Shown here piece by piece: positions 1 to 64,000 of a DNA stretch of 64,000 nt. Source of the stretch: Shewanella metallivivens (GTDB lineage: Bacteria; Pseudomonadota; Gammaproteobacteria; Enterobacterales; Shewanellaceae); NCBI RefSeq assembly GCF_028750675.1, contig NZ_JAQQPZ010000004.1, positions 186,001 through 250,000 on the forward strand. Direction: 5' to 3'. The notes under the pieces were generated by a model. That model was not told the origin of the DNA and did not search any database. It saw nothing but the letters and a program-made list of their open reading frames with translations. The number at the start of each line of letters is the position of its first letter. Positions within the stretch are counted from its first letter, which is position 1. The translations under genes and the position numbers were made by a program.

Positions 1-535
1 AATGAGTAAATACTACATCATTACTCACTATCCAAGTAAAAGCAAAATGAGCACTCGTAGCATTCAATTTTTTCATATTTTAATACAAAGAAGTTAATGA
101 GCAACAATATTTAAGAGGATCATCTCTGAACCATTTAGTAAACATTTCTATGATTGAACACCTGAGCTGAATAAATACTTTATGATGTAAATACAATCGA
201 TTAACCAGCTTATTAATTAGATTGCATTGTGATTGGTGCTTTGTAATTAAGTGCTTTAATGTGCATTTATTTACCGAAAGCTTGAATGAAATTAACGGTT
301 TTTATCTGTTATCAAAATGGTGTTCATAATCCCTCCTTAGATAAGCCTAATGAATAACAACTAATTGAAATCACTAAATAACACATCCCTTAACAATGTT
401 TACATAAACTAAACAAATCAATATAGATCATATATTTAGAAATCAGTTATTGGCTTTGGTGATACCTCTCACATTAGCTCTTAAATAGAACTTTTATCAT
501 TATTGACAGAAAATAGCACAATACAGGTACCCTCA
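1..535. other. Left-edge intergenic region
   Basis: No convincing gene is seen here. The region is very AT-rich and would carry the promoter of the polyferredoxin gene that follows. A reading frame on the minus strand begins with ATG at 74-76 and stays open to the window edge (25 codons), but it has no ribosome binding site and is too short to call. Confidence 0.4.
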
Positions 536-1750
536 ATGAGCACAATAGAATCGATCACCTTAATGCTGGCACTGGTTTATAGTACCAGCCTGCTTTATTG
601 GAGCGGTAAAAAATGGGGCGCACTGGTCAGCGGAACATTATTAATTGGTGCCACCCTCGCCAGTTTTTTTTGGCCTTTACTTTTAATATTATTAGTTTCA
701 GTTTTGGTCGTAACCCTTGTAGGGCAATACCAACCGGCATTTGCCACTGCCGAAGGTAGACCCAATACCATTAGAGAGTTCAGCCAACACTTTTTTGCGC
801 TTTCAATGTTGTTAGTAGGAGTCCAATACGCCATTAACGCTGGGTTATTGTATTCTGGAGAAACGCCTTGGTTAATGCGACCAGATGTGGGTGATGCCTT
901 TTTACCTATTGCAGGCGGTATTGAGCTTAAAGCGATTTTAACCTTAGGATTATGGGACCAAAACCACCCTGCTGCAGTAGTGATGCTGTGTGTGGTATTG
1001 CTTACCGGTGTACTATGCAAGCGCGCATTTTGCGGCTGGGCATGTCCGCTAGGATTAGCAGGCGAGTACCTTTATAAACTCAGAAAACGCGTTATTAAAG
1101 CAGAACTATTACCACCAGCATGGTTAGATTGGCCATTAAGAATGCTTAAATACCTGCTATTAGCCGCGTTGTTTGCTTTGGTGATTTCAATGCCTTCGAA
1201 CAGTATTCCGCATTATTTGTCAGGTAATTACCACAAAGTCGCCGACCTCAAAATGGCCGCCTTTTTCCTTATGCCATCAATGGTGGCGTTAATCTGCTTT
1301 GGGATGATTTTTGCGTTAGCCGCTTGGCGCCGTCAGGGATTTTGTCGTTATATTTGCCCATACGGTGCACTACTTGGCCTAGTGAGCTTTTTAAGTCCGT
1401 TTAAAATCCGTCGCGACAGCCAACATTGTTTAATTGAAACAAAAGGCATGAAATGCGACAAATGCACTAGAGCATGTCCAGCTAATATTTCCGTGCACAC
1501 TCAAAAAGATATCCGCTCAGATGAATGCCAAGCTTGCATGCGCTGCGTATCAGCTTGCCCTAAAAAAGAGGCATTACAACTCAGTACTCGTAATGGTATC
1601 AACCTGTCTACCAGAGGATTATTGGTTATCTTACTTACCGTCATGTTTATGGTGCCACTGTTTGCTTACGTGGGTGGATACTGGCACAGCCAAACGCCTG
1701 ATAACATCAAAATGGAGCTTATCCAAAAACTCGATCGAATCGGACATTAG
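536..1750 (+). CDS. NapH/YccM-like membrane polyferredoxin (4Fe-4S)
   Basis: Integral membrane iron-sulfur protein of the NapH/NosR/YccM type, which passes electrons between the quinone pool and periplasmic or cytoplasmic partners. The N-terminal part has several hydrophobic helices. Two membrane-associated CX3CP motifs are visible (CGWACPLG and CRYICPYGALLG), the hallmark of this family. Near the C-terminus are two ferredoxin-type clusters, CDKCTRACP and CQACMRCVSACP, followed by one last helix. I prefer the ATG at 536, which has AGGTA just upstream; a TTG at 503 in the same frame would add 11 residues and has no visible Shine-Dalgarno. No partner reductase is adjacent, so its redox partner is unknown. 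It converges on the CstA-like gene and shares a terminator with it. Confidence 0.85.
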   Translation: MSTIESITLMLALVYSTSLLYWSGKKWGALVSGTLLIGATLASFFWPLLLILLVSVLVVTLVGQYQPAFATAEGRPNTIREFSQHFFALSMLLVGVQYAINAGLLYSGETPWLMRPDVGDAFLPIAGGIELKAILTLGLWDQNHPAAVVMLCVVLLTGVLCKRAFCGWACPLGLAGEYLYKLRKRVIKAELLPPAWLDWPLRMLKYLLLAALFALVISMPSNSIPHYLSGNYHKVADLKMAAFFLMPSMVALICFGMIFALAAWRRQGFCRYICPYGALLGLVSFLSPFKIRRDSQHCLIETKGMKCDKCTRACPANISVHTQKDIRSDECQACMRCVSACPKKEALQLSTRNGINLSTRGLLVILLTVMFMVPLFAYVGGYWHSQTPDNIKMELIQKLDRIGH

Positions 1751-1791
1751 CATCGAAAGCACTTTCAATAATGCTCACTTAAGAGACAATA

Positions 1792-1818
1792 AAAAGGGCT
1801 GCAAATTGCAGCCCTTTT
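1792..1818. terminator. Bidirectional terminator between polyferredoxin and CstA-like gene
   Basis: AAAAGGGCTGC and GCAGCCCTTTT form a GC-rich hairpin flanked by A and T runs on both sides, sitting between two convergent stop codons. Confidence 0.8.
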
Positions 1819-1837
1819 ATATCAATCGCTTAAACGA

Positions 1838-3307
1838 TTATGCAGCTGGTGCCACTTTACGTTTGTTATGTGCAATCAACAAACCAATAAAGGCAACCAC
1901 ACCCACTGCAATACCAACAGGCTGGCTTAACTCTTGTGGTAAGCCAAAACCAATACCTGCGGTCATAATGTACGACACGGTTACACAGGTACCAATAATG
2001 GCAGGAATACTCACAATCCAATGGAAGGTGCCACGGTCAAACAGGTACTTAGTCGCTAACCACAATACACTGGTAGACAACAACATGTTTGAGAACGCGA
2101 AGTAGCGCCAGATCAAGGTGAAGTCAATCTTTGTCATAAAATACGCAATAATCAATACAGGTACAGCAACCAATAGACGGTTAGTCATACTTTGTGGGAT
2201 CTTAAACGCATCGATAATGGTAAGACGTAACGATCTAAATGCAGTATCGCCAGAGGTAATTGGGAATACAGCTACAGCGATAATCGCCATAATACCACCC
2301 GCTACACCTAAGTACGTCGTGGCCACTTGGTTTACAACCATACCAGGGCCGCCCTGCGCAAGAATTTCCTTAAGCTCAACATAGCCACCTGGGAACGCAG
2401 CAATACCCGCTGTTGCCCATACACATGCCACAATACCTTCAGAAACCATTGCACCATAATAAACAGGGCGAACGTATTTTTCGTTGGTTAAACAACGCGC
2501 CATAATCGGGGCTTGTGTTGAATGGAAACCACTAATCGCACCACAGGTAATGGTCACAAATAATAATGGCCATACTGGTAATCCATCAGGGTTAGGCTCT
2601 AACAAGTCATTGTTGTAATGGCTGTGGTCAAAATAAGCAAAGACATCGCCAAACTCAGGTAACTGAGGCGCGTTAATCAACAACGCCACAGCAATAGACG
2701 TGGTCATGACAATCATTAGCAAACCAAAGAATGGATATAGCTTGGTGATAATCTTGTCAATTGGCAATAATGTCGCGAAGAAGTAATACGCTAAAATAGC
2801 TAATACCCAAAAGGTATTGTTAGCAAAAATAGTATCTTTAAAATAATCTAAGTTACTTAAAAGACCCGCCGGACTCATGATGAATACGACGCCAACAAAA
2901 AACAGCAACATTGCAGTAAACACCAGCATTGCGGCTTTGAAGTAGATGTTAAAATAGTGGCCGGCGATTTCAGGTAAGCTTTTACCGTCTTCTTTGATAC
3001 TCATCACCCCAGAGAAGTAATCGTGTACCGCACCACCTAAAATGTTACCCAACACAATCCAAACTAGCGCAATCGGACCGTATAATGCACCTAAAATAGG
3101 ACCAAAAATGGGGCCTACACCTGCTACGTTTAGAAATTGGATTAAAAACGCTTTTGCAGGGTGAACAGCAACATAATCCACGCCGTCGTCAAAACGTTTT
3201 TGTGGCGTGGGTAAGTTAGGGTCAATACCAGCTTGTTTCTCAACAAACGGACTGTAGAGCTTGTATGCGAGAGCTAAAAGCGCAATACAAATGAGGAAAA
3301 TTAACAT
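1838..3307 (-). CDS. CstA-family transporter (short form)
   Basis: Multi-pass inner-membrane protein of the carbon starvation protein A family. Characterised members (CstA, BtsT/YjiY in E. coli) import peptides or pyruvate during nutrient limitation. The N-terminal region carries the family's conserved stretch around FGPILGALYGP and GAVHDYFSGV, followed by about a dozen hydrophobic segments. At 489 residues it is much shorter than E. coli CstA (about 700), matching the shorter CstA-type proteins found in many bacteria, so I give no symbol. It is a single gene with a GGGATGA sequence upstream of the start. The substrate cannot be decided from sequence. Confidence 0.85.
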   Translation of the reverse strand: MLIFLICIALLALAYKLYSPFVEKQAGIDPNLPTPQKRFDDGVDYVAVHPAKAFLIQFLNVAGVGPIFGPILGALYGPIALVWIVLGNILGGAVHDYFSGVMSIKEDGKSLPEIAGHYFNIYFKAAMLVFTAMLLFFVGVVFIMSPAGLLSNLDYFKDTIFANNTFWVLAILAYYFFATLLPIDKIITKLYPFFGLLMIVMTTSIAVALLINAPQLPEFGDVFAYFDHSHYNNDLLEPNPDGLPVWPLLFVTITCGAISGFHSTQAPIMARCLTNEKYVRPVYYGAMVSEGIVACVWATAGIAAFPGGYVELKEILAQGGPGMVVNQVATTYLGVAGGIMAIIAVAVFPITSGDTAFRSLRLTIIDAFKIPQSMTNRLLVAVPVLIIAYFMTKIDFTLIWRYFAFSNMLLSTSVLWLATKYLFDRGTFHWIVSIPAIIGTCVTVSYIMTAGIGFGLPQELSQPVGIAVGVVAFIGLLIAHNKRKVAPAA

Positions 3308-3487
3308 GGTTTTATCATCCCATTAATTATAAGAATATATTCACTGCTGAGTTTGTTGCAGTTGCTTGTATAGGTCAAGCGACTACCTATTATACTAAAG
3401 TAGGGGTTGCTAACCCAAAACACTTATCATTTTTAATGCTTTATATTTTTTTATGCTTTTTAATTAGAGGCTTAGTTATTTATATAT

Positions 3488-3523
3488 AAAAAACCAACTC
3501 TTTGTTAAATAAGTTGGTTTTTT
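3488..3523. terminator. Terminator downstream of the acylase gene
   Basis: AAAAAACCAACT pairs perfectly with AGTTGGTTTTTT across a 12-nt loop. On the minus strand it follows the acylase stop codon directly and ends in a U run. Confidence 0.75.
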
Positions 3524-3536
3524 TACTTTATGATGA

Positions 3537-6119
3537 TTAATCTCGCTGGAAACTCAGTTCAGTAGTCGATTCAAGCGATGCTTGGATCTCTGCTTCGGTA
3601 AATAACAGCGGACGCAATTGTTTTTGAGTCGAGTAAAACTCACTTTGATCGTTAAAGCTTGAGCTTAATGCATTACTTGATTGCGAGTAACTCAATATGC
3701 CCTTCGCAACCGGCCCATCATCGGTAAAACTGACCGTCATCATCCAGCTTGAACCATAGCGAATATGATAGCCTTGCTCAGTTAACCCAGACGCAGCCGC
3801 CTTACCCGATAACACATCCATAACAGCTGCATAACGGTGCTGCGGAATTAATGTGTCGTCGCCCGACAAACTGGTCGAAAACACATTAAAGCCGCCTTCG
3901 GCATTGTGGCTGCCCGGCCAAGGTAATTTAACCCCTGATGCCGTGCCATCGGGCAATGACTTTTCAACAAACTGCACGTCACCTAAACTGGCATCAACAC
4001 TAAAACCTGCTGCTTCTAGATTTAGGGCTGCATGAGCTAATGCGACGAGCGCACTGCCATCGCTGGCAAGTGTGTTTGGCGTAGAGGCTGCATTGGTGTA
4101 ATCAAATACTTGAGTCAACATAGTGTCTTGATCAAACTGATGCGCAAACTCGCGAATTAATGCCCCGCCGACACTGTCGTTATCTTGCTTGCCATTCCAT
4201 GTTGTTAGCGCGGTGCAAGCTGCACTGAGGTCTTTCGACAACGTCGGACTGACAATCACAGGCGTGACGCCTTGCGCTGCACATTGCGTCAGTAAATCAG
4301 CCAATACGAGCTCTGGTAAATAAGCTCGATTAGACAATAATGCCGCTTCTAACTCTGCTAATGAAAACTTACCGTCATCACCTGCCGCATCTTCCATTAA
4401 GGTTAATCCCATTCGGGTTCGTAATGACAATTGGCCCCGTTCGGGTCCATACATGGGTGAGTAGTTCTCTAATGGCTGTGCTAAGTTAGTTGACCAAAAT
4501 GAGTTATTGGAGTTTTGTACAAAATCGCTACGCTCAAGCTTAGGTGCTCGCTCATACGGCATGGGCTCACTAAAACTGAATGTTGAAGTGTTACCCGGCA
4601 ATATAGTAAATCCCGCTTGTGCTTTAGCCGCAATAATCTCTGGGGTGGTTTTAAGGATACCGATAATAAAGTCAGAGAAACCCGGTACCGTTGAATCATC
4701 AATATAAAAGGCATTACCTTCTTTATCTGCATACATGGTGTTATTAAAAATCACCCCGTCATAATTTTTAAAGGCTTGCTGAAAATCATCAAGATTACTG
4801 GCTCGATTCATGGCTAACCAATGGTCGAGCGGATCTTTATTAGCCATATTGGCATCTTGGATCATAAAGGCCTGTCCGTCATCCCAACCAAAGGGAGCCA
4901 AGGTCGGCGGCGCTTCGACCATTGGACCTTTTGCTGTGGTGTAAATGTCTTTTTCGGCAACCAACATTCCCGCCGCACCCGCATTGACTAACACCGAAAC
5001 GGTTTCTTTAGTGATTGGCATGGCTTCACCGTCGAACATATATTGCAATCTGTCGCCAGCCATCAGCTCAAGGTTGTACATCACAAAATGTTCAGCCGTT
5101 GAAAAGGTATGTGTCCAGGCAACATCTTTGTTAAAACCAATGTTAACTAGACCTGGCATGCCGACTAGCGATCCTCCCATCACATCAATTTGCCCAGGAA
5201 TGGTTAAGTGAGACTGCCAAAAACGTAAATTACCCGTATGCGGAAAATGAGGGTTGCCCAATACCATGCCTTTACCTGTCTCGGTTTTATCTTTGCCTAA
5301 GCCCCAGCCATTGGAGCCTAAGTCACGTGGGTTGGTGTCAGGAGTCGTGATATTTGCCGCTCGAGCAATGAGCTTTTGGTTCATGTCGCGAACAAAGGCT
5401 GTTTGCACCGATGATGCTGCGGGGCCAACAATGCGCGGTAAGTACTCTTCGCCATCACCTGGGTTAGCATAAAAAATTAAGTCTAAAAAGTTTGCGGCGC
5501 CCGGTAGCAGCGCGACCGAAAATAGATAGTTAGCCACATCAACCCCTGTGATGGGTTTAACCCAAGGTTGGCCAGCACAAAAAGGCTCTGCGGTTTGCTC
5601 TCCAGCTTCAACGTCAGCTAAAAATTGATTGTAACCCGCGCTAAAACCTTCCATTAGCGCGCGGGAATTATAACTAAACTGGGTGTATTGCGTTTCAGCA
5701 AGCTCTCTGATTTTTAATGCTTTATAGGCAAAATCAGAAATTAAATTGCCGTTATCTTCGTTGGTTGGTAAGCCGGTCGAAAAGTCGATTGAGGCATGAG
5801 GGCCAAAATACATTGAACGCTCAGAATTGGCTTTAATAAACCCATCGGCCATAACACATAGATTATCTTGCGCTTGAGCGTAACCGCTACCAAAGCCCAA
5901 GCTTTCTAAGTTGTCCGCGGTAATATGTGGTACACCATATTGGGTGCGGCGGATCTGTGCCTTAAGCGCGCCATTTGGAGCAAAAGCTTGAAGAAGAGGT
6001 GTGAGTTCTGGTTCAGGTGTAGGTTGAGTGGTTTTACTGAAGTCGGTGTCATCGCCACAGCCGACAATAAAAATCGTCGACGCCACGCCCACCGCAAGCA
6101 GGAGTTTATTGAAATCCAT
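3537..6119 (-). CDS. Penicillin acylase/AHL acylase-family lipoprotein (Ntn hydrolase)
   Basis: Member of the S45 penicillin amidase family, N-terminal-nucleophile hydrolases that self-cleave into two chains and hydrolyse amides such as beta-lactams or acyl-homoserine lactones. The start chosen is the ATG at 6119 (MDFNKLL) with AAGGA upstream; a longer frame adds 36 residues that do not look like a signal. The start begins a lipoprotein signal with the lipobox IVGC, placing Cys at residue 21. A conserved GSNGW motif puts the likely catalytic Ser near residue 269, where the beta chain would begin after autoproteolysis. At 860 residues it is in the size range of family precursors. It stands alone, divergent from the TonB receptor operon. 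The substrate is unknown; quorum-signal or antibiotic amidase activity is an inference from the family. Confidence 0.85.
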   Translation of the reverse strand: MDFNKLLLAVGVASTIFIVGCGDDTDFSKTTQPTPEPELTPLLQAFAPNGALKAQIRRTQYGVPHITADNLESLGFGSGYAQAQDNLCVMADGFIKANSERSMYFGPHASIDFSTGLPTNEDNGNLISDFAYKALKIRELAETQYTQFSYNSRALMEGFSAGYNQFLADVEAGEQTAEPFCAGQPWVKPITGVDVANYLFSVALLPGAANFLDLIFYANPGDGEEYLPRIVGPAASSVQTAFVRDMNQKLIARAANITTPDTNPRDLGSNGWGLGKDKTETGKGMVLGNPHFPHTGNLRFWQSHLTIPGQIDVMGGSLVGMPGLVNIGFNKDVAWTHTFSTAEHFVMYNLELMAGDRLQYMFDGEAMPITKETVSVLVNAGAAGMLVAEKDIYTTAKGPMVEAPPTLAPFGWDDGQAFMIQDANMANKDPLDHWLAMNRASNLDDFQQAFKNYDGVIFNNTMYADKEGNAFYIDDSTVPGFSDFIIGILKTTPEIIAAKAQAGFTILPGNTSTFSFSEPMPYERAPKLERSDFVQNSNNSFWSTNLAQPLENYSPMYGPERGQLSLRTRMGLTLMEDAAGDDGKFSLAELEAALLSNRAYLPELVLADLLTQCAAQGVTPVIVSPTLSKDLSAACTALTTWNGKQDNDSVGGALIREFAHQFDQDTMLTQVFDYTNAASTPNTLASDGSALVALAHAALNLEAAGFSVDASLGDVQFVEKSLPDGTASGVKLPWPGSHNAEGGFNVFSTSLSGDDTLIPQHRYAAVMDVLSGKAAASGLTEQGYHIRYGSSWMMTVSFTDDGPVAKGILSYSQSSNALSSSFNDQSEFYSTQKQLRPLLFTEAEIQASLESTTELSFQRD

Positions 6120-6455
6120 TATTATTATCCTTGTTGTTACCCAATATCTGGGTGAGGTATTTAATCCTTTATGCCTCAATCTATGTCGTCTATACCGATA
6201 ACCCCAGTCATCGCAAACCTGTAACATAAATACAACAAAGACATCTATGATATTTAATCAATCAATCAAATGTCTGTCTACCTTTAATCATTTTAATATG
6301 CTAGAAAGCTTTATTTGGTCGCAAATAATCCCAAAAACATAATACATCTTCGAACTCACAGGGTAGATTACTTGCTAAGTAAAAAGTATGATCAATGTTA
6401 TTCCAATTGTTAACATTGCAGCACGGTTTACGCTCAACCATCCAGAGGAATTACA
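6120..6455. promoter_or_regulatory. Divergent promoter region with inverted repeat
   Basis: 336 bases separate the acylase and the TonB-receptor operon. CAATGTTA (6393-6400) and TAACATTG (6411-6418) form a perfect 8-bp inverted repeat with a 10-nt spacer, about 40 bases before the receptor start. This is a plausible operator for the receptor operon. No Fur-like box is evident. Confidence 0.4.
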
Positions 6456-8516
6456 TTGAAAATTGACACAAAACTGCTATTAATGATGCTCGTTTCACCT
6501 CTGGCAATGGCAGAAGAACCGCTTAACGATTTAGACCTAGATCTTGACTCATTAATGGCAATGGATGTTCAAGTCACTTCAGCAATGAAACGGGCCCAAT
6601 CAGCATTTGATACAGCTTCTTCAATCTATGTGTTAACCAAAGAACAAATTATCCGTTCTGGTGCAACGTCGATCCCTGAAGCCCTCAAAATGGTTCCTGG
6701 TCTTGCGGTTAGGCAGCTCGATAATAACCAGTGGGCCATTACATCACGCGGTGTCGCCTCTCGTTTTTCCGCCAAATTATTGGTGATGATTGATGGGCAG
6801 AGCTTTTATACCCCCAAATTTGCTGCTGTATATTGGGAAACCTTAGATGTACCGCTTTACGACATTGAGCGCATTGAAGTCATACGCGGTCAAGGCGGTT
6901 TATTGTGGGGCAGTAATGCTAGCAATGGGGTAATTAACATTATCACTAAAAACAGTATCGATACCCGTGGTGTCTATGCTGATTTAAGCAGTGGATCGCA
7001 AATTAATCACGATGCTAACTTACGCTATGGTGGTGATATTGGTAATCAAGGTAGCTTTCGAGTTTATGGCCATGTTAAAGATGGTGACGAGTCAGACAAA
7101 GGGATTTCGCTCGCTCCCTCCGATTATACTGAACAATATTCATTAGGGGCACGATTTGACTTTACCCCTAACGATGAATGGTCAGGGCTAATCCAAGGCA
7201 ATATTACAGAGTCGACGTTAGGGCAAAACTTTCGTGGTGTCATTGACGAAACCAATCGTAATGTGTCTTTTTCTGGCCATTTAGATCGTACTGACTCGCG
7301 TATTATGGCGCGAATAGAAAACCGAATTTCAGACGATGCTAACCAAATGCTACAAACCTCTTGGTTAAAACAATCGGGCAGCCAAACCTTTCTACAAGAA
7401 GATTTTTCATCATTTGATATCGATTACCAAATGAACTTTTTGTATGGCGATCTTAAATTCGATTGGGGATTAAATTACCGCTATAACGATATTTCATTCG
7501 CTGAAAGCTCCTTTGTGCGCAGCGATGGTGGCTACAATACTTTAGAGCAATACGGCGCGTTAGTTCAGGCGCAATATACTATAATTGACAATAAGTTAGA
7601 CGTTATTCTCGGTGCCAAAGTCGAGCATAACGATTTAACCGGTTGGGAAAACCAACCCTTGGCTAGATTGGTCTGGAAATTACAACCAAACCAGGTGTTA
7701 TGGACATCGATATCTAAAAGCGTCCGTGTGCCCTCGTTAATTGAATTTAACGACGACTTTACGATTGACGGCCAACGTGTAGAAGAAGTGTCTCCTATCA
7801 CCACTGGTATTGACATGATAGACACTTACTACATCAGAACATATCTAAACGGTAATAATGATGTAAAGTCTGAAGAATCAACATCATATGAATTAGGTTA
7901 TCGTTTATCTCAAGGAGACTGGGGCGTAGATTTATCGATTTATCATACTGAAGTGAGCGACGTATTAGCGGTTGAAGTTGATGCCAAATCAGAACAATTT
8001 CTGCCCATTTTTGCCTTATTACAACAAGGTGAAATTGAGCTGGCGATGCAAAGCCTAGCCAGCACATCAATAAACTTCGATTTAGTGTCAAATGCCGAAC
8101 TAACCACTAACGGTGGTGATATTATTTTAACTTGGCAGCCCACCGACACCTTCAACGCTGAAGTAGGTTACAGTTACAATACGTTCAATTATGACCTAGC
8201 AGAAAACACCTTTGAAGCCATTGGGTATGACTCAACCAGCCGTCAACTCTTCGCCAAAACAGATATACAATTGTTTGAAAACCATCGTTTATTTTCCTCA
8301 TTACGAGTCGAAAACAGCGATGCCTATAACACTGATAACTACACAGTATTAGACTTAACATGGCAATGGGCATTTCACCCAAATTGGTCTGCTGCTGTGA
8401 TGGGGAAAAACTTATTTGCCGGTTCTCATATCGAATACAGCAACGCTGGAGAAACCTATACTTTACCAAACTACATCGATGAAAGCGTGACCTTTAAATT
8501 AACGGCTAAATTTTAA
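6456..8516 (+). CDS. TonB-dependent outer-membrane receptor
   Basis: Outer-membrane receptor of 686 residues. After a signal peptide (cleavage near PLAMA-EEP), a plug domain runs over about residues 40-160, with typical plug sequences such as IPEALKMVPGL, ERIEVIRG and NGVINIITK. A beta-barrel follows, ending in an aromatic residue (KLTAKF). The start is TTG, supported by AGAGGAA six bases upstream. It lies 14 bases before a YfiR-like gene and 4 more bases separate that from a GGDEF-EAL gene, so the three are very likely one operon. That makes it more likely a sensor or a substrate receptor feeding c-di-GMP signalling than a simple siderophore receptor. The ligand is unknown. Confidence 0.88.
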   Translation: MKIDTKLLLMMLVSPLAMAEEPLNDLDLDLDSLMAMDVQVTSAMKRAQSAFDTASSIYVLTKEQIIRSGATSIPEALKMVPGLAVRQLDNNQWAITSRGVASRFSAKLLVMIDGQSFYTPKFAAVYWETLDVPLYDIERIEVIRGQGGLLWGSNASNGVINIITKNSIDTRGVYADLSSGSQINHDANLRYGGDIGNQGSFRVYGHVKDGDESDKGISLAPSDYTEQYSLGARFDFTPNDEWSGLIQGNITESTLGQNFRGVIDETNRNVSFSGHLDRTDSRIMARIENRISDDANQMLQTSWLKQSGSQTFLQEDFSSFDIDYQMNFLYGDLKFDWGLNYRYNDISFAESSFVRSDGGYNTLEQYGALVQAQYTIIDNKLDVILGAKVEHNDLTGWENQPLARLVWKLQPNQVLWTSISKSVRVPSLIEFNDDFTIDGQRVEEVSPITTGIDMIDTYYIRTYLNGNNDVKSEESTSYELGYRLSQGDWGVDLSIYHTEVSDVLAVEVDAKSEQFLPIFALLQQGEIELAMQSLASTSINFDLVSNAELTTNGGDIILTWQPTDTFNAEVGYSYNTFNYDLAENTFEAIGYDSTSRQLFAKTDIQLFENHRLFSSLRVENSDAYNTDNYTVLDLTWQWAFHPNWSAAVMGKNLFAGSHIEYSNAGETYTLPNYIDESVTFKLTAKF

Positions 8517-8530
8517 TAGAGCTAATACCC

Positions 8531-9055
8531 ATGATTAAAAAATGGCTTTTGGGTTTACTGATTTCGCTTTGGCTTATTCCAAGCCAAAGCGTGCGCGCTA
8601 TTGAAACCGAAAATGCACTAAAGGCCGGTTTTTTATTCAATTTTGCCCGTTATAGTGAATGGAGCCGCGCTCAAGACACCCAAACTGAGTTTGTACTTTG
8701 CAGCCCAGATAATCACTTTATCGATGTCGCTTCAGTGGTTTTAGCCAAAAGAATGGTTAACCATTTACCGATTCAAAGTAAAGCCGTTAACCTAACAGAA
8801 ACTGATTTAAGTCAATGCCAAGTCTTGTTTATCACCTCTGACACTCTGTTGTTATGGCAGGCAGCAGAGTTAACAAAGCTAAACAACATCATGGTGGTCG
8901 GAGAAACAGAAGACTTTATCGAGCAAGGCGGTCATATTCGGTTCTTTTTATCGGGTGGTAAAATTCGTTTTGAAGTGTCACCCGCTAAACTCACTCAAGC
9001 CAACATCAACATGAGTTCGAAAGTATTACGTCTTGGTCGAGTGGTGGATAATTAG
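8531..9055 (+). CDS. YfiR/HmsC-like periplasmic protein (DUF4154)
   Basis: Secreted protein of 174 residues with a cleavable signal peptide (after about residue 24). Features such as KAGFLFNFARYSEW near the N-terminus and GGHIRFFLSGGKIRFEVSP near the C-terminus fit the YfiR family. In Pseudomonas aeruginosa YfiR is a periplasmic repressor of the membrane diguanylate cyclase YfiN. Its position directly before a membrane GGDEF-EAL gene supports the same role here: holding that enzyme in check from the periplasm. A YfiB-like outer-membrane lipoprotein is absent; the TonB receptor occupies the place of the envelope partner. Redox-active cysteines are present (LCSPDN and SQCQVLF). Confidence 0.82.
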   Translation: MIKKWLLGLLISLWLIPSQSVRAIETENALKAGFLFNFARYSEWSRAQDTQTEFVLCSPDNHFIDVASVVLAKRMVNHLPIQSKAVNLTETDLSQCQVLFITSDTLLLWQAAELTKLNNIMVVGETEDFIEQGGHIRFFLSGGKIRFEVSPAKLTQANINMSSKVLRLGRVVDN

Positions 9056-9059
9056 CACT

Positions 9060-11105
9060 ATGAAGAACATTTTTAGCTTAAACACCATCAGTAAAAAGTT
9101 ACTCTTCATTTTGATGAGTGTTGCACTTGTTTCAACGGTAAGTGTCACCTTAGTTTTTAGTGCTTATGAGCTTACCTCTGCCAAACGTGAGCAAGTACAA
9201 AGCTTACAAAGCCTATCGGAGATGCTTTCACCTAACGTCACCGCGGCAGTGTTATTTGATGACCAAGACACAATTAAAGAACTCATTAAACCTGTACTGC
9301 TTCGCGCTGATATTTTATCTGTCAGTGTCACCAACATAGAAAACCAAGTTTTAGTACAATTGTTTGCCAAAAATATCAGCCCAGACAATCTAAACAACAA
9401 TACAGATCTCACTAACATATCCACCCCATTGTCTTTGGATAATCAAGGTTATGGTTATTTAACCATTATTGCTAATGACAGTTACATCAACGATAGGATT
9501 GCATTTTACATTAAGTTTTTGTTGTTTCTATTACTCTCCACCTTTGCAGTCAGTTTGTTTTTGTCAATATTGCTACAAAGAAAATTTTTGAGCCCGATTT
9601 TATACCTTGCTGAAACAGCAGAAAAAATCACCACATCACATGATTATAGTTTGCGGGCAAAACAACACTCCAAAGATGAAATCGGCCAGTTGACCACGTG
9701 TTTTAACAGTATGCTAGACACCATTGAGCAGCGTGAAAGCGTACTTGAAAGCCAAGTAAAATCTCGTACTGAAGAACTTGAGAATGCCAATATTCAATTA
9801 CATGAGTTTGCATACCAAGACGGTTTAACCAACCTACCCAATAGGCGCTATTTTTATAAAAAGCTACAGTCTCTGCTAGATATCGACGACATGCATTTTG
9901 CATTAATTTTCATTGACCTTGACGGCTTTAAAGAAATTAACGACACATTAGGCCACGATCACGGCGACTTACTGCTACACCAGGTGGCAAAGCGCTTACG
10001 TAACTGTGTTCGAGGTAACGATACCGTCGCGAGACTCGGTGGCGATGAGTTCACCTTAATTATTGAAGGTATTAACGATGTAGAGCGAGCCAGTGAAATC
10101 GCTCAAAAGGTCAAACAAAGCCTAATGCAATGTATCACCATCAACGGTGCACAAGTCTATGTCACTGGCAGTATTGGCTTAACGTTTTACCCGGCCGATG
10201 GGCGCAGTGTTGAGGATTTAGTTAGGCATGCGGACCAAGCCATGTATTTATCAAAGAGTAAAGGTCGTAATCGGTATGAGTTTTTCTCTTATATCATTGA
10301 AGAACAAGCCATTGAGAAACGCAAAATCATTGAAGAAATCCGCGTAGCGCTGAGAGAAGATCAGTTTGTTTTATATTACCAACCCATTTTTGACCTAGAC
10401 GGTATTAATGTCAGCAAAGCAGAAGCGCTGATCCGTTGGCAGCATCCTCAACATGGATTAATAGGCCCTAATGAGTTTATCCCCATCGCGGAACAAAACG
10501 GCCTGATAGAAGATATTGGTAACTGGGTTAGAGACCAAGCAATTAATGATGCCGCTCAGTGGTATTATATGTCGGGACAGATTTTACAAGTGAATGTTAA
10601 CAGCTCACCCATGCAATTTGATCGCGCCGGACAATGGGTAGACGACTGGATTTTAGCCTGCAATAAACAAGGTTTGCCAAGAGACACTATGGTGATTGAG
10701 GTCACTGAAAATACCTTAATGGATCCTGACTCTCCCATCCAACAACAAATGCATCGGTTGAAGCAGCATGGAATCCACATTGCCATTGACGATTTTGGCG
10801 TGGGTTACTCATCTTTAGCTTACTTACAAAGGCTAGACATCGATATTTTAAAAATCGATCGCTCGTTTATTCAGCACATGGAAACCAACGAAAGTAGCAT
10901 TGCCTTAGTCAGAGCGATTATTACCATGGCCAGTCACTTAAAAGTAAAAGTGGTTGCAGAAGGTGTTGAAACCAAAGGACAACACCAAATATTACAGCAA
11001 TTATCCTGTGATTATTTACAAGGGTATTTATTCGCTAAACCTATGACAGCTAAAGACTTTACACAAACCTACATAAAGCCTTTAACTGCTCAAGCTGTAC
11101 TGTAA
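9060..11105 (+). CDS. Membrane GGDEF-EAL protein (YfiN-like c-di-GMP enzyme)
   Basis: 681-residue inner-membrane signalling protein. Two transmembrane helices (about residues 12-34 and 150-175) enclose a periplasmic segment. A HAMP linker follows (DEIGQLTTCFNSM), then a GGDEF domain with an intact active site (RLGGDEF) and inhibitory site RGND, and an EAL domain with EALIRW, TENTLM, DDFGVG and KIDRSF. Both catalytic sets look intact, so it could make or degrade c-di-GMP. YfiN itself lacks EAL, so this is a bifunctional variant. I prefer the ATG at 9060 over a TTG at 9033 that would overlap yfiR. Third gene of the receptor/YfiR operon, so it is probably regulated by that YfiR through its periplasmic domain. 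Confidence 0.88.
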   Translation: MKNIFSLNTISKKLLFILMSVALVSTVSVTLVFSAYELTSAKREQVQSLQSLSEMLSPNVTAAVLFDDQDTIKELIKPVLLRADILSVSVTNIENQVLVQLFAKNISPDNLNNNTDLTNISTPLSLDNQGYGYLTIIANDSYINDRIAFYIKFLLFLLLSTFAVSLFLSILLQRKFLSPILYLAETAEKITTSHDYSLRAKQHSKDEIGQLTTCFNSMLDTIEQRESVLESQVKSRTEELENANIQLHEFAYQDGLTNLPNRRYFYKKLQSLLDIDDMHFALIFIDLDGFKEINDTLGHDHGDLLLHQVAKRLRNCVRGNDTVARLGGDEFTLIIEGINDVERASEIAQKVKQSLMQCITINGAQVYVTGSIGLTFYPADGRSVEDLVRHADQAMYLSKSKGRNRYEFFSYIIEEQAIEKRKIIEEIRVALREDQFVLYYQPIFDLDGINVSKAEALIRWQHPQHGLIGPNEFIPIAEQNGLIEDIGNWVRDQAINDAAQWYYMSGQILQVNVNSSPMQFDRAGQWVDDWILACNKQGLPRDTMVIEVTENTLMDPDSPIQQQMHRLKQHGIHIAIDDFGVGYSSLAYLQRLDIDILKIDRSFIQHMETNESSIALVRAIITMASHLKVKVVAEGVETKGQHQILQQLSCDYLQGYLFAKPMTAKDFTQTYIKPLTAQAVL

Positions 11106-11111
11106 GGTTAC

Positions 11112-12095
11112 TTATCGATTAACATCAACAACCACGCGGCCTCTTACCTTACCTTCCATTAATTGATTGGCCACATTAACCGCCTCAGCCAAACTGACTT
11201 CCTTGACGATGTCATCAAAAAGGGTTGGCTCAATAATCTCTGCCAAACGTTGCCAAGCTTCAACACGATCCGCAATTGGGCGCATCACACTATCAATACC
11301 GGCTAAGGTCACACCACGTAAAATAAACGGTGCTACACTCGCAGGTAAATCCATTCCCTGTGCTAAGCCACAAGCAGCTACAGTTCCGCCATAGCGGGTG
11401 CTAGCACATACATTCGCTAATGTGTGACTACCGACAGAATCTACCGCACCAGCCCAACGTTCTCTCGCTAAAGGACGACCTGGTTCAGATAGCGTTGCTC
11501 TATCGATAATCTCACTGGCACCCAGTTTTTTCAGATAATCGCTTTCATCTACACGACCCGTTGACGCAACAACGGTATAACCTAGTTTAGCTAAAATAGC
11601 GATGGCAAAACTGCCAACCCCACCATTAGCACCAGTCACTAAAATTTCACCTTTATCTGGCGTAACACCATTTTTTTCAAGGGCGATAACACACAACATT
11701 GCGGTATAACCTGCCGTCCCAATCGCCATCGCTTGACGTGGAGTAAACGCGCTTGGCAGTGCAATTAACCAATCACTTTTTAAACGTGCTTTAGTCGCGA
11801 GTCCACCACAATGGGTTTCACCCACACCAAAACCATTTAACAACACAGTATCGCCAGCACTAAATTTATCACTGTCGCTTTGTTCAACAATTCCCACTAA
11901 ATCGATACCAGGCACCATCGGAAAACTACGAACAACAGGTGCTTTACCCGTAATAGCCAGTGCATCTTTGTAGTTTAATGTACTGTAAAGTACGTTCACG
12001 GTCACGTCGCCCTCTGGCAATACAGACTCGTCAATATTTTTAACGGTAGTGCGATAACCTTGGTCATCTTTTTCAATTAGCATGGCGTTAAACAT
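11112..12095 (-). CDS. acuI: AcuI/YhdH-type acrylyl-CoA reductase (MDR family)
   Basis: Zinc-independent medium-chain dehydrogenase/reductase of 327 residues. YhdH/AcuI enzymes reduce acryloyl-CoA to propionyl-CoA with NADPH and protect cells from acrylate, for example during DMSP breakdown. Family features include LNYKDALAITGK near residue 45 and a nucleotide-binding GANGGVGSFAIAIL near residue 155. The start has a clear AGGAG. It follows a TetR gene on the same strand, with a TAGAC-N5-GTCTA operator in the 60-base gap, matching an acuR-acuI arrangement. No DMSP lyase or CoA transferase gene is nearby, so acrylate as natural substrate is an inference from the family. Confidence 0.85.
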   Translation of the reverse strand: MFNAMLIEKDDQGYRTTVKNIDESVLPEGDVTVNVLYSTLNYKDALAITGKAPVVRSFPMVPGIDLVGIVEQSDSDKFSAGDTVLLNGFGVGETHCGGLATKARLKSDWLIALPSAFTPRQAMAIGTAGYTAMLCVIALEKNGVTPDKGEILVTGANGGVGSFAIAILAKLGYTVVASTGRVDESDYLKKLGASEIIDRATLSEPGRPLARERWAGAVDSVGSHTLANVCASTRYGGTVAACGLAQGMDLPASVAPFILRGVTLAGIDSVMRPIADRVEAWQRLAEIIEPTLFDDIVKEVSLAEAVNVANQLMEGKVRGRVVVDVNR

Positions 12096-12110
12096 GATTT
12101 ACTCCTAATT

Positions 12111-12125
12111 TAGACTGATCGTCTA
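12111..12125. promoter_or_regulatory. Operator TAGAC-N5-GTCTA before acuI
   Basis: A perfect inverted repeat, TAGACTGATCGTCTA, lies 16 bases upstream of the acuI start. The same half-sites recur upstream of the TetR gene at 12800-12814, which points to autoregulation and control of acuI by that repressor. Confidence 0.7.
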
Positions 12126-12155
12126 TTAATAGTTAAAAAATTTTTACGTGTACAA

Positions 12156-12788
12156 CTATTTTGGTAAAGCTGCGATAAATAAGTCGCAAAAATTATCCAG
12201 CGGTGTGCCACTCTCAACTAGCTTTGCGCGGCTCACAGCACCTTCCCAACCCACCCAAAAGTTCTCTGCTAGTAATTGGCAGTTAGCATCAGTAGCAATT
12301 TGCCCATGCAATACCGCATCCTCAAGGCATTTGGCTAAGCAATTTTGCCAGCTGGCAAATATGGCTATCAGTTGCGGCCTAAAACTCTCTGGTAGTGCCC
12401 CGACTTCTTGCCCTAAATTCCCGACCAAACAGCCTCGTTTAAAATCATAGCGAGTCATCCCCGCTTTAGCATCTGCCACAAAATGACGGATCCGAGTTAA
12501 CGGTAGGTGAGTGTCATCGTAAAGATGGTTGGTTAATTTAGTTAAGAAGTAATCTGCATAATTTTGCAATACAGCCTGACCAAATGCTTCTTTACTGGAG
12601 AAGTAATGATAGAAAGAGCCTTTAGGTACCCCCACCTTTTTTAAAATAGGCTCAATACCCGACGAGGCAAAGCCTTGCTCGGTAAGCTGTTCAAGGCCGC
12701 TTCTAATAAGTGCAGCCCGAGTATCTGGATTTTCTCGAGATACTTTTGGTGGTCGACCTCTACGAGGTTTGGCGTTATGTTCATTCAT
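12156..12788 (-). CDS. acuR: TetR-family repressor, AcuR-like
   Basis: TetR/AcrR regulator of about 210 residues. The N-terminal helix-turn-helix is typical (GIEPILKKVGVPKGSFYHYFSSKEAFGQ). The C-terminal part resembles regulators of the AcuR/YjdC type. The frame is open further upstream, but I start at the ATG at 12788 (MNEHNAKPRRGRPPK): the longer version would place a 15-bp operator inside the coding region, and regulators of this type usually start with such a basic RRGRPP stretch. The ribosome site is weak. It is probably cotranscribed with acuI, 60 bases downstream. The acuR name rests on gene pairing with acuI and twin operators, not on an alignment. Confidence 0.78.
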   Translation of the reverse strand: MNEHNAKPRRGRPPKVSRENPDTRAALIRSGLEQLTEQGFASSGIEPILKKVGVPKGSFYHYFSSKEAFGQAVLQNYADYFLTKLTNHLYDDTHLPLTRIRHFVADAKAGMTRYDFKRGCLVGNLGQEVGALPESFRPQLIAIFASWQNCLAKCLEDAVLHGQIATDANCQLLAENFWVGWEGAVSRAKLVESGTPLDNFCDLFIAALPK

Positions 12789-12799
12789 TAACCACATAT

Positions 12800-12814
12800 T
12801 AGACCGAACGTCTA
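12800..12814. promoter_or_regulatory. Operator TAGAC-N5-GTCTA before the TetR gene
   Basis: TAGACCGAACGTCTA is a perfect inverted repeat with the same half-sites and spacing as the one before acuI. It starts 12 bases upstream of the chosen TetR start codon, where bound repressor would block transcription. Confidence 0.7.
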
Positions 12815-13393
12815 TTAAATAGCAATGTTCTATATCAAAATCATGCAATGGTGCAATAAAACAGACGGTTTTGTGATTTACCCGCGTCTCATCTTTCACT
12901 CTATTGATACTCATATCACGACCAAATCATTACACCTCAAATAATTTGACGCAAAATAATTTTAGGTCTAACAACATTATATTTTCAGCTTAAAGTGGAC
13001 ATCCTCGACACCAAGTAGCATCGATAAAATCGTGTTCATTTGCCGCAAAATCGGCGAGCTAGCCCCTTTGAAAAAACAAATCCAACCAATGAACTCGGTA
13101 TTAAAAAGTCAGTTTTATCATCATAAAAGCGAATAACGACCAAAAATACCAATCGATTAGAAAAAACATTTATAAAAAATAATGCGCCGCTTGCCCCTAT
13201 AGGCTATGGGATGCGGCCCAACACAATGACTCTAACATCCTCAAAAACCTGTGCTTCATCTTGCATTAGATTGGAATTAGACAGGCAAATAGTGTTAATA
13301 TAATTAGACCACTAACTAATTTAGTGGTTTTTTTATTGCTATTTTTTAACTATTTATTGCTAACGCCAATATTTACTTGCTCAGGAGGGCACA
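12815..13393. other. Intergenic region upstream of the proline genes
   Basis: No coding potential seen. It separates the divergent acuR and proline modules and contains one terminator-like hairpin (13308-13335) that no annotated gene explains, so an attenuated leader or a small RNA is possible. Confidence 0.4.
13308..13335 (+). terminator. Terminator-like hairpin with no obvious upstream gene
   Basis: ACCACTAA (13308-13315) pairs with TTAGTGGT (13321-13328) over a 5-nt loop, followed by a seven-T run. It reads as a rho-independent terminator on the plus strand, about 60 bases before the first gene of the proline cluster. Confidence 0.55.
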
Positions 13394-13570
13394 ATGTCGA
13401 CAGACATTCAGACAGAAGAAAATCTCATCACACAACTTTGGCATAAATCAGTTTCAAAACTTACCTATGCGACTCAACTACTGTGCTTATTTGCCATATT
13501 AAGTACCTATCTCTTTGTCATGTTGAAACCTAATGGGATTCAAAATAACAAAGCGTTAGGAGGCCAGTAG
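13394..13570 (+). CDS. Small single-pass membrane protein upstream of putP
   Basis: A 58-codon gene too short for most ORF lists. It begins with ATG at 13394 preceded by a near-perfect AGGAGGG five bases upstream. The product has an acidic N-terminus (MSTDIQTEEN), a basic segment (WHKSVSKLTYA), a single hydrophobic helix (about residues 25-44) and a short C-terminal tail. Its stop codon lies 3 bases before the putP start, and the AGGAGG serving putP lies inside its last codons, so the two are probably translationally coupled. I do not recognise the family. By analogy with small partners of solute:sodium symporters such as YhdT with PanF, it may be an accessory subunit; that is inference. Confidence 0.75.
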   Translation: MSTDIQTEENLITQLWHKSVSKLTYATQLLCLFAILSTYLFVMLKPNGIQNNKALGGQ

Positions 13571-13573
13571 TTC

Positions 13574-15070
13574 ATGCATTATTTAACGTATGTCTCATTA
13601 GCCATTTATTTCATCGTTATGCTTTGCATTGGTCTGTTTGCTTTTAAGAAGTCAACCAGCGATGTGTCTGGTTACATTCTTGGCGGCCGTAAGGTGAGCC
13701 CACAAGTCACAGCATTGTCTGCAGGCGCATCTGACATGAGTGGTTGGATGTTAATGGGTCTACCTGGCGCAATGTTTTTAGTGGGTTTTGAAACCCTCTA
13801 CATTGCAATTGGCTTATTAATTGGTGCCATGGTTAATTACCTATTAGTTGCGCCCAAACTAAGGGTTTACACCGAAGTGGCGAATGACGCCCTGACGATC
13901 CCTGAGTTTTTTGCCAAACGCTTCCATGCTCCAAACAGTAATATCCGTATTATTGCAGCGGTTATTATTGTTATCTTTTTTACGCTATACACCTCTGCAG
14001 GCTTAGTCGCAGGCGGTAAATTATTTGTGTCAGCGTTTGATCTCAATTATGAGCTAGGTTTAATCGTCACCTTAGCGGTCGTGGTGTCATACACCTTACT
14101 CGGTGGTTTTTTAGCCGTAAGTCTGACTGACTTTGTTCAGGGCTGTATTATGTTTGTCGCTTTAGTCTTGGTGCCTGTTGTGGCATACCAAGAATTTTCT
14201 AACGCCGAGAAAATGATGAACTTTGCTTATGAGTCAATTCCGCATTTTTCTGAAGGCATGCAAAACGTCACCATGTTGGGGTTAATCTCTAGCTTGTCTT
14301 GGGGTTTAGGCTACTTTGGCCAGCCACATATTATTGTGCGTTTTATGGCGATTCGTTCAGTATCAGACATTAAAGCCGCTCGCCGAATTGGTATGAGTTG
14401 GATGACGGTAACGATTGTAGGCGCTCTTGCTACCGGTCTTGTAGGGATTGCATACGCAAACAAATTCGACATGAAATTAAGCGACCCAGAAACCATTTTC
14501 ATTGTCTTCTCAGAATTGTTATTCCACCCTTTGATCAGCGGCTTTTTATTAGCAGCGATTTTAGCAGCAATCATGAGCACAATTTCATCACAGCTTTTAG
14601 TGTCTTCTAGCTCTTTAACTGAAGATATCTACCGTGTTGTTTCAAAGAAAGAAGCAACCGAGCAAGAAATGGTGAAAATGGGCCGTTTCGGTGTTGCAGG
14701 CGTTGCGATTGTGGCCAGTTTATTAGCGCTTGATCGCTCAAACAGCATTTTATCGTTAGTGAGTAATGCATGGGCTGGTTTTGGCGCGGCATTTGGTCCT
14801 CTTGTATTGTTTAGCCTTTATAAACACAACCTCACCCACAAAGCAGCCGTTGCAGGTATTGTCTCAGGTGCAGCTACCGTCCTATTTTGGATATATGCCC
14901 CTGTACTTGCCGATGGCAAAGCACTGTCTAGCTTAATGTACGAAATGATCCCAGGCTTCATTGTAAGCAGTGTGGTTATTTGGGTAGCAAGTGCATTAGA
15001 TACTGACCCTTGTAAGAAAACAGTTGATACCTTCCACGAAGCCGGCCGCGTATTAGCTGAGCAGAAATAA
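13574..15070 (+). CDS. putP: Sodium/proline symporter PutP
   Basis: 498-residue member of the solute:sodium symporter family with about 13 transmembrane helices. PutP-type landmarks are visible: GGRKVSPQVTALSAGASDMS near residue 38, carrying the sodium-binding serine region, and FGQPHIIVRFMAI near residue 250. Length matches E. coli PutP (about 500). It takes up proline with sodium. It is followed 13 bases later by proB and then proA, so uptake and biosynthesis of proline sit in one cluster, which suggests osmoprotection rather than proline catabolism; no putA is present. The AGGAGG site lies in the preceding small gene. Confidence 0.92.
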   Translation: MHYLTYVSLAIYFIVMLCIGLFAFKKSTSDVSGYILGGRKVSPQVTALSAGASDMSGWMLMGLPGAMFLVGFETLYIAIGLLIGAMVNYLLVAPKLRVYTEVANDALTIPEFFAKRFHAPNSNIRIIAAVIIVIFFTLYTSAGLVAGGKLFVSAFDLNYELGLIVTLAVVVSYTLLGGFLAVSLTDFVQGCIMFVALVLVPVVAYQEFSNAEKMMNFAYESIPHFSEGMQNVTMLGLISSLSWGLGYFGQPHIIVRFMAIRSVSDIKAARRIGMSWMTVTIVGALATGLVGIAYANKFDMKLSDPETIFIVFSELLFHPLISGFLLAAILAAIMSTISSQLLVSSSSLTEDIYRVVSKKEATEQEMVKMGRFGVAGVAIVASLLALDRSNSILSLVSNAWAGFGAAFGPLVLFSLYKHNLTHKAAVAGIVSGAATVLFWIYAPVLADGKALSSLMYEMIPGFIVSSVVIWVASALDTDPCKKTVDTFHEAGRVLAEQK

Positions 15071-15083
15071 TTAAGAGGATATG

Positions 15084-16190
15084 ATGTCAACTTCACATTG
15101 GAAACGCATTGTCGTTAAAGTGGGCAGTGCACTAATTGCGCCTCATGAACAGGGCTGTAGCAGTCATTATTTATTGGGAATAGCCCAATTTATCGCAACA
15201 TGTCGCGCCCAAGGTTGCCAGGTCGTGCTCGTGTCATCGGGTTCTGTTGCAGCAGGGAAACACCATTTTTCTGATGTTGCAGATCCGAGTGTTTCACTTA
15301 AAAAAGCCATGGCCGCAGCAGGTCAAGCCGACATGATGGCCACATGGGACAAGCTATTCGATTTTGCATCTGCACAGTTACTAGTGACGCATGGTGACTT
15401 ACGTGATCGTGAACGCTACGTCAGCATTAAAGACACCATCTTTACCTTGCTAGATCATGGCTTGCTACCCATCATCAACGAAAACGATGCAGTAACAACC
15501 GATAAATTACGTGTTGGCGACAACGATAATTTATCGGCCATGGTCGCAGCAGCCGCTGATGCTGATGCGTTGATTATTTGTTCAGACGTGAAAGGGTTGT
15601 ATACCAAAAACCCTAATTTGCATGATGATGCCAAACTCATCAAACAAGTCAGTGATATCAACCCAGATATTTATGCCATGGCAGGAGGGGCAACCAGCAG
15701 CGTAGGTACTGGTGGAATGCGCACCAAAATCCAAGCGGCCGAAAAAGCCATTTCACATGGTATCGAAACCATGATTGTTGACGGCTTTGATGCAGATACC
15801 TTTAACCAACTTCTGAAAGGTCAAAATCCTGGGACTTTATTTACCCCGTATGACGAACCCATGCAGGAACATTTACATTGGATGACTCATACCTCTCAAG
15901 TACAGGGTGAATTAATTGTCGAAAATGACTTTGACAACGACCTAGAAAAACAAAATTCGCAACTGACCAGTGACGATGTAGTCGCCGTAAAAGGTAACTT
16001 TTCCGTCGGTGATACCATTTTAGTGCGTAAAGGCGATGGCACTAGATTGGCAAAAGCCAAATCAAATTACAGCAGTTGCTTACTTCATTTTATTTCTGAT
16101 CAAGAAGACCGAGAATTTGCCAATAACGCGCAGCAAAAAACCGGCCCTTTAATTTCAGACAAGAACATCGCCATTTTGGAGAAAACATGA
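15084..16190 (+). CDS. proB: Glutamate 5-kinase
   Basis: First enzyme of proline synthesis: phosphorylates glutamate with ATP in the cytoplasm. The amino-acid kinase fold is clear (VVKVGSALI at the N-terminus, LVSSGSVAAG, INENDAV, GDNDNLSA and GTGGMRTK). The C-terminal region (about 275-368) corresponds to the PUA domain but looks diverged. Of two adjacent ATG codons at 15081 and 15084, the second has better spacing from AAGAGG. Its last four bases overlap the proA start (ATGA), indicating translational coupling. The full length is normal for the family. Confidence 0.95.
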   Translation: MSTSHWKRIVVKVGSALIAPHEQGCSSHYLLGIAQFIATCRAQGCQVVLVSSGSVAAGKHHFSDVADPSVSLKKAMAAAGQADMMATWDKLFDFASAQLLVTHGDLRDRERYVSIKDTIFTLLDHGLLPIINENDAVTTDKLRVGDNDNLSAMVAAAADADALIICSDVKGLYTKNPNLHDDAKLIKQVSDINPDIYAMAGGATSSVGTGGMRTKIQAAEKAISHGIETMIVDGFDADTFNQLLKGQNPGTLFTPYDEPMQEHLHWMTHTSQVQGELIVENDFDNDLEKQNSQLTSDDVVAVKGNFSVGDTILVRKGDGTRLAKAKSNYSSCLLHFISDQEDREFANNAQQKTGPLISDKNIAILEKT

Positions 16191-17434
16191 GCTTAATAAA
16201 GACCTTATCTCAAAATGCAGCCATTGCAGCACAATCACTTGCCATTTTAGACGAGCAAGTAAAAAACACCATATTGCTCGACATGGCGCGTGCGCTACGT
16301 GCGCACAGTGATGAAATTATCAAGGCTAACCAATTGGATTTAGCCAATGCAGAAAGCGCCAACATGGGCTCAGCAATGTTAGATCGGTTAACACTGAACA
16401 ACGACCGCATTGAATCAATGGCTTCGGGGATTGAAACTGTAGCATCACTGCCCGACCCTGTCGGTATTGAACGCGATTTAGGTGACAGACCCAATGGCTT
16501 AAGTATTCGTAAAATGCGCGTACCATTAGGTGTTGTATGTATGATTTACGAAGCACGTCCTAATGTTACCGCAGATGCTGGCGCCTTATGCTTTAAATCA
16601 GGTAATGCGGTTATTTTACGTGGAGGTAAAGAAGCGTTGCACTCAAGTAAAATGATTGCCTCTATTTTACAAAAAGTGCTCGAAGTGTATCAGTTACCTC
16701 CGGCGCTCATTACTGTAGTGCCCGATCCTGATCGCGGCTTAATGATGGAGCTCATGCAGCAACGTGATTATATCGATGTGATTATTCCACGTGGCGGTGA
16801 AGGGTTAATTAATTTTGTCACCGACAATAGTAAGGTGCCGGTTATTCAGCACTTTAAAGGTGTTTGCCATTTATATGTTGATAAGGATGCCGATCTTGAG
16901 ATTGCAATGGCATTATTACTCAATGGTAAAACCCAGCGTACCGGCGTATGTAACGCGCTAGAGGGATTGATTGTCCATAAAGATATTGCAACAGCGTTTT
17001 TACCAAAAGTAGCGCAAGCATTAGCTGAACACAAGGTAACGATTAACGCATGTCAGCAGGCAAAATCATACTTTGACGCTTGCAAGGTCATGAATAATGA
17101 TGACTTTGGTCAAGAGTATTTAGACCTCGAAATTGCCATTAAGCAAGTGGATGACTTCGACGGCGCCATTAACCATATCCGTCGTTTTGGTAGCCACCAT
17201 ACTGAGGTGATTTGTACTCAAAATGACGTTACTGCCGCACGTTTTCAACGCACGGTAGATGCCTCTGTAGTAATGGTGAATGCATCATCTCGCTTCTCTG
17301 ATGGCAGCGAGCTGGGTCTTGGCGCTGAAATTGGTATTGCTACCAGCAAGCTGCATGCTTACGGTCCTATGGGACTAGAGTCACTCACTACTGAAAAGTA
17401 CCTGGTGAGTGGTGTCGGTCAAGTACGCGCATAA
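16187..17434 (+). CDS. proA: Gamma-glutamyl phosphate reductase
   Basis: Second enzyme of proline synthesis: NADPH-dependent reduction of gamma-glutamyl phosphate to glutamate semialdehyde. It belongs to the aldehyde dehydrogenase superfamily. Visible landmarks are MIYEARPNVTADAGALCFK, ILRGGKEA, the IPRGGEGLI segment, and the catalytic cysteine in KTQRTGVCNALE. The 415-residue length is standard. It overlaps proB by four bases. The likely transcription stop is a hairpin about 107 bases downstream, inside the opposing Nudix gene. Confidence 0.95.
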   Translation: MSLIKTLSQNAAIAAQSLAILDEQVKNTILLDMARALRAHSDEIIKANQLDLANAESANMGSAMLDRLTLNNDRIESMASGIETVASLPDPVGIERDLGDRPNGLSIRKMRVPLGVVCMIYEARPNVTADAGALCFKSGNAVILRGGKEALHSSKMIASILQKVLEVYQLPPALITVVPDPDRGLMMELMQQRDYIDVIIPRGGEGLINFVTDNSKVPVIQHFKGVCHLYVDKDADLEIAMALLLNGKTQRTGVCNALEGLIVHKDIATAFLPKVAQALAEHKVTINACQQAKSYFDACKVMNNDDFGQEYLDLEIAIKQVDDFDGAINHIRRFGSHHTEVICTQNDVTAARFQRTVDASVVMVNASSRFSDGSELGLGAEIGIATSKLHAYGPMGLESLTTEKYLVSGVGQVRA

Positions 17435-17500
17435 TCTTATTTAGCTTTAGCGTCAGCGAGTTAGATCATTGACGAATATAAGTTGAACTGCACCAGATGA

Positions 17501-18040
17501 TTAATCACACTTTAACAGTTCTTGTTTAATCAGCTTTAATAAAAAGGTCTCTCGTTGTATCGAGAGGCCTTTTTTGTTGCTGTTTGCCATAGTATCGAGA
17601 TTATGTTGAATCGCGGCATCAATATCCATCCACACTGGCACCATGCCATTATTGATTTCATGAGCCTCAAACTGGGTTTCCCCTATCTCGTCAGCAATAT
17701 TACACACATAACAGTATGACAGCATGTTCACTGACTCAAACCCATCTCTGCGCCACGGACGATATTCTTGATACAAGCCAAACGGAATAACATCACCCAC
17801 CACTTGCGCGCCGGTTTCTTCTTGTAACTCGCGAATTAAACCCTGCTCAATATGCTCACCGTCATCAACTCCACCACCGGGTAATGAATAGTCATGATAG
17901 CGCCTTGTGTACACCATCAAAATTTGATTACCGCGCAGCACAATCGCTCGTGCGGCCAAACGCGTTAGCATGGTCGATTGATTATTATTGACGAAATCGA
18001 CAGGCGTTTCAGGATGATAACTGGTCGTTAAATGGCGCAT
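17501..18040 (-). CDS. Nudix hydrolase
   Basis: 179-residue Nudix enzyme. The Nudix box is intact (GGGVDDGEHIEQGLIRELQ followed by EETG), with the catalytic REXXEE glutamates. Members hydrolyse nucleoside diphosphate derivatives; the exact substrate cannot be read. The gene converges on proA, and its last codons contain a hairpin with a T run on the opposite strand. That places a likely proA terminator within this coding sequence. Confidence 0.85.
   Translation of the reverse strand: MRHLTTSYHPETPVDFVNNNQSTMLTRLAARAIVLRGNQILMVYTRRYHDYSLPGGGVDDGEHIEQGLIRELQEETGAQVVGDVIPFGLYQEYRPWRRDGFESVNMLSYCYVCNIADEIGETQFEAHEINNGMVPVWMDIDAAIQHNLDTMANSNKKGLSIQRETFLLKLIKQELLKCD
17541..17574 (+). terminator. 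Likely terminator of the putP-proBA operon inside the Nudix gene
   Basis: AAAAAGGTCTCTCG pairs with CGAGAGGCCTTTTT (one mismatch, 6-nt loop) and ends in a T run on the plus strand, about 107 bases after the proA stop. It overlaps the 3' coding end of the convergent Nudix gene. Confidence 0.65.
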
Positions 18041-18400
18041 AATATTTGAATTAGGACTTGGAGGTTAAATCAAAAAACGCATCATACGTTGCTAGGCACT
18101 GCGATTCAATAACACTGCAGCTGACGAAAGAGTCAAAGACGCACTCAAGAGACAGAAGTAAAAGCCTCAAACAAGCCATGGGCTTGCTTTGATGTGCTCG
18201 CTCTCATACGGAACAACACGTAAACATCTTGTAATAACTTAACCGTAAAATTACCGTCATAATAGCGGTTATTGTTTAATAATATGACTATTATTAGGGG
18301 AAATAGTCGATGATGAATCAAGCAAATTACCACAGAATCTGTTACACCCTCGAAGTGCATATAGCGTGCGCATTTATTATCAATCACGGACTCAACTTCT
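18041..18400. other. Divergent intergenic region
   Basis: Promoter space between the Nudix gene and a diguanylate cyclase. A short inverted repeat, TAATAAT-N6-ATTATTA (18277-18296), is the only structure noticed. No gene seen. Confidence 0.35.
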
Positions 18401-19585
18401 ATGATAAACCGTTGGTATAAACAGTTTACACAATATCCACCAGACCACCCGGACTACTGGCGTATCCGTTTAATCGAGCACTCGTTGTTGATTACCACCA
18501 GTTACTTTTTAATCCTCACATTAATTAACCTCTTTTATTTTGAGGGATATTCCTATGCACTACTAGATGCGACGGGATTAATCATTTCGATTGGCATTTA
18601 CAGTCGGTTTCGACAAACCGGAAAAGTGAACGTCACCGCGTGGGCAGTGACATTAATGGTAGCAAGCTTAATCATGCTATTTGTCATATCAAGCAAAGGT
18701 TATTCACACTCACTTTTTTGGGCAACATTAATTCCCCCGTTTTCATTCTTTCTCATAGGCCGAACGTGGGGCACAGTTATCTCAGGTATCGCATTTAGCA
18801 TCTGCGCTATTTTGGTATATCAGCAAACTCTACACTCTGAAGCTGTACCATTTAGTATTGGGTCGCTTTTTAATGTCGTAGAGGTATGTATCGCCCAAGT
18901 TTTATTATTTCGCTTTTACGAAAAAACTCGATTTTCTGCCTATAAAAAGCTCGCTTTACGAAATCTTGAAATACAAAAAATGGCCGAAACGGATAAGCTT
19001 ACAGGTTTATTTAACCGAGAAAAACTCGACTTTGCATTAGATAAATTACTCACAACGCCCGCAGCTAACACCTATATAGAAAGAAGCACTATCAACACAA
19101 AAGACCCCACCGAGGCCTGTCCGATAATTTATCAACCTGAAGCTCATGCTAGTGAAACAAAGCTCTCTCAAGCATTATTGAATAAACAGGAGATGACCCA
19201 GTTTCCAATTTCAGTGGCGATCATCGACATTGATCATTTTAAGGAAATTAATGATAAGCATGGACATTTAATTGGAGATAAAGTGCTATGTGGACTCGCG
19301 GATTTATTGAAAACTCAAATGCGCAGTGATGACATATTAGCACGCTGGGGCGGTGAAGAATTTGTAGTGGTATTACCCAATACACGGCTAGCGGATGCGA
19401 CAGAGCTTATCGACAGATTAAGGCATTTTATTGCGACAAAAAATATTCAAGCTATGGACCTAACGATCAGTCTAGGCGTGGCGCAATATCAAATTGAAGA
19501 TACGGCTCACACCTTACTAGACCGTGCAGATAAAGCGTTATACTTAGCAAAATCAGCAGGACGTAATTGTGTTGCAATAGCCTAA
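18401..19585 (+). CDS. Membrane diguanylate cyclase with GGDEF insert
   Basis: 394-residue protein that should make c-di-GMP from two GTP. The N-terminal half has about six hydrophobic helices of an unclassified membrane sensor. The GGDEF domain begins at TDKLTGLFNRE (about residue 198) and carries an active-site GGEEF and an inhibitory site RSDD, so it looks catalytically competent and product-inhibited. Unusually, the stretch between the domain start and the IDIDHFK metal-binding strand is about 40 residues longer than usual, filled with a polar, low-similarity segment. It stands alone, with no cognate regulator nearby. Confidence 0.88.
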   Translation: MINRWYKQFTQYPPDHPDYWRIRLIEHSLLITTSYFLILTLINLFYFEGYSYALLDATGLIISIGIYSRFRQTGKVNVTAWAVTLMVASLIMLFVISSKGYSHSLFWATLIPPFSFFLIGRTWGTVISGIAFSICAILVYQQTLHSEAVPFSIGSLFNVVEVCIAQVLLFRFYEKTRFSAYKKLALRNLEIQKMAETDKLTGLFNREKLDFALDKLLTTPAANTYIERSTINTKDPTEACPIIYQPEAHASETKLSQALLNKQEMTQFPISVAIIDIDHFKEINDKHGHLIGDKVLCGLADLLKTQMRSDDILARWGGEEFVVVLPNTRLADATELIDRLRHFIATKNIQAMDLTISLGVAQYQIEDTAHTLLDRADKALYLAKSAGRNCVAIA

Positions 19586-19636
19586 GCTGTCGTCAAAAGA
19601 CATCCCCCAAAAGCATGCGCTACATTAACATCGTGT

Positions 19637-20854
19637 TCAATCAGCCTCTTGTGTAACGACATAATGCTTGCCATTAATCCGCTCAATAATCTGTGTTGCG
19701 GTTAAGTCATGCACCACATTAATCACGGTAGACGCGGCATCGGTAATCGCTCCTATCACCACTAAAATCGGGATCACCTCCATGGGTAAACCTAAGGTGG
19801 TAACAATAAAAATCTCACCTAAAAACGCCCCACCCGGTACGCCGCCAATCACGAAGGCCGACAACACCGAAATCAAAATGGTCAGCATAAATACGTCAGT
19901 AGTGAAATCGAGTCCTAGTAACGAATAAATAAACACAATTTTTAATGCGGTAATTGCAGCAGCGCCACCTTTATTTAAATTAACCAGTAACGGCAGGCTG
20001 ATTTCAGCAATTTGCTCATTTAACCCCATCTTAGTCGCGCTACGAATGGTCACAGGTAAGGTGGCTAAAGATGAGCTGGTGCCCAAAGCGGTCACGGCTG
20101 GCTCAAGCATGTGCTGCCAAAATTGTTTAACCCCTTTTACCCCGCCGCCAATCCACGCATATAGGGTTGAACCCACGGTTAAATACAGTGCCATGGCAAC
20201 AAAGAACAACCCCACAGCCCGGGCAAAAGTGCCCATTAGTTCAGTGTCTTGGCTGGCCATGGTTGCTGCAAAGTAAGCCCCTAAGCCAATAGGTGCAACA
20301 TACATTAATATTGAAATGACTTTCATAATAACCGTATTCACACTATCCAAAATACGGCTGACTACGAGACCATCTTCACCAGATTGGCCAATGGCAACAC
20401 CGCCAATCACCGACATGATGATTAAGGCTAAAATATTCGACTTAGACAATAATCCGACAAAATCATTAGTGGTTAATAAGCTCACAAAATCCATACTGCC
20501 TGATGCAGCATCGACCGTATTGGCTAAATCTAAGGTCACACCTTGAGCTGGATCGTACGCCAGTGCTAATAACACTACCCCAACGGATGGCACTATCGCC
20601 ATCACAATCGACACCGCCATAATTGACACCAATATCGCACCTAACTTTTTTAAGTCGGTCATATGAGCAATAGACGACATCACGCTCACTGCCACCAATG
20701 GCACGATAATCATAAACAGCAAATTTAAAAATATTTGTCCAATCGGTTTGAGTTTAATCGCCCACTCAGGAAACATACCACCCAATAGGCCGCCTATGAG
20801 TAACGCACTTAATAAAATAATGGACGAGCGATAAGCGCGTAGGCTTCTCAACAT
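19637..20854 (-). CDS. Dicarboxylate/amino acid:cation symporter (DAACS family)
   Basis: 405-residue transporter of the glutamate/aspartate/dicarboxylate:sodium or proton symporter family. Multiple transmembrane helices are seen, plus the serine-rich reentrant loop (TALGTSSSLATLPVTIRSA) and the conserved segment NLNKGGAAAITALK. The start has AGGAA upstream. The substrate (glutamate, serine/threonine or a C4-dicarboxylate) cannot be told from sequence alone. It is a single gene, convergent with the diguanylate cyclase. Confidence 0.88.
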   Translation of the reverse strand: MLRSLRAYRSSIILLSALLIGGLLGGMFPEWAIKLKPIGQIFLNLLFMIIVPLVAVSVMSSIAHMTDLKKLGAILVSIMAVSIVMAIVPSVGVVLLALAYDPAQGVTLDLANTVDAASGSMDFVSLLTTNDFVGLLSKSNILALIIMSVIGGVAIGQSGEDGLVVSRILDSVNTVIMKVISILMYVAPIGLGAYFAATMASQDTELMGTFARAVGLFFVAMALYLTVGSTLYAWIGGGVKGVKQFWQHMLEPAVTALGTSSSLATLPVTIRSATKMGLNEQIAEISLPLLVNLNKGGAAAITALKIVFIYSLLGLDFTTDVFMLTILISVLSAFVIGGVPGGAFLGEIFIVTTLGLPMEVIPILVVIGAITDAASTVINVVHDLTATQIIERINGKHYVVTQEAD

Positions 20855-20949
20855 ATCAATTCCTAAAACATAAAAACAAAGTTAATAGCAGATAAGCTAA
20901 ATGACGTTAAAATATGACACAAATCTAAAGTGATACCAATCGCAAAAAA

Positions 20950-21225
20950 TTAAGGTTGAGCCTGAATTTCGATAATCAGGTTTTCAGATCCGCGCACGAA
21001 AATTTGTTTCATTAACGTACCAGGGACTTCGCCCATTGAATAAGCTAAATTGAGCTTAGTAATGTGCTGCATTGTTTCCTGATAATTGTCGCTTAAAAAG
21101 CTGACATGATGGACAATATTTTGCTCTTGCTCAGTAATGGCTGGTGATTGATGATTGGAGAAAATATGGATGACATCTTTATCGCCAGCAAACAAAAAGT
21201 AGCCGTTAAAGCCTAAACGAGGCAT
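20950..21225 (-). CDS. N-terminally truncated VOC/glyoxalase-family protein, probably a relic
   Basis: 91-residue frame resembling the C-terminal two thirds of a vicinal oxygen chelate protein: GFNGYFLFAGDKDVIHIFS, VHHVSFLSD and the terminal strand ENLIIEIQ fit the fold. The usual first beta-alpha-beta unit of about 40 residues is missing; an in-frame stop codon lies five codons upstream of the ATG, and no ribosome site is visible. Metal-binding residues of the first half are therefore absent. It may be a decayed copy rather than a working enzyme. Function unknown. Confidence 0.5.
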   Translation of the reverse strand: MPRLGFNGYFLFAGDKDVIHIFSNHQSPAITEQEQNIVHHVSFLSDNYQETMQHITKLNLAYSMGEVPGTLMKQIFVRGSENLIIEIQAQP

Positions 21226-21479
21226 AAAGCCATTTTAGCCTCAACCCGACGGGCAGTGGCTATTTTCCAGTCATACTGCCCACAAATTCACTTATTTAGC
21301 AGGGCATACCGGTTTACGCCGTTAAATGGATTGAAGCATTATTGTAGACGGCTAATATCTCTCAATAAACGGCTTAAACAGGTAAACATTATCTAATATA
21401 AATTGATAATCAGCAGGAATATTTGAAAATAGGTCAAAGTAAGCGGCCTAAATAAACAACGGAACAAACCACAAATAAG

Positions 21480-22394
21480 CTATAGCGCCGAGTCTACCTC
21501 AACCAAACGAATAAACGCTTTCATCGCCACTGACACACTGTATTTACGGGTCATGAATACCGTATCGCCAGGCGTAACATCTAATAACGTTTGAGCATGA
21601 AGATTGTGTAATTGCTTAGCCGACTTAGCTATTCCTCCACTCACAATCGCATACCCTAGCCCCTGCTTTATCGCACTAACAAGATGAAACAACGAGTCGG
21701 TTTCTAATACAATATTAAAACCGCCTCCAGCTTTTTCTATCGCATTATCAATGTATTGCCTAAATTGCATATTTTGACTTAATAATATCAAGGGTACAGA
21801 TTTAAGCTGAACTAATGGCAACGCTTGTTGTAACAAGGTTTGTTGAGGCGCAGCCAGCTCAAGAGATACAGGCTTAAGCGACAAAACCGCCAAAGGATGA
21901 CTCTGTTGAGGGTAAAACTGAAGTTGTCTGCGGCTTGATTCGTTAATGTTCTCATCAAAGCCTAAACCAATATCCATTTGATGCAAGGTGAGCTGTTCTA
22001 GCAACTTTTCGTTAGTGGTGACGTGTAATTTAATCGATATATGCGGATGTAACTGAGTAAAGTGTTTAATGATTGGCATAATATCAACACTGGATTGCGG
22101 CACAATACCAATATTAAGCGACCCCTTTAATGGCCCAGTAAAAGCACTGATCTCCTGCTTTAATGCAGCTTCATCTAGCAGCATCTTTTCTGCATACTGC
22201 TGCACAACACTGCCCGCCTCAGTTAATGCTACAAATTGGCTACCACGGACCACAAGCTCAGTGCCAAAACGTTTTTCGAGTGCATTAATACTGGCTGATA
22301 ACGTTGGCTGGGTAATATGACAAGCCTTAGCCGCTTTAGCAAAATGCTTATGTTTAGCCAACTCATGAAAGTAATGTAACTGCCGCAGATTCAT
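21480..22394 (-). CDS. LysR-family regulator divergent from fdhD
   Basis: LysR-type transcription regulator of 304 residues. The N-terminal winged helix is OxyR-like in sequence (AKACHITQPTLSASINALE). The effector domain shows GSLNIGIVPQSS near residue 90. I start at the ATG at 22394 (MNLRQLHYF). It is divergent from fdhD and the YdeP-like gene with 147 bases between, which holds a perfect dyad AAACTAT-N11-ATAGTTT. The natural guess is that it regulates that pair. The inducer is unknown. Confidence 0.85.
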   Translation of the reverse strand: MNLRQLHYFHELAKHKHFAKAAKACHITQPTLSASINALEKRFGTELVVRGSQFVALTEAGSVVQQYAEKMLLDEAALKQEISAFTGPLKGSLNIGIVPQSSVDIMPIIKHFTQLHPHISIKLHVTTNEKLLEQLTLHQMDIGLGFDENINESSRRQLQFYPQQSHPLAVLSLKPVSLELAAPQQTLLQQALPLVQLKSVPLILLSQNMQFRQYIDNAIEKAGGGFNIVLETDSLFHLVSAIKQGLGYAIVSGGIAKSAKQLHNLHAQTLLDVTPGDTVFMTRKYSVSVAMKAFIRLVEVDSAL

Positions 22395-22453
22395 GTCACC
22401 GCGCAACCTCTAATATAAAGTTAAGCTATCAATTTTACCCTATTAATAGACAA

Positions 22454-22478
22454 AAACTATCAATCTATAAAATAGTTT
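22454..22478. promoter_or_regulatory. LysR-type dyad in the lysR-fdhD promoter region
   Basis: AAACTAT (22454-22460) and ATAGTTT (22472-22478) form a perfect inverted repeat with an 11-base spacer, fitting the T-N11-A type LysR binding box. Just upstream, ATAG-N7-CTAT (22446-22460) also resembles half of an OxyR-type site. Confidence 0.5.
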
Positions 22479-22509
22479 GATTGGAATTGTATTTTAGCTC
22501 TCCATAAAA

Positions 22510-22525
22510 TGTGACCCACATCAAA
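22510..22525 (+). promoter_or_regulatory. Possible CRP-like site before fdhD
   Basis: TGTGA-N6-TCAAA matches nine of the ten key positions of TGTGA-N6-TCACA. It lies only 17 bases before the fdhD start, so it could act as a repressor site or be coincidence. Confidence 0.3.
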
Positions 22526-22541
22526 CTTTAAGGCTAAAAGT

Positions 22542-23351
22542 ATGAATGCGTCATATAAATGGTCACCGTCGATTGAACACTTGGTAGAAGAAGCCGCCGC
22601 GGCAATTAATCTCAATGGCATCAATTATGCCGTAATGATGATAACCCCAGACAACATTGAAGACTTTGCGATTGGTTTTTTGTTTTCCGAGGCCATTATT
22701 CAACATGATCATGATGTGCACGACATCCAAGTGACTAACTCAGAACATGGGTTTAATATTGATGTCACCATCGCAAATCGCTGTTTATACGCATTAAACA
22801 GCAAAAAGCGTCGATTAGTCGGGGCCACAGGTTGCGGTATTTGTGGGGTTGAAGCTATCACTCATGCACTGCCAGAATTAACCATATTACCTGCCACTCG
22901 GCCAATTGAATTATTGGATGTCGACGCCCTCAAACTGCAAATTGAAGAACATCAGCTCAAAGCCCAACAAAGCGGTGCCATTCATGCGGCTTTAGCCTTA
23001 AATGCCCAGGGCAACATCATTGCTTGCCGTGAAGACATCGGCCGCCACAATGCCTTAGATAAACTAATCGGTATGTTAATTAGGCAGCCAAGCTCATTGT
23101 CTGAGTGCAACACATTATTAATGACCAGCCGTTGCAGCAGTGAGCTCATTCATAAAGCGGTGTTACTGGGCGTAAATAACTTAATTAGCTTAGCGTCACC
23201 CAGCCAGTTAGCGGTAAAGCTGGCGCTAAAGTACAACCTCAACATTATTCATATTCCCAAATATTCTGCGCCTATTTATTACTCTAATTTCCAAGCCAAC
23301 GTCAATTTAAGCAGTCTGCCTGTAAGTCCATTCGGAGCCATTAATGTCTAA
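22542..23351 (+). CDS. fdhD: Formate dehydrogenase accessory sulfurtransferase FdhD
   Basis: 269-residue FdhD homologue. FdhD transfers sulfur to the molybdenum-bisMGD cofactor before insertion into formate dehydrogenases. Family features are seen: DFAIGFLFSEAII, the cysteine motif GCGICG around residue 107, and REDIGRHNALDKLIG. It overlaps the following molybdoenzyme gene by eight bases, so it almost certainly matures that enzyme. The start ATG has AAGG about ten bases upstream. Confidence 0.92.
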   Translation: MNASYKWSPSIEHLVEEAAAAINLNGINYAVMMITPDNIEDFAIGFLFSEAIIQHDHDVHDIQVTNSEHGFNIDVTIANRCLYALNSKKRRLVGATGCGICGVEAITHALPELTILPATRPIELLDVDALKLQIEEHQLKAQQSGAIHAALALNAQGNIIACREDIGRHNALDKLIGMLIRQPSSLSECNTLLMTSRCSSELIHKAVLLGVNNLISLASPSQLAVKLALKYNLNIIHIPKYSAPIYYSNFQANVNLSSLPVSPFGAINV

Positions 23352-25704
23352 CCATATCGAAAAACCTAGTAAAGCAGGTGGTTTTCCCTCAATACAAGCC
23401 ACATTAAGCCATGTATTACGAAGCCAACGCACCAAGCAAAATCTCAAGAATTTATTACGCGTTAATCAAACCGACGGATTTGATTGCCCAGGATGTGCAT
23501 GGGGTGACAACAAGCACGGCGCATTTCAATTTTGTGAAAATGGCGCCAAAGCCGTTGCATGGGAATCAACAGGAAAAGGGGTTGGCAGTGAGTTTTTTGC
23601 TGAGCATTCGGTACGCCAATTAGCCAAGCAAACCGATTACTGGCTAGAGTATCAAGGCCGCTTAACCGAGCCTATGCGTTACAACGCCGCAACCGATCAC
23701 TATGAGCCAGTGAGCTGGAACGACGCTTTTAGCATTATTGCCGACAAGCTCAACAGCTTGTCTAACCCTAACCAAGTCGAGTTTTATACCTCTGGCCGCG
23801 CCAGTAATGAAGCGTCGTACCTTTATCAATTATTTGGCCGTTTATATGGCACTAATAATTTTCCAGACTGTTCCAATATGTGTCACGAAGCCAGTGGCGT
23901 TGCACTGACAAAAGCCATAGGTATTGGTAAAGGCACAGTGGTATTAAATGACTTTGATGCCGCTGAAGCCATTTTTGTGTTTGGCCAAAATCCAGGGACA
24001 AACCACCCACGGATGATGAATGCGTTACGTAAAGCCGCCAAGCATGGCTGTAAAATAGTCACCTTTAATAATCTTAAAGAAGTCGCCCTTGAAAAGTTTG
24101 CCAGCCCACAAAGTCCAATCGAATTATTAACCCCCGCAGCCACCACCATTAGTCATCAATATTTAACCCCTAAACTTGGCGGTGATATGGCCGCAGTGCG
24201 CGGTATGGCAAAGTACATTATTGAACAGCGCCAGGACAAAATTGATCATGGGTTTATTGAGCAACACAGCGCCTTTTTTAACGAGTATCAACAGAGTGTT
24301 AAGCGCACCAGTTGGCAGCAGATTGAACAACAATCAGGGCTAACGAGAGCAGATATTATTAAAGCGACAATCTTATTTAGCGGCAGTAAATCCGTGATCA
24401 GCTGTTGGGCAATGGGATTAACCCAGCACAAGCATTCTGTCGACATCATTCGTGAAGTGATTAATCTCCATTTGTTGTGCGGGCAAATAGGCAAACCGGG
24501 TGCGGGCTTATGTCCAGTCAGGGGCCACAGTAATGTGCAAGGTAATCGCACCATGGGGATTAACGAAAAACCATCCAATGAGTTTATTGCTCACTTTGAT
24601 AACTTTTTTGAAACTCGCCTACCACGCCAGGCTGGTCACAACGTAGTAGAAGCGCTTAAAGCGCTACAAACAAAAGACAGTAAAGTGCTAATCTGCCTAG
24701 GAGGCAACCTTGCTGCAGCCGCACCCGATACCGACTTTACCTATCAAGCCATCCGCAACGCTGAGCTTAACGTGCAAATCAGCACCAAACTTAATCGCAG
24801 CCATTTACAAGTGACACAAGATGCACTTATTTTGCCTTGCCTAGGCAGAACCGAGTTAGATATTCAACGCAGTGGTATTCAAAAAATTACCGTAGAAGAC
24901 ACTTTTAGCATGGTACATGCCTCAACGGGCATGACCGAACCAGTGTCAGAGCTGTGCTTGTCTGAAATCGACATCGTCGCCCAAATGGCCAACGCCACAT
25001 TCCATCATCGTGATTTTAGTCAACGCGTTGGCAGTCACCAAATAAACAATCAAAACGCGGCCATAAAAATCGATTGGTTAGCATTACGTGATGACTATGG
25101 GCTGATCCGCCAATTAATACAAAACACCATAAATGGTTTTGAATACTATAACCAACGTATTGAACAACCTGCGGGGTTCTACCTTGGCAACAGCGCCGCC
25201 AGATTTGTATGGCACACTCAAACCAAACGCGCAGAATTTAATCCGAGTAACTTGCCAGACTCCGTGATTGCCGACTGTTCAAGCGATGCGCAATTACAGG
25301 GCTCACAAGGTACACAACAGCCCATATTATTGCTGCAAAGCTTGCGCTCACACGACCAGTACAACACCACAATTTATGGTATGGACGACAGGTATCGCGG
25401 CATTAAAGGCAAACGAAATATACTGTTTATCAACCCACAAGACGCACAAAACCTCAACCTAGTTGAAGGACAGTTAGTCGATTTACAATCGATTGCCAAT
25501 GACAATGTTGTACGTAAAGTGTTTGGATTTAGCGTTGTCCTTTACGATATACCACAAGGCAATATTGCCGCCTACTACCCTGAAACCAACCCTTTGGTAT
25601 CAATCAACAGTGTCGGCATTGACTCTTACACCCCTACGTCTAAATCTATCCCAGTGACCATAACACCCTCCACCAAGCCGGTGATTAATGTAGCTCAAGG
25701 ATAA
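23344..25704 (+). CDS. YdeP/FdhF-like molybdopterin oxidoreductase
   Basis: 786-residue molybdenum enzyme of the FdhF/YdeP family; no signal peptide, so cytoplasmic. Family marks are the N-terminal FDCPGCAW region, the molybdopterin-binding VFGQNPGTNHPR, and NMCHEASG, where Cys-His aligns with the Sec-His of formate dehydrogenase H, so this is a cysteine version. Only three cysteines are visible in the N-terminal cluster region, fewer than a classic four-cysteine ferredoxin-type site. YdeP is linked to acid resistance in E. coli but its reaction is not established. It overlaps fdhD by eight bases and is presumably controlled by the divergent LysR gene. Formate as substrate is not proven. Confidence 0.87.
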   Translation: MSNHIEKPSKAGGFPSIQATLSHVLRSQRTKQNLKNLLRVNQTDGFDCPGCAWGDNKHGAFQFCENGAKAVAWESTGKGVGSEFFAEHSVRQLAKQTDYWLEYQGRLTEPMRYNAATDHYEPVSWNDAFSIIADKLNSLSNPNQVEFYTSGRASNEASYLYQLFGRLYGTNNFPDCSNMCHEASGVALTKAIGIGKGTVVLNDFDAAEAIFVFGQNPGTNHPRMMNALRKAAKHGCKIVTFNNLKEVALEKFASPQSPIELLTPAATTISHQYLTPKLGGDMAAVRGMAKYIIEQRQDKIDHGFIEQHSAFFNEYQQSVKRTSWQQIEQQSGLTRADIIKATILFSGSKSVISCWAMGLTQHKHSVDIIREVINLHLLCGQIGKPGAGLCPVRGHSNVQGNRTMGINEKPSNEFIAHFDNFFETRLPRQAGHNVVEALKALQTKDSKVLICLGGNLAAAAPDTDFTYQAIRNAELNVQISTKLNRSHLQVTQDALILPCLGRTELDIQRSGIQKITVEDTFSMVHASTGMTEPVSELCLSEIDIVAQMANATFHHRDFSQRVGSHQINNQNAAIKIDWLALRDDYGLIRQLIQNTINGFEYYNQRIEQPAGFYLGNSAARFVWHTQTKRAEFNPSNLPDSVIADCSSDAQLQGSQGTQQPILLLQSLRSHDQYNTTIYGMDDRYRGIKGKRNILFINPQDAQNLNLVEGQLVDLQSIANDNVVRKVFGFSVVLYDIPQGNIAAYYPETNPLVSINSVGIDSYTPTSKSIPVTITPSTKPVINVAQG

Positions 25705-25724
25705 AATTAACCCAGTCACTTATT

Positions 25725-25765
25725 ACTGATAACGCCCAGCGCGGTTAGCTCTGGGCGTTATCAGT
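25725..25765. terminator. Strong hairpin after the YdeP-like gene
   Basis: ACTGATAACGCCCAG pairs perfectly over 15 bp with CTGGGCGTTATCAGT, with an 11-nt loop, 20 bases past the stop codon. There is no T run, so it may act as an RNA 3'-end stabiliser or a weak terminator. Confidence 0.55.
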
Positions 25766-25781
25766 TAGCAGTAGCGAATAA

Positions 25782-25822
25782 AAATACCAATGCCATGTGC
25801 GATAACGCTGACATTGGTATTT
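25782..25822. terminator. Second hairpin between convergent genes
   Basis: AAATACCAATG and CATTGGTATTT pair perfectly over 11 bp around a 19-nt loop, with A/T-rich flanks on both sides, between the YdeP-like and the convergent AhpD-like gene. Confidence 0.45.
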
Positions 25823-25863
25823 ATTTTATCTCTTCACAATAATTGATGATTTGTCAGTAACCG

Positions 25864-26409
25864 TTATTTCCAAGCAAACGGTTTAAATACGTCATCAGTT
25901 GGAGTATGGGCAACATGATTGGTGTAGTTACTGATGACTTTTTGTGACAAGCCTAAAATGATTTCTAACACTTGTTGCTGGCCGTAACCTGCCGCATAAA
26001 AAGCTTCAAGTTCAGCAGCCGAAATATTACCGCGGTTACGCACAATGCTTAATGTAGCATCGTGTAGCGCTTGTAATTTAGCATTGGGCATAGCGGTTTT
26101 GTTACGCAATGCTTCTGTGATCGCAGGATCAACATTCATTGAATTCGCAATAGCTGTATGCGCAGGAACACAATAAGTACATTCATGCTCAACGTTAATG
26201 GTTTGCCACACTACCGTTAGCTCTTCTGCATCAAATGACGAGTCTAAAAAGAACTGATGTAGCTGTTGATAAGCTTTAAGTGTGTTTGGTGATTCAGCTA
26301 ATACGCCAAACAAATTAGGTACCATGCCCATTTGTTTTTTAGCACCCTCTAGGATTGCTTTACTTTGTTGTGGGGCGCTTTCTGCTGTATGGATAGTAAA
26401 TGAAGTCAT
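25864..26409 (-). CDS. AhpD-like/carboxymuconolactone decarboxylase-family protein
   Basis: 181-residue all-helical protein of the CMD/AhpD superfamily. The redox-active motif is seen as ECTYCVPAHT (Cys-X2-Cys with a following His), as in AhpD-like thiol peroxidase partners rather than true decarboxylases. It probably takes part in peroxide or thiol defence in the cytoplasm. It is a single gene with GAGAG upstream of the start, convergent with the fdhD cluster. No peroxiredoxin gene is adjacent. Confidence 0.82.
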   Translation of the reverse strand: MTSFTIHTAESAPQQSKAILEGAKKQMGMVPNLFGVLAESPNTLKAYQQLHQFFLDSSFDAEELTVVWQTINVEHECTYCVPAHTAIANSMNVDPAITEALRNKTAMPNAKLQALHDATLSIVRNRGNISAAELEAFYAAGYGQQQVLEIILGLSQKVISNYTNHVAHTPTDDVFKPFAWK

Positions 26410-26581
26410 AATATTCTCTCGTGTCGATAAATAAATGCTAGTGCTGTTAAATGCTGCTAAATGCCAGTGCAGCGTTTCAAATTGGGTTCACTATAGAACA
26501 TCTTGAGCAACTGCTCAATATTATTTTGATCGACCACTCAAAAAATCGCAAAATTGACGTTTTACTGTTGTGTTGGCCAAT

Positions 26582-26612
26582 AAAAAAGCCGTTAATCCTC
26601 GTGGGATTAACG
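26582..26612 (-). terminator. Terminator downstream of tonB
   Basis: CGTTAATCC pairs with GGATTAACG over a 5-nt loop, and the minus strand continues into a six-U run. Confidence 0.7.
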
Positions 26613-26663
26613 ACTTGATAGTAAATGACAAAGCCAGTTAGTTAGGCGATGGGCCAACGTTCA

Positions 26664-27356
26664 TTAATGGGTTTTCTCTAAGCTAAAGTCGAGTCTCACC
26701 TGCTGGCGCTGTTGGCTAACAGCATGGCCTTGATCCACCTTAGGTTTATACTTCCAGCCTTTGACAGCCTGAATGGCAGAGCGATCAAATGTGCGTTTAG
26801 GCTGAGCCTCTATCACACTGACATTTATTACAGCCCCCACTTCATTGATATCAAATTCGACAATAACATAACCTTCAACCCCATCACGGGCTGCAACAAT
26901 TGGATATTGAGGAGCAACTTGCACAACAGGCAATGCATCACTTGAACTGACACCGCGCTCATAGGTTTCAGACTGGCTCGGCATCACTGGCGGTAAAAGC
27001 TCATTTGGTATCATGGTCACTTCAGTTCCGCCAGCACTTGGTACTGCGACGCGCTCGATTTCAGGGATGACTGGTTTGGGTTTTAATCGCTCAACCGTTT
27101 TAGGTGGTATGGGTTTAGGCGTATCCTGAACCACACTAATAACCGGAGCATCGCTTGGCTCGCCAATATAGATTTGATCGTTTTTAACCAGTTGAGACAT
27201 AAATATAAATAACCCTAAGGTTACCACTGCGCCAGTGATTAAAATGGCAGTTTGCCTAAACCATATTGGGTAATGAAATGCTCCCCCTGTATTGATGACA
27301 CTTGCATGCAAAAATCCATCTTGTCGGCCAAGCAACGTATGTGAGTTCATAGACAA
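26664..27356 (-). CDS. TonB-family energy transducer
   Basis: 230-residue TonB-like protein. A short cytoplasmic segment is followed by one transmembrane helix (about residues 30-52), a proline/lysine-rich periplasmic stretch (TPKPIPPKTVERLKPKP) and a C-terminal TonB domain (VAPQYPIVAARDGVEGYVIV, then RSAIQAVKGWKYKP). It transmits proton-motive force to outer-membrane receptors. No exbB/exbD is adjacent. It is divergent from a PepSY membrane protein, with a Fur-like box between, which points to iron uptake. The long cytoplasmic N-terminus is slightly unusual. Confidence 0.88.
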   Translation of the reverse strand: MSMNSHTLLGRQDGFLHASVINTGGAFHYPIWFRQTAILITGAVVTLGLFIFMSQLVKNDQIYIGEPSDAPVISVVQDTPKPIPPKTVERLKPKPVIPEIERVAVPSAGGTEVTMIPNELLPPVMPSQSETYERGVSSSDALPVVQVAPQYPIVAARDGVEGYVIVEFDINEVGAVINVSVIEAQPKRTFDRSAIQAVKGWKYKPKVDQGHAVSQQRQQVRLDFSLEKTH

Positions 27357-27728
27357 TCCTTTATGAGTAACTCAAGACTAAAATAACCAGCCTTGTTAAT
27401 GGTTTATTTAAATCAGGAATTAACGTGAGTTAAAGTAAGGTGCCTATTAATTGTTAGCAACATTGTCAACACATGTAAAACATTTTGTTACATATGGGCT
27501 TTTATCTTTAAAAATCAAACAACCTATTAACAATGCGCCAGCTAAGATTTAACATAAATCCCAGATTACATGCTTAGTCATCTTGTTTCATACACTCCAA
27601 TTGAACAAATAATTGAGATTAATTATCATTACCAATATTCCGTGGTGAGTCTACCTTTTAAAAGTACAATAAACTCACTTTTTTCAATAACTTTCAACAC
27701 AACATAGTGTAATTTGAGCGAATACAAC
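27357..27728. other. Divergent tonB-PepSY intergenic region
   Basis: 372 bases of promoter space. Apart from the Fur-like box at 27615-27633, nothing recognisable was seen. Confidence 0.4.
27615..27633. promoter_or_regulatory. Fur-like box
   Basis: Read on the minus strand, GGTAATGATAATTAATCTC matches 15 of 19 positions of the Fur consensus GATAATGATAATCATTATC. It lies about 95 bases before the PepSY gene start and 260 bases before tonB, so control of the PepSY gene is the more likely. Confidence 0.55.
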
Positions 27729-28823
27729 ATGAATATGGTTTCAATCTTAAAATGGCTTCATAACTGGATAGGCTTTGTTATTAGCATCACCATGTTAATT
27801 GTGCTAACGACAGGGGTTTATTTAGGCAGCGTAGATTTATTAAAACGCACAGACAATTTAGGGCAAACCTTTGTCCCGCTAACGATTGAACAAAAAGCCG
27901 AGACGTTAGCAACGGTATTTGAACGCTACCCTGAAATGAGCACGGTACGTTTTCCCACAGAGCATACACCTTATATTCAAGCCACTGCGCGCGGTAAAGC
28001 CATCGCATTAGACAGCGAGCTCAACGAACTTGCTAGCCGCGCTTCATTCGACCTGCCTTTTTATGAAACCGTCTTTTGGTTACATCGTAATTTTTTAATC
28101 GACAACGGCGGTAAATACATCAATGCATGGGCCTCTTTGGCTGGCGCGATTGTCACATTAATTGGGATTTATTTATGGTGGCGGGTACGTAACGGCTTTC
28201 GCTTAAAACAAACACTGCCAAAAAATACTCGTTCAAGCAGTCTGCTAAAAAGCCATATTCAGCTTGGGCTATTTATCTCAATACCTTTATTTATTTTGTG
28301 TTTAAGCGGTTTTTTAATAACCTACAATAGCTTATGGACTGGGGCGCTAAATCAAAAACCTGTTACTCAATCGTTTCCACTAAGCCAAGGCAATGATTGG
28401 TTAAGCCAGCTAAATAGTGCTCAACAAGTGTGGCCAGACGCAGAGTTAGTCTCAGTAAGTAAACCTCGTTCAAAACCGGGTAAAAAGCCGACCCCAAAAA
28501 TGCAAGGTGATGCGATTAAACCGCTAGCACAGATGTTTTCGATTCAATTTGATGAACATCCAGGCGTTTGGTTAAGAGAAGCCGATCGCATTAGCATTAA
28601 CCATACTACAGGCGTTATCGAGTCAGCATTAAAACACAGCGAAAGACCTTTATCGGGCAGGATTGCAAGCTTTGTACGCCCACTTCATGATGGGCTGAAT
28701 ATGCCGGCCAGTTATGTGGCATTGATTACATTAGTCTCATTGATTGGCACGGGCATTTTATCGTTCAGCTTGGTGACTTTTTGCCGTCGCACATTTGGTC
28801 GTAAAGCGAAAAAAGCCGCTTAA
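27729..28823 (+). CDS. PepSY-associated membrane protein (iron-linked)
   Basis: 364-residue inner-membrane protein of the PepSY/PiuB-type family, often found with iron-siderophore uptake genes and sometimes acting as ferric-siderophore reductases. About four helices are visible: residues 10-34, the segment WASLAGAIVTLIGIYLWWRV, LGLFISIPLFILCLSGFLI and a last one near the C-terminus, with histidines next to the helices (for example FWLHRNF and RPLHDG) that could bind heme. I prefer the ATG at 27729 over a TTG at 27714. A Fur-like box lies upstream. Reductase activity is inferred from the family. Confidence 0.78.
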   Translation: MNMVSILKWLHNWIGFVISITMLIVLTTGVYLGSVDLLKRTDNLGQTFVPLTIEQKAETLATVFERYPEMSTVRFPTEHTPYIQATARGKAIALDSELNELASRASFDLPFYETVFWLHRNFLIDNGGKYINAWASLAGAIVTLIGIYLWWRVRNGFRLKQTLPKNTRSSSLLKSHIQLGLFISIPLFILCLSGFLITYNSLWTGALNQKPVTQSFPLSQGNDWLSQLNSAQQVWPDAELVSVSKPRSKPGKKPTPKMQGDAIKPLAQMFSIQFDEHPGVWLREADRISINHTTGVIESALKHSERPLSGRIASFVRPLHDGLNMPASYVALITLVSLIGTGILSFSLVTFCRRTFGRKAKKAA

Positions 28824-28892
28824 CATTATTTATACCATTGCACGTGAGTAAATGATCTCTTCGCGAGAATTATTAATGCACAATGGTATTAG

Positions 28893-28922
28893 CATGCAGT
28901 GCGATAAGTCTCGCACTGCATG
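28893..28922. repeat. Perfect 12-bp hairpin between convergent genes
   Basis: CATGCAGTGCGA and TCGCACTGCATG pair perfectly around a 6-nt loop. A second inverted repeat, ATACCATTG (28832-28840) with CAATGGTAT (28881-28889), lies just upstream. Neither has a T run; they may protect transcript ends between the PepSY and thiolase genes. Confidence 0.55.
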
Positions 28923-28936
28923 ACTAAAAAGACAAA

Positions 28937-30106
28937 CTACACGCCGTATAAGGTCACAACAACGGCACCGCCCAACCCCACATTATGCTGTAATGCCAAT
29001 TTGGCGTTATCAACCTGCCTATGACCTGCTTGGCCACGTAAATGCCAGGTTAGCTCAGTACATTGCGCTAAACCGGTCGCCCCAATGGGATGGCCTTTTG
29101 ACATTAACCCGCCCGATGGCCCAATCACATAACGGCCGCCATAGGTGTTATCACCATCGGCAATAAATTGCACCGCCTCACCTTCAGGACACAGCCCTAG
29201 AGCCTCATAAGTAATCACCTCATTTGGGGTAAAGCAATCATGCAACTCAATCACATCAATATCGCGAGGGCCAATAGCTGCATCGCAATAGACTTGCTCA
29301 ACCGCTTGTTGCGTCATGGCCTTACCAACCGCATTAATAGGGTCTTGCCACGAGAGTTCGGTGTCGGTTGCCATGGCTTGTGCAAGTATTTTGACCTGAG
29401 AAGAAATACCATGCTGGCGGGCAAATGCCTCACTGCATACGATAACCGCCGCGGCGCCACAGGTTGGCGGACACGCCATTAAGCGCGTGAGGTAATTGTC
29501 GTATATCACTTTATCGTTGAGCACTTGTTGGTAAGTTAATGGCGTTGAAAACATTGAGTACGGATTATTGATGGCATGTCTGCGTGACTTTTCGGCCACC
29601 TTAGCAAAGATATCAGCGCCTACATGGTATTTGTCCATATAATGGCGGCCAGCCGCGCCAAAAGCACGTAACGCAATAGGCCCTTGTGGTGCGTTGAATT
29701 GCTGCAATACAGGATCGAGCCGTTCGAATGGACTTTCTCTGTCTTGCCAGTGTGAGCCTAACGCGCCAGGTTGCATTTCTTCAAAGCCAAATGCTAATGC
29801 ACACTCAACCTGACCCGATAACACCGCCTGGCGAGCCAAAAACAATGCGGTTGAACCACTCGAGCAATTGTTGTTCACATTAATAATCGGAATACCGTTT
29901 TGACATACATCATAAAATGCATGCTGGGCGCTGGTACTGTCACCATATATATAAGCGCCATAAGCCTGGCCAATCGCTTTAGCATGTAAACCCGCATCTG
30001 CTAATGCTAACTTAATGGCTTCAGCAGCCATCACCCGATATGGTCGCTGTTGTCCCGGTTTACAAAATGGGATCATTCCCACACCTGCCACTCTAACTGT
30101 GTTCAT
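28937..30106 (-). CDS. Thiolase-family protein (SCP-x/lipid-transfer type)
   Basis: 389-residue thiolase of the SCP-x-like type. The nucleophile cysteine is in NVNNNCSSGSTAL (about residue 82). C-terminal catalytic features are HDCF and GGLMSKGHPIGATG. Such enzymes cleave or form acyl-CoA bonds in the breakdown of branched or steroid-like chains. It has no adjacent acyl-CoA genes, so the pathway is not indicated. The gene is monocistronic, convergent with the PepSY gene and divergent from the ammonium transporter. Confidence 0.82.
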   Translation of the reverse strand: MNTVRVAGVGMIPFCKPGQQRPYRVMAAEAIKLALADAGLHAKAIGQAYGAYIYGDSTSAQHAFYDVCQNGIPIINVNNNCSSGSTALFLARQAVLSGQVECALAFGFEEMQPGALGSHWQDRESPFERLDPVLQQFNAPQGPIALRAFGAAGRHYMDKYHVGADIFAKVAEKSRRHAINNPYSMFSTPLTYQQVLNDKVIYDNYLTRLMACPPTCGAAAVIVCSEAFARQHGISSQVKILAQAMATDTELSWQDPINAVGKAMTQQAVEQVYCDAAIGPRDIDVIELHDCFTPNEVITYEALGLCPEGEAVQFIADGDNTYGGRYVIGPSGGLMSKGHPIGATGLAQCTELTWHLRGQAGHRQVDNAKLALQHNVGLGGAVVVTLYGV

Positions 30107-30465
30107 ACCACTCCCGTTATGACAGTTTTTAACGTTAGTCTTTCATGCTAAGTACAGAATACTCGATACGTTTATAAAGTAAAAAAAATGTTAACATTCA
30201 CCGTTAGCAGCGCACCACATTGAAACATTGATGCACCAAAATTGAACCATAACCGCAAAGCCACTAGCTTACCCTGCCGATTTTACCTCTTTAAATGCTG
30301 TTTAAGCGCACCATCTCTGATCGTTATCATTATCATTTCAGCAACATATTCAGACATTTGCACCATTCAAGGTCAACAAACGTTAAATACCTCCGCGTTT
30401 TAGGAATGACTTTTGCTTTATAAAAGCATGAATTTCAACAGAGAAATGTTTTTTTGGGAACTGAA
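30107..30465. other. Divergent thiolase-amt intergenic region
   Basis: 359 bases of promoter space with one Fur-like sequence (30316-30334). No sigma-54 type GG-N10-GC element was noticed before the ammonium transporter. No gene seen. Confidence 0.35.
30316..30334. promoter_or_regulatory. Fur-like sequence
   Basis: On the minus strand the first 11 positions match the Fur consensus exactly (GATAATGATAA) and 14 of 19 match overall. Its location between a thiolase and an ammonium transporter is unexpected for Fur. Confidence 0.35.
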
Positions 30466-31668
30466 ATGAACAATATTAGTGATGCTATTGGGGTTATTGC
30501 ACAAAGTGCGGACACGGTATTTATCTTACTTGGTGCAATCATGGTTTTGGCCATGCACGCTGGCTTTGCATTTTTAGAAGTCGGTACTGTAAGACACAAA
30601 AACCAGGTGAATGCCTTGGTTAAAATTCTAACGGACTTTGCTTTTTCGGCCATTGCCTACTTTGTCATTGGATATCAAATCGCATACGGAAGCCACTTTT
30701 TTGTGAGTGCTGAAACGCTTGGGGCAGATAACGGCTATCAGTTAGTTAAGTTCTTCTTTCTATTAACCTTCGCAGCTGCGATCCCAGCCATTGTTTCGGG
30801 CGGCATTGCCGAGCGCGGCAGTTTTAGACCCTTCTTGTTTGCCTCGGCCATGATTGTGGCTTTTGTATACCCGTTATTTGAAGGCATTATCTGGAACGGC
30901 AATTATGGCTTTCAAACTTGGTTAGAAAACCAATTTGGCGCACAATTTCATGACTTTGCCGGTTCTGTGGTAGTACATGCTATGGGAGGGTGGCTTGCAT
31001 TTGTGGCCATTTATTTACTTGGTGCTCGTCGTGGTCGTAAACCGGGTATTGCATTTGCACCGTCTAACATTCCCTTCTTGGCGCTAGGCTCATGGGTGCT
31101 GATTGTGGGCTGGTTTGGCTTTAATGTGATGTCAGCACAAACACTTGATGGTATTAGTGGCTTAGTGGCAGTCAATAGTTTAATGGCCATGGTTGGCGGC
31201 ACGGTTATCGCGCTAATTGTGGGTAAAAACGACCCAGGATTTATTCATAACGGGCCGTTAGCAGGATTAGTTGCTGTTTGTGCAGGCTCTGACTTAATGC
31301 ACCCTGTCGGCGCATTTATTGTAGGCGGTATCGCGGGCGGTTTATTTGTGTGGGTGTACACTAAATTACAACGCAGCAGTAAAATAGATGACGTACTCGG
31401 TGTATGGCCGCTTCACGGTTTATGTGGCGTGTGGGGCGGTATTGCGGCAGGTATTTTTGGCCAGCAAGCATTGGGCGGCCTTGGCGGGGTAAGCTTAATG
31501 TCTCAATTAGTCGGTAGTGTTGCAGGTGTTGTCGTCGCATTAATGGGCGGTCTCATCGTTTACGGCATTGTAAATAAAATCTCAAGCTTACGTTTAAGCC
31601 AGGAACATGAGTTTATTGGCGCTGACTTAGCCATTCATAAAATTGGCTCAACTAACTCAGACAAGTAA
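30466..31668 (+). CDS. amt: Ammonium transporter (Amt family)
   Basis: 400-residue channel protein of the Amt/Mep/Rh family, which moves ammonium or ammonia across the inner membrane as a trimer. Eleven or so helices are visible. Family features include MLAMHAGFAFLEVGTVRHKN near residue 35 and GDLMHPVGAF-type sequence (here GSDLMHPVGAFIVG) carrying a pore histidine, with the second pore histidine in WPLHGLCGVWGG. I start at the ATG at 30466, which has GGGA about eight bases upstream, rather than a TTG 12 bases earlier. No glnK/glnB is adjacent, which is less common for Amt genes. A strong terminator follows. Confidence 0.9.
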   Translation: MNNISDAIGVIAQSADTVFILLGAIMVLAMHAGFAFLEVGTVRHKNQVNALVKILTDFAFSAIAYFVIGYQIAYGSHFFVSAETLGADNGYQLVKFFFLLTFAAAIPAIVSGGIAERGSFRPFLFASAMIVAFVYPLFEGIIWNGNYGFQTWLENQFGAQFHDFAGSVVVHAMGGWLAFVAIYLLGARRGRKPGIAFAPSNIPFLALGSWVLIVGWFGFNVMSAQTLDGISGLVAVNSLMAMVGGTVIALIVGKNDPGFIHNGPLAGLVAVCAGSDLMHPVGAFIVGGIAGGLFVWVYTKLQRSSKIDDVLGVWPLHGLCGVWGGIAAGIFGQQALGGLGGVSLMSQLVGSVAGVVVALMGGLIVYGIVNKISSLRLSQEHEFIGADLAIHKIGSTNSDK

Positions 31669-31683
31669 CTCAAATCAACGAGT

Positions 31684-31715
31684 AAAAAAGGCAGAATCAG
31701 TATTCTGCCTTTTTT
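31684..31715 (+). terminator. Terminator after amt
   Basis: AAAAAAGGCAGAAT and ATTCTGCCTTTTTT pair around a 4-nt loop. The same hairpin core recurs at 35625-35654. Confidence 0.85.
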
Positions 31716-32004
31716 ACGCCTCACCTTAAGCAATTCGAACCCTCCACAATCACCGACATAAAGCCCTCTGCTAAAAGACAATAAATCAATAACATTAAGC
31801 CTTTGTCACAGCAGCTAAATACCCCAAAAAACCATCCGTTATTGAACCAGACGCCAGTACCTTTAACCGCAATAATAATATCTGGCTTAAAGCGCAAATT
31901 TTCATTGCAAAGAATTTGGCCAAACCCTAGTATACACAACAAAAATCATACAATTAATTTACATTCTAAGAATGTATTTTCACAACATTGTGCAAGGATG
32001 AAAA
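31716..32004. other. Intergenic region before the FG-GAP lipoprotein
   Basis: AT-rich; nothing recognisable besides an AAGGAT ribosome site for the following gene. Confidence 0.4.
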
Positions 32005-35000
32005 ATGTTAACGAAAACCCGCTCCTCGCTCGCATTTGCGATTTTATTTTCTCTTTCGGCTTGTGGTGGTGGCGGAGACTCTTCTGACACATCCAGTGAA
32101 ACGCCCGATTATCCAGCTGGCACCAGCTCACAGTCTGATATTATTAAAAACGCCAATAACTATAATGCTATTGAGTTAGAGAACGCGGCATCGCAATTAG
32201 TCAGCGCGCGCTACACTGGCAGTAAATCATTGACGACATTAACCCTCGCAAATACCCAACATGTGTTTAAAAAAGTGGTTATTGGAGAAGGCGTTTTACT
32301 GCCTAACTTACATTTAGAAGAACTTGATTATAATGTAACCAACTCTGGAAAAGTGGATTTTACTGCCCAATGTTCGACCTCTGGCAGTATCAAATTTAAA
32401 GGCCAATTAAGCAGTCAATTTACCGGAAACCTTGCCGTAAGTTACAATAATTGTAGCGACGGCTATAGCAATAATGTCAACGGTAATATGGCCTTTTCGC
32501 TAAAAACTAACACAGACAGCCAATATAATTTTAGCTTTAACTTTGATAATTTATCTTGGAAAGAAGGTAGTCTCACAACATCGCTCACTGGCAGCTATGG
32601 AATTAATAGCCAAGAAACCCCCAATACAGATCAATTCAGCAACAGCATCAAAACCAATCTTCTTTATACTTACTCAGGCCAAACACAAGCACTTTTTCAG
32701 GTAACTCAAACTCAATCCTATCAAAACAACCAGTTTAATTGGATCATTTCAGGGGCTTATTTTCATAGCACCTTAGGTCAATTCAACATATCGACCAATG
32801 CTTTAGATGGAAATTTAGAACAAGGAAAGATCATCGTTAAGGGCACCAATTCGTCTACGCTAGCGTTTTTAAATGGCCCGGTAAAATATACCCAAGATAC
32901 AGACAATAATGGCATTGATGATGTAGGTACTTACTTTGCATCTGTTAATGACTTAATCACCAATAATTTATCAAATAAACCGCTTGTTGATGTGGCTAAG
33001 ATGTCATTACCGCCAGAAGTTTATGCGCCAAGCGGTAATAATTATCAGTTATATACAACAACACCACTGACTGTGTCACCAGGGCATTATTTCGATCCAG
33101 ATAACAGTCTTGATCAACTCACTGTCAGTTACCGCTGGTATATTAATGGCCAGCTAGTCAGCGGGCAAACCAATTACATTCTGCCAGCTCACATTGCAGT
33201 TTATGGGGATGAAGTTAAAGTGGCAATGGTTGTTTCCGACGGTATTAATACTGTTGAGAGTGATTACTTTTTCTTTACCATTAACGACTCACCCGCACAA
33301 TTTAATGCCGTTAACCTACCTAACCACATACAATCTGGCCAAACTGTGCAATTTAGTGCATTGCTCACTGACCCAGACAATATTGATCCGGCTAAAATTG
33401 GCTCGTTAATTTCAGGGCCTAGTGGCGCGACCATTGACAGCCAGGGACTTGTTACTTGGTCAGTCGGAAATGACTATCTTTTCCCCTTACAAAGTGTCGA
33501 CTTTGTTTTTGCTCTTACCGATGCCAATGGCAATATCCTCGAATCGGCATCGGTTTCACTCGATGTAAACGCAGATAAACCTTTACCATTAACTCGCTCA
33601 GGCATTGAAGTCCCTCGTAACGAAAAATCAATGTGGGTGGGAGATTTTGATGGTGACGGTAGCAATGAGCTGGTGTCGACTGATAATAATAACAGGGTGT
33701 TTATTTTAACCGAACAAAATGGCAGTTACGTACAAACCTGGTTTTATCCATTTAAATTAGCCACTAAAGGTACCATACAACAGGTGTTGGTTTTTGATAC
33801 CAACAAAGATAATCGTGATGATATTGTGCTGATTACAACACACGGTATTAGCGTGATTAACGATCTCAATGCGTTGTCATACGAACTATTCTCAACTGAG
33901 GATACGATTTTCAGCGCAGCAATCGATGATATTGATAGTGACGGAATCCCAGAAATCGCTTATTTGCATGCGCGAGGGGTAAATAATTATGAGACGGAAT
34001 CTCTACTCAGTGTTATCAGCATGTCTGCGCCATCTGATGTATTATTTTCGGTCAACATTGATGCTCAGAAAGTCATTTTTGCAAATGTTGATCTGCAACC
34101 TGGTCTTGAACTTATTACCAATAGCGGTTTGGTTTATGATACTCAAACTTGGCAAAACAAGTGGGCTAACAGTACACCATTCGGAGATCGAGTCCTGACT
34201 ACCGGTGATTACAACGGCGATGGCGTTAATGAGATTGCCGGGGGGAATTACTGGTCAACGGTCAGTATTTACTCTGCTGTCAATAAATCGCAATTAGCCA
34301 CCGTTGAAGTATCTAATACTTGTTCAATCAATACCATGAATTTAGATAATGACGCCGCCGACGAATTAGTGGTGGGAGAATGTCAGTCTGGAGAAGTGCA
34401 TGCTTATAAGTTAACAAGTAATGAGCTATCACAAATATGGTCTCAATATACTCCACACTCTAGCGTAAGCGCGTTAACTGTCGGCGACTCTGATAATGAT
34501 GGTGAAGACGAACTTCATTGGGGCGTTGATACAATGACCACTGCCGAAGATCGTTTGCTTGTGGCTGATATTGGTATCAATACCATCGACATTAAACAAA
34601 ACCCGTCTACCGTTCAATTAGATTCTTTTAGCAGTGCAGGTTGGTCAACTATCACTGATAATGATGAAAAAGCCGTATTCTTTGTACCGCAAACCGCAAA
34701 CGGCTATCAAGGCAGTCGAATCCTGACAATGGCAGCTGATGGATCTTACCAATTAAGTGAGCAAATATCCTCAAACTGGGATAGGAGCTTCCATGCCGTC
34801 ACCACTGATTATAACCACGACGGCTTTGGCGATTTACTACTGCCAACAACAGAGTATTACGACGGAGGGATGGGTGTCATGCAGTTATTTGACTATAGCT
34901 TCCACTGGCAATCTACCACCAGCAGTCAATCTGATATTGGCGCGATTAAGGCATTTGATATTAACCAAGATGGTTTTGAAGATGCCATTTATGCCGACGG

Positions 35001-35595
35001 CAAGACACTCAAAATCGTTAATATTGACGACCAAAGCCTAATTGCCCAATACAGTTTTGAAAGCAATATTACCGACTTTGTCATCAATGAAAAAACCGTG
35101 ATTGTGGCCCGAAATAATACCGTAAGCCTACTAACACTAAACACGAGTTCACTGTCAGAGCAATCGTTTATAAATCAAAACTGCCAGTATTTGACGTTAA
35201 TAAACCTAGATAGCGATACACAACAAGAACTGATGTGTATTAACACTGATCATTATGAAAATAACAGCAATATCTATACATACGAAATAGCCAACTTAAC
35301 CCTTGTTGAAAAAGACACTAGAGCCATCAAGCGTTCAATTTTTGGCATTGCTATCGATGAGACCACCAGCAGTAACCAAGGCTATTTTGTCGCAGTTCAA
35401 GTCGGGCAAGCATACTTCAGCGAAGAAGACACAGATTATCATATTGAAAAACACGATGTTAACAGCAATGTTATTTGGAGAAGTCCAAGTTTAATTGGTG
35501 AGCCATCTGAACAAGGGCTTAAAGCACGTTACTCTTCTGCGAAGGGATTACAGCTGATGTTGTCGACAAACAAAGCAATGTACCTTATTCATTAA
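32005..35595 (+). CDS. Large FG-GAP/VCBS-repeat lipoprotein
   Basis: 1196-residue exported lipoprotein: the signal ends at LSAC, followed by a Gly/Ser/Asp-rich linker, so it is anchored to the outer membrane. After an N-terminal part without recognised family (about 30-400) and a cadherin/PKD-like stretch (about 340-530), the C-terminal half carries at least eight calcium-loop FG-GAP/VCBS-type repeats, such as GDFDGDGSNE, DIDSDGIPE, GDYNGDGVNE, GDSDNDGEDE and DYNHDGFGD, which should fold into a beta-propeller. Such proteins act in surface adhesion or polymer binding. It is a single gene with a terminator after it. Specific function unknown. Confidence 0.8.
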   Translation: MLTKTRSSLAFAILFSLSACGGGGDSSDTSSETPDYPAGTSSQSDIIKNANNYNAIELENAASQLVSARYTGSKSLTTLTLANTQHVFKKVVIGEGVLLPNLHLEELDYNVTNSGKVDFTAQCSTSGSIKFKGQLSSQFTGNLAVSYNNCSDGYSNNVNGNMAFSLKTNTDSQYNFSFNFDNLSWKEGSLTTSLTGSYGINSQETPNTDQFSNSIKTNLLYTYSGQTQALFQVTQTQSYQNNQFNWIISGAYFHSTLGQFNISTNALDGNLEQGKIIVKGTNSSTLAFLNGPVKYTQDTDNNGIDDVGTYFASVNDLITNNLSNKPLVDVAKMSLPPEVYAPSGNNYQLYTTTPLTVSPGHYFDPDNSLDQLTVSYRWYINGQLVSGQTNYILPAHIAVYGDEVKVAMVVSDGINTVESDYFFFTINDSPAQFNAVNLPNHIQSGQTVQFSALLTDPDNIDPAKIGSLISGPSGATIDSQGLVTWSVGNDYLFPLQSVDFVFALTDANGNILESASVSLDVNADKPLPLTRSGIEVPRNEKSMWVGDFDGDGSNELVSTDNNNRVFILTEQNGSYVQTWFYPFKLATKGTIQQVLVFDTNKDNRDDIVLITTHGISVINDLNALSYELFSTEDTIFSAAIDDIDSDGIPEIAYLHARGVNNYETESLLSVISMSAPSDVLFSVNIDAQKVIFANVDLQPGLELITNSGLVYDTQTWQNKWANSTPFGDRVLTTGDYNGDGVNEIAGGNYWSTVSIYSAVNKSQLATVEVSNTCSINTMNLDNDAADELVVGECQSGEVHAYKLTSNELSQIWSQYTPHSSVSALTVGDSDNDGEDELHWGVDTMTTAEDRLLVADIGINTIDIKQNPSTVQLDSFSSAGWSTITDNDEKAVFFVPQTANGYQGSRILTMAADGSYQLSEQISSNWDRSFHAVTTDYNHDGFGDLLLPTTEYYDGGMGVMQLFDYSFHWQSTTSSQSDIGAIKAFDINQDGFEDAIYADGKTLKIVNIDDQSLIAQYSFESNITDFVINEKTVIVARNNTVSLLTLNTSSLSEQSFINQNCQYLTLINLDSDTQQELMCINTDHYENNSNIYTYEIANLTLVEKDTRAIKRSIFGIAIDETTSSNQGYFVAVQVGQAYFSEEDTDYHIEKHDVNSNVIWRSPSLIGEPSEQGLKARYSSAKGLQLMLSTNKAMYLIH

Positions 35596-35624
35596 TCCTA
35601 GGACAATGCAGCATCAAAACCATT

Positions 35625-35654
35625 AAAAAGGCAGAATCGTTATTCTGCCTTTTT
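35625..35654 (+). terminator. Terminator after the FG-GAP lipoprotein
   Basis: AAAAAGGCAGAAT pairs with ATTCTGCCTTTTT with a 4-nt loop and a T run. Confidence 0.85.
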
Positions 35655-35693
35655 TTGTTTAAACGGTATTCGTCTTGATTAAACCCGGGGAGA

Positions 35694-35942
35694 TCAGTGC
35701 TTAGGCTTAACCCCATTTTTAACCATATCTTGACCCGCTTCGAAAATTTCCGGCGTTACCCAGCGGCCAAGTAAAAGCTTATGGTTATCACCAAATACCG
35801 CAACAAAATGACGACCATCAGCATTACTGGTGGCCATACCTACGCCAGCCACACCTTCTAAACCTAAACCGCCCTTTTCAACTAACACCAAAAAACGTTC
35901 TAAATCGGCTAAATTATCAATCACTTCATTTTCAATATTCAT
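35694..35942 (-). CDS. Small conserved-looking protein of unknown function
   Basis: 82-residue soluble protein, starting at the ATG at 35942 (MNIENEVIDNL) with TTTAGGAACG upstream; an earlier frame start adds 9 residues. It contains a glycine-rich middle (KGGLGLEGVAGVG) and no signal or membrane segment. I do not recognise a family. It is convergent with the FG-GAP gene and 148 bases downstream of another uncharacterised secreted gene on the same strand. Confidence 0.6.
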   Translation of the reverse strand: MNIENEVIDNLADLERFLVLVEKGGLGLEGVAGVGMATSNADGRHFVAVFGDNHKLLLGRWVTPEIFEAGQDMVKNGVKPKH

Positions 35943-36088
35943 TTGCGTTCCTAAAGACCTTTTGTACAATCTTGCACAATCTCAACTAAAAATGGGGATT
36001 ACTTTAACGCATTAACTCGTAATAATCTTCACTTTATCCGTGGCAGCTTCACCCTTAACGTCACTTTTCTCTTTCATGATTATCTAGG

Positions 36089-37492
36089 TTAAAAGTGTAA
36101 CGTGAGATCAATTAACTGCGCATCATCATCGTATGAATCAAAATTAATCGACAACATTACCCCCCCTTTTGTCAGCATGATGTTATCAAAGTTATCTTCA
36201 GCATTAGGATATCGCGCTAACCATTCAGATTTAGTGGCAGGCAACTGATAACTGGCAAGCACAGCGTTAAACTCACTCATGGATTGCGTACCAAACATCG
36301 ACTCGGTAATTTGGATCGAATTAACAACCCCCTGGCGATCAACTCCCAATAATACATTGCTGTTGGCCAGTACTTTTACGCCACTGTCAGTTAATTGAAT
36401 TTGGTTACCAAGTTGTTGTGGTTGCAAAGCATAAGCCTGTGTTGAAGCTAATGTCAGCATTTTTGCGATAGTAATATGATCAAAATTGCCGAAGTTAACG
36501 AGATGCTTATCGCTTGCTGTTAACGGCAAAATAGCAAAGCTGTTCAGCCGAGAAACAGCCTCTTGAGACACGCTTTCTTTATAGTCTTCAAAAATTAATA
36601 ACAAGCGGCTATCTTTACCTGCAACACTATAGTCATCATCTTGCTTTTTAAGGGGTAAATGCGCCTTAACACTGCTGAGTTCATCACCGTGATGCACCAG
36701 GTTAGCAATCACCCAATTATCGCTATCGTAATTTTCACTTAAGGCAATTTGATTTTGACCATGACCATTTAAAAGCCCTAAATCTTGGGTAATCATCACG
36801 ACACGAGTGTCTTTAATCACAAACCATAAGCTACGTCCGTAACCATAAACGGTGGCACCATTGTCGAGTTGCAACTGAATACTATGGGAACCTAATGCTT
36901 GTTGTAAATCATCAACCGAGCCACCCATTTGTACGCCGTAGGCACTGTTGGTAGTGATAAGCGCATCGGGTGCTTGATGCTTTTGTGCTTGTTTTAGCAG
37001 ATTGCCCTCTTCTGGCATCGTCAACTTAACGGTGGTTTGGGTGTACGACACCGCTTGACCTTCGCTGTTATACGGGGTGGGATCACTGGTAAGTTGCGTA
37101 TCGTCACACAGGTTAACGTATTGCGCTGTAGTGATTACATGGATTTGTTGGGTATTAGACTGAACTCGGCTGCTATCATCTTGCAAATCAATGCTGCGCT
37201 CAATTCCGCCAACCGTTAATCTATCAATAATGACCGCATCTGCGCCTGCTACCACGGCTTTGCGCTGTATTTCAACTAAAGCTTGCTTTACATATGCATC
37301 ACGATGGGACAATACGTCACCATGAGAGGATTTCAGTAAGTCAGGGTCAATATCGTAAATCATTTTATCATTGCGTGTATCGATAGTTTGCGGACTGCAA
37401 AGAGGGTAAAAATCTAAAATGGGCGGTAATTCGTTGGCAAACGTGACAGGACTAAAAGCCGCTAAACAAATAAAATAATATAAAAATTTCAT
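36089..37492 (-). CDS. Uncharacterised secreted protein
   Basis: 467-residue protein with a cleavable signal peptide (MKFLYYFICLAAFSPVTFA), preceded by AAGGAAGA. The start is the ATG at 37492, since 25 further upstream residues in the frame show no signal. The N-terminal mature region includes GADAVIIDRL, reminiscent of small envelope surface proteins, and two cysteines (PLCSP, NLCDD). No catalytic motif is recognised. It is divergent from the CotH-kinase lipoprotein. Probably periplasmic; function unknown. Confidence 0.65.
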   Translation of the reverse strand: MKFLYYFICLAAFSPVTFANELPPILDFYPLCSPQTIDTRNDKMIYDIDPDLLKSSHGDVLSHRDAYVKQALVEIQRKAVVAGADAVIIDRLTVGGIERSIDLQDDSSRVQSNTQQIHVITTAQYVNLCDDTQLTSDPTPYNSEGQAVSYTQTTVKLTMPEEGNLLKQAQKHQAPDALITTNSAYGVQMGGSVDDLQQALGSHSIQLQLDNGATVYGYGRSLWFVIKDTRVVMITQDLGLLNGHGQNQIALSENYDSDNWVIANLVHHGDELSSVKAHLPLKKQDDDYSVAGKDSRLLLIFEDYKESVSQEAVSRLNSFAILPLTASDKHLVNFGNFDHITIAKMLTLASTQAYALQPQQLGNQIQLTDSGVKVLANSNVLLGVDRQGVVNSIQITESMFGTQSMSEFNAVLASYQLPATKSEWLARYPNAEDNFDNIMLTKGGVMLSINFDSYDDDAQLIDLTLHF

Positions 37493-37863
37493 GAATCTTC
37501 CTTGAGTAAAATCCGTGTTTTTTGCGATAACACTTATCAGTGACTCTACCCTAATGTGAAAAACCATGGCTGTAAACTCATCGGTGTTATCGAAACTTTA
37601 GAGATGATGTAAAAAGCCAATAAATAAGTCCTTTAATATCCTAAGGTAAATGTCCCCGACACTTAGATTTAAACCTCGCAAGGCTTAATTCCTATCACGA
37701 CATGCAGTGCTGGCTCAGACATCATTTTTATCAACTTGCTCTATATATCCTTTTTCTCTGCACAATTTTTACACCTTTGAGCACTAACATCTTGTTAACG
37801 ATTTTATTTCAGTGAATCAACCAACACACCTCACGACAAATAGACAAGATTTAGGAGTATTTG
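37493..37863. other. Intergenic region between secreted protein and CotH gene
   Basis: 371 bases; divergent promoter space with no recognised site or gene. Confidence 0.35.
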
Positions 37864-39378
37864 ATGTTTAATACCAACAGCTTAAATAGCACTAGTCGGC
37901 TATTTAATCAGCCAATGATGATATTGCTAATCATCATGTTTGCTAGCATGTTAGTCCTTACTGGTTGCGACGGCGACTCGAGTGAGAACACGACAGACAC
38001 AACTGAAGTTTCCAGTTCAACAGACACTGATACCAGCACTGATACAGATACAGATACAGATACCGATACCGATACTGAAGTTGATGATGTTGATTTTGAA
38101 GCCACTGATTGGACAGATGAAACCCACAGTAAAGATGTTGATCCAAATTTTGATGAAGTGTTTAGCGACACCGAAGTTAAACGTTTTGACATTGTCGTCA
38201 CCGAAGAACGCTGGGAAAGCATGATAGATAACATGACTGAACTTTATGGCGTATTTGGCAGAGGTTCATCAAGTAGCTTAAGTGATTCCGATGAAGATCC
38301 TATCTTTGTACCCGCAGAAGTATTTTATAACGGCATCGAATGGTATCGTGTTGGTATTCGTTTTAAAGGCAATTCATCACTTCAAACCAGTTGGCAGCAA
38401 GGTATTTTAAAGCTCGCCTTTAAACTCGACTTTGACGAATATGAAGATGATTACCCGCAAATAAAAAACCAACGTTTTTACGGTTTTAAAAAGTTTAGTT
38501 TAAAAAATAACTATAACGACGAGTCGATGCTTCGTGAAAAAGTCGCCGCTGATGTGTTTAAAGATGCGGGATTAGCCGTATCACACACCGGTTTTTATAC
38601 CTTATATGTCGACCATGGAGACGGCCCTGAATATTTTGGTTTATATACCCTAGTTGAAGAAGTGGATGATACTGTAATCGACACGCAGTTCTCTAGCGAC
38701 GATGGTAATTTATATAAACCCGAAGATGATGGTGCGATGTTTGTTGAAGGTTCGTTTAACCAAGACGATTTCGAGAAAAAAACCAACGAAGACGACGAAG
38801 ACTGGTCTGACATTGAAGCACTATTTAGCGCGCTGCATGACGACACCTATACCAGCGATCGTGCAACCTGGCGCACCAACCTTGAAGCTGTATTTGATGT
38901 TGACGTATTTTTAAAATACTTAGCAGTCAATGGCATTATTCAAAACTGGGATACTTATGGTCTTATGCCACACAACTATTACTTGTATAACGACCCTGAC
39001 ACCTCAAAGCTAACCTGGATCCCATGGGACAACAACGAAGCGTTACAAGACGGTAATATGGGTGGTGCATTGGCGTTAGATTTCTCAGATCTTAATTCAA
39101 GCAGTTGGCCGCTTATCTCGAAACTGTACGCAGATGATGTATATCGTGAGCAATATAACGAATATATACTTGAGGTGATTAGCGATGCATTTGAAACCAA
39201 TAAAATGCAAGCCAAGTATAATGCCTATTCAGCACTGGTTGCCCCTTATGCGACAACAGAAATATCTGGCTACACGTTCTTGGAAAGTACCAGTGATTTT
39301 TATAAAGCCGTCGATGAGTTATTAGAGCACGCAGAAGACCGCGCCACAGCAGTTGATAATTACTTAGATACACAGTAA
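37864..39378 (+). CDS. CotH-kinase family lipoprotein
   Basis: 504-residue exported lipoprotein: signal with lipobox LTGC (about residue 38), then a low-complexity Thr-Asp linker. A CotH kinase domain follows, with RFKGNSSLQTS, FGLYTLVEEVDD, NLYKPEDDG and the metal-binding PWDNNEAL. CotH in Bacillus is an atypical protein kinase of the spore coat; homologues in non-sporulating bacteria are surface proteins of unclear role. The ATG at 37864 has TAGGAG six bases upstream. A terminator follows. Whether it phosphorylates envelope proteins here is inferred only from the fold. Confidence 0.85.
   Translation: MFNTNSLNSTSRLFNQPMMILLIIMFASMLVLTGCDGDSSENTTDTTEVSSSTDTDTSTDTDTDTDTDTDTEVDDVDFEATDWTDETHSKDVDPNFDEVFSDTEVKRFDIVVTEERWESMIDNMTELYGVFGRGSSSSLSDSDEDPIFVPAEVFYNGIEWYRVGIRFKGNSSLQTSWQQGILKLAFKLDFDEYEDDYPQIKNQRFYGFKKFSLKNNYNDESMLREKVAADVFKDAGLAVSHTGFYTLYVDHGDGPEYFGLYTLVEEVDDTVIDTQFSSDDGNLYKPEDDGAMFVEGSFNQDDFEKKTNEDDEDWSDIEALFSALHDDTYTSDRATWRTNLEAVFDVDVFLKYLAVNGIIQNWDTYGLMPHNYYLYNDPDTSKLTWIPWDNNEALQDGNMGGALALDFSDLNSSSWPLISKLYADDVYREQYNEYILEVISDAFETNKMQAKYNAYSALVAPYATTEISGYTFLESTSDFYKAVDELLEHAEDRATAVDNYLDTQ
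38021..38078 (+). repeat. Six-base tandem repeat coding a Thr-Asp linker
   Basis: Repeats of GATACA/GATACC/GATACT-type units encode alternating Asp-Thr in the linker between the lipid anchor and the kinase domain. Such tracts can change length by slippage in units of two residues without frameshift. Confidence 0.8.
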
Positions 39379-39390
39379 TCAAGTATTAAA

Positions 39391-39420
39391 TAAAGCCCAT
39401 CATCACTACGATGGGCTTTA
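39391..39420. terminator. Bidirectional terminator, CotH and OsmC-YcaO genes
   Basis: TAAAGCCCATC and GATGGGCTTTA pair perfectly over 11 bp around an 8-nt loop between two convergent stop codons. Confidence 0.75.
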
Positions 39421-39444
39421 CATTAACAGGCTAACTTAACGAGT

Positions 39445-41631
39445 TTACAACCCCGCTTTAATTTTACGGGCTTGGTGCAGTTTTTTATAACTTTCAATCA
39501 AGCGTAAATGTGGCTCAATGCCTTCCAGCTTAATACTGGTTTTAGTCAGACCATAAAAACGCACAGTACCATTAACAGAGCCAACCACATTATCCATCAC
39601 CTCTTTACCAAACATACGGGTAAAGTTACCGATAAAGTCCTCAAGCGCTAAGTCTTCATCTAAGGTCACTTCAAGCACGGCATTCACTGCTTGATAAAAC
39701 AAGCGGCGCTGTACTGTGTTGTCGTTAAACTGTAAAAACTCTTCCACCAGCTCTAACGCGTCTTCATGTTCACCGAGGGCAAGATAAATCAAAATCTTTA
39801 ACTCGATAATGGTTAACTGGCCCCAAACCGTGTTTTCATCAAACACAATGCCAATCAAGGTCGGGATATCGGTTTGATTATCTAATTGGCTTTCTTCTAA
39901 ACGGTTCACCAACTTAGACAAAGCTTTAGTGCTTAACGAGTGCAGATTTAAAATGTCTTCACGGTAGTTAAGTGCTTTGTTAGTGTTATCCCAAATCAAA
40001 TCATCAACAGGGTAAACTTCAGAGTAATCTGGCACCAAAATACGGCAGGCTGATGCGCCTAAGTCAGTAAACTCAGCAATGTACACTTCACGGCCCATGG
40101 CTTCTAAAATACCAAACAGTGCGTTAGCTTCTTGCTCGTTAGTGCCGCTGAAGTCCCACTCACAGAATTCGTAATCAAATTTGCTGCTAAAGAAGCGCCA
40201 AGAGATAACCCCTGTAGAATCAATAAAGTGCTCAACAAAGTTTTCAGGTTCGGTAACTGCCATGCTATTAAAGGTCGGCTTAGGCACATCGTTTAAGCCT
40301 TCAAAACTGCGACCTTGTAACAACTCAGTTAAACTGCGCTCTAATGCCACTTCAAAGCTTGGGTGCGCGCCAAATGACGCAAACACACCACCGGTGCGCG
40401 GGTTCATTAAGGTCACGCACATTACCGGGAACTGCCCGCCTAACGAGGCATCTTTTACTACAACAGGGAAACCCTGCTCCTCTAGGCCTTTAATACCCGC
40501 TAAAATACTTGGGTACTTCTCTAACACCGCCATTGGCACATCTGGTAAGACAATTTCTTGCTCAATGATTTGACGTTTTACTGCGCGCTCAAAAATCTCA
40601 GACAAGCATTGTACATGGGCTTCTTGCAAGTTGTTGCCTGCACTCATGCCATTACTTAAAAATAAGTTTTCAATCAAATTAGACGGGAAATATACCGTTT
40701 CACCATCTGACTGGCGCGTGTAAGGAATGGCACAAATGCCGCGCGCTTTATTGCCTGAGTTAGTATCAATTAAATGCGAGCCGCGCAGCTCTTCATCTGG
40801 GTTATAAATGTCTAAGCAATACTCATCAAGTAAGCCTGTTGGCAGCGCGTCATCGTCTTCAAGCGCAAACCATTTTTCGTTCGGGTAATGTACAAACTCG
40901 CTATTGGCGATTTCGTCACCAAAAAATTGATCATTATAAAAAAAGTTATTGTTTAAACGCTCAATAAACTCACCTAAAGCCGAGCATAATGCACTTTCTT
41001 TAGTGGCACCTTTACCGTTAGTGAAACACATAGGCGATGCCGCATCACGAATATGCAAAGACCATACGTTAGGTACAATATTACGCCACGATGAAATCTC
41101 AATCTTCATGCCAAGGTCGGCCAATAAAGCTGTCATGTTTTTAATGGTTTGTTCCAACGGCAAATCTTTACCTAAAATATAGGTATTGCTGCCGCCATCG
41201 GGTTGCCCCATCAACATGGCATTGGCGTCTGAGTCTAAGTTTTCAACGGTTTCGATTTTAAATTCTGGACCAGTTTGCACGACTTTTTTAACGGTACAAC
41301 GGTCAATAGAGCGTAAAATACCTTCGCGGTCTTTATCCGAAATATCATCTGGCAGCTCAACCTGAATTTGAAAAATTTGGTTATAGCGATCTTCAGGATC
41401 AACAATATTGTTTTGTGACAACCTGATGTGCTCAGTAGAGATATCGCGAGCCTTACAGTACACCTTAATAAAGTAAGCGGCACACAAGGCAGATGAGGCT
41501 AAAAAATAATCAAAAGGACTTGGGGCAGAGCCATCACCTTTGTAACGAATAGGTTGGTCGGCCGTAACGGTAAAGTCGTCAAATTTGGCTTCGAGTCTCA
41601 AATTGTCGAGAAAATTTACTTTGATTTCCAT
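39445..41631 (-). CDS. OsmC-YcaO fusion protein
   Basis: 728-residue cytoplasmic protein joining two domains. Residues about 1-135 form an OsmC-like peroxidase module with both redox cysteines in place (SSALCAAYF and DRCTVKKVV). Residues about 175-600 form a YcaO domain, with ALGEFIERLNNN, GMSAGNN and EIFERAV segments that carry the ATP-binding glutamates. YcaO proteins activate peptide amides with ATP; E. coli YcaO lacks OsmC and is linked to ribosomal protein S12 methylthiolation. No precursor peptide or RiPP partner gene was seen nearby, so a housekeeping role is more likely than natural-product synthesis. Confidence 0.9.
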   Translation of the reverse strand: MEIKVNFLDNLRLEAKFDDFTVTADQPIRYKGDGSAPSPFDYFLASSALCAAYFIKVYCKARDISTEHIRLSQNNIVDPEDRYNQIFQIQVELPDDISDKDREGILRSIDRCTVKKVVQTGPEFKIETVENLDSDANAMLMGQPDGGSNTYILGKDLPLEQTIKNMTALLADLGMKIEISSWRNIVPNVWSLHIRDAASPMCFTNGKGATKESALCSALGEFIERLNNNFFYNDQFFGDEIANSEFVHYPNEKWFALEDDDALPTGLLDEYCLDIYNPDEELRGSHLIDTNSGNKARGICAIPYTRQSDGETVYFPSNLIENLFLSNGMSAGNNLQEAHVQCLSEIFERAVKRQIIEQEIVLPDVPMAVLEKYPSILAGIKGLEEQGFPVVVKDASLGGQFPVMCVTLMNPRTGGVFASFGAHPSFEVALERSLTELLQGRSFEGLNDVPKPTFNSMAVTEPENFVEHFIDSTGVISWRFFSSKFDYEFCEWDFSGTNEQEANALFGILEAMGREVYIAEFTDLGASACRILVPDYSEVYPVDDLIWDNTNKALNYREDILNLHSLSTKALSKLVNRLEESQLDNQTDIPTLIGIVFDENTVWGQLTIIELKILIYLALGEHEDALELVEEFLQFNDNTVQRRLFYQAVNAVLEVTLDEDLALEDFIGNFTRMFGKEVMDNVVGSVNGTVRFYGLTKTSIKLEGIEPHLRLIESYKKLHQARKIKAGL

Positions 41632-41900
41632 TGAATATTTCCACAGTCGTGCACAGCCAAACGGCCAGCTTGTCTAAATTAGGGGGAATTATCGGTGTTT
41701 TTGCCGCAATAGTCTTGGGTTAATTGCTTAAAAGTGCGCAATTAGCTTAATTGTAAATAATCTGTAGGTAGATCGGTTTAGAGAATGCCAATCTCATGAA
41801 GCATCTAAACAATCTAGAAGTTGAGTAATACTATGGATTCTATGGTAATGATAAAATAAAAAGGCCACTTATCGTGACCCTCTGTTTCATTCGCTGCAAA

Positions 41901-42815
41901 TTATGACTCTTCAGGAAGCCCGACATGCATATGACCAGACTTATAGTCTATGGTTAACACAAAATGTTTAAGAATGTCGTAACCCACTAGACCTTTAATA
42001 TTTTTACCTTTAATACGAGACAAACCACTTCTATCTTGGCCTGATATAAACTCACTTTGACCATCGGCAGGCACGCTAGATTGGACATTTTCGATAGTAA
42101 ATGGACCAAACTTCACTTCAGGCAATCGAAAGTTATCGATACTGGCAATGTTATTAACACCATAGCCCGTACCCGATTGTGCACCATATAAACTTAACCA
42201 ATTAGAATCTGTAGCCAATGTTCGCTTTAAAAACAAACCGCTGTTATTACCCGTATCAAGAATAAGCCAGGCGTTCTTTTCACCATTTAATTCAACTTTA
42301 ACAATTGGTTGGCCCGTCCCGCGATCAATTTGCATATCAATATTTTTAAGTTTTGCTAAATCAATTGAGTCTCGCTCAAATAATCTCAAACGATTATTAG
42401 GGTAATCAATTTGAAAAATAAATTTTTCGAGTAAACCCGCACCTAATAATAACTGCACCTCATGATGACCTAAACGTAAACCAACCAGCTCATCTAACTC
42501 AAGGTCGGCTCCAAATAATTTAACATTCACATTGTTATACAGTTGGCGAGTTTCGGTGCCATAAACACCTTTAATATCGACTTTGCTTCCTTTAGAGAAT
42601 TCAAACTTATTTTTATTAATAAAGCTGATATTGATTGCATTTACCTGAGAGCCACTGTCGAGTATCGCCTTTCCTTCAATGCCATTAATCGTCACTGGAA
42701 GGTTGATATGACCATTGATCACTTCGAAATCAACCCAATTAGTTACAGCAAAAGAGTTAAAAGAAGCAATGGTAACGACCACGAATGTCAGTAATTGCAG
42801 TAATGTTGAACGCAT
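41901..42815 (-). CDS. Secreted retropepsin-like aspartic protease
   Basis: 304-residue protein with a signal peptide (cleaved near NSFA-VTN). It has two aspartyl protease active-site motifs, ILDSGSQVNAI in the N-terminal half and LILDTGNNSG in the C-terminal half, so the two-lobed pepsin-like pair is intact in one chain. Likely periplasmic. Substrate unknown. It precedes nothing in an operon, and converges with no terminator that I could see. Confidence 0.8.
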   Translation of the reverse strand: MRSTLLQLLTFVVVTIASFNSFAVTNWVDFEVINGHINLPVTINGIEGKAILDSGSQVNAINISFINKNKFEFSKGSKVDIKGVYGTETRQLYNNVNVKLFGADLELDELVGLRLGHHEVQLLLGAGLLEKFIFQIDYPNNRLRLFERDSIDLAKLKNIDMQIDRGTGQPIVKVELNGEKNAWLILDTGNNSGLFLKRTLATDSNWLSLYGAQSGTGYGVNNIASIDNFRLPEVKFGPFTIENVQSSVPADGQSEFISGQDRSGLSRIKGKNIKGLVGYDILKHFVLTIDYKSGHMHVGLPEES

Positions 42816-43010
42816 CGATTTTCCTTAATCTAGCACAAAAATTAGCTCAACAATTTATTAACAAAATAGCTAAAAGTCAATAATTTAGGTAAATAAAAAT
42901 CATCATTGGTATGTTTATCATTAAGATAAGGATAGATTTTGATAAGGTGTTTTCACAGAGGGCAATCAGGGGGAAGAGTCCCCCCATTGGTAGGTAATGT
43001 AAATGACTTT

Positions 43011-44027
43011 CTAGCGAATAGTAATATTTCTGCCAAAGTATTCTTCAGCTTCATATTTTTCAATCACTTTTTCGAGCGTATCGTTGTTGTTATCCATCAC
43101 CAACTTATGCGAAATCGCACTTAAGGCAATCAAAATATCCTTACACTCAATTCGCGCTTTCATCACCGAGCCAGAAGCAGTACGTAACACTTGCGACAAT
43201 AGCTCATGGTTTTTGCCAATCAATGCCAAAATAAAATGAATCACCACCTCAGAGCACAAATCTTTATCTTCAATTTTACTCGGTCTAACAACTTTTTCTA
43301 AGTAGTCTTCTTCTTTGCCAGCAGGGACAAATCGTTGCACCCAGTAAAAATAATCTTCGTCATAAATGATCGACTGAATAGGTTTCATGAATTTTTCATC
43401 ACTCGAAATCTTCTGAAACAGGGCTTTCTTGTCATCATCAGTGATATCAATGAGATCATCACCGAATTCATTATTCAGTAAAGTAACAACCGCTTGTAAC
43501 TCTTTAAGCAGTGACACATTCCCAGATGTCATTTGATTGTAGGCATCGCCCACTTCATCAATGTTACGCTGAAACACACCAATGTACTTGTCACCTTCTT
43601 CAATGGCATCAAGCAACGGAATTAAACTATAACGTCTCACTTGAATGAGCTCATAAAACTGGCCTAGCTCAAGACGAATGGCTTGTAGGCGATCAATAGC
43701 TTTTACTAAAAAGTTCTCGTCTCTCTTAATCGCAGCATTTAAACGGGAAAAATCTAATTGATCATTAACTTTACGCACTCGGTTATCAATCATATTTTCA
43801 TATGCTTGTGTTTCATTAATCAACACTGAAAACTTATCTTCCATCTCAAACAGCACATCTTGCACTTTTTTCAGACTGGTCGAACGTACTTGCTGGTTAA
43901 TCCCACGTGCTTTTTCAGCTTCTGCTTGCTTCTTTTCACGTATCACCCAAGTAATTGCTGCGCCAACAATCGTTAGACTTGTCGCCATATCAAAACCAAG
44001 CTGAACATTAGTAAACCATGGATTCAT
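43011..44027 (-). CDS. Membrane-anchored coiled-coil protein of unknown function
   Basis: 338-residue protein with one N-terminal hydrophobic helix (about residues 10-30) and a long, charged, mostly helical remainder with heptad-like stretches around residues 35-200. No signal cleavage site is seen, so it is probably anchored with its bulk in the cytoplasm. I do not recognise a family. It stands alone; 518 bases of noncoding DNA lie upstream. Confidence 0.65.
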   Translation of the reverse strand: MNPWFTNVQLGFDMATSLTIVGAAITWVIREKKQAEAEKARGINQQVRSTSLKKVQDVLFEMEDKFSVLINETQAYENMIDNRVRKVNDQLDFSRLNAAIKRDENFLVKAIDRLQAIRLELGQFYELIQVRRYSLIPLLDAIEEGDKYIGVFQRNIDEVGDAYNQMTSGNVSLLKELQAVVTLLNNEFGDDLIDITDDDKKALFQKISSDEKFMKPIQSIIYDEDYFYWVQRFVPAGKEEDYLEKVVRPSKIEDKDLCSEVVIHFILALIGKNHELLSQVLRTASGSVMKARIECKDILIALSAISHKLVMDNNNDTLEKVIEKYEAEEYFGRNITIR

Positions 44028-44545
44028 TTTTTTCCCTTAAATGTCATTTGTTTATAAGTGCAAAATAGTAATAACGGATCCAAAATGGAATGTCACCCGT
44101 AAATCAATAAAAACACTGTGAAACTCACAAAAAAATGTGACAAAAAGCGCATTAAGCTCGATTGATAATTTTTTTAAATGAACATTTAACAAGATAAAAA
44201 TCAATAGAATAAGTTATAACGCTAAATAAAGCTGTTGTTACATCACTAAAATAAGAACATTGGCTATTTTTGCTCAACATTTTCAAAAAAACAAACTACA
44301 TTATCAATAAGCTGATATTAAAAATTAATACCTTATATTACAAATAGTTAAAATAGATTGATCGCTATATATACAGAGTAAAAGATAAGTGTGGAAATCA
44401 GGAGATTTAATGGGCCGTAAGTCAAAATGGAGCGGATTAAACGCAGTAAATGATAAGTAAAGGAGAGGCGCATGGTTGACAAACAATAGGCAAAAAAAAG
44501 CGCAAACAGTCGCTAGACTATTTGCGCTATCTTACAAAGTAAGCG
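44028..44545. other. Intergenic region between coiled-coil gene and cold-shock gene
   Basis: 518 bases, very AT-rich, holding the terminator of the cold-shock gene (44492-44528) and probably the promoter of the coiled-coil gene. No gene seen. Confidence 0.4.
44492..44528 (-). terminator. Terminator of the cold-shock gene
   Basis: On the minus strand AGCGCAAATAGTC pairs with GACTGTTTGCGCT (one mismatch) and runs into a long U tract. Confidence 0.8.
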
Positions 44546-44755
44546 TTACTCAGCTACTACGTTAGCAGCTTGAGGGCCTTTTTGGCCTTGCTCAACTTCG
44601 AAAGATACTTTTTGGCCTTCAGCTAAAGTTTTGAAACCTTCTGAAGCGATTGAACGGAAGTGAACGAACACGTCAGCGCCACCGTTATCAGGAGTGATAA
44701 AACCAAAACCTTTATCTTCGTTGAACCATTTTACTAAACCAGTAGTTTTAGACAT
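44546..44755 (-). CDS. Cold-shock protein, CspA family
   Basis: 69-residue single-stranded nucleic-acid-binding beta-barrel protein. RNP motifs are intact: KGFGFITP (RNP1) and DVFVHF (RNP2). It melts RNA structures to help translation at low temperature. The gene has a long leader of about 175 nt from a plausible promoter (TTTACA/TAACAT), including a cold-box-like element, features typical of cold-induced csp genes. A strong terminator follows. Which csp paralogue it is cannot be told without comparing all copies. Confidence 0.93.
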
Positions 44756-44916
44756 TTTGTGTCCCTTAATAAGTTAAATTAATCAATCTGTCGCGAAAAT
44801 GCGATGCGCTCAAGCTTGAATTATTGAATGTCACGATGAAGCTAAGGGAAACACAGAGGATAACAACGATAACGAAGATTCTAAGGCTTTTCTTTTACTT
44901 GATGTTCATTAATAAC

Positions 44917-44944
44917 TCTGAATGTCAGAGCGAGACTGATGTTA
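44917..44944 (-). promoter_or_regulatory. csp promoter and cold-box-like element
   Basis: On the minus strand, TTTACA (44966-44961), a 16-base spacer and TAACAT (44944-44939) form a promoter. TGACATTCAGA (44927-44917) matches 9 of 11 positions of the E. coli cspA cold box and would lie just after the transcription start (about 44932). The leader then runs about 175 nt to the start codon. Confidence 0.55.
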
Positions 44945-45051
44945 CATGAGTTTCGAATATTGTAAAGGTTTTCTTTTATGCTAAAACAACACATAAAATG
45001 ATTATGGGCTTATGCCAGATTGAAAAGCCACAACGGATTATAGACAATACC

Positions 45052-45438
45052 TTATAAATCAGCATTAAAGCGCGCGACTCGCGCCTCAACAAGCGAGCAT
45101 TGGGTTAACTGCATTAATTCAGCTAATGTCACCCCAGGGTTTTGGGTAATTAATCGATGTAGCTTGGCTTCTAACGGTTCTAATTTATCGCCATGTTCCA
45201 ACAGTGCCACCGAAACTTTAGCCATAAGATAACGAAAGCCCTCATCGCCTTGAGTTTGTAAACCCGCCACAAACGCTTGAACATGTATCGCGTTCCCTAT
45301 AAGCGCCCAATTTCGAGAGCGGCGTACACGTTTAAGCTCACAGTCATATTGTACCGCTATTGCTTTAGCTTGTTTGGTTTTGTCACTGCCGATGCGATGG
45401 ATAAGCGATGGCAAGCGCACAGTGATCGGTTCATTCAT
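45052..45438 (-). CDS. RRF_GI-type ribosome recycling factor-like small protein
   Basis: 128-residue protein resembling the RRF_GI family found in Vibrio and Shewanella: the N-terminus (VRLPSLIHRIG), the CELKRVRRSRNWAL stretch and a C-terminal helix ending in VEARVARF fit. Despite the name it is not the essential recycling factor; its function is uncharacterised. It is a single gene, transcribed towards the cold-shock promoter. Family assignment is from recollection of motif pattern. Confidence 0.7.
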   Translation of the reverse strand: MNEPITVRLPSLIHRIGSDKTKQAKAIAVQYDCELKRVRRSRNWALIGNAIHVQAFVAGLQTQGDEGFRYLMAKVSVALLEHGDKLEPLEAKLHRLITQNPGVTLAELMQLTQCSLVEARVARFNADL

Positions 45439-45909
45439 ATCGAGTCAGTATCTCTAAACAATTTATGCTAAACATCATCTATTTAACCTGAATTAGGGAT
45501 AAGGGATGAACTGATACTATTTATAATCATCACGTTAATCCTCCTCACTTTCAAGCTTGTCATTTGTTATGCTAACAAGGCAAATTGACGCGTCAATAGC
45601 TAGAAAGCACTGTTTGAAAGGTGTTTATACCAATCCGCATTAGAATTTGCTCTTTTAGCGAAAGTTATCAGTGAGGTATTCGAGGCAGCCTTTGTTAATT
45701 TAGCTGATTTTGGAAAGGGAACGACCATTACCCGCAATCAATGTCTTGCCTAAACGCGGTAAATTCTTGCTGAAATCGAGCATCTTCAGGTTGATTGGGT
45801 ATATAATGCCGCTCGAATAATGATAACCCGGTAAAAATCAGTCAACCGTTAGCTCGATTATGCGCCAGTGTAATCAATAACCTTGCATAAAACTAAGCAG
45901 AATGACCCA
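45439..45909. other. Intergenic region with a relic
   Basis: Promoter space for trmH. The part nearest trmH (45728-45885, minus strand) looks like decayed coding sequence, described separately. Nothing else seen. Confidence 0.35.
45728..45885 (-). pseudogene. Possible relic of an isoprenylcysteine methyltransferase-like membrane protein
   Basis: Reading the minus strand, a C-terminal stretch with hydrophobic residues, then ERHYIPNQPEDARF and a final FRQDIDCG, resembles the tail of small ICMT-like methyltransferases (NEE...FG..Y..Y...VRRW). It has an in-frame TGA at 45842-45844, where TGG would be expected, and no start. A weak call based on pattern only. Confidence 0.25.
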
Positions 45910-46620
45910 ATGAGCCCAGAACGTTTTGCCCGCATAAACCAAATGCTTGATAACCGCCAAGTCGATCTCACTGTATGTCTTGATAAAGTGCATATGACCA
46001 ACAACATCGCCGCGGTTATTCGTTCGGCGGATTGTGTCGGCATTCATCAAATTCATGCAGTATGGCCCGACATCGAAATGCGGGTATCGGGTAATACGGC
46101 CTCTGGCAGCCAGCAATGGGTCAGCACGGTAAAGCACTATACTTTTGCAGAGGCGCATCGAGCCTTTAAAGCACAAAACATGCAAATACTAACAACCACT
46201 TTTTCAGACACCGCTGTTGATTTTCGCGACATTGACTACACTCGCCCCACCGTGATTGTCATGGGTAATGAGCGTGATGGCGTGAGTGATGAAGCCATTG
46301 CAGCAGCAGACCAACACATTATTATTCCTATGCGCGGTATGGTGCAATCACTCAATGTCTCTGTGGCTTCGGCCCTAGTGATGTACGAAGCCCAGCGCCA
46401 ACGCGAACAAGCTAATATGTACGGTACTCGTAAACTAGACTACGCTTACTGCCAAAAAATGCTGTTTGAACAAGGCCATCCGGTTTATGCCAAAGCGTGT
46501 CGCCGCAAGCAAATCCCCTATCCCGTCATCGATGATCAAGGCCAAATTGTTGCCGACAAAGACTGGTGGGACAGAATGCGCGCCCCTGATCCACATGCTC
46601 TCACAGAACAAATAACTTAA
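45910..46620 (+). CDS. trmH: tRNA (guanosine-2'-O)-methyltransferase TrmH
   Basis: 236-residue SpoU/SPOUT methyltransferase that methylates the ribose of G18 in tRNA using S-adenosylmethionine. The N-terminus (MSPERFARINQMLDNRQVDL) fits E. coli TrmH, so I start at the ATG at 45910 instead of a TTG 27 bases earlier. SPOUT motifs are visible: MGNERDGVSDE and IPMRGMVQSLNVSVASAL, forming the trefoil knot. Monocistronic. Confidence 0.93.
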   Translation: MSPERFARINQMLDNRQVDLTVCLDKVHMTNNIAAVIRSADCVGIHQIHAVWPDIEMRVSGNTASGSQQWVSTVKHYTFAEAHRAFKAQNMQILTTTFSDTAVDFRDIDYTRPTVIVMGNERDGVSDEAIAAADQHIIIPMRGMVQSLNVSVASALVMYEAQRQREQANMYGTRKLDYAYCQKMLFEQGHPVYAKACRRKQIPYPVIDDQGQIVADKDWWDRMRAPDPHALTEQIT

Positions 46621-46711
46621 ATCACTAATCCCATAACCCACACTCTGGCAGTACAGGCATATTCGCAAGCAATGCCAGCACAAGCTTATTAACAAAGTGT
46701 GCTGTACTACG

Positions 46712-47215
46712 TTACTTTATTTTTTTACCAAATCCCTTCGCCATAAAGCGTGCGCTGCTTTTAACCACCAATTGGCCTGCAACATATAACTCACCCTCCA
46801 CCTTATACAGAGGGTAACGAGCAGAAATAATCTTACCTTTAATCAAAATATGACTATTTACAGGTACTTCATGTAAGTAGCGGATATTCATATCGGCAGT
46901 AACTGCTTCTATGTTCTGCTGGAAAAGCGCTTGGCACATACCGCTATCGAGTAACGCCGATAAATAACCGCCGTGTAAAATCCCTTGGTAACCCTGTTGA
47001 TGAATCGACCCTTTGGCGCGCGCCCATACCTGTTGGTCTGCCGTACTGAAAAATTGCAAGTGAAGCCCTAATAAATTCTGCGTGCCACACAACATGCAAT
47101 ACTGATGGCTCAATGGCTTAACCACCTCAAATAAATCATCGGCTGACATATCCTGCGAAACCAAGCTTAAACTTTCAATCAAGAACGCTTTTTCAGATTG
47201 ATATTGCTGACTCAT
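46712..47215 (-). CDS. PaaI-type hotdog thioesterase
   Basis: 167-residue hotdog-fold protein, likely an acyl-CoA thioesterase. The conserved LHGGYLSALLDSG segment (about residue 77) fits the PaaI active-site helix, and the following strands match the fold. The ATG at 47215 has GGGG upstream. An N-terminal extension of about 50 residues holds a cysteine pair (CMLCG). Substrate unknown. It is a single gene divergent from nqrM. Confidence 0.82.
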   Translation of the reverse strand: MSQQYQSEKAFLIESLSLVSQDMSADDLFEVVKPLSHQYCMLCGTQNLLGLHLQFFSTADQQVWARAKGSIHQQGYQGILHGGYLSALLDSGMCQALFQQNIEAVTADMNIRYLHEVPVNSHILIKGKIISARYPLYKVEGELYVAGQLVVKSSARFMAKGFGKKIK

Positions 47216-47360
47216 AAAACCCCACAAAATAAAAACAAAACCAATATTGGCATATGCTATTAATTATTTTACAATATCACATCAATATCAATTTGAGATA
47301 CTTGATAGGTGCTAAAACGTGATGTTTAAGCCAATCATTGCAACAGCAAAGGTAAATAGC

Positions 47361-47567
47361 ATGCAATTTATAATGACTTTTATGGTGTTTTTAGTGTTTT
47401 TTGCAGTGATGGCATTAGGTATTTTTTTAGGGCGAAGACCCATTCAAGGTAGCTGTGCCGGGCTTGCGAATGTAGGAATAGAAAAGAGTTGCGACTGTGA
47501 AGTCACCTGCGATGAACATAACGCCCTTTACCAAATACAAGAACCCACTCAAAAATATAATCATTAA
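47361..47567 (+). CDS. nqrM: NqrM, Na+-NQR maturation factor
   Basis: 68-residue membrane protein of the NqrM (DUF539) family needed to assemble the iron site of the sodium-pumping NADH:quinone oxidoreductase. One transmembrane helix is followed by the four-cysteine pattern GSCAGL...SCDCEVTC. The ATG at 47361 (MQFIMTF) has AAAGGT upstream; a longer frame adds 14 unlikely residues. The nqr operon is not in this window, so the gene stands alone here. Confidence 0.85.
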   Translation: MQFIMTFMVFLVFFAVMALGIFLGRRPIQGSCAGLANVGIEKSCDCEVTCDEHNALYQIQEPTQKYNH

Positions 47568-47771
47568 TGGTGATATCGCCCGTTATGCATTGATGACACC
47601 CGAGTTTAGGCTAGCGTTTGCCAATATCTTTGATCAGCGCTTAACAATAATGGCCTCGAATTCAACGACACGATACCAAACACACCATTAACACAGCGCT
47701 ACGACAATGATTGAATCTTACCTTTAAACTCATTAGGATCGGTCTATCGATCGCTAATTAGAATCTACACC

Positions 47772-48395
47772 ATGACCACTGAGCTTTACTTTATCTTCGA
47801 CTCGCATTGCCCCTGGAGTTACGCGACCACGCCATTAGTCAACGCATTGCAGCAAGCCTATCCAGACATGACAATACATTTGCTACACAGTGCGCATTAC
47901 ATCGGTAAAGACTGCGCTGGCGAAGAGCAAATACAAGCAGCGACAAAAGCCAGTGGTGTTAAATTTGGCCGTGAGCATATTCGTTATGCCAATAGCCCTA
48001 AAAATTCAATCAAATCGGCAAACTTAATGGCCTGGATGCAAGATAAACAAGCCAACAAACAATTAGCACTGCTCAATGCATTGCAAGCGGCCCACTTTGT
48101 TGAAGGCAATCCACTGAACACAAAACATGACTTTAACGCCATTGTTGAAAAATTAAAGCTATCACCTAGCAATAAAGTGTTTAAAGATGAACTCAGTGTC
48201 GACGCTGAAAACATTTTAGAAGCCATTGCAGAAATACAACAAATGTTGGGCACCACAAGCTTTCCCGTATTAGTGATGACAGTGAATGACAACGCCATCT
48301 TTATTGATCATTCTCAATACCTTAATAACCCAAAAGGCGTTGTAACCGCAGTAGAACAAGAGATAGCCGCAATACAACAACCTAAAAAGCATTAA
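47772..48395 (+). CDS. DsbA-family thioredoxin-fold protein (single-cysteine)
   Basis: 207-residue cytoplasmic DsbA-like protein without a signal peptide. The active-site region reads CPWS, with only one of the two redox cysteines, so it resembles FrnE/glutathione S-transferase kappa-like members and not a dithiol oxidase. A perfect 18-bp terminator stem follows. Partner unknown. A second DsbA-like gene with full CGWC lies at 51942. Confidence 0.8.
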   Translation: MTTELYFIFDSHCPWSYATTPLVNALQQAYPDMTIHLLHSAHYIGKDCAGEEQIQAATKASGVKFGREHIRYANSPKNSIKSANLMAWMQDKQANKQLALLNALQAAHFVEGNPLNTKHDFNAIVEKLKLSPSNKVFKDELSVDAENILEAIAEIQQMLGTTSFPVLVMTVNDNAIFIDHSQYLNNPKGVVTAVEQEIAAIQQPKKH

Positions 48396-48399
48396 TCCT

Positions 48400-48442
48400 A
48401 AAACGTAAAAACCACGGGAATTAGCCGTGGTTTTTACGTTTT
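48400..48442. terminator. Bidirectional terminator
   Basis: AAAACGTAAAAACCACGG and CCGTGGTTTTTACGTTTT pair perfectly over 18 bp around a 7-nt loop, between convergent DsbA-like and LysE-family genes. Confidence 0.85.
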
Positions 48443-48456
48443 GATCGCCTCAACAT

Positions 48457-49095
48457 TTAGCTTTGTACTTGCGAAGCCAATAACCAAATCGCTAAGGCAA
48501 AAAACACCAACCCCATAAATTTGTTTTGATAAGTACGAAACTTTTCACTGTTTAATAATGGTTTGCCCAAACGGCCAACCAAGGCCACCAGCATTAAATT
48601 AAACGCTAATCCCATTACATTGAGCAATAAGCCTAACGCTAACATTTGCTCACCAGAGCTAGCACTGAGCTGAGTTGACACAAATTGCGGTAAAAACAAC
48701 ACAAAAAAGAGCAGCGCTTTCGGGTTCAATAAATTACTCATGACCGCACGTCGATAAAGCAGTTTAGCCAGATTGTTTTGTACAGCAATGTCAGGAGCAT
48801 CAACCGAATCACAGCGAATACAATCCCACGCCATTTTAAGTAAATAAGCACCGCCTAAAATTCGCAGTAACTCTAATGCCATTGGGTTCATGGCCACCAA
48901 TGCCGATACGCCCATCGCAGCAAGCAAGGTTAAAATTAACCCAGATGTGGCATTGCCAAAGCTAGCATACACACCCACTTTGCGGCCATAGCTCAAACTC
49001 GAACTGGCAATCAGCAACATATCGGGGCCAGGAATTAACAATAACGCCACGACAGTCGTTAAATAAACAGGCAATAAAGCCAAATCAATCATCAT
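48457..49095 (-). CDS. LysE/RhtB-family exporter
   Basis: 212-residue six-helix transporter of the LysE/RhtB family that exports amino acids or related compounds. The N-terminal IPGPDMLLI motif is characteristic, with six predicted helices and GFGNATSG-like sequence after the first loop. I start at the ATG at 49095; the open frame extends 18 residues further, without a ribosome site. Substrate unknown. Monocistronic. Confidence 0.85.
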   Translation of the reverse strand: MMIDLALLPVYLTTVVALLLIPGPDMLLIASSSLSYGRKVGVYASFGNATSGLILTLLAAMGVSALVAMNPMALELLRILGGAYLLKMAWDCIRCDSVDAPDIAVQNNLAKLLYRRAVMSNLLNPKALLFFVLFLPQFVSTQLSASSGEQMLALGLLLNVMGLAFNLMLVALVGRLGKPLLNSEKFRTYQNKFMGLVFFALAIWLLASQVQS

Positions 49096-49513
49096 AAATT
49101 CGCAAATAGACAGGTAAAACACGGCGCGGATTTTACAGCCATTGCACATGAATGAAAGTCACGATGGCTACCAATAAGTTTTTAAAGGTGGAAAGCACTG
49201 GCAGGGATTGTTTACGACTATAACGTTATCGAACAAACATCAAGCAAAACCTAACGGACCTGAACTCAGGATAATAAACGCCTTTCAAACAATGCTTTGC
49301 CCTGCTAACTGCGTTGAATCGACTGACAATAGACTAACTTGAAAGCGAGAATGGTTAATATATTGATTTTAACATGCATAAGTTAACCCCTTCATCCCGG
49401 TCTCAGGTTAACTGATTTAAATAAATCAAACACAAAAAAGGCTAACCTCAATGATTAGCCTTCATTTTAAATGCTAAAATCTTATTTATAAAAGAGCTTA
49501 TTTATAAAAGAGC
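49096..49513. other. Intergenic region before DUF3297 gene end
   Basis: 418 bases with the terminator of the DUF3297 gene (49438-49462) and a 16-bp tandem repeat at its right end. No gene seen. Confidence 0.4.
49438..49462 (-). terminator. Terminator of the DUF3297 gene
   Basis: AAGGCTAA pairs with TTAGCCTT, with an A run on the left that gives a U run on the minus strand. Confidence 0.65.
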
Positions 49514-49527
49514 TTACTTGTAAAAAG
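49481..49527. repeat. 16-bp tandem repeat spanning the DUF3297 stop codon
   Basis: CTTATTTATAAAAGAG occurs twice in tandem (49481-49496, 49497-49512), and a diverged third copy (49513-49527) covers the last codons and stop of the DUF3297 gene. It looks like a duplication of the gene's 3' end. Confidence 0.7.
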
Positions 49528-49768
49528 CTTCAATCGTACCTTTAACCGTCATTGTAAGCGGTTGGCCACGACGGTCTAACGCTTTACCTGCTGGCACTTT
49601 AACCCAACCTTCACTGATGCAATATTCTTCAACATCAAAGCGCTCTTTCCCATTCACTTTAATGCCAATATCAAATTCAAAAATCGCTGCAACATGATGT
49701 TTGCTGCGTGGATTAACGCTTAAGCGATCAGGTAAAGCAGGTTTAGCGGTAGTATCGTTCATAGTCAT
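49514..49768 (-). CDS. DUF3297 family protein
   Basis: 84-residue protein of the DUF3297 family: ALPDRLSVNPRSKHH near the N-terminus and KVPAGKALDRRGQPLTMTVK near the C-terminus match the family. Function unknown, widespread in proteobacteria. Start could be either of two ATGs (49768 or 49762). No clear ribosome site. Confidence 0.8.
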   Translation of the reverse strand: MTMNDTTAKPALPDRLSVNPRSKHHVAAIFEFDIGIKVNGKERFDVEEYCISEGWVKVPAGKALDRRGQPLTMTVKGTIEAFYK

Positions 49769-50091
49769 ATACTGTAATTAATAAAACGTGCGTCATTGTA
49801 GGCAATCGCTGCAAGATGCTCAATAGCGGCAATCATAAATGTGAGGCCCAATCAAAAGATACCGGTGTCGATAATAAAACCGACGCGATCAACGATCACA
49901 AAAACAACTGTTATCAGTTAATTTTTGCACCTAAGCAGTGTTTTAATGATTAATCGTTTTATGCATTAATACCTTCAAATTGTATATCGATACCGTTAAC
50001 TGAATTAAAAGTAGGGAAGAATGAAGCTCTAGACTACAGTTGTTGTGATTGAATTAGCCGGACACTTCAATAAAGGGATATTAGACAGGGA
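49769..50091. other. Intergenic region
   Basis: 323 bases; divergent promoter space, no recognised site or gene. Confidence 0.35.
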
Positions 50092-50094
50092 ATG

Positions 50095-50490
50095 ATGACG
50101 CAAAAGCGATCCGCTATATGGCATTGCTTTTTAGACGGTAAGATAGACCGCGCAAACTTTAAGGCAGCAATGTTAGAGGCCTACTCTCACCCCAATGCAA
50201 ACAAGTGGCAGCAATTAATTACCAATCAATTATTGTATCTCGGGGTGCTATTAGTGGGTGTGGGAGTGATATTTTTCATGGCGTTTAACTGGGATGCGCT
50301 AACACCATCACAGCGACTGATCCAGTATCGTGTTCGCGATGGCAGGGCCAAGCTGGCCAGCAACGCATTTTTCTTTCAAGAAGGTCGAGCAGAAGAGTTT
50401 GAACGCGCAAGATATGGCGAGTGTAGAGTTAACCAGGCAGGAAAATTGTTACTCAGTAACATGATAGACATAGGTTTTAAGCGGATTTAA
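50095..50490 (+). pseudogene. Chimeric ORF: start of DUF2157 protein fused to end of GDYXXLXY protein
   Basis: 131-residue reading frame in two unrelated halves. Residues about 1-75 resemble the N-terminus of DUF2157 membrane proteins, with the first helix LLYLGVLLVGVGVIFFMAFNW. After about residue 78 the sequence changes to YRVRDGRAKLASNAFFFQEG and RARYGECRV, the C-terminal part of GDYXXLXY proteins. In many bacteria these two genes are neighbours, so an in-frame internal deletion between them would produce this. The product keeps one helix and lacks the GDYXXLXY motif, so it is likely a remnant, though it is still open and has AGGG upstream of the start. Confidence 0.65.
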
Positions 50491-50928
50491 GCGAGGGAGG
50501 TAGATAAAATAATCGATAAACTTGTACATGAGTCTGCCCAAAGCACAGCTTTCGCATTAAGCGGTTCAGATAAGCCTATATAACGTGCATTCTTTTGTGC
50601 AGGCGTATACAGGCAATATATTTATATAAACCAAAAAACAATGCATGATAAATAAAAGCAGTGCTGATTTAGGTTTTCAATACGCGTTAATGGCTAAGTA
50701 AGAAACCCTCGAGTTTTCCAGTCAAGCTTCTTAAAGCGCGCTGTTTAAGTATCAATTAGATTCAAACCTTATTGACAATATTATGTATCCAACCAACAAA
50801 GCCATGGCAATTAGTCACGATAAATTTATAGATTAAATTGAAAACTAACAGCAAAAACTATGCCTCCTAAAATAATATGACACCATTTTAAACAATATAA
50901 ATAAGATTACTCCCCACCACATTTTCAA
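50491..50928. other. Gene-poor region with a serine hydrolase relic
   Basis: 438 bases between the chimeric ORF and a LysR gene. No intact gene; the middle (50587-50733) is a relic of a serine hydrolase, described separately. Confidence 0.4.
50587..50733 (+). pseudogene. Relic of a beta-lactamase-type serine hydrolase (C-terminal fragment)
   Basis: This stretch aligns by eye with the C-terminal end of the relic at 55325-55480: both read FFC-GVY-QYIY-NQ, then later a matched SADL-FQ and a terminal ET segment. Here the frame has several stop codons and no start, so it is decayed. It marks a former second copy of the same gene. Confidence 0.5.
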
Positions 50929-51822
50929 CTAAGTCTCCGTTATTTCAAAATGATCGACCAAGCGATCTAGTAGTTTTCGTATCGCGATGGATTGGTGTTT
51001 TCTAGAACGATATATCGCGTAAATCCCCAAGGATACAGGCTCGTAATTGGGCAATACATGAACAAGTTTCTTGTCGTTGATCATAGCTTGTACTGCGTGT
51101 TTAGGTTGTAAGGAAATCCCGCGCCCTTTTAGCACTGATTGTAGTAATAACAACGATTCATTAGCACTGTAATTACCTGATACTGAAGTCACAACTGCTT
51201 GCTCATTTTTAGTGAAATGCCACAAACTTTTACCAAAATTAGAATAAATAAGACAGTTATGTTTAGCTAAGTCATCAGGATAAACAGGATAACCATTGCG
51301 CTTTAAATACGCTTCTGTTGCACACAATACTGAACGACACCGCCCAAGAGGACGCGCAATAATATTGGGATCTAATTCATTGGTGATGCGTATTGCCAAA
51401 TCAATTCTGTCTTCAACGAGATTGGTAACTTGGTTACTGATATGAACGTCAATGTGCACTTTTGGAAATTCATCTAGAAATGCATCTATGACCGTTGGCA
51501 ATAAATCTGCTGCAACAAATTGAGAGCAAGCAATTCGAATAGTGCCTTCTGGTTGCGCCGCGTGCTCAGATGCAAGCGGGGCAGATACTTCTTTAGCAAA
51601 ATCGAGTATAGATCGGCAATTCTCAAATGCTTTTTCACCTGCTGCGGTGAGTGTGAGCTTTCGAGTAGAGCGATGAAGCAATTGCGCATCCGCCCAGCGT
51701 TCCATTTCGCTTAAATATCTTGTCACCATAGACCGTGACATATCCAATGACTGAGCGGCGCCGACCATACTGCCTTGCTCAACAATTCTAACAAAGACCT
51801 GTGCTGCGGTAATTCTATCCAT
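50929..51822 (-). CDS. LysR-family regulator
   Basis: 297-residue LysR-type regulator. The N-terminal helix-turn-helix is clear (AAQSLDMSRSMVTRYLSEME), followed by RSTRKLTLTAAG. The effector domain starts near GTIRIACSQFVA. I start at the ATG at 51822 (MDRITAAQVF); the frame goes 24 residues further upstream without reason. It is divergent from the DsbA/nitroreductase/metallo-hydrolase genes at 51942 and likely regulates them. Inducer unknown. Confidence 0.87.
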   Translation of the reverse strand: MDRITAAQVFVRIVEQGSMVGAAQSLDMSRSMVTRYLSEMERWADAQLLHRSTRKLTLTAAGEKAFENCRSILDFAKEVSAPLASEHAAQPEGTIRIACSQFVAADLLPTVIDAFLDEFPKVHIDVHISNQVTNLVEDRIDLAIRITNELDPNIIARPLGRCRSVLCATEAYLKRNGYPVYPDDLAKHNCLIYSNFGKSLWHFTKNEQAVVTSVSGNYSANESLLLLQSVLKGRGISLQPKHAVQAMINDKKLVHVLPNYEPVSLGIYAIYRSRKHQSIAIRKLLDRLVDHFEITET

Positions 51823-51941
51823 TCTCTGCCTATATGTTCGATTTATGCAACTAACTATTACCCTTAATAGGGTTTTTTTGCAACATATTTGCAATTTACA
51901 CTTGCGTCATCAACTCAATTTACGGCTTTGACAGGACAACA

Positions 51942-52589
51942 ATGAAGACCTTACATTTCATCATGGATCCACAATGTGGCTGGTGCTATGCCGCTGCACC
52001 ACTGTTAGATGCGCTCACTCAATTGACAAACATCGAAATTAAGATGCATGGCGGTGGATTATTCTCAGGCGCAAAAAAAGGGCCATTATCGGTAAGTTTT
52101 CATCAGCGCATAAAAGAAATGGACAACAAGATTACCGCATTAACGGGTCAAGTATTTAGTCAAACCTACTACTCGATACTATTAGAAGATAAACATCGTA
52201 TTGTCGATTCTGACACTCCCATTGCTGCACTTTTAGCGGCTGAGTCCTTAGGGATTAATCCGCTATCCATGTTACATAAAATGCAAATAGCCCAATTTGT
52301 TGATGGCTATTCTCAATCGAATATTAAAAATCTAACGAGTATTGCTAATGAACTCGGTTTGAGTTCAAACAGTTTCATCAGTGCATTTGATGCTTTTAAT
52401 GGCGAGAAAACGCAGCAGCATATTCGCCAAGCAGGACATATGTTGGATTTAGTCGGTTCAAGTGGATTCCCTACATTTGCGTTTGAACATTCAGATGGTG
52501 CATTTACCAAATTAGACCACAGCCGTTATTACGGCCAAACAGGGCAGTGGATTGCTTATGTAAAACAATCAATGGATACCGTCGATTAA
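51942..52589 (+). CDS. DsbA-family protein (CGWC, FrnE-like)
   Basis: 215-residue cytoplasmic thioredoxin-fold protein with a complete CGWC motif at residues 12-15 (PQCGWCYAAAPLL), no signal peptide. DsbA/FrnE-type proteins act as thiol oxidoreductases or isomerases. It is preceded by AGGA and followed 37 bases later by a nitroreductase, divergent from the LysR gene. Probably part of a redox-stress or xenobiotic response set. Confidence 0.83.
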   Translation: MKTLHFIMDPQCGWCYAAAPLLDALTQLTNIEIKMHGGGLFSGAKKGPLSVSFHQRIKEMDNKITALTGQVFSQTYYSILLEDKHRIVDSDTPIAALLAAESLGINPLSMLHKMQIAQFVDGYSQSNIKNLTSIANELGLSSNSFISAFDAFNGEKTQQHIRQAGHMLDLVGSSGFPTFAFEHSDGAFTKLDHSRYYGQTGQWIAYVKQSMDTVD

Positions 52590-52626
52590 ACAACTGTTAC
52601 TCAACAAGACATGGCTTAAAAACAAT

Positions 52627-53262
52627 ATGGAAAACAATATGAATACTACATTGGACACTAAAGCGCTAAATCAAAAGGCACTAGATCAAAAGGCACTCAA
52701 TCAACTGTTTACCGAAGCTCGCACATTTAATGCTTTTACGGATAAAGCCGTGCCAGATGAATTGATTAAACAACTTTATGAGTTGATGAAGTGGGCACCA
52801 ACATCCATGAACTGCCAACCTGGTTATTATTTAGTGATAAAAAGTGCGGACGCAAAAGAGAAATTAAATAAAGCGTTAGCTCCGGGTAATCAGCAAAAAA
52901 GCCTAGCAGCACCAGCCTCGGTGATCATTGCTTCAGACACGCAGTTTTATAACAACTTACCAAAGCAATTCCCTGCTTATCCGACGGCTAAAGACATGTT
53001 CGAAAACAATGAAAGTTTCCGAGATACAACTGCGTTTAGAAACTCAAGTTTACAAGGCGCGTATTTCATCATGGCAGCTCGTAGTCTTGGTTTAGATTGC
53101 GGCCCTATGAGCGGATTTGACAACAAGGTGGTCGATGACACCTTCTTTCCAGAGGGTCGTTACAAGTCTAACTTCATCATCAATATTGGTTATGGCGATG
53201 CCACTAAAAACTATCCTAGAGGACCGCGTCTCGCTTTCGAAGATGTCGTCAAAATACTTTAG
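52627..53262 (+). CDS. Nitroreductase family protein (RutE/HadB-like)
   Basis: 211-residue FMN-dependent reductase of the nitroreductase superfamily, RutE/HadB-like type. WAPTSMNCQP is the FMN-binding N-terminal motif, and GLDCGPMSGFDN and INIGYGD later segments fit. RutE reduces malonic semialdehyde in uracil breakdown, but no rut genes are present, so the role is likely a general nitro/quinone reductase. The N-terminus contains a 15-bp repeat (ALNQK-ALDQK-ALNQL). Second gene of the LysR-divergent set. Confidence 0.83.
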   Translation: MENNMNTTLDTKALNQKALDQKALNQLFTEARTFNAFTDKAVPDELIKQLYELMKWAPTSMNCQPGYYLVIKSADAKEKLNKALAPGNQQKSLAAPASVIIASDTQFYNNLPKQFPAYPTAKDMFENNESFRDTTAFRNSSLQGAYFIMAARSLGLDCGPMSGFDNKVVDDTFFPEGRYKSNFIINIGYGDATKNYPRGPRLAFEDVVKIL

Positions 53263-53385
53263 CGGTTGACGCTAAACCGCCATTTGCAACGTTATAAATG
53301 GTGTCTTTGGCTCCAAAACCTTTTAGCTTAAACCGTTATCAATACAATACTTAGTCGCTGCAACTGCAGCATTTTAGAGGTGATT

Positions 53386-54267
53386 ATGAAATTTTTGTCA
53401 AAATTAATTCAGGCAAGCGCGATGTTAACTATGATGGCAGTATCCGCCAGCGCTGTCAGTGCAACATTAACAACGACCGTGTTTAATCCACAAGAAAAGA
53501 GCATGTTCCCTGTTAGCTCAGTGTTAATTACAGGGCCAAAAGAAGCCATCTTAGTAGATGCTCAGTTTCAGCGTAATGACGCACAGGCTGTAGTTGAGCT
53601 GATAAAACAGTCAGGTAAAAAACTGACGACTATTTACATTAGTCATGGGGATCCAGATTATTATTTTGGACTTGATGTGATTACCGCAGCCTACCCCAAT
53701 GCCAAGGTGTTATCATCTGCCACAACCCAAGAATACATAAAGGCGACAATGGCGCCTAAAAAAGCCTACTGGGGGCCTATCCTTAAAGAAAATGCACCAC
53801 AAACACTGGTAGTGCCAGAAGTACTACAAGGCGACACCTTAACCGTTGATGGTGAACAGGTTAACGTTATTGGCCTTGAGGGGCACGATCCAAAACATAC
53901 TTTTGTTTGGATCCCTTCCAGTAAAACAATGCTTGGGGGCGTGGTGATTTTTAACAATATGCACGTTTTTTTAGCTGATAGTAAAACTCCAGAGTCGCGC
54001 CAAAATTGGTATAAAACCCTTGATGTTATTGAAAAGCTAAACCCTACAACGGTGATATCTGGGCATATGCTGGGCGACAAACCGTTGACCATTCAAGCGG
54101 TTAAATTCACCCGCCAGTACATTGAAGACTTTGAAACTGCAGCCAAATCGGCAGCAAATTCAGAGGAATTAATGGCCAAAATGAAAGCCATTTATCCAAA
54201 TATTGGCGGCGACAGCATATTGAGTTTAAGTGCAAAAGTGATCATGGGCGAAATGCCTTGGGGCTAA
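53386..54267 (+). CDS. Exported MBL-fold metallo-hydrolase
   Basis: 293-residue protein with a signal peptide (cleaved near SASA-VSA) and metallo-beta-lactamase fold. The usual HXHXDH metal motif is altered: the sequence reads SHGDPDYYFG, retaining the first His and the Asp but losing the second and last His. GHDPKHTF and SGHM further on keep other ligands. It may bind one metal or have a different activity; such HGDPDYYFG variants form a distinct subgroup. It is the third gene in the LysR-divergent set; a GAGGTGA ribosome site is present. Confidence 0.8.
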   Translation: MKFLSKLIQASAMLTMMAVSASAVSATLTTTVFNPQEKSMFPVSSVLITGPKEAILVDAQFQRNDAQAVVELIKQSGKKLTTIYISHGDPDYYFGLDVITAAYPNAKVLSSATTQEYIKATMAPKKAYWGPILKENAPQTLVVPEVLQGDTLTVDGEQVNVIGLEGHDPKHTFVWIPSSKTMLGGVVIFNNMHVFLADSKTPESRQNWYKTLDVIEKLNPTTVISGHMLGDKPLTIQAVKFTRQYIEDFETAAKSAANSEELMAKMKAIYPNIGGDSILSLSAKVIMGEMPWG

Positions 54268-54294
54268 GCAACACAACATAAATCAACCTCAACT

Positions 54295-54321
54295 CGAGAT
54301 AATAGCCAGTCTATTATCTCG
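54295..54321. terminator. Perfect hairpin after the metallo-hydrolase
   Basis: CGAGATAATAG pairs with CTATTATCTCG over 11 bp around a 5-nt loop. No T run; probable weak terminator or RNA stabiliser. Confidence 0.5.
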
Positions 54322-54375
54322 CTCCTTATGTTGCATTAAGCTGCAATCAATACCTCAAAATACGGAACCTCATTC

Positions 54376-54765
54376 ATGACAAATCTAGACATTATTAAAA
54401 GTACTTATGAAGGTAAAACCTCAGAAGACAACGGTAAAAACCTTAAGCGTTATATTTCAAACGAGACACGTTGGACTGAAGCTGCCGGCTTCCCTTATGC
54501 TGGGACGTATCAAGGATTTGATGAGATTGAAAAAAATGTATTTGCTCGTTTAAGCACTGAGTGGATTGATTACAATTTTGCAGTGGAAGACTATGTTGCC
54601 GCAGGTAACAAGGTTTTTGCTTATGGTACATATAGCGGAACCAATAAAGCCACTGGCCGATATTTCAAGGCGAGAGTAGCCCATCTTTGGACACTTAAAG
54701 ATGGAAAAGTCATCAGTTTTGAACAATTTGTCGATAGCAAAACTGTTTATGATGCGATGGTATAA
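54376..54765 (+). CDS. SnoaL-like/NTF2-fold protein
   Basis: 129-residue protein of the nuclear transport factor 2-like fold (SnoaL-like), commonly small isomerases, cyclases or of unknown function. WTEAAGFPYAGTYQGFDEI near residue 35 and YGTYSGTNKATGRYFKARV further on fit the fold. It ends the LysR-divergent set, separated by a hairpin from the metallo-hydrolase. A strong terminator follows. Confidence 0.8.
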   Translation: MTNLDIIKSTYEGKTSEDNGKNLKRYISNETRWTEAAGFPYAGTYQGFDEIEKNVFARLSTEWIDYNFAVEDYVAAGNKVFAYGTYSGTNKATGRYFKARVAHLWTLKDGKVISFEQFVDSKTVYDAMV

Positions 54766-54831
54766 ACAATGTCGTTGACTTAACGATTACTCATTCAAGG
54801 ACTAAGGCTAAGTCAGTATTTATCGGCTAAT

Positions 54832-54862
54832 AAAAAAGGAGCCTGGTTAAGGCCCCTTTTTT
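54832..54862 (+). terminator. Terminator of the SnoaL-like gene
   Basis: AAAAAAGGAGCC pairs with GGCCCCTTTTTT (one mismatch) around a 7-nt loop with a T run. Confidence 0.8.
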
Positions 54863-54918
54863 GGGGTAAATGATCGATATCAATAAGCTTTAGATAATCT
54901 ACTCTTGATAGCTTTAGC

Positions 54919-55008
54919 TTAGAAACGGCCAACAACATCAATTGCAGCACCGAAACCGTCTACGTCAGAATCAAGTACTTTTGATAGTTCAAACGTAGCA
55001 AAAATGCG
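54919..55008 (-). pseudogene. C-terminal fragment of an outer-membrane porin
   Basis: On the minus strand, about 29 in-frame codons end in AAIDVVGRF followed by a stop, the classic aromatic terminal beta-strand of an outer-membrane beta-barrel. Upstream the barrel is missing; the sequence joins the serine hydrolase relic. Evidence of a past rearrangement joining unrelated genes. Confidence 0.5.
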
Positions 55009-55483
55009 TCATTCATACGTAACCAGTCAGCGGTTTTTGCAGCAAAATCTGTGGCACACCATCGGCATGGAAAGCGATGCCTATTGGCTTACCGACTCCC
55101 AAGGTACTGTTTTTGCCCTAGGCGGCTTAAATGTTACCACCCGCGACTACGCCCGCTTTGGCCGATTGCTACTAAATAATGGCGAGTTTAACGGCAAGCA
55201 AATCGTCTCTGCTGAGTAGATAAAAGCCGCCACCACGCCCCAATCAGAATACCTTAAACCACAACAAGACAAACTTGGGTACGGTTACCAAATTTGGCTA
55301 CCACCAGAAGCACAGCAAGGTGAATTCTTTTGCGTTGGCGTTTATGGGCAATATATCTATGTGAACCAACAACACAATGTGGTCATTGTAAAAAACAGTG
55401 CCGATTTACACTTTCAAGACGAGCTGATATCAAAGCATGAAACCATCGCGTTTTTCCGCGAAATTGTGGCGTCATTACAATAA
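55004..55483 (+). pseudogene. Relic of class-C beta-lactamase/DD-peptidase-like serine hydrolase
   Basis: C-terminal portion of an S12-type serine hydrolase: NLWHTIGMESDAYW, GGLNVTTRDYARFGRLLLNN, and after an in-frame TAG (55217-55219, where TGG would be expected: SAE-W-IKAAT), GYGYQIWLPP and FFCVGVYGQYIYVN to the TAA at 55481. The N-terminal half with the SXXK nucleophile motif is missing. Two defects, a truncated start and an amber codon, make it a pseudogene. A related fragment lies at 50587. Confidence 0.8.
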
Positions 55484-55607
55484 AGGCCTCCCCTAAACCA
55501 TAGTACCCCAAAAACATTAACGAGCTCACTTGATAGGGCCCGTTTGAAGGGGGACTATGCATTAACCAACGCTATTGAATCTACCGGCAATTTTCACTGC
55601 AAACAAC

Positions 55608-56795
55608 TCAACCTCGGTGCTCTGCACAATCTAAAACAGCTTCCTTTTTGCCTTTTGGCAACAAAATGTTAGCCACGATGACTAACATCAACATCACCCA
55701 AACCACAGGCCATAACGTTCCGTTATAAAGTTGGGTCGTCAGCCCTCCCATTAATGCTCCGCCAGTAAACTGCCCAGCCCCTAACAGTGCTGATGCTGAG
55801 CCGGTATTTTCGGTAAACTGGCTCATGTACAACGCATTGGCATTAGGCATAATGGCACCAACCATGCCTACGGCTCCCATAATGCCAAATACAAACAGAT
55901 ACAATGAGGCGTCAAACGCGGTAAAGCTGAGTAACAGCAACACAAAAAATGCCTGACACAAAATAGCCACTCGCAACAATGTATTGGCCGGCTTACGGTT
56001 AAGCAGTTTTGAATTGCTTCTATTCACTAAAATATTCATCACCGTATTAGCCGCAAATACCAATCCGAATATTTGTTCACTTAAGCCAAACTGAACCTGA
56101 TAAATAAATGACGCATTAGTGATAAACACCATCATGACACTGTAGCCGCAGGCCTGTACCAGCAAGTAGCGCATGGCAGTGGTGTTTTTCATCACTAACA
56201 GATAACGCCGATACGCAGGGATTTTTACCTGTTGAGTTTTAGCGGGGCATTGAGGTAATGACTTAGCCACAAGTATCGCGACAAACACTGCATAGCCCGC
56301 GGTAAAATAGAAAATATTCTGCCATTTGCCCGTTAACAGAATTAGCGCGCCAATACTCGGGGCAATCGCAGGAGCAAGCACCATAATAAGTGCAATTAAG
56401 CCAAACAGTTTTGCAGCGGCATTTCCGCTCTCTCTCATCCTAACTAACGGCGCAACACAAACACCTGCAAATCCCCCACCTACAGCTTGAAAAATCCGCG
56501 AAATTTGAATCACATTAAGGTCACTGGCAGAGGCAATAACCAGCGAACTCAAGGCATACAGCAACAGCCCACCCACAATAATGCTGCGTTTTTCAAAGCG
56601 ATCTGCAAGCGGGCCACCAATAAGCTGGCCCATCGCCATACCCACAAAATAAAAACTGACCGTCGTTGCAACAGAATCAATACCCACGCCCAAATACTCT
56701 GACATGGAGGGAATACCCGGCAAATAAGCATCAACCGCAAAAGGACCTGCGGCCATCACCAACGCCATCAAAAAGACAAAATGCCCTTTGGACAT
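55608..56795 (-). CDS. MFS transporter, Bcr/CflA drug-efflux family
   Basis: 395-residue transporter of the major facilitator superfamily, Bcr/CflA subfamily (14-TM-like 12-helix proton antiporters for drugs and metabolites). GPFAVDAYLPGIPSM in helix 1 and RFEKRSIIVGGLLLY after helix 2 are typical. The start has GAGGTG. It is divergent from a MarR gene, with overlapping promoters and two operators between, so it is probably repressed by that MarR protein. Confidence 0.88.
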   Translation of the reverse strand: MSKGHFVFLMALVMAAGPFAVDAYLPGIPSMSEYLGVGIDSVATTVSFYFVGMAMGQLIGGPLADRFEKRSIIVGGLLLYALSSLVIASASDLNVIQISRIFQAVGGGFAGVCVAPLVRMRESGNAAAKLFGLIALIMVLAPAIAPSIGALILLTGKWQNIFYFTAGYAVFVAILVAKSLPQCPAKTQQVKIPAYRRYLLVMKNTTAMRYLLVQACGYSVMMVFITNASFIYQVQFGLSEQIFGLVFAANTVMNILVNRSNSKLLNRKPANTLLRVAILCQAFFVLLLLSFTAFDASLYLFVFGIMGAVGMVGAIMPNANALYMSQFTENTGSASALLGAGQFTGGALMGGLTTQLYNGTLWPVVWVMLMLVIVANILLPKGKKEAVLDCAEHRG

Positions 56796-56818
56796 AACAC
56801 CTCACCAACAATCTTTAT

Positions 56819-56868
56819 TATCTTCCCAGGAAGATATATTAGCTTGAGGTTATCTTTCTGGCAAGATA
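56819..56868. promoter_or_regulatory. Twin MarR operators over divergent promoters
   Basis: TATCTT-N6-AAGATA occurs at 56819-56836 (a perfect 8-bp palindrome core, TATCTTCC/GGAAGATA) and at 56851-56868. The marR promoter (TTGAGG, 17 bases, TATAAT) has the second site in its spacer; the MFS promoter on the minus strand (TTGCCA, 17 bases, TAATAT) overlaps the second site with its -35 and reaches the first with its -10. Confidence 0.75.
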
Positions 56869-56906
56869 TAATTGCCAGCCAATCGTATACTGATGAAGCG
56901 ACAACG

Positions 56907-57404
56907 ATGATAGAGAAGTTTGAAACCTTTCTTTCTTTAATGAAGGAGAACTGGCCAGAAGCTTATGAGGACATGATTCCCTCACTGCCATTAATTGATA
57001 AAATTCAGTCTATTAATGAAGAGAAACGCAGCAAAACAATGGCAGAATATGGTCTGCAGACCTCTGATTTTGGGCTACTCACTGCGCTAAGAAGAACCCC
57101 CGCTCCGCACCTACTGATGCCCACACAAATTATGGACTACATGCTCATCAGTTCCGGCGGCTTAACCAAAGCACTGTACCGACTTGAACAAAAAGCCTTA
57201 ATATCCAGAAGCCCTTCTTCAGAAGACGGCCGAGTCAAGCGTGTGCAATTAACCGCAAAAGGTAAACAGGTCATAGAAGAAATTGTTGTTAAGGCGCAGG
57301 AAAGTCACAGATTGATGAACGCAAGCTTTTCTGAACAAGAAAAAAATCAACTTGATATGTTATTGAGAAAATTACTCAATACACTAGAGGCACCTGGTAA
57401 TTAA
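56907..57404 (+). CDS. MarR-family regulator
   Basis: 165-residue MarR-type winged-helix regulator. GLLTALRRTP, QIMDYMLISSGGLTKALYRLE and SPSSEDGRVKRVQLTAKG form the wHTH with the wing. I start at the ATG at 56907 (MIEKFETFLS); the open frame is longer by 42 residues but overlaps the operator region. It is divergent from an MFS efflux gene and likely represses both through two TATCTT-N6-AAGATA sites. Confidence 0.87.
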   Translation: MIEKFETFLSLMKENWPEAYEDMIPSLPLIDKIQSINEEKRSKTMAEYGLQTSDFGLLTALRRTPAPHLLMPTQIMDYMLISSGGLTKALYRLEQKALISRSPSSEDGRVKRVQLTAKGKQVIEEIVVKAQESHRLMNASFSEQEKNQLDMLLRKLLNTLEAPGN

Positions 57405-57608
57405 TTGATGCAATCAGTCAATAAGGGTCCGTAAAGACAAAGCGATGCTATAGGTCAAATCACGCGCATCTATTCAATAGTACATACTTGATATTGCCAG
57501 TTAAGTGTCCAAATAGCATTGCGAGGAGAATAAAAGTAGGATTATCAACTCATCCCAAACAGTAAAAATGTGGCTAAAAGTCCAAGCAAAAATAGATAAA
57601 TATGAATG

Positions 57609-58325
57609 CTATTGAGTATGTCGATATTCTTCTTCAATGCCATCAAGTAAGACTAAAAAGTCTAATAAATGCGCTCTCATTGCTTGCTCTGCACCAGCCT
57701 CATCGCCTGCAATCACAGCATCAATAATAGAATGATGCATGCCCGGGGGATGTATTTTATCAGTATCAGGTTGAAACTTACTGGCAATTGAACCCACTAA
57801 CTGAATCAATGACTTATCAATAGCGGTTAAAAAGCGGTTATTACACATATCTGCCAGCAAATAATGAATTTTGCTTCTTAACATGACAGTTTCAGGGTAT
57901 TCCAATGTCAGGCTTTCATTGGCATTCGCCTCGAGTAACAATTTAGCATACTCAGGAGTACAGTGTTTTGCCGCAAGACCTGCAACAATGGGTTCAATAT
58001 GTAAGCGCGCTTGGCAGATCTCATTAAATGACATTTTACCTAAAAAGAACAAATCGTTGCAGTCACTACTTAACCGATCAAATGTCATTTCTTTTACAAA
58101 AGCACCGCCAGTAGCGCCTTGCTTAATGACCACAAGTCCGCGGGCTTCTAACGATTTTATCGCTTCTCTAACAACCGTGCGACTCACGGCAAATTTTTCG
58201 ATCAACTCGCGCTCCGAGGGCAGTTTATCACCCGCGGAAAATCGCCCTGAGAAAATAGCTTCTCTGAGCTGATTAAAAACTTCATCAGATGCCTTTATCT
58301 GCTTGATTGGTTTGAAGTTATTCAA
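57609..58325 (-). CDS. FadR-type GntR regulator (FCD domain)
   Basis: 238-residue GntR-family regulator, FadR/FCD subfamily. N-terminal wHTH: GDKLPSERELIEKFAVSRTV followed by VREAIKSLEARGLV. C-terminal FCD domain with candidate metal-binding histidines in KIHYLLAD, MHHSIIDA and RAHLLDF; such domains sense carboxylic acids. TTG start with TAAGGACG upstream. It is divergent from the flavoprotein/cytochrome/porin/esterase cluster, with a 25-bp palindrome between, so it is its probable regulator. The effector would be a small carboxylate. Confidence 0.85.
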   Translation of the reverse strand: MNNFKPIKQIKASDEVFNQLREAIFSGRFSAGDKLPSERELIEKFAVSRTVVREAIKSLEARGLVVIKQGATGGAFVKEMTFDRLSSDCNDLFFLGKMSFNEICQARLHIEPIVAGLAAKHCTPEYAKLLLEANANESLTLEYPETVMLRSKIHYLLADMCNNRFLTAIDKSLIQLVGSIASKFQPDTDKIHPPGMHHSIIDAVIAGDEAGAEQAMRAHLLDFLVLLDGIEEEYRHTQ

Positions 58326-58785
58326 AATACGTCCTTACGCTACTTTATCGTCCAATTGTAACACAGCGTCACCACCAAAGAGTACTACTGTTAAACCTAA
58401 AGCAGTAAATATAATTCCCCTTTAAAAAACAATAGATTAAATAACCTCGCAACCCTCTTTACCTCATCAAAAACTCCTGCTAGGAGCCCTGCTGTTTCAC
58501 AAATAGCTTATTTAAGCAGCAAGTCACAAAATAATTAATTTTGCGGATGGCTGCAAAAATTTAACAACCAACGCTTATTATGAAACGTTATATGTCATAC
58601 ATTTAACGTATCAGAAGTGGAGAGTAAAAATTAGTCATGACTAATAACAAAGGCTTTATCTACTTTTTGAACAAACCTACTTAAGTCAGTAGAAAACAGT
58701 CGTTCTAAGCGGTTATGACCGGGTTCTATATCAAAGTCTTGATGACGGATCTGCCTCGAGCCGTGAGGGGTAAAGGAGTTTTAAA
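58326..58785. other. Divergent promoter region of the respiratory cluster
   Basis: 460 bases between the FadR-type gene and the flavoprotein gene. It contains the 25-bp inverted repeat at 58585-58609 and a GTAAAGGAG ribosome site at the right end. No gene seen. Confidence 0.4.
58585..58609. promoter_or_regulatory. 25-bp palindromic operator
   Basis: ACGTTATATGT and ACATTTAACGT flank a 3-base centre (CAT), pairing at 10 of 11 positions. The inner TGT-N3-ACA matches the short spacing typical of FCD/FadR-subfamily sites. It is about 177 bases before the flavoprotein start and 260 bases from the regulator start. Confidence 0.65.
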
Positions 58786-60462
58786 ATGAGTAAAAATGAT
58801 TCAAACAAGTCGAATGAAATCGACCAATATACCCGCAATGTCCTGCAAAATGGTCTTTCACGACGCAGTTTTTTAACTCGTGCCGCTATGGGTACTGGCG
58901 CCGTCGCTTTTACAGGTCTTACTGGCAGCATGGCCACAGCCTCAACAGATGATTGCGTTAAAACGGCCAAGAGCTCAGATGGCGGTGCAACGCTCGAATT
59001 CATGCCAAAACCGAAACCGATTTCTGACAGAGATATTGTTTCAACTCAAACATTTGATGTCGTTGTCGTTGGTGCAGGTGCATCTGGTGTACCCGCTGCG
59101 TTATCTGCTGCTGAAAACGGTGCCAAAGTAGCGGTATTGCAAAAGCAAGCCATTGTGGTTTCGCAAGGTAATACAGGATCTGGCATCGATTTAGCCAACA
59201 GTGACAAAGCCGCAGTAGAAGCCATGGTAAACCGCTTAATGGGCGACAGTGCCCACCGCTGTCACCCTGAACTCGTGAGAGAATGGGCATACAACTCTGG
59301 TGAAGCCGTTTCATGGGTGATCGACCGCGCTAAAAAAGGTGGCGCACAAATCGTTGACCAAGGCACTAAAGTGCAACATGGCATTCATGGTGTTACCGAA
59401 CATAAACTTAACTTTGTTACCTCATATTGTGGACCTAAGCCTTACACCACAGGTGACGGCATGCGTGCTTTAGCTAAAGTGGCAGAAAAAGCTGGGGTTA
59501 AATTCTTCTTCAACATGCCAGCTCAGCAACTTGTTCAAGATGACTCAGGCAAAGTGATTGGGGTTATCGCCCAAGACCGTGACGGTAAATACCACAAATA
59601 CATGGCCAAAAAAGGCGTGATTTTGTCTTCAGGTGATTACCAAAACAACGAAGCAATGTGTAACTTCTTCATCCCTGATTTGAAAAACTTTGAACGTAAA
59701 CAAATGGATCGTACCGGTGACGGTTTCTCAATGGCATATTGGGCAGGCGGCGTTATCGAACCAATTGGCCACACCAAAATGCTCCATGACTTTGATGCAG
59801 GCCCTGCGTCAATGTGTGATATGCCGTTCCTTGCCGTCAACCGCAAAGGTGAGCGCTTCGTCAATGAAACCGTTGCTATGTCACTGATGAACAACTATCT
59901 ACGTGATGAAGAAAATGCCGGTCACTACTCGCAAGTCTTCGACGCGAACTACATGGAACAAGCAGCGAACTGGCCAGGCAAACTCTACTCGCCTGAGCAG
60001 ATGAAAATCTACATGCCAGAAGATCCATCACCAAAGATTGGCGTTTACGAGTCTCAAATTAATACCTACTCAGCCAATACCTTAGAAGAGCTCGCAGTCA
60101 AACTAGAATGCGACCCTAAAACCTTCGTTGCCAATGTGAAGCGCTACAACGAGCTATGCAAAACCGGCAAAGATGATGATTTTGGTAAGCCTTCAGCAAA
60201 AATGCTGCCAGTGGTAAAAGCACCTTTTTATGGCATTCATCGCCGCATGCGCATCTCAACCTTGTGTTCAGGCATGCTCGTGGACAAAAACCATCAAGCA
60301 CTGGATGCAGACGGCAACAAAATTGGCGGTTTATTTGTTATCGGTAACCTTGGCGGTGGCTTCTATGGCGGTGTCGACTACCCACTCACCGTATTCGGTT
60401 TGTCATTAGGACGTTGCTACACATTTGGCTACTTAGCAGGTAAGTACGTCGCCAAACTGTAA
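58786..60462 (+). CDS. Tat-exported FAD-dependent reductase (fumarate reductase/flavocytochrome c-type flavoprotein)
   Basis: 558-residue periplasmic flavoprotein. It has a twin-arginine signal (SRRSFL, then a hydrophobic stretch), an FAD-binding Rossmann motif (VVVVGAGASGVPAALSA) and the FAD_binding_2 fold of the fumarate reductase/urocanate reductase family. No heme or FMN-binding domain is attached; the tetraheme cytochrome 67 bases downstream should deliver the electrons. NRKGERFVNET is conserved, but the C-terminal region reads GVDYPLTVFGLSLGRC rather than the NRLGGNA of fumarate reductase, and no HTMGG motif is seen. The substrate is therefore probably not fumarate. AAAGGAG precedes the start. 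Confidence 0.88.
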   Translation: MSKNDSNKSNEIDQYTRNVLQNGLSRRSFLTRAAMGTGAVAFTGLTGSMATASTDDCVKTAKSSDGGATLEFMPKPKPISDRDIVSTQTFDVVVVGAGASGVPAALSAAENGAKVAVLQKQAIVVSQGNTGSGIDLANSDKAAVEAMVNRLMGDSAHRCHPELVREWAYNSGEAVSWVIDRAKKGGAQIVDQGTKVQHGIHGVTEHKLNFVTSYCGPKPYTTGDGMRALAKVAEKAGVKFFFNMPAQQLVQDDSGKVIGVIAQDRDGKYHKYMAKKGVILSSGDYQNNEAMCNFFIPDLKNFERKQMDRTGDGFSMAYWAGGVIEPIGHTKMLHDFDAGPASMCDMPFLAVNRKGERFVNETVAMSLMNNYLRDEENAGHYSQVFDANYMEQAANWPGKLYSPEQMKIYMPEDPSPKIGVYESQINTYSANTLEELAVKLECDPKTFVANVKRYNELCKTGKDDDFGKPSAKMLPVVKAPFYGIHRRMRISTLCSGMLVDKNHQALDADGNKIGGLFVIGNLGGGFYGGVDYPLTVFGLSLGRCYTFGYLAGKYVAKL

Positions 60463-60529
60463 CCCAAAAAGACAAGTAAATGGATGCCAGACCTTTGGCA
60501 CCTTTCACACAGAATTATGGAATAACACA

Positions 60530-60886
60530 ATGAAAAAATTAACACTGCGCAACATCATGCTTTGTCTTGCATTGAGCTTTTTCGCAAGCAGTGCAATGGC
60601 TGATAAAACCACCTTACTCGACCAAACTCATGCAGCTAAAGGACTTAAATGTGCCAGCTGCCATGGTAACGCCGAACAACGCGAAGCGGTCACTATGACC
60701 AAATGCATCAAATGTCATAACACCGAAAAGTTGGCTAAAAAAACCAAAGATGTAAAACCAACAAACCCACATGAAAACCGCCACTTTGGCACCGAAACCG
60801 ACTGTGCAAAATGCCACAACGTACACCAGAAGTCTGAAAACTACTGCGGTAGCTGTCACCTTCGTTTTGACTTTGTGGTCCCTTAA
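60530..60886 (+). CDS. Periplasmic tetraheme cytochrome c
   Basis: 118-residue exported cytochrome with a signal peptide (cleaved after SAMA) and four CXXCH heme sites: CASCH, CIKCH, CAKCH and CGSCH. Size and heme spacing resemble the small tetraheme cytochrome and the N-terminal heme domain of Shewanella flavocytochrome c. It is likely the electron donor of the upstream flavoprotein, taking electrons from CymA-type quinol dehydrogenases, as with fumarate reductase Fcc3. Separate flavoprotein and cytochrome subunits resemble the methacrylate reductase arrangement in Geobacter-type bacteria. Confidence 0.9.
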   Translation: MKKLTLRNIMLCLALSFFASSAMADKTTLLDQTHAAKGLKCASCHGNAEQREAVTMTKCIKCHNTEKLAKKTKDVKPTNPHENRHFGTETDCAKCHNVHQKSENYCGSCHLRFDFVVP

Positions 60887-60942
60887 AATAGTAAGGCCCC
60901 CGATATCTCGACCATAAAAAGTCAATACGAAACAGGATGAGA

Positions 60943-62199
60943 ATGATGAATATTAAAACTAAATTATTACCGCTAGTCGTAGCATGTCTAGCCGCAAGCC
61001 CAGCCTTTGCCGCTGAGCCAATGGCAAACATATTTAATGATGCAACCTTGAAAGGTCAATTCCAACTTTTTGATTTTCAACGTAACTTTGATGGTGATAG
61101 CACAGATCGCCACGACACCTCGTTCGGTGGTTTATTCTACCTGCGTTCAGGTGAAGCTAATGGCATCAGTTTTGGCGGCTCATTTGCGTCAGCAAACCCA
61201 ATATGGGAGTCAAACAACGACGGGCTTTACGGCCTTGTAGGTGGTGGCGCACCTGGCTCAGTTGTCGAGCGTACCGCTGTTAACCGTTTACAAGAGTACT
61301 TTGTCAGCGGCAACTGGTACGACACACAAATCGTGGTCGGTGCACAAGAGTTACGTACCCCAATGATGAACCCGTTCCCATTACGTGCTATTCCGTTCAC
61401 GTATCGTGGTGCCAGTGTTAAAAATACCTCTATAGAAAATTTAGCGATATCAGCACTATACATCACAGACTACATGGGTTGGACTGACGAAGAGTTTAAC
61501 AACGTATCAAGCGGGATCCGCAGTGAGTTTGCACGTAAAGGTGTCATTGTCGATGTAGAAGACAACCCAATCTATGCGCTAGGTTTAGACTACAACCTGC
61601 CAATCGAAGCGATAAACGCTAAGACCAGTTTGTGGTACTACAGCATGGAAGATGTGTATAACCAGTACCATGTTAAGTTAAACCTTAGCGGCGAAATGGG
61701 TGCAGCTAACTGGTATTTCAATCCATCTTACCTAAAGCAAGACTCAACTGGTGCACTTAGTCAAACCGAAGCGCAATTTGACACATACCAAGCGGGTTTC
61801 CACTTAGGGATGAAATGGAACGGATTTGATGCAACAGTAAAATATGTTACCACCGGTGACGGCGACGTTGTGGCACCATTTGGCGATGACAAAGTCATCA
61901 TCCAACAAGTGGTTCAATCAGCACGCGCTAACGAAGATGGCTACGGCTTACAACTTGCTTATCAATTTGCACCAGATTCTGCATTAAGTGGCGTTAGCAC
62001 TTATGTTAACTGGGCAAACTATGAAATTGATGGCGACTCAAGTAAAGACATCGACGAAACCGACTTTTCAGTGGTGTACGATCTAGCCAAATATGTTGAC
62101 GGTTTAAGCGTACGCGCACGTCATGCCATTGTGAACTACTCAACAGGTGACGACTTAACCGATACGCGTTTCTACGTTTACTACAAGTTCGCAATTTAA
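60943..62199 (+). CDS. Outer-membrane porin (OprD-like)
   Basis: About 418-residue outer-membrane barrel with a signal peptide (cleaved after PAFA-AEP) and a terminal YYKFAI strand. ELRTPMMNPFPLRAIPFTYRG resembles loop 3-region sequences of OprD-type substrate-specific porins, which admit carboxylates or aromatic acids in Pseudomonas. The start is taken at 60943 or 60946, since the ATG at 60937 touches its ribosome site AGGATGAG. It sits between the cytochrome and the esterase genes, so it probably brings in the substrate. Confidence 0.82.
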   Translation: MMNIKTKLLPLVVACLAASPAFAAEPMANIFNDATLKGQFQLFDFQRNFDGDSTDRHDTSFGGLFYLRSGEANGISFGGSFASANPIWESNNDGLYGLVGGGAPGSVVERTAVNRLQEYFVSGNWYDTQIVVGAQELRTPMMNPFPLRAIPFTYRGASVKNTSIENLAISALYITDYMGWTDEEFNNVSSGIRSEFARKGVIVDVEDNPIYALGLDYNLPIEAINAKTSLWYYSMEDVYNQYHVKLNLSGEMGAANWYFNPSYLKQDSTGALSQTEAQFDTYQAGFHLGMKWNGFDATVKYVTTGDGDVVAPFGDDKVIIQQVVQSARANEDGYGLQLAYQFAPDSALSGVSTYVNWANYEIDGDSSKDIDETDFSVVYDLAKYVDGLSVRARHAIVNYSTGDDLTDTRFYVYYKFAI

Positions 62200-62235
62200 T
62201 CTTCGTAACAAAAGCTTACGCAGCTTTCATTAAGT

Positions 62236-62266
62236 AAAGGGCCACCGCTCCCGGCCCTTTTACTTT
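62236..62266 (+). terminator. Weak terminator or attenuator between porin and esterase
   Basis: AAAGGGCC pairs with GGCCCTTT around a 9-nt loop, with a broken T-rich tail (TACTTTTT). It may reduce read-through into the esterase gene. Confidence 0.5.
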
Positions 62267-62300
62267 TTGATTGACTCTCAATTCGCAAAAAGGATTTCCC

Positions 62301-64000
62301 GTGAAACTTAATACAATAGCCGTCTCTATTGCCATGACGCTTGCGCTAACAGGCTGTGATAGTGACGAAAAAGACACAAGCCTACCGATTTTAACCGCCG
62401 CCCAACCTGCCACATTAATAAACTGCACATCGCTAGTTGATGCTTTTAACTTTGACGACACCGAAATCACCTCAGCGGTGATGGTTGACGCCGGCGAGGT
62501 TGACTACGATGGCCGTGGTGTCATGTTTAAATCACCCGCTCACTGTGTGCTAACCGGTAAAATGGAACAGCGTTTAGGTAAAGGTTTGCAAGGTAGTGAA
62601 ACCCAAGAATATGCCATCGGCTTTGAAATGCGCATGCCAACCGATTGGAATGGCCGCTTTCTCTACCAAGCAAATGGTGGCTTAGACGGCCGAGTGAACA
62701 AAGCCTTAGGTCGTTTTTTAATAACCGATGACTATGACGCTACCGCACTTAACAAAGGTTTTGCAGTAATAAGCTCCGATGCTGGACACGAAGGGTATGG
62801 CCAACAATATTTTGGACTCGATCATCAAGCACGCATTAATTATGGCTACGGTGCTGTTGAAAAACTCACCCCAATGGCAAAAGCACTAATATCAGACGCT
62901 TATGGCAAACAACCCGATCGTTCATACTTTGCAGGTTGCTCTAACGGTGGCCGCCACACTATGGTTGCTGCAACACGTTTTCCTGAAATGTATGACGGGT
63001 TTTTGGTTGGCGATCCAGGAAATGACTTGCCTCAAGCCGCTGTTGCACAATTATATGGTGTACAGCAATTTGCCAACTTAATCCCTGCTAATACACCTTT
63101 AACCACTGCCGATGAAATCAATGCCGCCATAGTCAGCACCGTCACCGCGCAAGAATATACATTATTAGCTAATAGTGTCAGCGAGCAATGTGACGCTTTA
63201 GATGGCGCAGCAGACGGGATGATTAACGACCTAGTTGGCTGTCAGCTTGCCTTTGATATTGACCGTGACGTGCCACTTTGTACCGCTGAGCGTGATGGAA
63301 CCTGTTTAACTGCCGAGCAAAAACAAACGCTAGGTAATATTATGACCGGGGCACAAACCTCAGCTGGCGCAGCACTTTACACAAGCTTCCCTTACGATGT
63401 GGGCATAGGTGCCAGTGGTTGGGCAAGTTGGGAAATGTCAGCCGCCTTTAGCCGCGATGCAGGCACTGTAGCAACGGTATTTTCAACGCCGCCAGTCGAA
63501 TTCAATGACTACAACACCTTTGCTGATGCAGGGTTAATTGAAGCCTACAACTACGCTGTGAACTTGAACTTAGATGAAGCCCAAGCCGCAATCAATGCGA
63601 CCACCAGTGAGTTCCCTGAATCATCAATGTCATTTATGGCCTTAGGTGGTGAAACGGACTATGACGTATTACGTGAACGTGGCGCCAAAATGATCTTAGT
63701 GCATGGTACTGCCGACCCAGTATTCTCTGTGCAAAATACCATTGACTGGTACAAATCTGTTGATGAAGCTAATGCGGGTAATGCTGATGAATTTGCCAAG
63801 CTATACCTTATTCCAGGCATGAATCACTGCGGTAATGGCCCAGCAACCGATCAAGTCAATACGATTTTAGATGACATCGTGGCTTGGGTAGAAACAGGCA
63901 CCGCACCAGAAGCCATCACCGCCAATGCGCGCGAAGCCAACACTGAGCTACCAGAAGATTGGGCTAAAGACCGCTCTCGCCCATTGTGTCCATTCCCACA
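62301..64000 (+). CDS. Lipoprotein tannase/feruloyl esterase (runs off window end)
   Basis: At least 566 residues; the frame is open to the edge. GTG start at 62301 with AGGA six bases upstream. The signal ends in lipobox LTGC, so the enzyme is an outer-membrane lipoprotein. It has the tannase-family alpha/beta-hydrolase features: nucleophile in GCSNGGRH (Ser about residue 214, flanked by Cys), acid in HGTADPVFS and the His in MNHCGNGP. The family hydrolyses esters of hydroxycinnamic or gallic acids. Downstream of the reductase, cytochrome and porin genes, it suggests that an ester-bound unsaturated acid feeds that system. Confidence 0.88.
   Translation, partial: MKLNTIAVSIAMTLALTGCDSDEKDTSLPILTAAQPATLINCTSLVDAFNFDDTEITSAVMVDAGEVDYDGRGVMFKSPAHCVLTGKMEQRLGKGLQGSETQEYAIGFEMRMPTDWNGRFLYQANGGLDGRVNKALGRFLITDDYDATALNKGFAVISSDAGHEGYGQQYFGLDHQARINYGYGAVEKLTPMAKALISDAYGKQPDRSYFAGCSNGGRHTMVAATRFPEMYDGFLVGDPGNDLPQAAVAQLYGVQQFANLIPANTPLTTADEINAAIVSTVTAQEYTLLANSVSEQCDALDGAADGMINDLVGCQLAFDIDRDVPLCTAERDGTCLTAEQKQTLGNIMTGAQTSAGAALYTSFPYDVGIGASGWASWEMSAAFSRDAGTVATVFSTPPVEFNDYNTFADAGLIEAYNYAVNLNLDEAQAAINATTSEFPESSMSFMALGGETDYDVLRERGAKMILVHGTADPVFSVQNTIDWYKSVDEANAGNADEFAKLYLIPGMNHCGNGPATDQVNTILDDIVAWVETGTAPEAITANAREANTELPEDWAKDRSRPLCPFP

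What the first reader, a model, noticed from the sequence alone, without database searches (positions are those of the whole stretch)
57609..64000. Putative ester-cleaving, unsaturated-acid-respiring cluster: FadR regulator, flavoprotein reductase, tetraheme cytochrome, porin, feruloyl esterase
Visible in sequence: a Tat flavoprotein of fumarate-reductase type without heme domain, a separate four-CXXCH cytochrome, an OprD-like porin and a lipoprotein tannase/feruloyl esterase, all on the same strand with short gaps, divergent from an FCD regulator. Known precedent: Shewanella fumarate and urocanate reductases and Geobacter methacrylate reductase couple such a flavoprotein to multiheme cytochromes. 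Inference: an ester of an unsaturated acid (for example a hydroxycinnamate) is cleaved at the surface, imported and used as a terminal electron acceptor. Linking an esterase directly to a respiratory reductase would be a distinctive unit.
Basis: partly seen in the sequence, partly recalled or inferred. Interest (0 to 1): 0.8.

Follow-up and report, generated by a model that had tools for sequence, protein, structure and literature searches.

The report
Ester-fed aromatic respiration gene cluster
This Shewanella stretch holds an esterase-family gene, a pore gene, and a flavin enzyme gene followed by a four-heme protein gene, a set predicted to free an aromatic compound from its ester and likely to use it for breathing without oxygen, and the flavin enzyme lacks three key residues of the known fumarate-type reductases.

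Summary
In detail: FCD regulator, Tat flavoprotein, four-CXXCH cytochrome, OprD-type porin and tannase-family lipoprotein lie as described; the esterase ends 70 bases past the window. The esterase-reductase link is more than chance: among 60 genomes of the genus (this one included) the tannase family occurs in 9, all among the 17 with the flavoprotein, and within 4 kb of it in 7 of 9. A conserved operator lies upstream of the flavoprotein, in some genomes also where the regulator is kilobases away. In Bacteroidota a homologous flavoprotein stands near carboxylesterases of another family and a rhamnosidase; in seven other loci beside XylR_N 'aromatic' activators, six with a sigma54-type promoter. 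An aromatic substrate tied to an ester is thus supported, though not measured. The proposed chemistry is not: the two arginines and the histidine that handle the carboxylate in fumarate, urocanate and methacrylate reductases are missing. Phenol- or carbonyl-activated reduction is my inference; carboxylates bound in another way are not excluded. Surface cleavage is unsupported. The flavoprotein belongs to a family, uncharacterised as far as I found, in Shewanella, Geomonas, Geothrix, Bacteroidota and Coriobacteriia. Substrate untested.

The parts
57609..58325 (-). FCD/GntR-family transcription regulator (TTG start)
   Evidence: PF00392 76 bits, PF07729 55 bits; none of the 25 NCBIfam families shown reached its cut-off; a homolog of 50% identity or more lies in the 20-kb locus of 13 of 17 genomes, this one included
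58590..58604 (.). Predicted FCD operator ATATGTCATACATTT (core ATGT-N3-ACAT) between regulator and flavoprotein
   Evidence: Found by footprinting; one exact copy in this genome; in five of the eight genomes scanned exactly one exact copy, each about 120-185 bases upstream of the flavoprotein; 0.03 exact copies expected per genome
58786..60462 (+). Tat-exported FAD flavoprotein, predicted reductase; Met365, Ser491/Thr492 and Asp531-Tyr532-Pro533 stand where Frd/UrdA have Arg, His and Arg
   Evidence: model m1ab9f11309cb mean pLDDT 88, fold of UrdA/Fcc3/cyclohexanone dehydrogenase/KSTD
60530..60886 (+). Tetraheme cytochrome c (four CXXCH), predicted periplasmic
   Evidence: PF14537 62 bits; next gene after the flavoprotein in 17 of 17 genomes, this one included
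60937..62199 (+). OprD-family outer-membrane porin
   Evidence: PF03573 68 bits; a homolog of 40% identity or more in the 20-kb locus of 13 of 17 genomes
62271..64000 (+). Tannase/feruloyl esterase-family (MHETase-like) lipoprotein; runs to about 64070, past the window end
   Evidence: PF07519; catalytic motifs GCSNGGR, HGTADPVF, GMNHC and lipobox LTGC-D; only PF07519 match of the genome

Best explanation
The cluster, whose flavoprotein gene is preceded by a conserved palindrome that is the predicted operator of its FCD regulator, is predicted to cut an aromatic (phenolic, plant-type) ester in the periplasm and likely to reduce the freed aromatic moiety as a respiratory electron acceptor. Shown by sequence: a regulator of the FCD class, an OprD-type porin, an esterase lipoprotein with the Ser-Asp-His motifs of its family, a Tat flavoprotein modelled in the flavocytochrome c / ketosteroid dehydrogenase fold, and a small tetraheme cytochrome. 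Inferred steps: the ester enters through the porin; the esterase splits it; the acid product (or a close relative) is the signal that lifts the FCD regulator; menaquinol electrons pass by the inner-membrane quinol dehydrogenase (CymA in Shewanella, recalled) to the tetraheme cytochrome, then to FAD; FAD hydride reduces the aromatic side chain. Because the Arg/His/Arg set that handles the carboxylate is gone, activation is likely through a phenol or carbonyl oxygen (quinone-methide or enone-like, as in ketosteroid, vinylphenol or benzyl-ether reductions) and not by the 2-enoate route of fumarate reductase. The exact substrate is not determined.
For: Co-occurrence: tannase family in 9 of 60 genus genomes (this one + 59), one match each, all 9 inside the 17 with the flavoprotein (Fisher p 1.6e-6, not corrected for kinship), 7 of 9 within 4 kb. 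Different gene orders keep the same genes; in G037 regulator-porin-esterase sit on another contig than flavoprotein-cytochrome, and a site stands at both (1 and 2 mismatches). Operator exact and single in 5 of 8 genomes scanned (of the 17), each upstream of the flavoprotein, also where the regulator is kilobases off. Aromatic: XylR_N sigma54 activator next to the flavoprotein in seven loci (L024, L033, L053, L055, L057, L082, L083), with a GG-N10-GC promoter in 6 of 7 against 0 of 12 loci without it; Phenol_MetA_deg family protein at L072. Ester: PF00135 carboxylesterases in 4 of 5 Bacteroidota loci, rhamnosidase in 5 of 5. Respiratory: tetraheme partner in 17 of 17, of an apparently membrane-anchored type in other phyla. 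Active site: the Arg402 column is Met in 27 of 27 aligned, and Arg in 0 of 19 family rows against 5 of 5 Frd-type rows.
Against: 8 of the 17 genomes with the flavoprotein have no tannase gene, so the ester is not obligatory. The esterase is in pieces in L021 (one stop), L038, L039 and L040 and a remnant in L047. At two mismatches the operator is no commoner than its reversed control in most genomes, so only exact or near-exact sites count; G015 and G013 have no site near the flavoprotein (G013 has XylR instead). The looser sigma54 pattern worked where a stricter one found nothing. 'Aromatic' rests on a domain name, not on a ligand. The KSTD-like Tyr-Pro is one column off in the alignment. Direction (reduction, not dehydrogenation) is inferred from hosts and heme partners.
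Confidence: 0.5

Rival explanations
1. One reading: the esterase frees a hydroxycinnamate (ferulate, caffeate, p-coumarate) and the flavoprotein reduces its 2-enoate double bond by a fumarate-reductase-type mechanism.
For: Tannase/feruloyl family; FCD regulators often sense organic acids (recalled); fold closest to UrdA and Fcc3, tied with others. Conserved Arg486, Arg489, Lys331, His329 and His334 could bind a carboxylate in another way.
Against: Arg402, His504 and Arg544 of Fcc3 (Arg411, His520, Arg560 of UrdA; both arginines shown to matter there by mutation, passages) are not found in the aligned family. The Mrd paper likewise points to conserved Arg/His/Arg.
Confidence: 0.22
2. The flavoprotein works the other way, as a periplasmic dehydrogenase of a cyclic ketone or a similar product of the ester (like ketosteroid or cyclohexanone dehydrogenase), giving its electrons to the cytochrome.
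Against: Most relatives named are anaerobes or metal-respirers (recalled); no NCBIfam dehydrogenase cut-off is reached among the 25 families shown.
Confidence: 0.13
3. Two independent units share a neighbourhood: an ester/porin/regulator catabolic unit and a flavoprotein/cytochrome respiratory unit, with no common substrate.
For: The modules are separable (G037; 8 of 17 genomes without tannase; XylR loci without the FCD unit).
Against: Complete nesting of tannase genomes in flavoprotein genomes (p 1.6e-6), 7 of 9 within 4 kb, sites at both modules when apart, separate esterase pairing in Bacteroidota.
Confidence: 0.12

Closest known systems
Shewanella flavocytochrome c3 fumarate reductase and urocanate reductase UrdA (TIGR01813)
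   Different: 22-25% identity over the structural alignment, below the TIGR01813 cut-off, Arg402/His504/Arg544 replaced, heme part on a separate gene, Tat export
Geobacter sulfurreducens AM-1 methacrylate reductase Mrd/Mcc (PMC4427408; parts 1-2 of 5 and passages read)
   Same: Split layout: Tat flavoprotein followed by a Sec tetraheme cytochrome in one operon
   Different: The paper reports Arg353, His461 and Arg501 conserved in Mrd; the present family lacks that set. Acts on (meth)acrylate; no esterase or porin in the parts read
Vinyl phenol reductase VprA (NF053717)
   Same: Best-scoring NCBIfam model for the flavoprotein; phenolic alkene substrate
   Different: 147 bits against a cut-off of 600; no cytochrome partner known to me (recalled)
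Eggerthella lenta benzyl ether reductases Cber (Elen_0616) and Ber (PMC11887054, PMC9734109; passages read)
   Same: Cber is a flavin-dependent enzyme that opens the catechin C-ring; both act on plant phenolics. An E. lenta-like genome (G374) has a 57% homolog of the window flavoprotein
   Different: Cber could not be pinned to a gene; homologs in the region estimated for it are 27-30% identical. No esterase link in the passages read
Cardiac glycoside reductase Cgr2 (PMC5953540; passages read)
   Same: Flavoprotein reductase that lacks most fumarate- and urocanate-reductase active-site residues
   Different: Cgr2 depends on Fe-S cluster(s) and reduces the digoxin lactone (passages); the cysteines of the window protein were not examined
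MHETase / tannase-feruloyl esterase family (PF07519)
   Same: Catalytic Ser-Asp-His motifs with neighbouring Cys pair
   Different: 268 bits to the closest solved MHETase; the carboxylate-binding Arg of MHETase (recalled as Arg411) is not seen in the alignment

Membership tests
Flavocytochrome c / fumarate-urocanate reductase (TIGR01813) | Score over the curated cut-off | tested here: not met
   141.3 against 285.45 bits; four other genes of the genome pass it
Flavocytochrome c / fumarate-urocanate reductase (TIGR01813) | Catalytic Arg (402 in Fcc3, 411 in UrdA) and carboxylate-binding His and Arg | tested here: not met
   Met365, Ser491/Thr492, Asp531-Tyr532-Pro533 in their places; need for them from passages of PMC7921117
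Flavocytochrome c / fumarate-urocanate reductase (TIGR01813) | FAD + clamp domain fold | tested here: met
Flavocytochrome c / fumarate-urocanate reductase (TIGR01813) | Multiheme cytochrome partner | tested here: met
   Four-CXXCH gene next to it in this genome, cytochrome homolog next in 17 of 17
Vinyl phenol reductase VprA | NF053717 cut-off | tested here: not met
   146.7 against 600 bits
3-ketosteroid / cyclohexanone dehydrogenase | NCBIfam equivalog cut-offs | tested here: not met
   best 125.3 of 789 bits among the 25 of 57 families shown
3-ketosteroid / cyclohexanone dehydrogenase | Fold | tested here: met
3-ketosteroid / cyclohexanone dehydrogenase | C-terminal catalytic Tyr (487 in KSTD1, recalled) | tested here: inconclusive
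   Tyr532-Pro533 lies one column from the KSTD Tyr-Pro
Benzyl ether reductase (Ber/Cber) | Close sequence relation to Cber | tested here: inconclusive
   Elen_0616 not identified; regional candidates 27-30%
Benzyl ether reductase (Ber/Cber) | Reductive cleavage of a benzyl ether | not testable with these tools
   needs enzyme assay
Tannase and feruloyl esterase (PF07519) | Curated cut-off and Ser-Asp-His motifs | tested here: met
   397.8 bits for the gene; motifs in the window's gene and in 16 of 21 listed pieces, the other 5 being fragments
MHETase | Arg that binds the terephthalate carboxylate (recalled) | tested here: inconclusive
   no Arg at that place in the one pairwise alignment, which has gaps nearby
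FCD/GntR regulator | GntR HTH plus FCD domain over cut-off | tested here: met
FCD/GntR regulator | Binding to a palindromic operator upstream of target genes | not testable with these tools
   a conserved palindrome was found; binding needs an assay

The most novel reading that the evidence does not exclude
A widespread, uncharacterised family of periplasmic respiratory flavoprotein reductases breathes plant polyphenols that are not 2-enoic acids (for example benzyl ethers, stilbenes or vinylphenols), and in several phyla it is wired to its own supply line: a dedicated porin and an esterase (or rhamnosidase plus carboxylesterase) that release the acceptor from esterified plant material, so that ester cleavage feeds anaerobic respiration directly.
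Probability: 0.3. Interest if true: 0.78.

Novelty: new variant of a known kind. Interest (0 to 1): 0.58.

Why it matters
If right, it adds a non-acid class of organic electron acceptors to metal-respiring bacteria, explains why some Shewanella keep a lone tannase-family esterase, and gives a handle (one exact operator, one flavoprotein) for testing polyphenol respiration both in sediments and, through the roughly 50-60% identical proteins of Coriobacteriia, in the gut.

Tried and rejected
Fumarate/urocanate/methacrylate-type mechanism: rejected as the default. Equating the flavoprotein with Mrd: rejected. The downstream TonB receptor (L002:9424-11523) as part of the unit: left out, because its ortholog lies beside the cluster only in this genome of 17; but distant receptor genes (25-28% identity) lie on the far side of the regulator in L022 and L026 and similar ones (23-25%) in L041 and L103, so a TonB route is not excluded. 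No terminator-like site was found between esterase and receptor, in a scan that found fewer sites than its shuffles. The metallo-beta-lactamase gene of the window (53380-54267) as a counterpart of the Bacteroidota one: no BLAST match at 1e-3. XylR at L075: rejected, no XylR_N domain. NrfH/NapC naming of the anchored tetrahemes: not supported by Pfam; 'anchored' is read by eye from a hydrophobic N-terminus. Stricter sigma54 pattern: no hit in any of the 19 loci tried; the looser one gave 6 of 7 and 0 of 12. First structure model (27 close sequences, pLDDT 66) was dropped for the second (53 sequences, pLDDT 88). A ketosteroid dehydrogenase family scan of 185 genomes gave only sub-cut-off sequences (0 of 185 over it); six of these served as the KSTD rows. 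Pinning Cber by gene order failed. PHROGs: no match. Literature searches: no listed title or abstract dealt with this cluster; only the top rows were listed and the library holds open-licence papers. Works I recall (respiratory reductases of gut bacteria; Shewanella woodyi acrylate reductase) were not seen.
Full report
WHAT IS THERE. The regulator (57609-58325, minus strand) is a GntR/FCD protein. The flavoprotein (58786-60462) carries a twin-arginine signal (SRRSFL), one FAD_binding_2 domain and no CXXCH. The cytochrome (60530-60886) has four CXXCH motifs. The porin (60937-62199) is of the OprD family. The esterase starts at 62271 and ends about 70 bases past the window. It has the lipobox LTGC followed by Asp and the three catalytic motifs of its family. 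It is the only PF07519 match in the genome. Its best solved relatives are MHETases (268 bits); other ester hydrolases and feruloyl esterases score 98 bits or less.

DO THEY BELONG TOGETHER. In 99 genomes (this one and 98 relatives) the flavoprotein (E up to 1e-100) occurs in 17, all of the genus, which is 17 of the 60 genus genomes searched; one of them (G055) is broken. In 17 of 17 the tetraheme cytochrome is the next gene. A regulator of 50% identity or more and a porin of 40% or more lie in the same 20-kb locus in 13 of 17 each, the esterase in 7 of 17. The tannase family occurs in 9 of the 60 genomes, one match each, and all 9 are among the 17 (Fisher p 1.6e-6, genomes treated as independent, kinship not corrected); 7 of 9 lie within 4 kb of the flavoprotein. 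8 of the 17 have no tannase gene. The order differs between species: regulator | flavoprotein-cytochrome-porin-esterase as here, or regulator | porin-esterase-flavoprotein-cytochrome (L030, L031). Genome G037 keeps regulator, porin and esterase on a different contig. G013 has a lone esterase about 320 kb from its flavoprotein. In an overlapping set of 23 named Shewanella and Ferrimonas loci, regulator and porin are in 21 each, an esterase piece of 300 aa or more in 10, the cytochrome in 23. The esterase is interrupted or in pieces in L021, L038, L039 and L040 and a remnant in L047, which reads as secondary loss.

A PREDICTED OPERATOR. Footprinting of the upstream regions of 16 regulators gave a palindrome, AAATGT-N3-ACATTT: the top dyad score was 61.6 (6 of 16 regions), against at most 41.1 in 20 single-base shuffles, which were scored over two of the four word lengths only. 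In this genome the site ATATGTCATACATTT lies at 58590-58604 and has one exact copy. I scanned eight of the 17 genomes: five have an exact copy, one each, and each lies about 120-185 bases upstream of the flavoprotein, including a genome where the regulator is kilobases away (G012) and one where the flavoprotein stands behind the esterase (G042). In the loci of all 17, the exact site is upstream of the flavoprotein in 9. A one-mismatch variant stands between regulator and porin in G042, G045 and G015. In G049, whose esterase is transcribed the other way, a two-mismatch site lies just upstream of the esterase. In G037 the best site (one mismatch) is at the regulator-porin-esterase module and one of its ten two-mismatch sites is 171 bases upstream of the distant flavoprotein. 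G013 and G015 have none near the flavoprotein. At two mismatches the number of sites is like that of the reversed control in most genomes, so I give weight to exact and near-exact ones. The expected number of exact copies is 0.03 per genome. Binding is not shown.

WHAT KIND OF SUBSTRATE. Two lines outside this layout point to an aromatic one linked to an ester. First, seven loci have, next to the flavoprotein, a sigma54 activator with the XylR_N 'activator of aromatic catabolism' domain: L024 and L033 in the genus (2 of 17), L053, L055, L057, L082 and L083 in Desulfuromonas, Desulfosediminicola, two Geomonas and a Desulfuromonadaceae genome. Six of these seven have a GG-N10-GC promoter upstream of the flavoprotein, against 0 of 12 loci without XylR_N (a stricter pattern found none in any). 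Second, the five Bacteroidota loci carry an alpha-L-rhamnosidase in 5 of 5, a metallo-beta-lactamase-fold protein in 5 of 5 and type B carboxylesterases (PF00135, another family than PF07519) in 4 of 5 (Pfam was run on part of them, the rest assigned by BLAST). Shewanella fodinae, whose tannase is elsewhere, has a PF00135 gene on the other strand about 2 kb upstream of its flavoprotein (L069). So esterases of two families have come to stand near this flavoprotein. A Phenol_MetA_deg family protein stands at L072 and porins at the two Geothrix/Holophagaceae loci checked.

HOW IT LIKELY WORKS. Inference: ester in through the porin, cleavage in the periplasm, electrons from menaquinol through the tetraheme cytochrome to FAD, hydride to the aromatic side chain. 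Several relatives outside Shewanella have instead a tetraheme protein with a hydrophobic N-terminus (five Bacteroidota loci, L070, L071, L074, L078, L079, L096), as a quinol-linked donor would. Coriobacteriia genomes gave up to 62 matches to the flavoprotein each (G284, E up to 1e-20, some genes counted in pieces), and of the 18 loci of that group only L100 has a four-CXXCH gene directly after it. In E. lenta flavin-dependent Cber opens the benzyl ether of catechin, and Ber metabolises pinoresinol (passages). I could not tie the window protein to either: the genome I take for E. lenta has a 57% homolog elsewhere, and candidates in the region estimated for Cber are 27-30% identical.

VERDICT. 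It is a new variant of a known kind (flavoprotein plus multiheme respiratory reductase) with an uncharacterised active site. The substrate remains to be measured.

Noticed in passing
L002:9424-11523 (window equivalent about 64423-66522): TonB-dependent receptor directly downstream on the same strand; its ortholog is beside the cluster only in this genome of the 17, but distant receptor genes (25-28%) lie near the regulator in L022 and L026.
   Followed up: partly
L035 (G055): Flavoprotein gene broken into three pieces next to a cytochrome gene; a decaying copy.
   Followed up: no
L077, L080, L081, L102, L113: Bacteroidota loci with rhamnosidase, metallo-beta-lactamase-fold protein, carboxylesterases (4 of 5), the flavoprotein and a tetraheme protein with a hydrophobic N-terminus; looks like a phenolic glycoside/ester unit.
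   Followed up: partly
L024, L033, L053, L055, L057, L082, L083: XylR_N sigma54 activators beside the same flavoprotein in place of the FCD regulator.
   Followed up: yes
L180 (G374 2770055-2771653): 57% homolog in an Eggerthella lenta-like genome with no CXXCH gene beside it and a divergent 537-aa ORF; function not known to me.
   Followed up: partly
window 53380-54267: Metallo-beta-lactamase-fold protein with a signal-like N-terminus, of unknown role, about 3.3 kb from the regulator gene; not related by BLAST to the Bacteroidota one.
   Followed up: partly
L002:12129-12644: Short REP-associated-transposase-like ORF (by eye, no family scan) downstream of the TonB receptor.
   Followed up: no
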